Part shown: piece by piece, positions 1 to 64,000 of the stretch
Layout of the letters: each line of letters begins with the position of its first letter
Position numbering within the stretch: position 1 is the first letter of the stretch
Origin: Hysterium pulicare CBS 123377
Taxonomy: Eukaryota > Ascomycota > Dothideomycetes > Hysteriales > Hysteriaceae
DNA: 64,000 nt
NCBI GenBank assembly: GCA_000467715.1
Contig: AJFK01000217.1
Span: 1 to 64,000, forward strand
Direction of reading: 5' to 3'
The notes under the pieces: model-generated
The model's input: only the letters and a program-made list of their open reading frames with translations
Told to the model about the DNA's origin: nothing
The model's database searches: none
Position numbers and translations under genes: made by a program

Positions 1-149
1 GCTAGTCACGTGACTAGTCCTCAAACAGATATATTGTAGCTGCTTTCTAAGGTTCGTTCCCTACGGACCTTTGTAGACTAATAAAGTGAATGTCCAAATC
101 GTAACATAGTGCAAGACTAAACAATATAGGGAATGGACATCCGCGAACT

Positions 150-157
150 AAAAAAAA
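150..157 (-). terminator. RNA polymerase III terminator
   Basis: A run of eight T on the minus strand begins 21 nt after the discriminator base of the tRNA, which is the normal place and form of a Pol III stop. It argues that this locus is or was a Pol III gene, even though its B box is now interrupted. Confidence 0.6.
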
Positions 158-197
158 TGAATTAATCAAATGAATGTACTCCCCCACGTGGGCTCGA

Positions 198-248
198 CTT
201 TTCGTACGTTAGAATATGTCCAAATAATGAAGAGAACGATCTACTTAC
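198..248 (-). other. spliceosomal-type intron 2 in the tRNA T loop
   Basis: 51 nt, read on the minus strand. It begins GTAAGTAG, carries a branch-like TTCTAAC about 14 nt from the end, and ends AAAAG. Removing it restores the seven-base loop TTCGAGC between perfectly paired CGTGG and CCACG. It interrupts the internal B-box promoter. Confidence 0.75.
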
Positions 249-294
249 ACCACGAACCTCTCGATTGCATGAGATAACAGTCGAACGCGCTAGC

Positions 295-380
295 CTAATT
301 GGAAGAGTTAGTGACTGATGAATTATTGGAGATCGTTCCCGAGATTGTGTTTTGGACATATCCTGAGATTATCAACTTAC
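295..380 (-). other. spliceosomal-type intron 1 in the tRNA D loop
   Basis: 86 nt, read on the minus strand. It begins GTAAGTTG, has a fungal branch-site match CACTAAC 18 nt before the 3' end, and ends AATTAG. Removing it restores the D loop AATTGGCTA exactly. Its middle (330-364) is the reverse complement, with a few mismatches, of the middle of the second intron. Confidence 0.75.
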
Positions 381-398
381 CAATTGCGCCATGGAGGA

Positions 399-795
399 CT
401 TATTTGTTGAGAAACTTTCCATTTTTTAGCAATATATAGGCGGGTATTTTTTTTAAGCTAAGTTTTTTAAGAAGGAGTCGCATGAAGCCTCGGTGTGACT
501 ACTCAGTGACTGAGAGACCTCGGTAGGAAATAACATCACGACAGCGTCCGTGTTGTCGACACTCGTGAGAAGACGATCAAAGCTCCCAAACCCGAAGTCC
601 TAAAGTTCCATAATCGTTCCATCTCCAAGCTGCATCTGTCAGAAAAAGGAGGCGCTTGAAGCTAGCCAAATGAAGATGTAGCAGGTGTATTTTTCACTTG
701 TGACTCAGCGACCGTATTGAAAGCATCCTCGGCTGTGGAACCTTCCTCCCATCTGAGCATTGTTGATATGTATAATGCCTTTAGCTTGTTAATTG
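399..795. other. intergenic, tRNA upstream side
   Basis: No coding signal. It holds the 5' flank of the minus-strand tRNA and the leader of the next gene. I see short A/T runs but no repeat or RNA gene. Confidence 0.5.
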
Positions 796-3253
796 ATGCA
801 CACTTCTGCAATTGCCTGCCGCAGAGCAGTGCATTCGATAAACACTCATTCTCTGCAGCATATCTGGATCACTGACGACCTTGTCGAAGAGGCGTTTCAT
901 CGATTTCTTCGAACGACCTCTCCTACCCAGAGACGACATGGGAGCAACGTTCCAGGACCATTGGAGGCCAGAAGAAGGCTCGCAAAGCGCCGCATTAATG
1001 GACTTGCTGCATCAGGAGGTGGAGCGTCTCCCTCGATGCCAGGCTTCTGGGCTCTGCTTGGCCTTGGATCACAACGTTCACCTACCTGGACCTACGAACC
1101 ACCCACGAATACCAGGCCAAGCATGCCGTTGAACTCCTGTATGTACTGAGCAGCATTCAACGAAAGAAACTTGAATTAACTCTAGCGCAGCCTTCGAGTA
1201 CCAAGTTCCTCCGCCACCGCCGTTAAGTTCCCCGGACTCCGATGTACATAAAACACCCTCACCTTCCATACTATCCAACGACAACACCAAACTAGAGTCT
1301 ATCCCTATCGAAAATATTGCCCTCAGACAGCGCGAGATTGTGCGTCATGCGGATGCCTTTGCAGACCGTCTGTCTACCTTCAAACATACGATTACGGAGA
1401 GAACAGCTCATTCGCAGATGAAGATTATATTCCATCAGTGCTGTCCAACTGGAGAGGAAGCTCTGCAGTTTAGTCAGATGGTTCTAGCGCATCTACTCGA
1501 GGTTCAATGGCCCACGTCCCGAATTTTACAGTTCTTGATGGATCCCTCTATGAGCTTGCCAGGAACTGGGAATGTTGTCAAGTTTATAAGATCCGTAAAT
1601 AACACCGCATTGGAATTTGGGGAGGCCTCTCTTACCCCGACCGGAAAGCATTACCAGAGGCTCAAACAATCCTACCAGAGGCTCCTGCCAAAAGTCGTGG
1701 CAATGAACGTCGAGCACATGTTGAGTGAAGCCGAAGTGTTAGACATCATATCTGAGCTTTCATCAATTTCTTCTCCGATATTGCATGACCGTGAACGGAC
1801 TTCCTTATACCGATCTTTATGGGAGTCGAGTTCATTTGACTGGACAGAAGATTCGCGCGTGGCGTTCGATCACACGTTCCTGAGCCATGTCTTGCAGGCT
1901 TATCAAGCTGACGTCAATCCGGCGGATCTCAAAAATCCGACTTTGAAGGGCCATCAAAATCCGTTCATCGAACTTTTTGCAGGTCTGGTTCAAGCAGTCG
2001 GCAATGAGAAGAGTTCCTTAACCAAGCAACTTATCTGGACATGCCGCAGTATACCTCGAGGCAAACTACTTGAGTGTATTGAGTCGACCACTCTCAGCGT
2101 TTTACATTCATGTACCCAAAGGAACTCTGAGCAACCACTCTCGCATTGGTTGAACCAACTTTCTATCTTCGCTCGCGTCGATAGGGAACATGCTGACAAC
2201 ATTCTGGCCACCGCATATTACTGTCTTGCTGCCAACGATGTGAGCCCCAACGACGTAGACATGCATCTCGACAAGATAGGGTCGAAGCAGGCGATTATGG
2301 TATTACTTGAATATTGGGTTCCCAGATATGTACCAGCCCAAGTGCTAAGTGGCAGTGGCTCTTCCGCTTCACCATTTGCCGTCTTCACAAGCCATTTCAA
2401 AAAATCTCTAGACGGGCTCCAGAAGCCAAAAGTAGAACGGTTGCTATACACCCTGGTCGAGGAGATGGACAAACATAAGATACCAACTGGCGAAACAGCT
2501 ACCCGCATTGTGGATTTTGTATACCATCACCAGCGCTTTGGGGGCCCCAAGACGCTGCTAAGATTCGTCAGTAAATTGCGTTTCAAGAGCAAGAGTAGGC
2601 TTTTACCTTCATCGGAGCGAATAAACCCCGCCCTTTTCTATAAGATCATCCTCGACGCGAAGGGTAAAGATCCCGGTTTTGCCCATAGTCTCTGCAGATT
2701 GATTGTTGATATGGAACTGGACCATGATCCGGATTTTCCACTGTCGGAAATTCTAGTTGCCCTAGAAGAGCATGGGACGATAACGCGTATCGTCAATACC
2801 GCAAAAGAGCGCTTTAATCAATTACCAACAGCCTATTGGAACCGTCCAACAGAGTCGTTATTTGAAATTCGTAGCGAGCTCGTACATCAAATCGCATATC
2901 AGTACTCTCTTGATACAAAGCGCACAGTCAGGGGAGCTGGGCGTTCTGTGTATTGTTTGTATAAGTACATCCGTTCGAAAAAGCTCCCGCTTGGGCCTCT
3001 GATGACGAAGGCTATTGTGCAGGTCTTTATAATAAGACCACTCCAGGAAAACAGATGGGTCAGTACCAGGCGTTATCTTTGGGTTCGCCATGTAGTTGGC
3101 ATGGTGGAAGGGCAACACGTCCAAAGAACGATGGACAGGATGTTTACTATGTGGAGGGGACAGCTTATTCTTGTAGCCCAGAAGAAGCTACATGAGTCCG
3201 GTGGCTCCGGTCGAGGAAATGTCACTACTATGAAGAGGTTGGGGCTCATATGA
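796..3253 (+). CDS. conserved fungal protein of unknown function, 801 aa
   Basis: Two exons, 796-1138 and 1191-3253, separated by a 52-nt intron (GTATGT, GAATTAAC branch, GCGCAG); the join gives one 801-aa frame. The start is the ATG at 796. The first 45 or so residues are followed by a basic stretch (PLEARRRLAKRR, about residue 56) and then a Gly/Ser-rich linker and a Pro tract. The remaining 650 residues are mostly helical-looking, without cysteine motifs or a clear catalytic signature, and end in a basic tail. The repeated helical character is reminiscent of mitochondrial RNA-maturation (PPR-like) proteins, but I cannot place it in a family and see no strong presequence. Neighbours give no functional hint. 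Confidence 0.75.
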
Positions 3254-3550
3254 TTGGTCTCCTCGATTTGGAGGATGTAAAAGGACAATCAAAATATTAC
3301 ATGAATCTATCTTGATAGATTAAAGAGTTCCATTAATAGTAGTACTACCCTTATATTTTCCTTATTATGATTTTACCACCCATCTCATATCGGAAGGCGG
3401 CACAAGAAGTGAATAGAGGTTGCTCTCACAGTAGGAAACTCCCTTCTAGCCCTGTCGCAGAGCTCAAACACGCTTGGTTGACCCCAACAACCGTCATTTT
3501 GAGAGCATACGCATCTTCCCGAAGCTACAAACTCCATCCCCTGCCTTTGC

Positions 3551-4409
3551 TTAACTCATCACTTCACTTTTCCCTTCCCCACCCTTAACCACCTCCCACA
3601 TCCCTTTCGTCAACCCAAGACAAATCAAATCCCTCAACTCCCCCGTTCTCAACCTAACATGCTCCCTCTGAACACCCTCAACCACATACCCACACGCCTC
3701 AAGACACTTTACACTCCCCACATTCCCCGCCCCGACCCCGGCCCAAATCTTCGTCCACTCCCTCTGCTCAAACGCCCACCCCGTCATCCCCCAAACCGCC
3801 TCCCGCATAATCCCCTTCCCCCACCACTCCTCGCCAATCCAGTAGCCGATTTCTGCCGTGTGGGCTTGGATGTCGGAACCGGGTTTTAGACCTATACCGC
3901 CGATGATGGTGGCGGGGGCGGAGGAGAGCGTGATGACGAAGTGGTTTTGGATGGGTTGGGATAGACACATTGTTATCCAGGTGGTGGCGGAGTCGAGCGT
4001 ATAGGGATGGGGGAAGGCGAGGGTCACTAAAGGTGGGAGTAGAATTAGTACGAAGTTCGAAAAGGGGTTTTGGTGCTGCCAGAACCCGCGTAATACTTCT
4101 TCTACTTATGCTTTTCTAATCTTCAGATACCACTTGGGTGGGATCTGGATAATGAACATGTAAGGGAAAAGTATAAGATGGGGACATGGAGTTTGTACCC
4201 GGACCTTACGTACTGTATTTTGCTATGTTGAATGGTGAGGCGGCCTTCGCTGTGCTGGGGGCATCGGAGAGATGCATTGGGCGGATGGAGAGTCTTTGTG
4301 TTGTGAAGATGGGTTGAGGAAGGGGAGTTTCTGATGAGGCGGATTGTGTTGAGGATGTTGAGGATGTGTTTTCCATTGGTGGCACTTGAGTTGCTGTGGC
4401 TGAGTCCAT
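3551..4409 (-). CDS. GNAT-family N-acetyltransferase (RimJ/RimL type)
   Basis: Exons 4409-4214 and 4026-3551 with a 188-nt intron (GTACGT..TTTAG) give 223 aa. The join reads AKYMTLAFPHPYT, the usual start of strand/helix 1 in this family. After a Ser/Thr-rich N-terminus (about residues 1-30) come the motif FTTQRLSIRPM (strand 1), a GGIGLKPG region, and the acetyl-CoA-binding segment EIGYWIGEEWWGKGIMREAV, followed by NVGSVKCLEACGY, where the conserved Asn and the C-terminal strand lie. Such proteins transfer acetyl from acetyl-CoA to an amine (an N-terminal amino group or small molecule); the substrate cannot be told. The gene is convergent with the 801-aa protein gene, about 300 bp away. Confidence 0.9.
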
Positions 4410-5001
4410 TTTACTTGAGTAGGAAGACCGGGGGTCTTCTTTTCGATTGGTATTGGTAGGATGAAAGGCGAGGGCAGTTGAGTAGCTGATTAAATAGTCG
4501 TGATGCGTGCGATTACTGAGTCATCGGGCTCGGCGATGAATGCATTGGCGGTGTACGGGAAATGCGAAGTCTCCCTTAATCTAGACTCGGGTTATACAGA
4601 CGTCGGCTAACATGGGATGAATCTTGAAGCACAATGGCACCTTCCAAATTTGCTTAAACCTGATCAGCACTAATGTAGTATGAGGCTGATTTGATAACCT
4701 TGGAAGCTATTAAACATATCACTCGTTTTCTTAATGGTAGAGTTGTCGCGAAATATTTTCAGAGTTGAATGTCAGTTAATAGTTCCAGTAACCCCATGTT
4801 ATCATCAAGTCTTACACGCAACTTTGAGGCGTACATTACGATGCGTACAACCTTCAGTGGTCGTACGTGGTGATGATTTCGTGGTGTTTATGGTCCGTGC
4901 GCGCCGATAAGAATTACTGATAAGCTAGGCGAGACGCGAGGCGCGTTTCTCTTGAACTTTGGGCTTCATGTTTGCCATTCTTTGCTCTAGTCAACCATAA
5001 C
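4410..5001. other. intergenic between divergent genes
   Basis: 592 bp shared promoter region of the minus-strand acetyltransferase and plus-strand ECO1. No repeat, RNA gene or convincing ORF seen. Confidence 0.5.
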
Positions 5002-6270
5002 ATGTCTTCCATAAGGATGAGGTTTGTCGCCAGAGTCGTATGATTATCTAGAGCTAATTGTGACTGTAGGAAAACAATCAAGACATATTCACGACAGCGA
5101 ACACATTCCTTAAATGACGAAGAGCCACCAACCAAACGGAGACGCGTCGAATCCAGTATACCAACAGATGGGCCGCACATTCTGCAACATGAAAGTTTGA
5201 TAGTATCAGCTCCAAGCTCCCAGGCTGCAATTCCTACGTCTAGCCCCAAGGAACCGCCGATATTCTCAGATGATGTTCCGTCCACTTCCAGCCCACCTTC
5301 TTCCCCTCCTCCACAACAAATCTCCCCTCTGCCTACTCAATCTCGAAGACCAATATTCTCCTTTCTGAAGAGAAAGGCTGAGCCTAAACTGTTCGCCAAG
5401 AAGCCACTCTCAGAAACAAGCCACAATGTGCAACCTCAATCGCAACCACTGATGAAGAAGAAGCGCCTCACGCAAATGCAACTCGATCTCGGAGGCGATG
5501 TTCGAAAGTCGTGTAAAATATGTGGAATGGACTACATACCCTCGAACATTGAAGACGCAGCATTACACAAGAAATTCCATGCGATGAATGTTGGGGGTGT
5601 GGATCTGGCTAAATCGTTGGTGGAGAAGATCAGGAAGAACAAGGTCTGGGCTGGAGGAGATGGAAGCTTCATAACCGTGATAGCGAGAAAGAACTTGACA
5701 TCATTCCGAAGCAAAGCAGAAGAAGTGCTGGAGGTTGTCAACAAGGAGCTTGCCGCTGTAACAATACCGGACAGTGAGCTCTGGGGTCAGATATCAATTC
5801 CGGAAACGTCCAGCGCGCATGTCAAGGATGGGGACGGCCAGACAGCCAGAACGGGAGTAAGGGCTCGCTCAACTGGGGATCGCTTCAAGGTGTACCTGTA
5901 CATTCGAGGCCAGAAATGTGTAGGAGCTTGCCTAGCAGAGAGAATTCAGGAGGCTTACACGGTGGTGGATCCGGAGGATGACGAGTCTGGCGGGACGCAA
6001 AGGCCGCATGTTGACTCGCAGAGTTCTTCTATTCTTGTCAGCAATACGGCCGAGGCGTCGATCCTAGGCATATCACGAATCTGGACATCTAACTTGCATC
6101 GGCACTGCGGAATAGCGACGGCGCTCTTAGATTCCGCGAGGTCCGACTTTCTGTATGGTATGACTGTAACGAAGGAAATGGTAGCTTTCAGTCAACCAAC
6201 TGAAAGCGGAGGTCAATTGGCTAGGAAATGGTTTGGGAAGAGAATTGGTTGGCATGTTTACGTCGATTGA
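5002..6270 (+). CDS. ECO1: N-acetyltransferase Eco1 (sister-chromatid cohesion)
   Basis: Exon 1 is only 20 nt (5002-5021, MSSIRM plus two bases); a 48-nt intron GTTTGT..TGTAG precedes exon 2 (5070-6270); total 406 aa. Eco1/ESCO acetylates two lysines of Smc3 in S phase to lock cohesin on DNA. The N-terminus is disordered and basic (KTIKTYSRQR, RRR), then a PIP-like QMQLDLG stretch (about 143-149) for PCNA docking. A C2H2 finger follows with C155, C158, H173 and H177. The C-terminal acetyltransferase core (about 340-406) carries GISRIW..HRHCGIATALLD and AFSQPTESGGQLARKW, both typical of the family. The first exon is easy to miss because the second has no upstream ATG. Identification is firm. 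Confidence 0.93.
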
Positions 6271-6680
6271 TAATACGTTCATGTTGTTAACGTGAAAGCT
6301 GGTGGTGGATGAGGGCTTTAAGTAACATGCTTATTGGGGCGGTACAGTAATCGAGGGTCGGACTTTAGGATAGAGTCTTACTCCGTACAAGGCATAGATA
6401 GGCACCGAACTGATAGAACGCAGCTCCAATGCAGGAAAAACAGACAGAACCATAGAAGTTGTGAATTACATGGTGAAAGTGATTATTGTTCTTGCTTGGT
6501 GGGGGCGGGCAACCCACCAAGGCGGTCAAGATGGTGCGGATCAGGTTGTTGGCACTACTCCTCGATCTGCTCAAGCATGTTGGCGACGATCAGCAACACA
6601 CCTCTAAGCCTACTCTCGTGCGCTGCGGACTCGAGATTCCTCCATGTACATAGAACAATGCATTGTTTCTAGCCTTCAAA
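6271..6680. other. intergenic
   Basis: 410 bp between ECO1 and the next plus-strand gene. Small ORFs on both strands here have no protein-like composition; I treat the stretch as 3' and 5' untranslated sequence. Confidence 0.5.
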
Positions 6681-8711
6681 ATGTCTGGGAATCCGTTCCG
6701 CGTCTCCCAGCAACAGAAACAACCCGCTATCAATTTCACAGCACCCGCATTCAGCGCTCACCATGCCTTGTCGGGAGCTGCTGATGATGGCTCAGGGCAG
6801 GCGTTAGATAACGGTATATCCTGCCTGTGATAGCGTTTACTTTTCCTGGGGAGCAAGAATAATAGTATCATAGTGAACACCTCGTCGTTACCGACCAAGA
6901 CAAAGAAATCCGTCCGCATAGAATCTCCCACGTCCTCACCTCCGCATTCGGCCTTCCATGAGCCCGAAGATGCTTTACTTCAACGAATAAGTCGTGAAAG
7001 CCATATTGGCACGCCGCCTCCCGTCAGTCCCACGACTCTCTCCGACTCTACAGAGGGGTCAGTCGTCGATCCTTTTTCGAAAGACACGGAGGGTGATGAT
7101 AGGACCGAGAATCAGGAACTCACAAGGAATACGAGGAGAATCTCGGTTATGGCAGAGACAGCTTCAGCTTCATCGCAATCTTTGACCGGTGTTCCTCCAA
7201 ATCCATTTCACAAGACGTTGGCAACAATTGAACCCTCATTGAAGGCCACCGCAGAACATCGGGAAGCATTGTCTGATCGGCCAGTCCCGGAGAGGACAGG
7301 ATCAGGAAACACAAGAGGTTCGATGGACGTGGAGTCCTTCAAGAGGCTTCTGATGACTGGCAGTGCCAATCCGTCAAATTCCGGGACTCCGTCAGCACAA
7401 CCCGTTCTCCACAACCCTATTCATGGGGCAATCATGGAAAGCAGTAGTAGCACAGATACATCCTCTATTTCACGACAGTCAATATTTGAATCCATGCAAG
7501 AACCACATTCAGAGACTCCCCGAACATCATATGATATGGCCGCGTCTGACGACGACGAAAGAGCGGTCTTGGTGGGCGAAGGTAGGAAGAATGAGAAGAA
7601 GAAACCACCACCCCCAAAGCATCGACATGGCAAGTTGGTCACTTCAAGACAACCACAGATTGTGTCCTTTTCAGATTTTTCCGCGTCTGTCATATCTCAG
7701 CCCGCGCAATCCGCATCTCCAGAAGCAACAACGTCTCGTACTTTGAACAGAACGAATTCCAATCTGAACAAACCATTACCCCTTCCTCCCGTTTCATCCC
7801 CGACCCCCGTTTCGTCAACGTCCGCGTACATCGTCACTCAGGCAATAACTCAAGATGAACTACCAACACAGCCGAGTATTCAGGAACCTGTATCCAATCC
7901 AACTGAACCGTCACCATCTCAAAAGAAAGCACCGCCTCCTCCACCGATCGCCAGACGTCAGAGTCAACTACGCTCCTCGACCACAAAGAATCGATCGCGA
8001 AGCAATTCTGCATTAACAACATCATCTCAAATCTCCGAAATCTCCGCCCCAAGCCTGGCTGACGCACCCACTTCCCAACCTCAGCCTCAAAAGTCTCCAC
8101 CCCCGCCTCCTCCCAAGCGCCGTCATGGGAATAGCATTACTGGTAGCGCTAACACGTCTTCAACTGAATTACCATCCACCGCATCGACCCGCCAATCAAC
8201 ACTATCATCACCGCCTCCCCCGGCACCTCGTCGAACCGCAGTAAACTCTCCCCCATCATCGCCATCGCTCCCACTGGCTCGCACAGCTTCCCTCAATTCT
8301 AACCGCGCTCCTCGCTCTACACCTTCCGAAACCCCTTCCGCCTTGCCACCTCCACCACCTCCACCTCGTCGCCGCCAGTCGGGGAGATCAAGCTTCGACA
8401 GGGAGCGTCCTATTGCAGGCGCAAGCAGTTCTCCTACAGGTAGCCGGCGCCCTAGCGGGGAACTCCTGCGGAGCAGCCTCGACGGTGGGAACAGAAGGAC
8501 CAGCGTCACGAGTGAAAGCTCGCTACGGCATGAATACGCTCCGACTGAGTCGGCGCTATACTCGCTCAAAGGAGAAGGACTGCAAGAAGAACCCCAACAG
8601 ATGGAGCCGGTCACCTCAACTCAAAGCAATACATCAGGTATCTTAGATGATATGGAGAAGTTCCAGCGAGAGATTGATGAGCTAAGGGATCGGTATGGGA
8701 AGAGTAGTTGA
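6681..8711 (+). CDS. proline-rich intrinsically disordered protein, 656 aa
   Basis: Exons 6681-6813 and 6874-8711 around a 60-nt intron (GTATAT..TCATAG) give 656 aa. The N-terminus starts MSGNPFRVSQQQ. The body is Ser/Thr/Pro-rich with at least five polyproline tracts next to basic RR or KR (PPPPKHRHGK, PPPPPIARRQ, PPPPPPKRRHG, PPPPAPRRT, PPPPPPPRRRQ), the layout of SH3- or profilin-binding scaffold proteins of the actin cortex. A short conserved-looking C-terminal coil (DDMEKFQREIDELRDRYG) closes the protein. No enzyme domain. The role in actin or endocytic patches is an inference from composition alone. Confidence 0.8.
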
Positions 8712-10028
8712 GGGCAGCACGAGTATGCATGCTTTGTCTCCGAGCAGGAAGTAAGATAAAGGGAGCGAAACGGAGGAAAATGAACTCGACTATCATGTCG
8801 ATATGATACATGGCATGAGCATTGTTGTTTTATGATGGGTCCTGCAAATAGGATATCTGCATTGGCGTTGGTGTTAGTGTAGGAGCTATATGGACAATCG
8901 GCGTATTTTGCATTAGCTTCTGTTTGGGTGGAGAGTGTATCGCTTATCTTCGTTGAGACAGTATACATAGGTATAGTCGTATACTGAAGATAATGAAATA
9001 AGATGGAGGTCCCAGTCCTAATTTTTAACTATCTAAAGTCTCCCCTTTTCTATTTAACTATATACCAGGATTCAAAAATCATGCTATGTTAGTATAAGTC
9101 TCCTGGTGCGAAGTTGCTTCAACGCTTTCAGCAGAGTTCCAGTCTTCTTTAGACGCAACGAGGAGAGACTTTAAGAAGGTGGGGCTTAGCTTTATCCATC
9201 TTCTTTACAGCTAACTGGTTCCTATGACCAATATAAATTAATTTTCTATGTAGTATAGATGGTGGAGGACCTTGACAGGAGCATTTGTTAGCTTATTCAG
9301 CTAAAATGAACCGAAGCCAAGCCCCATCGGGTATGGTCCCAATTCTTAATTCCCTAAACTTGTGGCCCTCTAAAGGTGTTCGACAACTTTCTCCATCCTC
9401 GCATGCCCTACAAGCAGATGCCTCTGCGGTGTCAGGATCAGGAGCGAAAATGTAACTCTATCTAGGTATAGGCATCAGGATAGGAAAGCTTTTCGAAAGT
9501 ATTCGGGGGAGACAGTAAGGAGACGGTTTCTTATGAAGAAGAAGAGATTGGTAGAGTTCGACCGTGCGTACGCGGCGATTATATCTGAAGCTCTCGTCAT
9601 GTTTGATTTCATTTCATGTCGTAACGGCGTTTCTTTTGATCCTTCTTGCGAATTTCTTTTGGTTGTTTCTCAAGGAGAGGAGGCAGCAATGGGAAGGCTC
9701 GTCTTGTTAGTTTGTTCTAAGTGTCGAAATTATGGAAGGATTCACTCATTGAAGCTATCGGGATGTGGTATTATCCTGCTGCGTAAATCTATATCATGTC
9801 AAGCCACAGTGTGCGAGACTACGGCCGAAGAAAGTATGACGAAGAGACCAACCAGTGAAATCTTTTATATAATACCTAGGCCCAGTGACACCCTTAGAGC
9901 CAAACTATCTATACACTTCCTTCGACGCCAAATTCTTGATGACACCATACCCCGATCCAGCAATATCCCAATAATCAAATTCCTCCCATATACTTCCCCC
10001 CTCCAGCCCAAGAGAACCCCCTCGCACC
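8712..10028. other. long intergenic stretch
   Basis: About 1.3 kb between convergent genes. It contains a 167-codon ORF (9533-10036 +) that overlaps the MOG1 3' end and has no recognisable features. I see no repeat family, tRNA or other RNA gene. Confidence 0.5.
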
Positions 10029-10879
10029 CTAATTAACAAAAAGCCCAAAATCCCTAACCTCAAAACTCCTCAAAACCCTCTCCCTCACAACGCCCGCATC
10101 CTCCATAACCTTCCCAAACCGCCCCTCTTCCATCTTCACTTCTTCTTTCGGGTACTCACCCGGCACGTGGGGCACATTGATCGTGATGACGATGTCGGTT
10201 TTCTGCTCGGCGAGGCGGACGAGGAGCATTAGGATGCCGGTGAAGTCGGGTGAGGGCTGGCGGCGGCGAGGGGTGGTGGAAATTTGTGAGGGGTTTGTGG
10301 GGGAGGGAGGGTGTTGGGTTGCGAAGAGGGTGGGGACGGGGACGGTGCTGTGGGGTTGGTTAGTACAGTTGTGGGTTTGGAAACGTAACCAGGTAAATGG
10401 AATAGGAGAGAGGATGAAGCTGGGATACTGTTTGATAGTCGTCCATGGATGAAGAAAGTCCTCCACGTGATATCAAATTCTGAATCCCCCAAAAATTTGT
10501 AGGAAAGAGAACAAAGAGTTCATTTCAATAGAAGAGAAAATCAACTTACGGCATCTTAACCAAAGCTTTGCTCCCCGAATTCTCCCATAACTTCGTCTCA
10601 TCTCCAGAATCCCGAACCAGGTCCTCGAAATGGATTTTCAACGCTTCTTCATCAGGCTTCTCGACTCTTTCACAAATGTCGAAGATGATGCTTGTGAAGC
10701 CGTTGCTGTCAAGGTACACTTCTTGGTTGTCGGGGACTTGACGAATGTCACTATTGTCAAGGGTTAGTATGGGGTGGTTAAGGATGGGAGAGGGAGTTAA
10801 AGGACCTGACATCGCCGAAGCCGACGGGGAGGTCGACGGTTATGGCACCGCCGAAGAGTTCAGTGTTTTTGAATGACAT
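10029..10879 (-). CDS. MOG1: Ran-binding nuclear import factor Mog1
   Basis: Three exons (10879-10806, 10750-10550, 10347-10029) give 197 aa, the normal Mog1 size. Mog1 binds Ran, favours nucleotide release and supports nuclear protein import. Visible family signatures are ELFGGAITVDLP (N-terminus), the join DVSDIRQVPDNQEVYLD that builds the conserved Ran-contact patch (about residues 24-38), and the C-terminal half with LMLLVRLAEQKTDIVITINVPH and SFEVRDFGLF. Intron 1 has an unusual donor (GTCCTT) but a perfect branch site ACTAACC. Intron 2 is long for this window (202 nt, GTAAGT..CCACAG). Confidence 0.92.
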
Positions 10880-11368
10880 GATGGGTTTTTTTCCGGTAGA
10901 TGGATTCACTTTTGAAAGTGTTTGACGGATTTATGTCACGGGGAGAGCATGTTTGAGGTGAAGTGTGGTTACCATTTTATGGTGGTTGTAGTTTGTAGGT
11001 TGCAGTTAGGCAGATAGTCAGGCAGCTAGATGTCTCTACCTAATTACCAAAGGGTTGTATTTCGAACCAGAGAGCAGAGAAAATGAAAATTTGATTTGTT
11101 CTGGGTATCATTTAGAGGTCTATTTGGACTTTTCCTGTTTCCTTCAACGCCGTCGCAATGCAGGCAGCCATATCCATCTTCAAGGCCTCAGAGGCAGAAT
11201 CATCCCGCCACCACTCCACCGATATCCAACCACTGAATTGTCCCAAACACTTGATGTTGCTAATTTCTCTCTCGATGATTTAGCACCCGCTTATTCCCCC
11301 TATGATTTGGTATGTCTCGTGGCCGCTCGTGATGTCTTGGCTTCGTTATCATTGTGCGTAGATTGTAT
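10880..11368. other. intergenic
   Basis: 489 bp upstream of MOG1 and downstream of BUD20. ORFs on the plus strand here run into antisense of BUD20 and are not credible genes. Confidence 0.5.
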
Positions 11369-11806
11369 TCATCCATCCAGTTTCAATTCCTTGACATCGG
11401 CTATGGGAACGTCGTCAACCTCCATAACTGCTTTTGCACGCTTGCTGTTGTCGGTGGTGAAACCTGCTGCTGCTTCGGCTTCCTTTTGTGTGTATGGTTC
11501 TTCTCGAAGTTGCCGTACTCTACGAACAGTCAATCCAGCACAATTCCGTGTTCTCTAAACAATTTGTCCATACCTTCGCTTGTGGTTCTTGCCACGCTTG
11601 TGCGAAGTAAAATTCGTCTCGCTTTCAAACCATTTCGCACATTCTTTGCAATACCACTGCCCAAGTCCGGGCAGGTCCTCAACCGCTTTGGTTTCCTGGT
11701 ACTGGGTGAGATGGCGTTCCGAGTGGAGGTCTGCGTGGATTTGATCGAGGTCCCGAGTGTACCGCCTCGTCTTCTTCTTGGAATTGGAGCCCCGTATAGC
11801 CGGCAT
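11369..11806 (-). CDS. BUD20: C2H2 zinc-finger 60S ribosome export factor Bud20
   Basis: Exons 11806-11574 and 11519-11369, with a 54-nt intron, give 127 aa. Bud20/ZNF593 is a shuttling pre-60S factor that helps export the large subunit. The start was put at MPAIRGSNSKKKTRR because that is where family homology begins; an in-frame ATG 35 codons upstream exists. The signature TRDLDQIHADLH lies at about 17-28, followed by a single finger WYCKECAKWFESETNFTSHKRGKNHKRR whose C, C, H, H ligands are all present. The C-terminal half is charged and helical (REEPYTQKEAEAAAG). Confidence 0.93.
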
Positions 11807-12501
11807 GGCTGTTGTGTTTACGGATTGTCTTCGGCCGTGGATAGTGGTGGTTTGTGGGGATGCTGGGAAATTTTGTATAAGATATTGAGGGTCGGTTAAA
11901 ACGCCATGCACTAACGGAGCATCACAGCCCGCAATCCAGGGTTTGTTTCATGGTGCCCAGACGTCAATATCTATTGCGATATTTTTCTAGGAAAACTCTG
12001 CAGCTGGGCGTGAGCTTTAGAGGGAAAAGGATGTTGAAGAGCCGTGGTATTTATCGATTTACGCAATATCAGATCGACAATCAAGCTTCCAAAAGCAAGT
12101 CACACATGGCGTCGCGGGGCAGAAGGAGGAATCCCAGTGCGAGGGCGCAGTGACGCAGGAAGCAGCCGTGACAGAGTGTCCCTTCAATTGAGCAGCGCCT
12201 CGAGCATATATAGACCACAGCGCCCATATCTGCACCCTCGCATCCATTGAGGCTTTTTTCTTTCTCTACCTTTTGTTACTGACCTGCCCGTGCGTAACGG
12301 CCGAGCGGGAAAGAACAGCCGCGTTCGCAAAAGGCATCGGAGGCCTTTGCTTTTGACGTTGCCTCGGGCCACTGTCAAGAACCGATCGGCGAATCAGAGC
12401 GAGCTCATTATCTTCTAGCAGAGCTTGACCTTCTTCCTTCTTTTCTCCGCTCCCATCCACCAACACCCTCTCCACTCCATCCGCCCCCAATTCCTATCAC
12501 C
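11807..12501. promoter_or_regulatory. intergenic and aconitase promoter region
   Basis: 695 bp between divergent BUD20 and ACO1. A TATATA element lies at 12207-12212, about 290 bp before the aconitase ATG, and pyrimidine-rich sequence (12410-12495) sits directly before the start, as is common for highly expressed fungal genes. Assignment of the TATA element is tentative. Confidence 0.4.
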
Positions 12502-15399
12502 ATGCAGAAGTTCTCGAGGTTCGGCCGTCTCGGCCAGAACCTTGGACGAAGGCAGCTCGCAACTGTCAGCGATGCACCCCTCTCCCGCAAGGTCGAGATG
12601 ACCAACTGGGAGAAGGGCCACTACATCAACTACAAGAAGATGAGCGAGAACCTGAGCATCGTACGCCAGAGACTCAACCGTCCTCTCACATACGCCGAGA
12701 AGATTCTCTACTCCCACTTGGACGACCCGGAAGGACAAGAGATTGAACGTGGCAAGAGCTATCTGAAGCTTCGACCGGATCGCGTAGCTTGTCAAGATGC
12801 CACAGCTCAGATGGCCATCCTCCAATTCATGTCGGCGGGCATGCCATCGGTCGCCACCCCAACAACCGTACACTGCGATCATCTGATCGAGGCACAAGTA
12901 GGTGGTCCAAAAGATTTGGCACGGGCAAACGATATAAATAAGGAAGTATACGACTTCCTGTCCACCTCATGCGCCAAGTACAACATTGGTTTCTGGCGGC
13001 CCGGCTCCGGTATCATTCATCAGATCGTTCTCGAGAACTATGCCTTCCCCGGTGGTCTGATGATCGGCACCGACTCTCACACTCCCAATGCTGGTGGTCT
13101 TGGTATGGCTGCAATTGGTGTTGGTGGAGCTGATGCTGTTGACGTCATGGCAAATCTCCCTTGGGAATTGAAGGCCCCCAAGGTCATTGGTGTCAAGTTG
13201 ACCGGTCAAATGTCTGGTTGGACTGCTCCTAAAGGTATGTCTACAATTTTTATTTTTTTTGAAATAGTTAGCTTCGTGCGATACTGGAAGCTCCAAGGGG
13301 TGTCATAATTCACTATACAGCGGACTCCTTTGGCTGGATAAGTATGGGAAGATCCTATTCTTCAAGCTACTTTCCGGATAGCCTCGAGGATGGCAACTTG
13401 CTTTCATGCCTTTCCCAGAGTCTGAACCGGCTTTGTAGGCTGGTGGGAAAGAAAGTGGTAGACGCAGACCCACCCTCCGAAAATGACGACCTATGATACC
13501 CCATGTGCTCCAAGGGTTCCCGCGGGGTAGCAAAAGTTATAAAATGAGAAGGTTGGAAGCTGACAATCATGGCAGATATCATCCTCAAGGTTGCTGGTAT
13601 CCTCACCGTAAAGGGTGGAACTGGCGCCATTGTCGAGTACCATGGCCCTGGTGTGGACGCGGTGTCAACAACTGGCATGGCCACAATATGTAATATGGTC
13701 AGTGGAATCTCGCGAGCAGTCTCTTAAGAACTGTGCTAATTTTTCCTACAGGGAGCTGAGATTGGAGCTACGACTTCCTTGTTCCCCTTTAACGACCGTA
13801 TGTACGACTACCTAAAGGCTACCAAGCGTGGTGCCATCGGCGACTTTGCTCGCGAGTACGCTGCCGAGCTCCATGAGGACGAGGGTGCTGAATACGATGA
13901 ACTCATCGAGCTTAACCTCTCCGAATTGGAGCCTCATATCAACGGACCCTTCACACCCGATCTTGCTACCCCAATCAGCAAGTTCAAAGAAGCCGTCAAG
14001 GCCAATAAGTGGCCAGAAGACCTCAAGGTCGGTCTGATTGGCTCTTGCACTAACTCGTCGTACGAGGATATGACCCGTGCGGCCTCCATTGCTGAGGATG
14101 CCATGTCTCACGGTATCAAGGCGAAATCACTTTTTACTGTCACTCCTGGATCTGAGCAGATTCGTGCTACCATCGAGCGTGATGGCCAGCTTAAGACCTT
14201 CGAGGAATTTGGCGGAATGGTCCTTGCCAACGCTTGCGGTCCTTGCATAGGTACGCTACCTCCATCTCCTCAAGCTCTTTCTCAACTCTACTAATATCTT
14301 AGTAGGACAATGGGATCGTAAGGACGTCAAGAAAGGCGAACCCAACTCCATCATTTCGTCCTACAACCGAAACTTCACCGGCCGTAACGACGCTAACCCT
14401 GCCACCCACTCTTTCGTCACATCGCCTGATCTCGTTGTCGCTATGACCATTGCCGGCACCCTTGACTTCAACCCTTTGACTGACTCCCTCAAAGACAAGG
14501 ATGGCAAGGAGTTCAAGCTCAAAGAACCCAGCGGTGTTGGTCTTCCACCCAACGGATATGACCCAGGACAAGATACCTACCAGGCTCCTCCAGAGGACCG
14601 CTCTTCTGTTTCCGTTGCCGTGTCGCCAACCTCCGATCGTCTCCAGATCCTCGAACCTTTCGAGGAATGGGATGGAAAGGATGCCAAGGATGTCCCAATT
14701 CTCATCAAGGCTCAGGGCAAGACCACCACTGATCACATTTCCAGTAAGCCAATTGTATGTTCTAAGTTGATGGAGGGATGCTAACAGCTTTCTCAGTGGC
14801 CGGTCCCTGGTTGAAGTACCGTGGACATCTGGACAACATCTCCAACAACATGCTGATTGGTGCCATCAATTCCGAAAACGGCGAGGCTAACAAGATCAAG
14901 AACATCTTGAGCGGTGAATACGATGCTGTCCCGGCTGTCGCTCGTGACTACAAGAAGAACGGCATCAAGTGGGTCGTCGTGGGTGACTGGAACTACGGAG
15001 AAGGTTCTTCCCGAGAGCACGCTGCTCTGGAACCAAGACATCTCGGTGGTCTTGCTATCATCGTCCGATCGTTCGCCCGTATCGTAAGTAACCTGGACCT
15101 TTTTACTCAAACATAAAAACTAACAACCATCGTAGCACGAGACCAACTTGAAGAAGCAGGGTATGCTTCCTCTTACCTTCTCCGACCCCGCCGACTATGA
15201 CAAGATCGGCCCCAACGACAAGGTCGACCTGGCCATTACTGAGCTTGCTGTTGGCAAACCCATGACTTTGACCGTCCACCCCGCCGATGGTGGCAAGGCA
15301 TTTGAGGTCAAGCTTGCCCACACATTCAACGCAGGTCAGATCGAATGGTTCAAGAACGGATCTGCGCTCAACACGATGGCGAAGGCACACAAGTCATAG
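12502..15399 (+). CDS. ACO1: mitochondrial aconitate hydratase
   Basis: Six exons (12502-13234, 13576-13697, 13752-14250, 14306-14743, 14797-15083, 15136-15399) give 780 aa. It converts citrate to isocitrate through cis-aconitate in the TCA cycle and in yeasts also stabilises mtDNA. The N-terminal 30 residues ([22 protein letters not shown]) form an Arg-rich matrix presequence. The [4Fe-4S] cluster cysteines are C384 (in [10 protein letters not shown]), C447 and C450 ([10 protein letters not shown]), with the family spacing of 63 and 3. Substrate motifs include [14 protein letters not shown] and the C-terminal [16 protein letters not shown] swivel domain. Intron 1 is 341 nt against 53-56 nt for the others because it holds a MITE. 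Confidence 0.97.
13235..13575 (+). other. ACO1 intron 1 enlarged by a MITE
   Basis: Donor GTATGT and acceptor GGCAG frame a 341-nt intron, about six times the size of the other aconitase introns. Removing the element at 13297-13502 would leave about 135 nt. Confidence 0.85.
13297..13502. mobile_element. MITE-like element, copy 1
   Basis: 206 bp with imperfect terminal inverted repeats (GGGGTGTCATA at the left, TATGATACCCC at the right). It has no coding capacity. The interior shares a run of about 50 bp, roughly 90 percent identical by eye, with copy 2 (starting AGGATGGCAACTTGC at 13387). A 10-bp direct repeat GCTCCAAGGG occurs just outside or over each end, but I cannot say it is the target duplication. 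Confidence 0.7.
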
Positions 15400-15902
15400 A
15401 CAAAACGAATTCAAAGTGCGAGTAAAGTAAAGTCAGGCGAAGAGAGATCTTCCTTGAGGTGTAGATATCAATGGCAGGCTTTTAAGGCAATAGACGCGGA
15501 AGGAAAGGCCAAAAATGGCATAGATTATTGTGAACGTGGTACCCATGGAAGGGGAAGCTTTGTGTGGATTCTGATGAGGTTGATACATGGGAGCAGTAGT
15601 TGATGCAGAATTTTCCTTGATTTTTGATGTCTCTCATACCCCTGAGTCGGGTTTGTACTTATTCTGTAGGGTCATTCTAGCATGCATGTATTCGTCTGAT
15701 TTCCCACCTATTCTTACACGAATTTTTTCGTATAGAGAGGTGAAACTTGATAGTCTACCCAATTAGAGAAAGCCAATCACGTGACTACGTCACCATGGCG
15801 ACCGCTAAGACAACATTGAATACAAACTTCTCTCGCCCACTATCCCTGTATCGCAACGCCTATTCTTGCGCCTATTAATATTGTGCAGTCTCTGTGGTGA
15901 CA
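15400..15902. other. intergenic
   Basis: About 500 bp: aconitase 3' UTR followed by the upstream region of the SprT-like gene. No other gene seen. Confidence 0.5.
15773..15792 (+). promoter_or_regulatory. CCAAT box, CACGTG E-box and CRE-like site
   Basis: CCAAT (HAP-complex type) is directly followed by the E-box CACGTG, then TACGTCA (CRE/bZIP type) starts two bases further on, about 110-130 bp before the start of the SprT-like gene. The clustering suggests real promoter sites, but binding is inferred from motif matches only. Confidence 0.45.
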
Positions 15903-17900
15903 ATGGCACGTCTGCGGAAAACCGTTCCTTCAGACTCCGAAGAGAGCGACGTATGTCCCGAGACTATTGTATCCAAAAGCAAGAGTGCATCCACTTCACA
16001 GAGATGCCTACCGAACCAGTCCAGTCCGACAAAAAGAAGTACTAGAAAAGCAACGATGGCTCTCGGCGATATTAGATACGCGGAGGAAGGAGAGGAGGAA
16101 GATATTCTGGTACCAAAGGCTCAGGCGGGGAGAACACCGGTCAGGAAGCAGAGAACATTGAAACCTGTGGCATTGAACACGATACTACTACAGCGGTTAT
16201 CGGCTGAAAGCATATCGGTGTCATCGGAGAAATCAGCCCGGAAAAAGAAGGAGGAGGACTTTGGATATAGCAAGCAATTGGCGAAGACGGCAGTACGGAA
16301 GCAACCGAAGCCAGAAAGGAAAATAGAAGAGCTATTGGAGGCCGAAGATGATCCAGATAAGAGCCTTTGGTGTGGTTCTGAGTCTGAAGCAACTTCGGAT
16401 GACGAGGAACCTGTGGTAGATGTTAAGAATCGCCGGAAGCAAGTCTCGGATTCTGAACGTGGGTCTTCGCAAACTCAAGAAGAGACGACTTCGAAGGCAC
16501 AAACGCTACAGAAGCAGGAGAAGAGATTGATATCGCAGCCAGCAGTACCAGTGGTCATAGATTTAACAAGTTCACCCGAACCAACTCCAGGATCAAAACC
16601 AGTCAGAATCCTGTCTCGACCTATCCTCCCTCCTACAAATATCAACAACCGTCCCTGGAGCTCTTCCTCCATCGATAATCAAGCGCTTTTACAATATTCA
16701 CCACCAGCACCACGATTCCGCTCTCCGCGAAAAGCACCTCCCGCATCCTCAACGTCGCGCCCAAGCACGCCACCACCATGCCCAGAGAGTCCGACCAAAC
16801 TCGTATCCCCATCAAAAATAAGGCAGCGCATCCCCACACCGCCAACTCTCCGACCTAGCCTCGACGCTTTCTGGAGTGCCGAAGTCATAAACAGTTGGAA
16901 CGACACCTACTCCCCGTCAAAACCGCTCCTCTCACCCAAGAAGAACAAGAACAGATCTCCCTCAAAGCCCAACAACGATCTTTCCTCCTCAGACGCAGAC
17001 TTCCCCTCTCCCAGCGGCTCACCGAGAAAGAGTCCCACAAAGAAAGCTTTATCGAGCTCCCCAAGTGTCGGCCAAATCCGCGCCCAACGCAAACAGTTTT
17101 CCGCCACGAAACACCAGCTCGCCGAAGCATTCCTCAAAGAACTAGACGACACAATCACAAATGGCAAGATAACATCCATGTCCACACCCGCAGGCGGGAT
17201 AAAGCTCCTCTGGTCGAAAACACTTAAGACAACAGCCGGGCGCGCAAACTGGCGACGCGAAGCAATCCGCACGCGAAGCCCAGAGGATCCTCTAGAGGTA
17301 ACGACAGCGTACCGACTTCACTGCTCCATCGAGCTCGCCGAGAAAGTCATCGACGACGAAGAAAGGCTATTCAACGTCCTCGCGCACGAATACTGCCACT
17401 TGACTACTTTCATGATCTCCGAAATCAGGAATAATCCTCACGGCGCAGAGTTCAAGACTTGGGCGCGGAAAGTCAGTGCGGCGTTTCGAGATAGAGGAGT
17501 GGAAGTTACGACGAAGCATACATACACTATTGCGTATAAATACGTCTGGGAGTGTGTCGAGTGCGGGTATGAGTTTAAACGCCATTCGAAGAGTGTGGAT
17601 CCGCAACGGCATAGTTGTGGGCGGTGTAAAGGGAAATTGGTGCAGACAAAACCGGCACCGAGGAAGGGAGAAGAGGGTGGGAAGAAGAGTGATTATCAGG
17701 TCTTTGTTAAGGAGAACTTTAGTAGGGTTAAGAAGGAGCTTGAGATGAAGGGGTTGGAGAGTCAGATGGGGAAGGTTATGGAGGCTTTGGGGAGGGAGTA
17801 TAGGGAGATGAAGGAGAGGGAGAAGGGAAGGGTTGATGTGGTTGTTGAGGAGGTGGAAGTTGCGTTTGAGGCGTTGAATTTGGTTGAGGTGGGGATTTGA
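15903..17900 (+). CDS. SprT-like nuclear metalloprotease (GCNA/ACRC type)
   Basis: A single exon of 665 aa. The first 400 residues are disordered, acidic and Ser/Pro-rich, with SDSE clusters and a SUMO-interaction-like VVIDLTSS (about 220). The SprT-like domain follows (about 405-560) with the zinc-protease motif HEYCH at 495-499 and a C-terminal zinc ribbon (CVECGYEF and CGRCKGKL). The last 100 residues are Lys/Glu-rich and begin SDYQVFVKENF, like an HMG-box helix. GCNA/Spartan relatives digest DNA-protein crosslinks, and the disordered acidic head plus SprT plus zinc ribbon plus HMG layout is that of GCNA rather than Wss1 or Spartan. The start is the ATG at 15903, the first in frame. Confidence 0.88.
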   Translation: MARLRKTVPSDSEESDVCPETIVSKSKSASTSQRCLPNQSSPTKRSTRKATMALGDIRYAEEGEEEDILVPKAQAGRTPVRKQRTLKPVALNTILLQRLSAESISVSSEKSARKKKEEDFGYSKQLAKTAVRKQPKPERKIEELLEAEDDPDKSLWCGSESEATSDDEEPVVDVKNRRKQVSDSERGSSQTQEETTSKAQTLQKQEKRLISQPAVPVVIDLTSSPEPTPGSKPVRILSRPILPPTNINNRPWSSSSIDNQALLQYSPPAPRFRSPRKAPPASSTSRPSTPPPCPESPTKLVSPSKIRQRIPTPPTLRPSLDAFWSAEVINSWNDTYSPSKPLLSPKKNKNRSPSKPNNDLSSSDADFPSPSGSPRKSPTKKALSSSPSVGQIRAQRKQFSATKHQLAEAFLKELDDTITNGKITSMSTPAGGIKLLWSKTLKTTAGRANWRREAIRTRSPEDPLEVTTAYRLHCSIELAEKVIDDEERLFNVLAHEYCHLTTFMISEIRNNPHGAEFKTWARKVSAAFRDRGVEVTTKHTYTIAYKYVWECVECGYEFKRHSKSVDPQRHSCGRCKGKLVQTKPAPRKGEEGGKKSDYQVFVKENFSRVKKELEMKGLESQMGKVMEALGREYREMKEREKGRVDVVVEEVEVAFEALNLVEVGI

Positions 17901-18152
17901 TGACTAGTGAGATGGGGTTGGGTGTATAATATCAGGCATCGGTAATGCCGAGAGAATCAGTAGTTGTGGACGTGTAAGATAGATGCTAAATCGAATGGAT
18001 ACGTGCTTACTGGGAGACTTGATGCAGCAAGTAACATGCACCCACAGTGAAAGTATTTGAAATAGTCTAAAGGGTGGCGTGAGCATCAAGTAAATCATAT
18101 ATTAATTTCGTTCAGATTGTCAATAGACAAATTTATCTTTTGGCACCCTCAA

Positions 18153-19097
18153 TCAAAGCTTCGCTTTGAGAAGTCCTGGCCCAGCTTTTACAACAACCCT
18201 CCCAGCATTATCCATATCTACTTGAACCACAATTCCTTCATCTGCCCGTGGGTCTGGCCGCAGAAGGATCTCCTGGCAATCCTCGTTGCCCACTCCATTC
18301 GCGAACTGCACGACTACAAAGTCCACGTTTCGGTCGCCTATAACAGCCATGGGCGCATGCCATGTACCAGCCCCATAAGTCACTGCCTGATTCCCCGTCG
18401 CAACAAATGCTCGTATGTTCTTGAGGTCTGGCAGCCCAGGTCCTTTCGGACGCTGTGAGGGGTGGAGTCGGGAGAGTGTGTTTGGTGGAGGAGCTGCTTC
18501 GTTCGTGAAAGGCGACGGGCGAGCACGGGCGAATATATCTCGGACTGATCTCCGCCTTTTTATCTTCGGTGTCGGGTACGGGGGAGGGCGGTCTGTATTC
18601 CTCCGCGAAGCAGAAGCAGGCAACGTCGGAGCTACTATGACAAGATACTGCGTCGACCTATCCGACTGCGCCAGACCAACAGGTATGAAAGTCTGCGTAG
18701 TAAAAGGATGTCTTTCTAGTATATTGACATCAAAAAGCTGTCTCTCGCCCTCATCGTCATCCTCGTCGAAGTCTATATCTCCCCAGCTAGACGGCATGCT
18801 CTCCGAAGGTTCGTGGGGTCTTAGATTGCGCGGTGAACATACGAACATGTTCGTGACTGCTTTGGCGGGCTTCTTGCTTGGTGCTAGATTGTAGAGATTC
18901 GACATGTGCGTTACGTCGATGTACTTGAGAGCGGAGCCTTGGTTTGCGGATATGGCGTCTGGTGGGGGAAGCCGTTGGGAGGGCGGGGCTGTTGATGTTG
19001 CTGGGTTCTCGATTACTGTTCCGAATTGGGAGAAGGAGGATTGAGTCAGGAGTTCGATTGGTATTCGAATGGAGGGTGATGGCATTGAGGAAGGCAT
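18153..19097 (-). CDS. ureidoglycolate lyase
   Basis: A single exon of 314 aa. The enzyme splits ureidoglycolate to glyoxylate and urea, the last step of allantoin (purine) breakdown. Family signatures are IELLTQSSFSQFGTVIENP near the N-terminus, NMFVCSPRNL, HPFTTQTFIPVGLAQ and the catalytic cupin strand TYGAGTWHAPMAVIG plus DFVVVQFANG. A low-complexity insertion of roughly 65 residues between YLVIVAPTLP and LPDLKNIRAFVA (Arg/Pro-rich) makes it longer than bacterial AllA. It is convergent with the SprT-like gene and divergent from COG5. No other purine-catabolic gene is in the window. Confidence 0.9.
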   Translation of the reverse strand: MPSSMPSPSIRIPIELLTQSSFSQFGTVIENPATSTAPPSQRLPPPDAISANQGSALKYIDVTHMSNLYNLAPSKKPAKAVTNMFVCSPRNLRPHEPSESMPSSWGDIDFDEDDDEGERQLFDVNILERHPFTTQTFIPVGLAQSDRSTQYLVIVAPTLPASASRRNTDRPPPYPTPKIKRRRSVRDIFARARPSPFTNEAAPPPNTLSRLHPSQRPKGPGLPDLKNIRAFVATGNQAVTYGAGTWHAPMAVIGDRNVDFVVVQFANGVGNEDCQEILLRPDPRADEGIVVQVDMDNAGRVVVKAGPGLLKAKL

Positions 19098-19462
19098 GGT
19101 GGGCGATTGGTGGAGTACAATTGGAACGCGGTGCTGCAGTGAGGAGTTGTGACTGCACTCGACACATGAAAGAGCTATTTGGCTATCGATAAGGGAGGCC
19201 GAGCTTGTTATCCTTGAAAGGCGTCTCTGCCTCAGGCAGTATCTTTTTAATCAATTATTGTGCCAATATTTCGACCTCTTCCTCGACCCTTGAAGTAGGC
19301 CCCGTACATCAATTGTTTGAGATCTTTGTTTAGGAGCTATATATTTGGCTTGAGGTGTACAAGGAACCCGAACACTACCTAATGTGGAATTCAAAATACA
19401 CCACCGAAATTGTCAATGCATAACCAGCCATTCCTCACCAGTGTTTCCTTCGCGACTTCAGT
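19098..19462. other. intergenic, divergent promoter
   Basis: 365 bp between ureidoglycolate lyase and COG5. Nothing further recognised. Confidence 0.5.
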
Positions 19463-20821
19463 ATGTCTGATGGAGAGCCCTCATACATCGATTATGAAGC
19501 GTTTCTGGACCCTTCATTTTCGGCAACTTCATTCGCAAATACACTAGTCCTTGCTACGAACAATCCCTCCGACACACCCCTCGACCTCTCGACGCCCCTC
19601 TCCCGCGTTCTCTTTGATGTTCAAGAAATCGACACCCATATTGATACCCTCACTACAAAGTCTGCGCTCCCATTGCTCGAACATACCAAGGATCATGCCG
19701 AGTCAAGTGGAACAATTCTGCGGGAGGTGGAAGGACAGGTTGCCAGTTTGACCGAGTCATACAAAACACTGGAGAAGGAGGTTATTGAACGATATGAGGT
19801 AGCAGAGCAGGTCCGACTCACTGCCGAGAGACTATGTCAGACTGTCAAGATCGGAAGGGCAGTCGCTCGCTGTTTGATGCTTGGGAGGCAGCTTGAAGTT
19901 CAAATGTCCGAACTCGGTGGCATTGGAAGTGCCAAAAAGGAGGATCACAGAGCTATGGTTCGATCTTCAAAGACTCTGCTATCACTTCGACAAATTTTTC
20001 TCGCTTCGAAACCTGGAGATGAGGGCGAGGATCTTGACAGGGTCAATGTAGTTACGACACTGAAGAATGACCTGGTTGCGCCAGGAGAGAGAAGTATCTC
20101 GTCACGGGCGCAGCAAGTAGTGAAAGAGTTCTCTATGTCCTCTTTGCTTGCATCGAACTCTTCTGGTCAGTCGAATACAGCATCTACATATGCACAAACC
20201 GAAGACACGAAGTCTCGCACCGTATCCGCCCTGATGACACTCTATTTGCTGTCTCCAACCTCAGAGAAAAGCACTCTGGAGAACTTCGAGCCAACGCTCC
20301 TAATAAGTGCTCTTCAAGATTACTTACAGACTGCGCTTAAGTCCTCCCTCGCATCGTTGTCCAGATCGCTTGCGACATTACCAACGCTTGATCGGACTTT
20401 ATTAGAGATTTCTGCTCGATGCCAGAATATTGTGGCATTGGAAGCGCTTTTAGAATCAACAAAACCGCCGGAACATCCTTTACTAGAGGCCTCAGCAAAT
20501 GCTGAAGGTGGGAGTTCTTCGAATTTCCTCCAACCTCTGCTGCATAGCCTAGACACATCTTCACTGCCTTCGTATTTCTGGAGATCATTGGCATCGAACT
20601 TAACCTCGAGGGTACAGGAGATCATGCTCAGAGGGGGAGTATCTGCGAGGACATTGCGGACGAACAAGGACAAGGTCAGAGAAGCAGTTCGTGATTGCGT
20701 CAACCGCGGGTCACAACTGCTCGCGGGCCCATTGAATAGAGGTAAAACGGTCATGGCGGGAAATTGGGAGCGCGAAGCCGCAGTCATGGTTGGTTCTATT
20801 ATTGGAGCGGTGGGTCGGTAA
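19463..20821 (+). CDS. COG5: conserved oligomeric Golgi complex subunit 5
   Basis: A single exon of 452 aa. Cog5 belongs to lobe B of the COG tethering complex, which guides retrograde vesicles within the Golgi. The N-terminal signature YIDYEAFLDPSFSATSFANTLV is diagnostic, followed by a long coiled coil (about 50-145, IDTHIDTLTTK to RYEVAEQVRLTAERLCQTV) and the conserved GRAVARCLMLGRQLEVQM. The rest is helical with C-terminal SRVQEIMLRGGVSARTLR. Fungal Cog5 proteins are usually this short compared with animal ones. Confidence 0.92.
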   Translation: MSDGEPSYIDYEAFLDPSFSATSFANTLVLATNNPSDTPLDLSTPLSRVLFDVQEIDTHIDTLTTKSALPLLEHTKDHAESSGTILREVEGQVASLTESYKTLEKEVIERYEVAEQVRLTAERLCQTVKIGRAVARCLMLGRQLEVQMSELGGIGSAKKEDHRAMVRSSKTLLSLRQIFLASKPGDEGEDLDRVNVVTTLKNDLVAPGERSISSRAQQVVKEFSMSSLLASNSSGQSNTASTYAQTEDTKSRTVSALMTLYLLSPTSEKSTLENFEPTLLISALQDYLQTALKSSLASLSRSLATLPTLDRTLLEISARCQNIVALEALLESTKPPEHPLLEASANAEGGSSSNFLQPLLHSLDTSSLPSYFWRSLASNLTSRVQEIMLRGGVSARTLRTNKDKVREAVRDCVNRGSQLLAGPLNRGKTVMAGNWEREAAVMVGSIIGAVGR

Positions 20822-21937
20822 GGCGAAAATTGGCGGTACATGCGATTGAAGCTTTTATATGTCAGGGAATGTCAACGCGTCCTGTGACGGCTGGGTGGTC
20901 GAAGAGGGAGCACCTCATCATTTAGCAAATACTCCGGCTAGATGCGGAGAACGGTTTGATCGAGAGACATTCACTGCCCTCCACATAGTCGTCACCTTTT
21001 GCAGCAGATCAATCTTCCGGGGGCTCCTGCAATAGAAACATGGGCCCCGAAACAGAGAGCATGTGCGCAATGAAATGACACGGACAGCACTCAAACGGCA
21101 GAGAAACCGCAGACGACTCTTCCGGAGAATTATTTGGTTCATGCGCTGTGGCACTTGGTGCTTCGTGTAACGGTCATACTGGTAGCTATACGATAGGGTG
21201 AGCAGCGTCGCACAGGAAGTAAATGCGGATATTATCTGGCCCGAGAAGGCGAAGCTTTGCTCAATTCGATATCAATCACTGGACGTGTAGCTGGCGAGCG
21301 ACTATTCCGTATGTTGACGATCAGGTGTGATGTGAAACTCTTGCGGTGTCAATAGCAGAGCAAGCTGATGGAGGTGACTTCGAGAACACATACCTAGGTA
21401 TAAGCGGAACAATAGTAGGCGCCGACACCTTGGCCCAGACGGGATTGGCTGGTGGCAAGGCGCGCTAGCCTTGTGGAACCGACTAGCCTTGTCCTTGGAG
21501 GCTCACCCGGTATTCTTCACCTTCACCTTCACCTTCGCTTTCGACCTCGACTCGACTCCCGCCCTCACGCTCGCCGTCGCCGTCTCTCTTCCTCTTCCAT
21601 CTTCCTTTCCCTTCTTGTACCTTGGTATTTTAAGATCCACCCTTCTCTTTGCTGTGCCAACTTCTTCCTCTTCGCCCGACCTCATTGCATGGACAAGTGC
21701 TTGACCTCCTGAACCCCACACCGGTCGAAGCTCCTTTGAGGCCAGCAGGAACTGCAGGAGACTTCGATCGCACGTCGACCCCCAAAAGATCCTGACATTT
21801 ACCAATCTACTGTACGTTGACTCCCTGAAAAGCCAAACGCTGCTCGCCTGGTGCTGGTCGGGTGTTAACCGCCAACAGAATTCATATTCTCCGCTACAAA
21901 AGCCATATCAGAAAAGCGACAGATCTTAGCCATCATC
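20822..21937. other. intergenic and long 5' leader of VTS1
   Basis: 1.1 kb. The part from about 21510 is strongly C/T-rich with tandem CTTCAC units (21519-21537) and likely forms the VTS1 promoter and leader. Small ORFs on both strands are composition artefacts of this tract. Confidence 0.5.
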
Positions 21938-23928
21938 ATGTCTGCTAGTCATATTGCTGGTAATCGCAACTCCACCCCGGAGGCATCGAGCTCCCTCCGC
22001 CCGCCCTCCTCGCGCACCATCGGCGCCGGTCACCATCTTCGATCTTCGGCTGACATGGGTGGCTTCTCTTCTTCGCCTTTGGTCAACCGTGGAATCCGTC
22101 CTTCTTCTGAAGTGTACTTCAATCGTGCGAATACAACTTCGGGAAATCCAGATGAGATGGAGCGAGCGGCTCAACAGTGGATCGCCGACATCGATCAATA
22201 CGAGGCTACCTTGGAAGAGATGGCGGCCGCAACCCTTGACCAAGACTTCAAAGACGAACTGAGTGCCATCGAGCAATGGTTCCGTGTTCTGAGCGAAGCC
22301 GAGAGGACCGCTGCTCTCTACGCGCTGCTTCAGCAAACTACCCAGGTTCAGATCAGATTCTTCATTCAGGTCCTGCAACAGATGGCCAAGAGCCACCCCA
22401 TGTCGTCGGTCCTTTCGCCAGCCAACTTCGGCGAGAGAGGTTCGTTTGCGCCTTGCCGCTCTGCCCACCTTCCGCAACAGTCAATCTAACTAAAATCTCT
22501 CAGATCCCATGACCCAGAAGCTGAACGATGCGATGAGTAAGTTGAATGTTGAAAGTTCACGCAACTCACTCGGCTTCACACGCCCTCCACCGTCGCCTGG
22601 AGCAAAGCGCAATTCTGGCCTAGATCCCACCACTATCAATCAGATGTTCCCCGACGCAGCCGCTGCTATTGCCAAGCAAAAGGCGGAATTTACCGAGACC
22701 ACTGGAATGCCACCTAGCTCCAACCGCAACAGCACTGTTGGTGACCGCAAGTCTTTGGCCGCACCCACCATATCCGCACCGGAAGAAGGCAGGAAGGAGA
22801 ATGGCCCGCAGCCTCCATCGTCGCCATGGGGTCCAAATTCCGATGGCCAACAGAACGCGGCTCGCCCGAAGTCATCTTCTGGTCTGCACCAACCCATGGG
22901 ACAATTCACTCAGCCTCCTCCATCTGCTGGGCTTCGATCTCCGCGCCTCCCCCTCTCTGGAGACGGTAACGTGCAGAGTACGACTCTCAACGCGTCAGAT
23001 CAGAACCAGGGGAATATGCCAATGCTGTCTCCGTATGCTCCTGGCGGAAGCTGGGCATCTCAGCTGAGCACCCCTATGGTCTCCAACTTCTCGAACCAAC
23101 AAAGTCAGCGTGAAGCAGAAATGGTGGCCAATGCCACTGCTATGAAATTGGCCGCTCTCTCCACTGTGAACAACCGCATTCAATTGGATGATGTTCGCAA
23201 ATATCGTCGCGCTCGTTCCACAGAAGGCCAGGGATCCGCCAATAACATTCCCATGTCTCCCGGCCTGAATGTAGCTGGAATGCCTAACGCTAATTTCGTC
23301 ATGACCAACGAGATGGGCCAGCTCTTGACTCCTCAACAGGCCGCGGCTCTCCAAGCCCAACAGCTTGCTGCACTCAACGGCCGCCGTTCTCGTCCAAATT
23401 CTCCAGGCCTCGCTATGCAACACGGCATGGGCGCTGGGATGAACTTCACTTCACCCCAAAACAACGGTTTCCTGTCCGCCTACGATGGATCCTCCCCACT
23501 CGTTAATAACGGTTTGGCTGGTATCAACCTTAGCCAGTTCGGTATCGGTCTTGGCGCCGGTCACCACGGCGAAGGCTACATCTCCGATCATTCGGAGATC
23601 AATCGTGGTAGATCTCCACGTGGACGACGAGGAAGCTCGAAGCCACCTGAGGACCCCACTGATCCCACCCTACTCCAAGACATCCCTAGCTGGCTTAGGA
23701 GTCTCAGACTGCACAAATATACTGATAACCTCAAAGACCTGAAATGGAATGAACTGGTCGAATTGGATGACGAAGCCTTGGACAAGCGTGGCGTTAATGC
23801 ATTGGGCGCTCGTAGAAAGATGCTCAAGGTGAGATGATCTGTTCACTCAGATCTATACTAGCTGCTGACAAATACTGCAGGTTTTCGAACAAGTCAAGGA
23901 GGCCAGAGCAGATGGCAAACTTAGATGA
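21938..23928 (+). CDS. VTS1: SAM-domain RNA-binding protein Vts1
   Basis: Exons 21938-22439, 22504-23828 and 23881-23928 give 624 aa; the last exon is 48 nt. Vts1/Smaug binds hairpin Smaug-recognition elements in mRNAs and recruits deadenylases. The N-terminal conserved domain (about 65-165) includes [20 protein letters not shown] and [20 protein letters not shown] long Ser/Pro/Asn-rich linker follows, with a central conserved patch [20 protein letters not shown]. The C-terminal SAM domain (about 555-624, [17 protein letters not shown] to [23 protein letters not shown]) carries the RNA-loop-binding basic residues. Introns are 64 and 52 nt. Identification is firm. Confidence 0.95.
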
Positions 23929-25054
23929 GCTCGTCATCACAGACCCTCTGATCCCACATGGATGACAGGATACGTGTCACGCGGACACAAACATAATTGA
24001 TGTATGCTGGCAAGTTGTCGTTATAGTACGCAACCCAGCACTCCAGGCGAGTTTATCTTCCCAGTCCAATGTCCAGGTATGTCGAATATGTCAAATGTGG
24101 CGTTTATGTTTCATTTGCATCAAGGCTTCCTTGGATGAAGGATGGATTGCATAGGAGGAACTCCACATATACGGAAATGATCTGGGAATTTCTTGTTTTC
24201 ATGTTCTGCTGCATTCCAGGTAGCTTAAGGTCGTACCGTGGCCTTCTAATAACGAGATTTACAATTTGTTTGTTCATTCATCTTCCATGAGAAGCGTGTT
24301 CCAACGTCTGGAAGATAACAAGCCGTTCACTTTTACTTCGAATCGAACGAGTTTGAAAACTAGGTGCGTGTCCCTAACTCATCTGACGATTTTCACTAAC
24401 CGGTTCTAGGACGCATGTTTGTGAACCCTGCGGCAAACGTGGATGGCCATTTCATGGATCGTATTCTACGCTGGAGACCTAAGTCGAGAAGGGTAAATTT
24501 CGTGCACACGTGATGCTTAACAACTTGGTCTATTTGAAGCTACTTCCAACCCGACTTCGTCTTTCACCGTGCCGGCGAGGTAAAGATGCAGGCAACACCA
24601 TCCCAACCGTACATGAGTATCTTTCTTATGCAAGAAAAAGTATAGCCTATACACTTGCATTTACAAATAAACATTAGGTTGACAATATACAACATTCACC
24701 GGCCTCAGAGGGTGATTCGCGTAGAATCGCATCGCTCCCACGTGCAGAGACAAAGCGATTGGTGAAAGAACACTCTTGCTTGTTCTATTGTCCATCTGCC
24801 TTTCAATACCGAAAATCTCATTGTTCGCTATTGTGCCGGCTTTATTCACATTGTCTAACCACAATAATGGAAGACAAAGACGCTATTTCACGGCTCTATA
24901 GAACTTATTTAAAGCAATATCCACTCCTCCCTATTATCTACCACGTTTTCGAGAAACTTCTCGATACAAAGTTACACGCAATCTCCCTTTTCTAATCTTT
25001 ATCTACTGCCGGACAGTAATACGCATATCATAACGCATCTGCATCATTTCAGCA
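23929..25054. other. intergenic
   Basis: 1.1 kb between VTS1 and the GH16 gene. Short ORFs (24069-24290 +, 24661-24864 -) show no protein-like features. No repeat recognised. Confidence 0.5.
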
Positions 25055-26119
25055 ATGGTACGATCAACCTTCCTCTCGGTGTTGAGCACGCTCGCCCTCG
25101 CTAGCTCGACCGCAGCGCACTACACACTTGTCGATGATTACTCCTATCAGAACTTCTTTCCGAGCTTCAACTTCTTCAATGAAACGGATCCTACGTCTGG
25201 CTTCGTTCAATACCAGACTTTGGAGCAGGCGGTCAACAACCAATACATTGGATACCTAAATGAGTCCATTTATCTTGGTGTTGACTACCAGAACAAGACG
25301 CCAAGCGGTAGACCATCCGTACGGGTTGAGTCTCAAAAGACATACAACCAAGGCCTTCTCATTGCCGATATCTATCACATGCCTGATTCCACGCCGAGCG
25401 TGTGGCCCGCCTTTTGGCTCTACGCTGATCCTTGGCCATCGAAAGGCGAGATCGACATCATTGAAGGCGTAAATTCTTATCGCACCAACACCCTCACCCT
25501 ACACACCAACGCCGGTTGCGAGGTCGACTCAGACCCAGGTGGTGAGCGCATGGCAAACGGACAACTTGGACAAGCAGCATTTAGTGGTAACATGACTACT
25601 AGCAACTGCGATATCAACGCATCCAACCAGCCCAAGAATGCCGGCTGCTCAGTCAAGGCGCCAGCTTCCACCTCAAAAGGCTATCTCCCGACCTACGGTA
25701 CCGACTTCAATCAAGCCGGCGGAGGTGTCTACGCCATGGAATGGACCACAACGTCCATCAGCATTTGGTTCTTCCCACGCAATAGCTCTATTCCCGACAT
25801 CAAATCTCCCGATCCAAGCACATGGGATACCCCGCTGGCCAAGTTCGCCGGCAAGGGTTGTGACTTCCAGCAAAAGTTCAAGGACCTTAAGATCGTCATT
25901 AATACCAGCTTCTGCGGTCAATGGGCCGGCAAGGAGTGGGATCAGGATGGCGAGGCCAAGAAGACTGGTGTTGCGAAGTGTGAGGATTATGTTCGCGATC
26001 ACCCAGAAGCGTTCTCTGAGACCTACTGGGAGATCGCTAGCTTGCGGTGGTTTGAGGATAAGGATGGCAAGTCGAAGCGTGCTCAAGTGCATGAGCCTGG
26101 TCGGCCTTATTCTTGGTAG
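25055..26119 (+). CDS. secreted GH16 endo-beta-1,3(4)-glucanase
   Basis: A single exon of 354 aa. A clear signal peptide (about 1-21, STFLSVLSTLALASSTAA) precedes HYTLVDDYS. Fold and activity are those of family GH16: WPAFWLYADPWPSKGEIDIIEGVN contains the catalytic nucleophile and acid/base in E-x-D-x-x-E (about 132-137). Several cysteines suggest disulfides, and N-glycosylation sites (NKT, NMTT, NSS) are present. Such enzymes cut mixed-linkage or beta-1,3-glucans of plant or fungal walls. No GPI signal or binding module at the C-terminus, so it is probably released. Confidence 0.93.
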   Translation: MVRSTFLSVLSTLALASSTAAHYTLVDDYSYQNFFPSFNFFNETDPTSGFVQYQTLEQAVNNQYIGYLNESIYLGVDYQNKTPSGRPSVRVESQKTYNQGLLIADIYHMPDSTPSVWPAFWLYADPWPSKGEIDIIEGVNSYRTNTLTLHTNAGCEVDSDPGGERMANGQLGQAAFSGNMTTSNCDINASNQPKNAGCSVKAPASTSKGYLPTYGTDFNQAGGGVYAMEWTTTSISIWFFPRNSSIPDIKSPDPSTWDTPLAKFAGKGCDFQQKFKDLKIVINTSFCGQWAGKEWDQDGEAKKTGVAKCEDYVRDHPEAFSETYWEIASLRWFEDKDGKSKRAQVHEPGRPYSW

Positions 26120-27345
26120 AAGCACCAGCATGCTTTTCAGCATTTAGCGCACCTTTATATTGATGACCCTTCTTGTACCCCTTCTTCTCTCTTAGCATAT
26201 TTGTATATTCGCCCACGCATCTAGAAGCGTTGGCATAGAGCGTCAGATTTATAGATCAGGGACGCAGTCGTATTTCTCGATAGACCTCAATTCAGAATTT
26301 GCATAAAATAACACACTAGCTCTCATGGAACAGTTGATCGTGAAACGCTTCTTCGTAATATCTAACAGTAAGGATAGGCTTCTCGAGTACCAGTTCTGAT
26401 CTTTTTAGGTTAGCTTCAAATGCTTAAATAGAGCTTCTCCCCCGACGTTCCCATCATCATTCATCCTACAACAATATCGAGACTTTCCAGCGTTGGTGTT
26501 CTCCTTCATCTTTCTTGCTTATGTATACTATTTTTCTCCTAATGGCCTGGTTCCGCATAGCTCGCGTAGCAATTCTGCTGCACTTTCGTGACAAATCCAC
26601 ATCCTGGTTCAATCTCAGTCCCATAGCCTTTCCCAGGCAAAATCGCTGCTTGCCCCAGGAACGAGCCACAGATAAGAAATCGCTAGGATACTCGAGATGA
26701 AAGCGCTTTCGATTAAAGCTTGTTCATCCTTGGCTCTCATGATCTCCACTCCCTCGGGAAGCAGGCCATGCGGCGAGTGCATAGGGAGATCTGCATTCAC
26801 TACTACGTTCTTATTCCGGCTAAGTCTCATCATGCCTATTCCACTGTCCGGATCTTCTTCTTTGCCTTTGATTTGGTTTGAAAGCACTCTGCGCGAATCT
26901 GGGTAATAATTGTTCCTCAGTCTAAAGACCGAATCTTCATTATCGTCTTTCATTGCCCAAAAGGTTGTTCGCAAAGAGCCATGTACCACATGCATCCTCG
27001 CTCAAACCGAAATGAAACAGGTAAACTTCTGGCAACAGAACAGAAGAGCTTGTATTATAGTTTGCGCGAACCTATCGCACGGCGGATATTCTCTTTCTTA
27101 TCTCCAACGTGAAAACTCCCTTGGATATCCGTTTCAGGTTGCGTTTTCAACTGGTCGCATAGATATGCTCTGTACTCGTAATTCGCTGTTATCAGCTCGG
27201 ATTCTATGGAGAAATTGGCACTGCAGACTTCTTTTGAAACCCAAAGTGTCAAGCTGATCTTTCGCTCTCCTTTTATTATCTACATTCGTGAGACCAAGTT
27301 GTCTTGCTCCGTCAAGACCTTTCATGATCCAAACTAACAACAGTA
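26120..27345. other. intergenic with a doubtful small ORF
   Basis: 1.2 kb. It holds the doubtful 126-codon ORF listed separately and GH16 3' sequence. Nothing else recognised. Confidence 0.4.
26615..26995 (-). CDS. doubtful ORF, 126 aa
   Basis: The ORF has a more protein-like composition than other intergenic ORFs: a charged N-terminal two thirds and a hydrophobic segment (FISSILAISYLWLV) near the C-terminus. A further open stretch upstream on the same strand (27055-27252) could be a first exon, but I could not find a clean splice join. I recognise no family. It may be a species-specific gene, a decayed gene or chance. Confidence 0.2.
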   Translation of the reverse strand: MHVVHGSLRTTFWAMKDDNEDSVFRLRNNYYPDSRRVLSNQIKGKEEDPDSGIGMMRLSRNKNVVVNADLPMHSPHGLLPEGVEIMRAKDEQALIESAFISSILAISYLWLVPGASSDFAWERLWD

Positions 27346-29571
27346 ATGGCACAATCAAGTACTGTCTCTCTTGACAGAGAAGGTGCTCAACCGACCGAGA
27401 AAATCGAAACCATCTCGAAATTCTCTGGTCCAACGGCAAAGAAATTGCACGATCCAAAGTAAGTTCTGTACAGCCCAGATCTTCCTGTACTGGATCTGAT
27501 ACATCTCAGCGTAACATTCGAGGAATATGTCTACTATGCCCAAATCGAACGAGAACTCGAGAAGTCGCTCCCAGATGCCCCTAAGTCTACAAGTTCCTTG
27601 AGTTCGGTCTTCAAGAAGAAGCAAAATGGCGTAGACGCGCCTAACACAGGAGCTTCGAACGGAGAAGACCAGACGACTCTCACCAAGAAAGACACTGAAC
27701 CAAGCTCACTGGCGGGGAGTTCCAGCAGTACTCTTGTCACTGCCGAGGAATGGCATCAAGCAAGTAGATCGCTGCGGAGTGCTACGTGGGGAGCAGTTTT
27801 CTATTTGATTACAACGGATGTGCTTGGACCTTTCTCTGTACCGTATGTATTTACTCCCAATCTTGCTCAAGCAAATACGCTGATGAAATACGATAGATGG
27901 GCGCTCTCTCAAATGGGATATGGGCCTGGTGTCGCTTTGTATACTGTTTTTGGAGCCTTAGCAGGATAGTAAGTCTTAATCTCCCAACTCTCAATGGAAG
28001 GGTAAGACTGGAAGGATGAATAAGAAATCAAGGTCCACGGTGGGTGTCATTATTCGTCGTACTGTGAGCTCCTTTAGCAGTACAAGCCTAGAGGGATTCT
28101 ATCTCACGCAATGGTCTCCAACTAACCTTAAGGATGACAACTTGCTTTCATGCACTTCCCAGAGTCTGAATCGGCTTTGAATGCTGGTAGCAAAGAAAGT
28201 GATAGGCGAAGATCCACTCTCGGAAACGACGACGACGAATCATGACACCCCGTGTGGTCTTTCACTCTGCCTTGAAATCCATCTAAAGCTTTCACAATCT
28301 GGACAGGGACTGTTACTTACACTTTCTTTAGCACCGGCTGGCAGATCTGGCAGATGTTTCTGCGTCTCGATTCCTCAACATATCCAATGAAAACTTACGG
28401 CGACATCGCATTCCGCATCTACGGTCCCATCGCCCGCCACGTCGTCAACAGCCTTCAATCAATCCAACTTCTATTCAACGTCGGTGTTGTCATCATAGCA
28501 AGCGGTCAAGCTATGTACCAAATCAACAGCAACATCTGCTACGTCGTGTGCTGTATCATGTGGACTATAATTGGCATGTTCCTTGGTCAAGTCCGAACCC
28601 TTCAGCGGTTTGGATGGCTGGCTAATTTCGCCATCTGGCTCAACGTCGCTGTCATGATCCTGACTATGGTTATCGTAACTCGCAATCCACCCAACTATGT
28701 CGCTTCCGAAGCCTCCAACAACCGCGGCGCAGACTTCGGTCCCATCGCAACCTATGCCGGCGCACCGCCCTACAGCGAAGGCTTTCAAACAGGCATAACG
28801 GGTCTCATGCAAGCGGTATATTCATACGGCGGCGCAATGCTCTTCTGCGAGTTTCTTTCCGAGATGCGCCGCCCATACGACTTCTGGAAAGCATTGGTGA
28901 TGGCCGAATCCTTCATTTTCGCCATCTACCTCTTCTTCGGCATCTACGTGTATTCCTTCCACGGCGAATTCGTCATAAACCCCGCTCCTCAAGGCCTCAC
29001 TCCTTACAGCGCGCTCGTAGCCGGAAACGTCATTAATCTTGTCAGCGGTCTGATCGCTGCCGCCTTATACGGCAACATCGGCATAAAAGTCATCTACGAG
29101 AACATCTTCAGGGAACTTTTCAATTTCCCGCCACTTGATCGGAAAACCGGAAAACTCATCTGGGTGGGTCTAGTTCCAATATATTGGACCCTAGCCTTCC
29201 TCATCGCAGCCAGCATCCCAAATTTCAGCATTCTCTCCTCACTTGTTGCTGCGGTTTGCATCCTGCAATTCACATACACCTTCCCTCCTCTCCTGAAACT
29301 AGGCGCCGATATTCAGTTTGCCGCTATCCAAGATGGCGAGGGGTTTGATCCAGCCTCTGGTAGGACGGTGAGGTTGGATGAGGGCTGGAAGAGATGGATC
29401 AGGGGCGCGAGGAAGAATTTGATGGTTAATAGCTGGAATGCGGTGTTCTTTTTGGGTGCGCTTGTCACGGCGGCGCTGGGTGTTTATAGTAGTGTTGAGG
29501 GATTGGTAACTGCGTTTAAGGCAGGTAGAAGTACGAGTTTTAGTTGTAAGGGGCCTTTGGGACCGGGATGA
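27346..29571 (+). CDS. amino-acid permease, AAAP family (Mtr-like)
   Basis: Exons 27346-27458, 27510-27968 and 28332-29571 give 603 aa. Roughly 110 cytosolic N-terminal residues, rich in Ser, Lys and Gln, precede about eleven hydrophobic segments. Conserved family features include TWGAVFYLITTDVLGPFSVPY (TM1), GPIARHVVNSLQSIQLLFNVGV, YSYGGAMLFCEFLSEMRRPYDFWKAL (the usual FCEF..EMR..DFWK motif of the N. crassa Mtr group) and the IYENIFRELF loop. It should import neutral or aromatic amino acids with protons across the plasma membrane; the exact substrate is not readable. Intron 2 (363 nt) contains MITE copy 2. There is no upstream intron-free start candidate. Confidence 0.92.
28041..28251. mobile_element. 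MITE-like element, copy 2
   Basis: About 210 bp inside intron 2 (27969-28331) of the amino-acid permease. Its ends are inverted repeats: GGGTGTCATTATTCGTCG at the left and CGACGAATCATGACACCCC at the right. The interior matches copy 1 best around 28131-28180. Orientation is the same as in copy 1 relative to the host gene. No ORF of transposase type. Confidence 0.8.
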
Positions 29572-30514
29572 TGGAGAGAAGTTGTTCAGGTTTTGTTGCG
29601 GTGATATTTGGATGGGGGCGCTGATGATTGCTGGTTGCTTTTTTCATCATTTTTATGTGGTGTGGTATTTCCGTCTGCTGAATCCTAACTTAATGATTTA
29701 CGGTAAAATCTCTTTGTCTAAGAAAGTGCCGATGCTCCTTTATACAATAATCCGTATAGCATGCGCTATTTCTTCGAGAAAGTTTAGTTAGTACACCCGG
29801 GAAGCCACAACCGCATGGTAGTACCCATCCGTGCTACCTACAGTGTAGGGTCCTTCTAAATGTTGGATTCTAACTATACATTTTATATATCATAATATGG
29901 TGGTTATGAGATCCACGCAAGCGATTAATGAAAAGAAGGTGGCAGGCACAGACCTATTCTCTGAAAACGACGAATTATGACACCCCCTGTGTCTTTTGCC
30001 CCTGTGACTTTGTATAGCAAGGCGCCTGGTTATGTTTTGCAATCAAGAGAATCTCCCGGCAAGCTATGGATGTGCAATTAGGTAGCAATCTAGGTCTAGC
30101 TGGAACTTCATTGTTGAAAACATATACTACATGATATACTTAGAGATCATCCCTTCAAAATATATGATGCAAGAAATGCCTGGGCTTGACAATCTTTTGC
30201 ATGCCTCGATATCAGGTAATTCTAGCCCAGAAAAGTGCGACCCTCGAGTAGAGTTTGAAGGTTGAAAGTAATGAAGATTGACGAGTTAGCTTGACTACAC
30301 TAAATAGGATATGATGACAGCTACATGGAGGTCTAAAGACTTTTACCTTCCAAAACCTATTAAACGCCGCAACCGCTGTCCAACTCTTCCCTAATGATAC
30401 AAATAGAAACTGACCTTGTGGGAAAATGCATACAAACTTTCCACTAATACAAGACCTGCCAATCGGGGGCAAACGCCATTAGACTCCTGCATTTGCTGGT
30501 ACTGAGATTTCGTG
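29572..30514. other. intergenic with MITE fragment
   Basis: 0.94 kb between the permease and RBD2 (convergent). Apart from the MITE fragment near 29925-29987 nothing is recognised. Confidence 0.5.
29925..29987. mobile_element. MITE-like element, copy 3 (right part)
   Basis: About 63 bp matching the right third of copies 1 and 2, ending CGAATTATGACACCCC, the same terminal repeat. I could not find a matching left end within about 200 bp upstream, so it is either truncated or its left half has diverged. Confidence 0.55.
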
Positions 30515-31558
30515 CTATGGGCCCAGGCGAATCGCCGGCTCGGGACTTCTTGGAATTGAGTTCGTTGTCGTCGGTAACACACCATATCGGCCATATGTCT
30601 TCTGGTCCACGGAGACGTAATGAGGTAACCGGCCAAGCAGGTTGAGCTTGCCTTCTATCCATCTTAGAATCTTCTCGGGTGGAACGAGAAATCTTATGTA
30701 GCCTAGTCCCCCTACATGGATATGTCAGCACCGAACCTATGTTGGCGGGTGGGGTTGTGTTTACAAAGATATCCGATCCCGGCGCCGCAGAGATGACCAA
30801 TTATACTAGTGTTTGGAACAAGGAAGAAGATGACGAGAACCAAAAAGAGAGGAGTTGTCCAGGTAGGGATCTTGTACGGGCCGATACTTGGTATATGTTA
30901 GTACGTTGGAGTTCGAAAGAGGGCTGGATCCATACTTGAAGCTCGGGTTCGTCTTGCTCGTCTTTATGGCTTCGGCGCAGAGCAGTAGAAAGACCCATAT
31001 ACTTGCACCCATAACTGCCGTGTTACCTTTGAACAGAACTCGCTCTAGCAATACATATATACCACCAGGCAGAGTGCCGAAAGCTAATACAGTTGTTAGA
31101 TCGGAACTTCGGAAGGTTGCAGTTGTATAGCTTACGTCCGGTGAACAGTAAAAGTGTTACGAGGGTTCCAAACTCGGCTTCGAACCGCTCAAGTAAAGGT
31201 GTCAACGCCAGAACGTTGCAGAGAAGGTGGAAGAATCCGAGGTGTATTAGGGGGAATGTGTTCAGACGGTACACTGCGGGAAGAGGTAATGGTCAGCGCA
31301 TAGCTCTTAGCATCCACAGACTTGATTCACAGACGACGTGAAGAGTTTGGATGGCAAGAAAAGGACTCGGAACAACATACTTGTTCCCAAATTCACCTTC
31401 TCCGGTACAAGAGCGCCCCATTCCCGCAGCCCGTTGAAGGGTATGGTAGCTCCCCATAGCGCAAGTATGGCGAAGATCAAAACACGAGTGCACAACGGCA
31501 GGCGGAAGACATAAGAGCGTATCCGTCCGGGATTAAACTGCACGAAACTTAGGGCCAT
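30515..31558 (-). CDS. RBD2: rhomboid intramembrane protease Rbd2
   Basis: Five exons (31558-31381, 31273-31136, 31083-30936, 30886-30765, 30711-30515) give 260 aa. Rbd2 is a Golgi rhomboid; in some yeasts and moulds it cleaves the SREBP precursor during sterol or oxygen signalling. Hydrophobic helices run through residues 1-200. The catalytic pair is Ser133 (in AVMGASIW, replacing the GxSG of bacterial rhomboids) and His186 (IIGHLCGAGIG). NTFPLIHLGFFHLLCNVLAL carries the conserved His/Asn residues of TM2. The C-terminus ends in LPHYVSVDQKTYGRYGVLPT. It shares a 160-bp divergent promoter with GAA1. Confidence 0.92.
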
Positions 31559-31718
31559 GATGAGTGACAGCGAGGAAACGTGGTGGAAAGACGATGGCGC
31601 GCGACACCCATCGCGAAATAATCTGGGGTCGGAATTTAGGAGCACCATCACCGACTGCAACCAAGCCACAGGGAAGCCACACCCTTTGACCTCAACCATG
31701 CATTGAAGCACCAAAAGC

Positions 31719-33726
31719 ATGGCTTTGATATGTGAGTATTGCCCTGTGCCTACATGCGAAGTCAATTCACTAGAACTTCTATCAGCAACGCTCCTGGCTC
31801 TACGCCGGGACCCCCGAATCCTCAAAGCACCCCCCTACCTTTCCGCAATATGTATTCTCGTCGGGGTGGTATGGCTACTGGTCCTGCCATTGAACGAGTA
31901 TTCGCGGAACACATACGTTTCAGAGAATGCGCTCCTGCCTGGACAGGTGCATACATACTTCACCGGCAGTGAGCATAATATATTCAGGGCGTACAGGCAG
32001 GAAGTAGCAGCATTGGCGGACAAGTCTCATGAAGAGTATGGAATTCTGTTTTACCTAGACGAGGGCGTATAGAGGCTTACAACAACGCGCAGGAAGATTC
32101 AGAGGCTTGGAGACATTCTGAAGTCATCTGGCCTCAAGGTTGCAACCCAGAAGTACGAATATACCGCGTCTGGACGAACGATATCTGGCCAAAATGTATA
32201 CGCGATACTCCAGGGCCCACGCGCAGATGCTACAGAGGCAGTAGTCTTAATAGGAGCTTGGACGAACATGGATGGAGTAGTGAATTATAGCGGAGTGGCT
32301 CTTGTCTTGACTCTAGCTCGGTACTTCAAGAGATGGTCATTGTGGTCCAAAGACATCATATTCTTAATAGCTGGAGATAGCACTGCCGGTCCGCAGGCTT
32401 GGGTGGATGCTTACCACGACTCCCACTCCCCGGCGTCAATCGAGCCCTTGTCCATTAAAAGTGGCGCCCTTCAAGGAGCCGTGGCTGTAGATTACCCAGC
32501 AGGTCCTTGGGGTCACAGATTCGACAAGCTGCACATAGTCTACGATGGGATCAACGGCCAGCTGCCAAATCTAGATCTTTTCAACACAGCCGTGTCAATT
32601 GCAAGTGGTCAGATGGGCATTGGTTGCACTCTCCAGCGCATGTGGAAGCATGACGATTCCTACGAGGAGAGGCTGCAAACTATGTTAAGAGGCATGATCA
32701 GTCAAGGCTTGGGTCATGCATCTGGCCCACACAGCAGCTTCATACCCTACCACGTCGACGCAATCACCCTCCAGACTGTGGGAGACGGCTGGCATGATGA
32801 AATGTCTCTCGGAAGAACCGTGGAGAGCCTCTTCCGGAGCTTAAATAACCTCCTCGAGCACCTCCACCAAAGTTTCTTCTTCTATCTTCTCATGCAGGCG
32901 AACCGTTTCGTCAGCATTGGCACATATCTTCCTAGCGCTATGCTTATTGCAGTCAATTTCACTATCACGTCAATAGCTTTATGGGTTCAAAGCGGCCGCG
33001 CAAAGCCTCAACCCTCTCCGGTGTCTACAGATGTCAAGTCTACAGATAAGACGGATATGACAGTAGTCAAACAGGATGGCATGATCGCCCTTGTCCCCAC
33101 CGCCACCCTTACAATTGTCGAACGCAACCTCTTCCTCCCGCTCACCTTCGTCTGCAGCGCACATTTTCTCGGTCTGCTACCCCTTTACCTGTTCAACAAT
33201 ACGCCTGAAAGTGTAAGCCAACTTCAATCTTCTCGAATAAAACAAACCACTGACTGTCCCACAGATGCTCAACATCGTATTCTATACCACAGCGCTTCTA
33301 AGTGTATTTCTACCTATCCTAACAGCCTTCGTCCTCTCCCGTTTCAATCGTCCCACAACCCAAGAAACAACCCTCATCCAATGTCTCTCCCTCCTCCTTC
33401 TCGGCATGTTCCTCTCCGCTCTGGCAACCCTCAATTTCTCTCTTTCTTTTCTGATTGGTATTCTGGCTGCCCCGTTGACTTTCGTCCGACCACTGAAACG
33501 GAAGCCGCTTGCCGTCGTCCTTAGTATCTTCTTAAGTTTCTTGAACCCCCTGGTCGTTATTGGGGCTGCGACAAGGTATTGGGGAAAAGATGTTGTCGAG
33601 GTACTGGTACAGGCTGCCGAGGGATGGCATATTTGGGGATTATGGACTCAGGTTGTTGTTTGGTTGGTTTGGTGGCCGGCTTGGTTTGCTGGGGCAGTTG
33701 TGGTGGGTGGGTCATTGTTTGCATAA
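31719..33726 (+). CDS. GAA1: GPI transamidase subunit Gaa1
   Basis: Exons 31719-31731 (13 nt, MALI plus one base), 31786-32035, 32093-33212 and 33265-33726 give 614 aa. Gaa1 is the ER-membrane subunit of the GPI transamidase that forms the bond between protein and GPI anchor. The tiny first exon restores the family start (MALISTLLALRRDPRIL); TM1 follows at about 20-40 and LPLNEYSRNTYVSENALLPGQVHTYF is diagnostic. The luminal M28-like domain includes LIGAWTNMDGVVNYSG and DYPAGPWGHRFDKLHIVYDGINGQLPNLD. Several TM helices close the protein. The second join reads SHEEKIQRLGDIL. Confidence 0.93.
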
Positions 33727-33931
33727 GCGATTGAAGGGATGCACTATAAATTAAATAAAAAGCCGTAAATAGTCTCATGAGACTGCTCTAGGAATGCTAA
33801 TATTATCACTGGTCTATTTGTGACTGGTTTGTTGTCTAGCCTGCTCGAATGCGAGCGACCAACGTCGAAAGTATGATTATACAGATTTGTCTAACCTGCA
33901 GTTCTCTCATGGAACCGAATTCATGATGCGC

Positions 33932-64000: not shown

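Follow-up and report, generated by a model that had tools for sequence, protein, structure and literature searches.

At least three, and probably four, tRNA genes of the ascomycete Hysterium pulicare, among them the sole tRNA-Asn gene that we found, carry introns of the kind that interrupts mRNAs, and the machinery that splices messages in this fungus probably has to splice tRNAs too, a role not known for it. Judged from the DNA, these are very probably functional nuclear genes that are made by RNA polymerase III (Pol III) and interrupted by U2-type spliceosomal introns, with precursors that would be processed by the spliceosome and then by the tRNA endonuclease.

The tRNA-Asn gene lies close to the start of its contig (C172; the assembly comprises 37.2 Mb in 596 contigs), within the stretch of 64,000 nucleotides analysed here and referred to as the window. 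When inserts of 86 and 51 nt and an ordinary 9-nt tRNA intron are removed from the minus strand between 398 and 179, a tRNA-Asn(GUU) of 74 nt remains in which, according to ARAGORN, every stem is paired. The complete cloverleaf and the ordinary intron of the original prediction were thus reproduced. The features of the locus are as follows.

432..438, minus strand: TATA-like box some 40 nt 5' of the tRNA, with TATA at -40 and -38
381..398, minus strand: exon 1 of tRNA-Asn(GUU), from the 5' strand of the acceptor stem through G18, containing the A box (ARAGORN)
391-381, minus strand: A box, TGGCGCAATTG, unbroken in the DNA
295..380, minus strand: intron 1, 86 nt, in the D loop between G18 and G19; GTAAGT...CTAAC...TTAG
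307..311, minus strand: CTAAC branch-site match of intron 1, its A 13 nt before the intron end
249..294, minus strand: exon 2, from G19 through U54, carrying the anticodon arm (ARAGORN)
266..274, minus strand: ordinary 9-nt tRNA intron, TCTCATGCA, after A37; its excision gives tRNA-Asn(gtt)
198..248, minus strand: intron 2, 51 nt, in the T loop between U54 and U55, splitting the B box; GTAAGT...CTAAC...AAAG
208..212, minus strand: CTAAC branch-site match of intron 2, its A 11 nt before the intron end
179..197, minus strand: exon 3, from U55 through the discriminator base G73 (ARAGORN)
150..157, minus strand: stretch of eight T that follows the tRNA at a distance of 21 nt and resembles a Pol III terminator

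The coordinates, lengths and motifs of the predicted two-intron anatomy all hold. ARAGORN detected the tRNA after joint excision of 380-295 and 248-198, but not in the unspliced sequence or after either single excision, and neither ARAGORN nor Rfam at its gathering score reported any tRNA in the untouched 64-kb window. The borders of the inserts are constrained by the tRNA fold, which allows intron 2 one placement and intron 1 three. With the 9-nt intron retained, ARAGORN shifts its borders and calls the gene Ala(ggc); cut at 37/38, the product is read as Asn(gtt).

The two Asn introns are complementary to each other over about 14 and about 11 nt (window positions 351-364 with 211-224, and 330-340 with 232-242). 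The predicted duplex has an energy of -33.7 kcal/mol, compared with -15.1 (sd 3.3) for single-base shuffles, none of 2000 of which was as low, and no such mutual pairing is seen between the two introns of the tRNA-Arg gene described below (-6.7 kcal/mol). The complementarity could stem from an inverted duplication that gave rise to both introns, or could form a helix framing exon 2. The element ATGTCCAAAT (at most one mismatch) occurs three times inside 270 bp at the locus (window 90-99, 216-225 and 350-359), and 11 times across the window where 4.9 matches are expected.

The original prediction had called for a search of other tRNA genes for similar introns, and such introns were found in Lys, Arg and probably Gly genes. 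The tRNA-Lys(UUU) gene (contig C80), which turned up by accident in a search for Asn genes with AGCGCGNNNGACTGTTA, is split in its T arm at 53|54 by a 78-nt insert (GTATGT..GCTAAC..TAG) and has no ordinary intron that would need the endonuclease; the CTAAC of its insert (locus L034) falls within the loop of an 8-bp hairpin predicted there, a position that could hinder U2. Two 51-nt inserts interrupt tRNA-Arg(UCG) (C450), one in the D loop (GTAAGT..CTAAC..CAG) and one at 53|54 (GTAATT..CTAAC..CAG), and this gene also has an ordinary 11-nt intron. In tRNA-Gly(UCC) (C578) a 48-nt insert (GTACGT..GCTAAC..CAG) sits in the variable region, again together with an ordinary intron. Once all introns are removed, ARAGORN reads fully paired Asn(gtt), Lys(ttt), Arg(tcg) and Gly(tcc), each a complete cloverleaf. 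Asn, Lys and Arg are clear cases. Gly is graded as probable because the uncut gene can also be read by ARAGORN with a single 67-nt anticodon-loop intron, although this alternative is poorer: it leaves a T-T mismatch in the anticodon stem and makes the body 78 nt long, whereas the two-intron reading pairs all five positions of that stem and gives a body of 71 nt.

Single GTRNGT..AG excisions at loci L001-L099 (5842 variants) generated tRNAs from Lys (entered twice, as L034 and L066) and Gly only; Arg was missed because both of its inserts must be removed. A pattern combining the CTAAC branch site, AG and the T loop matched 12 places, compared with 17 in its control, recovering Lys and Gly and adding Arg. 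Of the nine other places, one (C213:796) was checked and gave no tRNA and eight were set aside because the base preceding the T loop was not G. Paired excisions (86 variants over 109 loci and four in the window) produced tRNAs from Asn and Arg only, the reversed-sequence control being confined to single excisions, in which none of 11,486 variants contained a tRNA. Among the 114 matches of YAGTTCRANYCC (158 in the control), 35 were examined and two, Lys and Arg, were real. Single excisions at the 25 matches of TRGNNNARTGGTRWGT (28 in the control) yielded no tRNA, and ARAGORN found none at the nine matches of GCGNNNNGACTGTTA (14 in the control), a pattern that is one base out of register and misses its target.

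All six inserts (two in Asn, one in Lys, two in Arg and one in Gly) have GT-AG borders and an exact CTAAC whose branch A lies 10-14 nt before the insert end, and five of the six have a GTRNGT 5' site, so that in 5' site and branch site they match the U2 type. The pattern that found the Arg gene required the CTAAC/AG end of its second intron, yet the GTAAGT..CTAAC..CAG of its D-loop insert is independent of that pattern. Against the U2 reading stand the GTAATT of Arg intron 2, a weak 5' site, and the AAG at the 3' end of Asn intron 2. For comparison, three introns of an aconitase gene in the window, accepted because the protein reading continues across them, have 5' sites GTATGT, GTCAGT and GTACGC and branch sites CTGAC, CTAAT and CTAAT; the signals of the tRNA inserts are thus at least equally strong. 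(In keeping with a fungal genome, one of the ten predicted proteins that were scanned carries Fungal_trans and Zn2Cys6 domains.)

An origin of the interrupted tRNAs by chance was rejected, as neither shuffled inserts nor reversed sequence reproduced them. In composition-matched shuffled inserts, terminal GT-AG with CTAAC in place arises, for each insert and placement, with a probability of roughly 2e-5 to 4e-5. The pattern GTAAGT-N30..60-CTAAC-N4..16-AG, which misses the longer gap of Asn intron 1, occurs at two places (three rows) in the window compared with a shuffle mean of 0.36, and one of 100 shuffles reached three. At 48-86 nt the inserts fall short of the size of group I and group II introns, and a scan of the window gave no Rfam match at gathering score. 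Introners, which are mobile intron families, were likewise rejected as the source of the Asn introns, since window positions 1-520 match in the genome only themselves and one partial copy; the inserts of Asn, Lys and Gly, which were the ones compared, do not match one another.

That partial copy (L038, G000:C88:24017-24213), which together with the window gene is among the seven matches of TRGNNNARTNGGTAAGT (nine in the control), covers the Asn upstream region, exon 1 and intron 1, with a further 8 nt of exon 2, at 79-81% identity, the rest having been lost. It retains GTAAGT and TTAG, and its CTAAC has become CGAAC. L038 looks like a truncated pseudogene, and it shows that Asn intron 1 predates the duplication from which L038 arose.

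The flanks of the interrupted genes resemble those of the other tRNA genes. TATA is present between -60 and -25 in 17 of 23 tRNA loci, and a run of at least five T within 25 nt downstream in 21 of the 23, with Asn, Lys and Gly in both groups; this set includes one doubtful locus (L019, see below) and leaves out Arg, which has TATA at -44 and seven T at +6. The longest internal T run is four in any of the 23 loci and in Arg. The original prediction maintained that the introns would deprive the precursor of a normal B box. This is true of Asn, in which six of the nine fixed B-box bases are kept and the box is broken, but not in general: eight of nine are kept in Lys and Arg, where G53 is supplied by the AG of the intron itself, and all nine in Gly. 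With regard to the promoter elements of the Asn gene, the prediction also needs correction in that the A box at 391-381 is intact.

The number of intact tRNA-Asn(GUU) genes, proposed as a check on whether the interrupted class must function, is zero as far as two anticodon-region patterns go, although a divergent gene could escape them. The eight places matched by AGCGCGNNNGACTGTTA (ordinary intron allowed, at most one mismatch; 14 places for the reversed pattern) are the window gene, tRNA-Lys(UUU) and six in which ARAGORN finds no tRNA, and thus include no second Asn gene; the pattern has 14 fixed bases, such that an Asn gene differing at two or more would be missed. Without the ordinary intron the Asn pattern matched four places, three of which are not Asn genes and the fourth of which is the Lys gene. 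A DNA search of the genome with the spliced tRNA gave zero matches and missed even its own locus, and is therefore uninformative. No intact Lys(UUU) or Arg(UCG) gene appeared in a first-look survey, which scored 63 of 1229 tRNA candidates, or in the search with the intron-less Asn pattern, neither of which is exhaustive.

Four genes, those for Gln, Asn, Lys and Arg, escaped the first-look survey. Adding these, the Gln gene lying beside L015, to 19 of the 20 survey matches gives about 23 nuclear-looking tRNA genes; the remaining match, L019, is not counted since it lacks both TATA and a T-run. Four of the approximately 23 carry mRNA-type inserts, a figure that, given the partial survey, is not a rate. 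On the same coverage, about half of the usual isoacceptors were not located. Nor was initiator tRNA-Met found: GGGCCCATAACCC, the vertebrate form, gave two matches, neither of them a tRNA, and GGGCTCATAACCC gave none. Across L001-L020, many tRNA genes have ordinary anticodon-loop introns and anticodons seldom repeat. L019 itself (1501-1571) is tRNA-like, with an undetermined ARAGORN call, and is possibly organellar, foreign or a pseudogene.

It could be argued that the interrupted loci are dead tRNA copies, broken up by chance or by elements now in decay, while intact genes elsewhere serve translation. The existence of a decayed, truncated Asn copy (L038) and the limited extent of the genome survey lend this some weight. 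The exons of Asn, Lys and Arg are nevertheless fully paired and splice signals stand at the borders of all six inserts; intact Asn, Lys(UUU) and Arg(UCG) genes did not turn up in searches that were not exhaustive; and in the dead copy most of the tRNA is gone and CTAAC has become CGAAC. We consider dead copies unlikely. The original prediction had left the choice between an unusual expression route and a dead, invaded copy. The former is favoured by the paired tRNAs, the splice signals, the Pol III-like flanks, the failure of two patterns to find an intact Asn gene and the separate decayed copy, which shows what decay looks like.

The D- and T-loop positions of the inserts resemble those of ectopic bulge-helix-bulge introns cut by the tRNA splicing endonuclease, in the manner of Cyanidioschyzon and nucleomorphs (PMC3978253, PMC4090602), and Asn intron 1 in its best placement forms three of the four central-helix pairs. 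Such introns would not be expected to carry GT-AG and CTAAC in six cases out of six, and a four-pair central helix, the sole element scored (intron bases 2-5 against bases 2-5 of the 3' exon), is formed by none of the six inserts in any placement, the other five making zero to two pairs. This explanation therefore appears extremely improbable. Alternatively, the introns may be truly spliceosomal while the tRNA is excised from a Pol II transcript and is not a Pol III product. Spliceosomes usually act on Pol II products, and the split B box of Asn keeps six of nine fixed bases. Against this, TATA near -40 and seven or eight T just downstream are placed as in other tRNA genes, there is no internal run of five T, and the B-box bases number eight of nine in Lys and Arg, whose introns end in AG, and nine of nine in Gly. 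We regard a Pol II origin as very unlikely. The main claim of the original prediction, that a nuclear tRNA gene carries two spliceosomal-type introns, is upheld at the level of the sequence and is strengthened by Lys, Arg and probably Gly.

We propose that Pol III is directed by the upstream TATA together with the intact A box and transcribes as far as the T-run. The spliceosome would then cut out the GU-AG introns by way of their GTAAGT-like 5' sites and CTAAC branch sites, restoring the D/T elbow, after which the RNA would fold and RNase P and RNase Z would trim its ends. In Asn, Arg and Gly, the tRNA endonuclease and ligase would finally remove the intron at 37/38, whereas the Lys precursor would need the spliceosome only. 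RNase P, RNase Z and the tRNA endonuclease require a folded tRNA body, on which the proposed order is based. The DNA shows the anatomy, its recurrence in several genes, the splice signals, the Pol III-like flanks and the failure of two patterns to find an intact tRNA-Asn gene; that the genes are transcribed and functional, and that a U2-type spliceosome splices the precursors in this order, is inferred.

The nearest precedents are the introns of U6 snRNA and of fungal rRNA, both of which are spliceosomal introns in non-Pol II transcripts. The fission yeast U6 snRNA gene contains an mRNA-type intron in a Pol III transcript, thought to have originated by reverse splicing (PMC10484740). U6 is itself part of the spliceosome, whereas the hosts described here are tRNAs with up to two such introns per gene, in some cases beside an ordinary tRNA intron. 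In lichen and other ascomycete fungi, rRNA genes likewise harbour short, ectopic GT-AG spliceosomal introns, for example of 57 bp, in a non-coding, non-Pol II RNA (PMC8527467), which is there Pol I rRNA and here Pol III tRNA. In Cyanidioschyzon and cryptophyte nucleomorphs, ectopic introns whose removal is ascribed to the tRNA endonuclease interrupt tRNA genes in the D arm, the anticodon arm and the T arm (PMC3978253, PMC4090602). These have bulge-helix-bulge or undefined motifs and, in Guillardia theta, lengths of 3-24 nt, in contrast with the 48-86 nt, GT-AG and CTAAC seen here. The open-access literature, which leaves subscription journals mostly uncovered, contained no description that we found of spliceosomal introns in tRNA genes; an earlier report is possible.

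If this reading is true, Pol III, the spliceosome and the tRNA endonuclease all act on one RNA from an essential tRNA gene, translation depends directly on splicing, and splicing is possible in transcripts that are presumably uncapped and have exons down to 18 nt. The idea put forward for U6, that introns arise by reverse splicing into abundant small RNAs, would become testable, and interrupted genes of this kind may be missing from tRNA gene catalogues. We would give an even chance to the broader proposition that in this fungus much of the tRNA supply, including the only tRNA-Asn, is under the control of the spliceosome, that several essential Pol III precursors each depend on two splicing machines acting in a set order, and that more such genes are hidden from tRNA finders by their split elbow loops.
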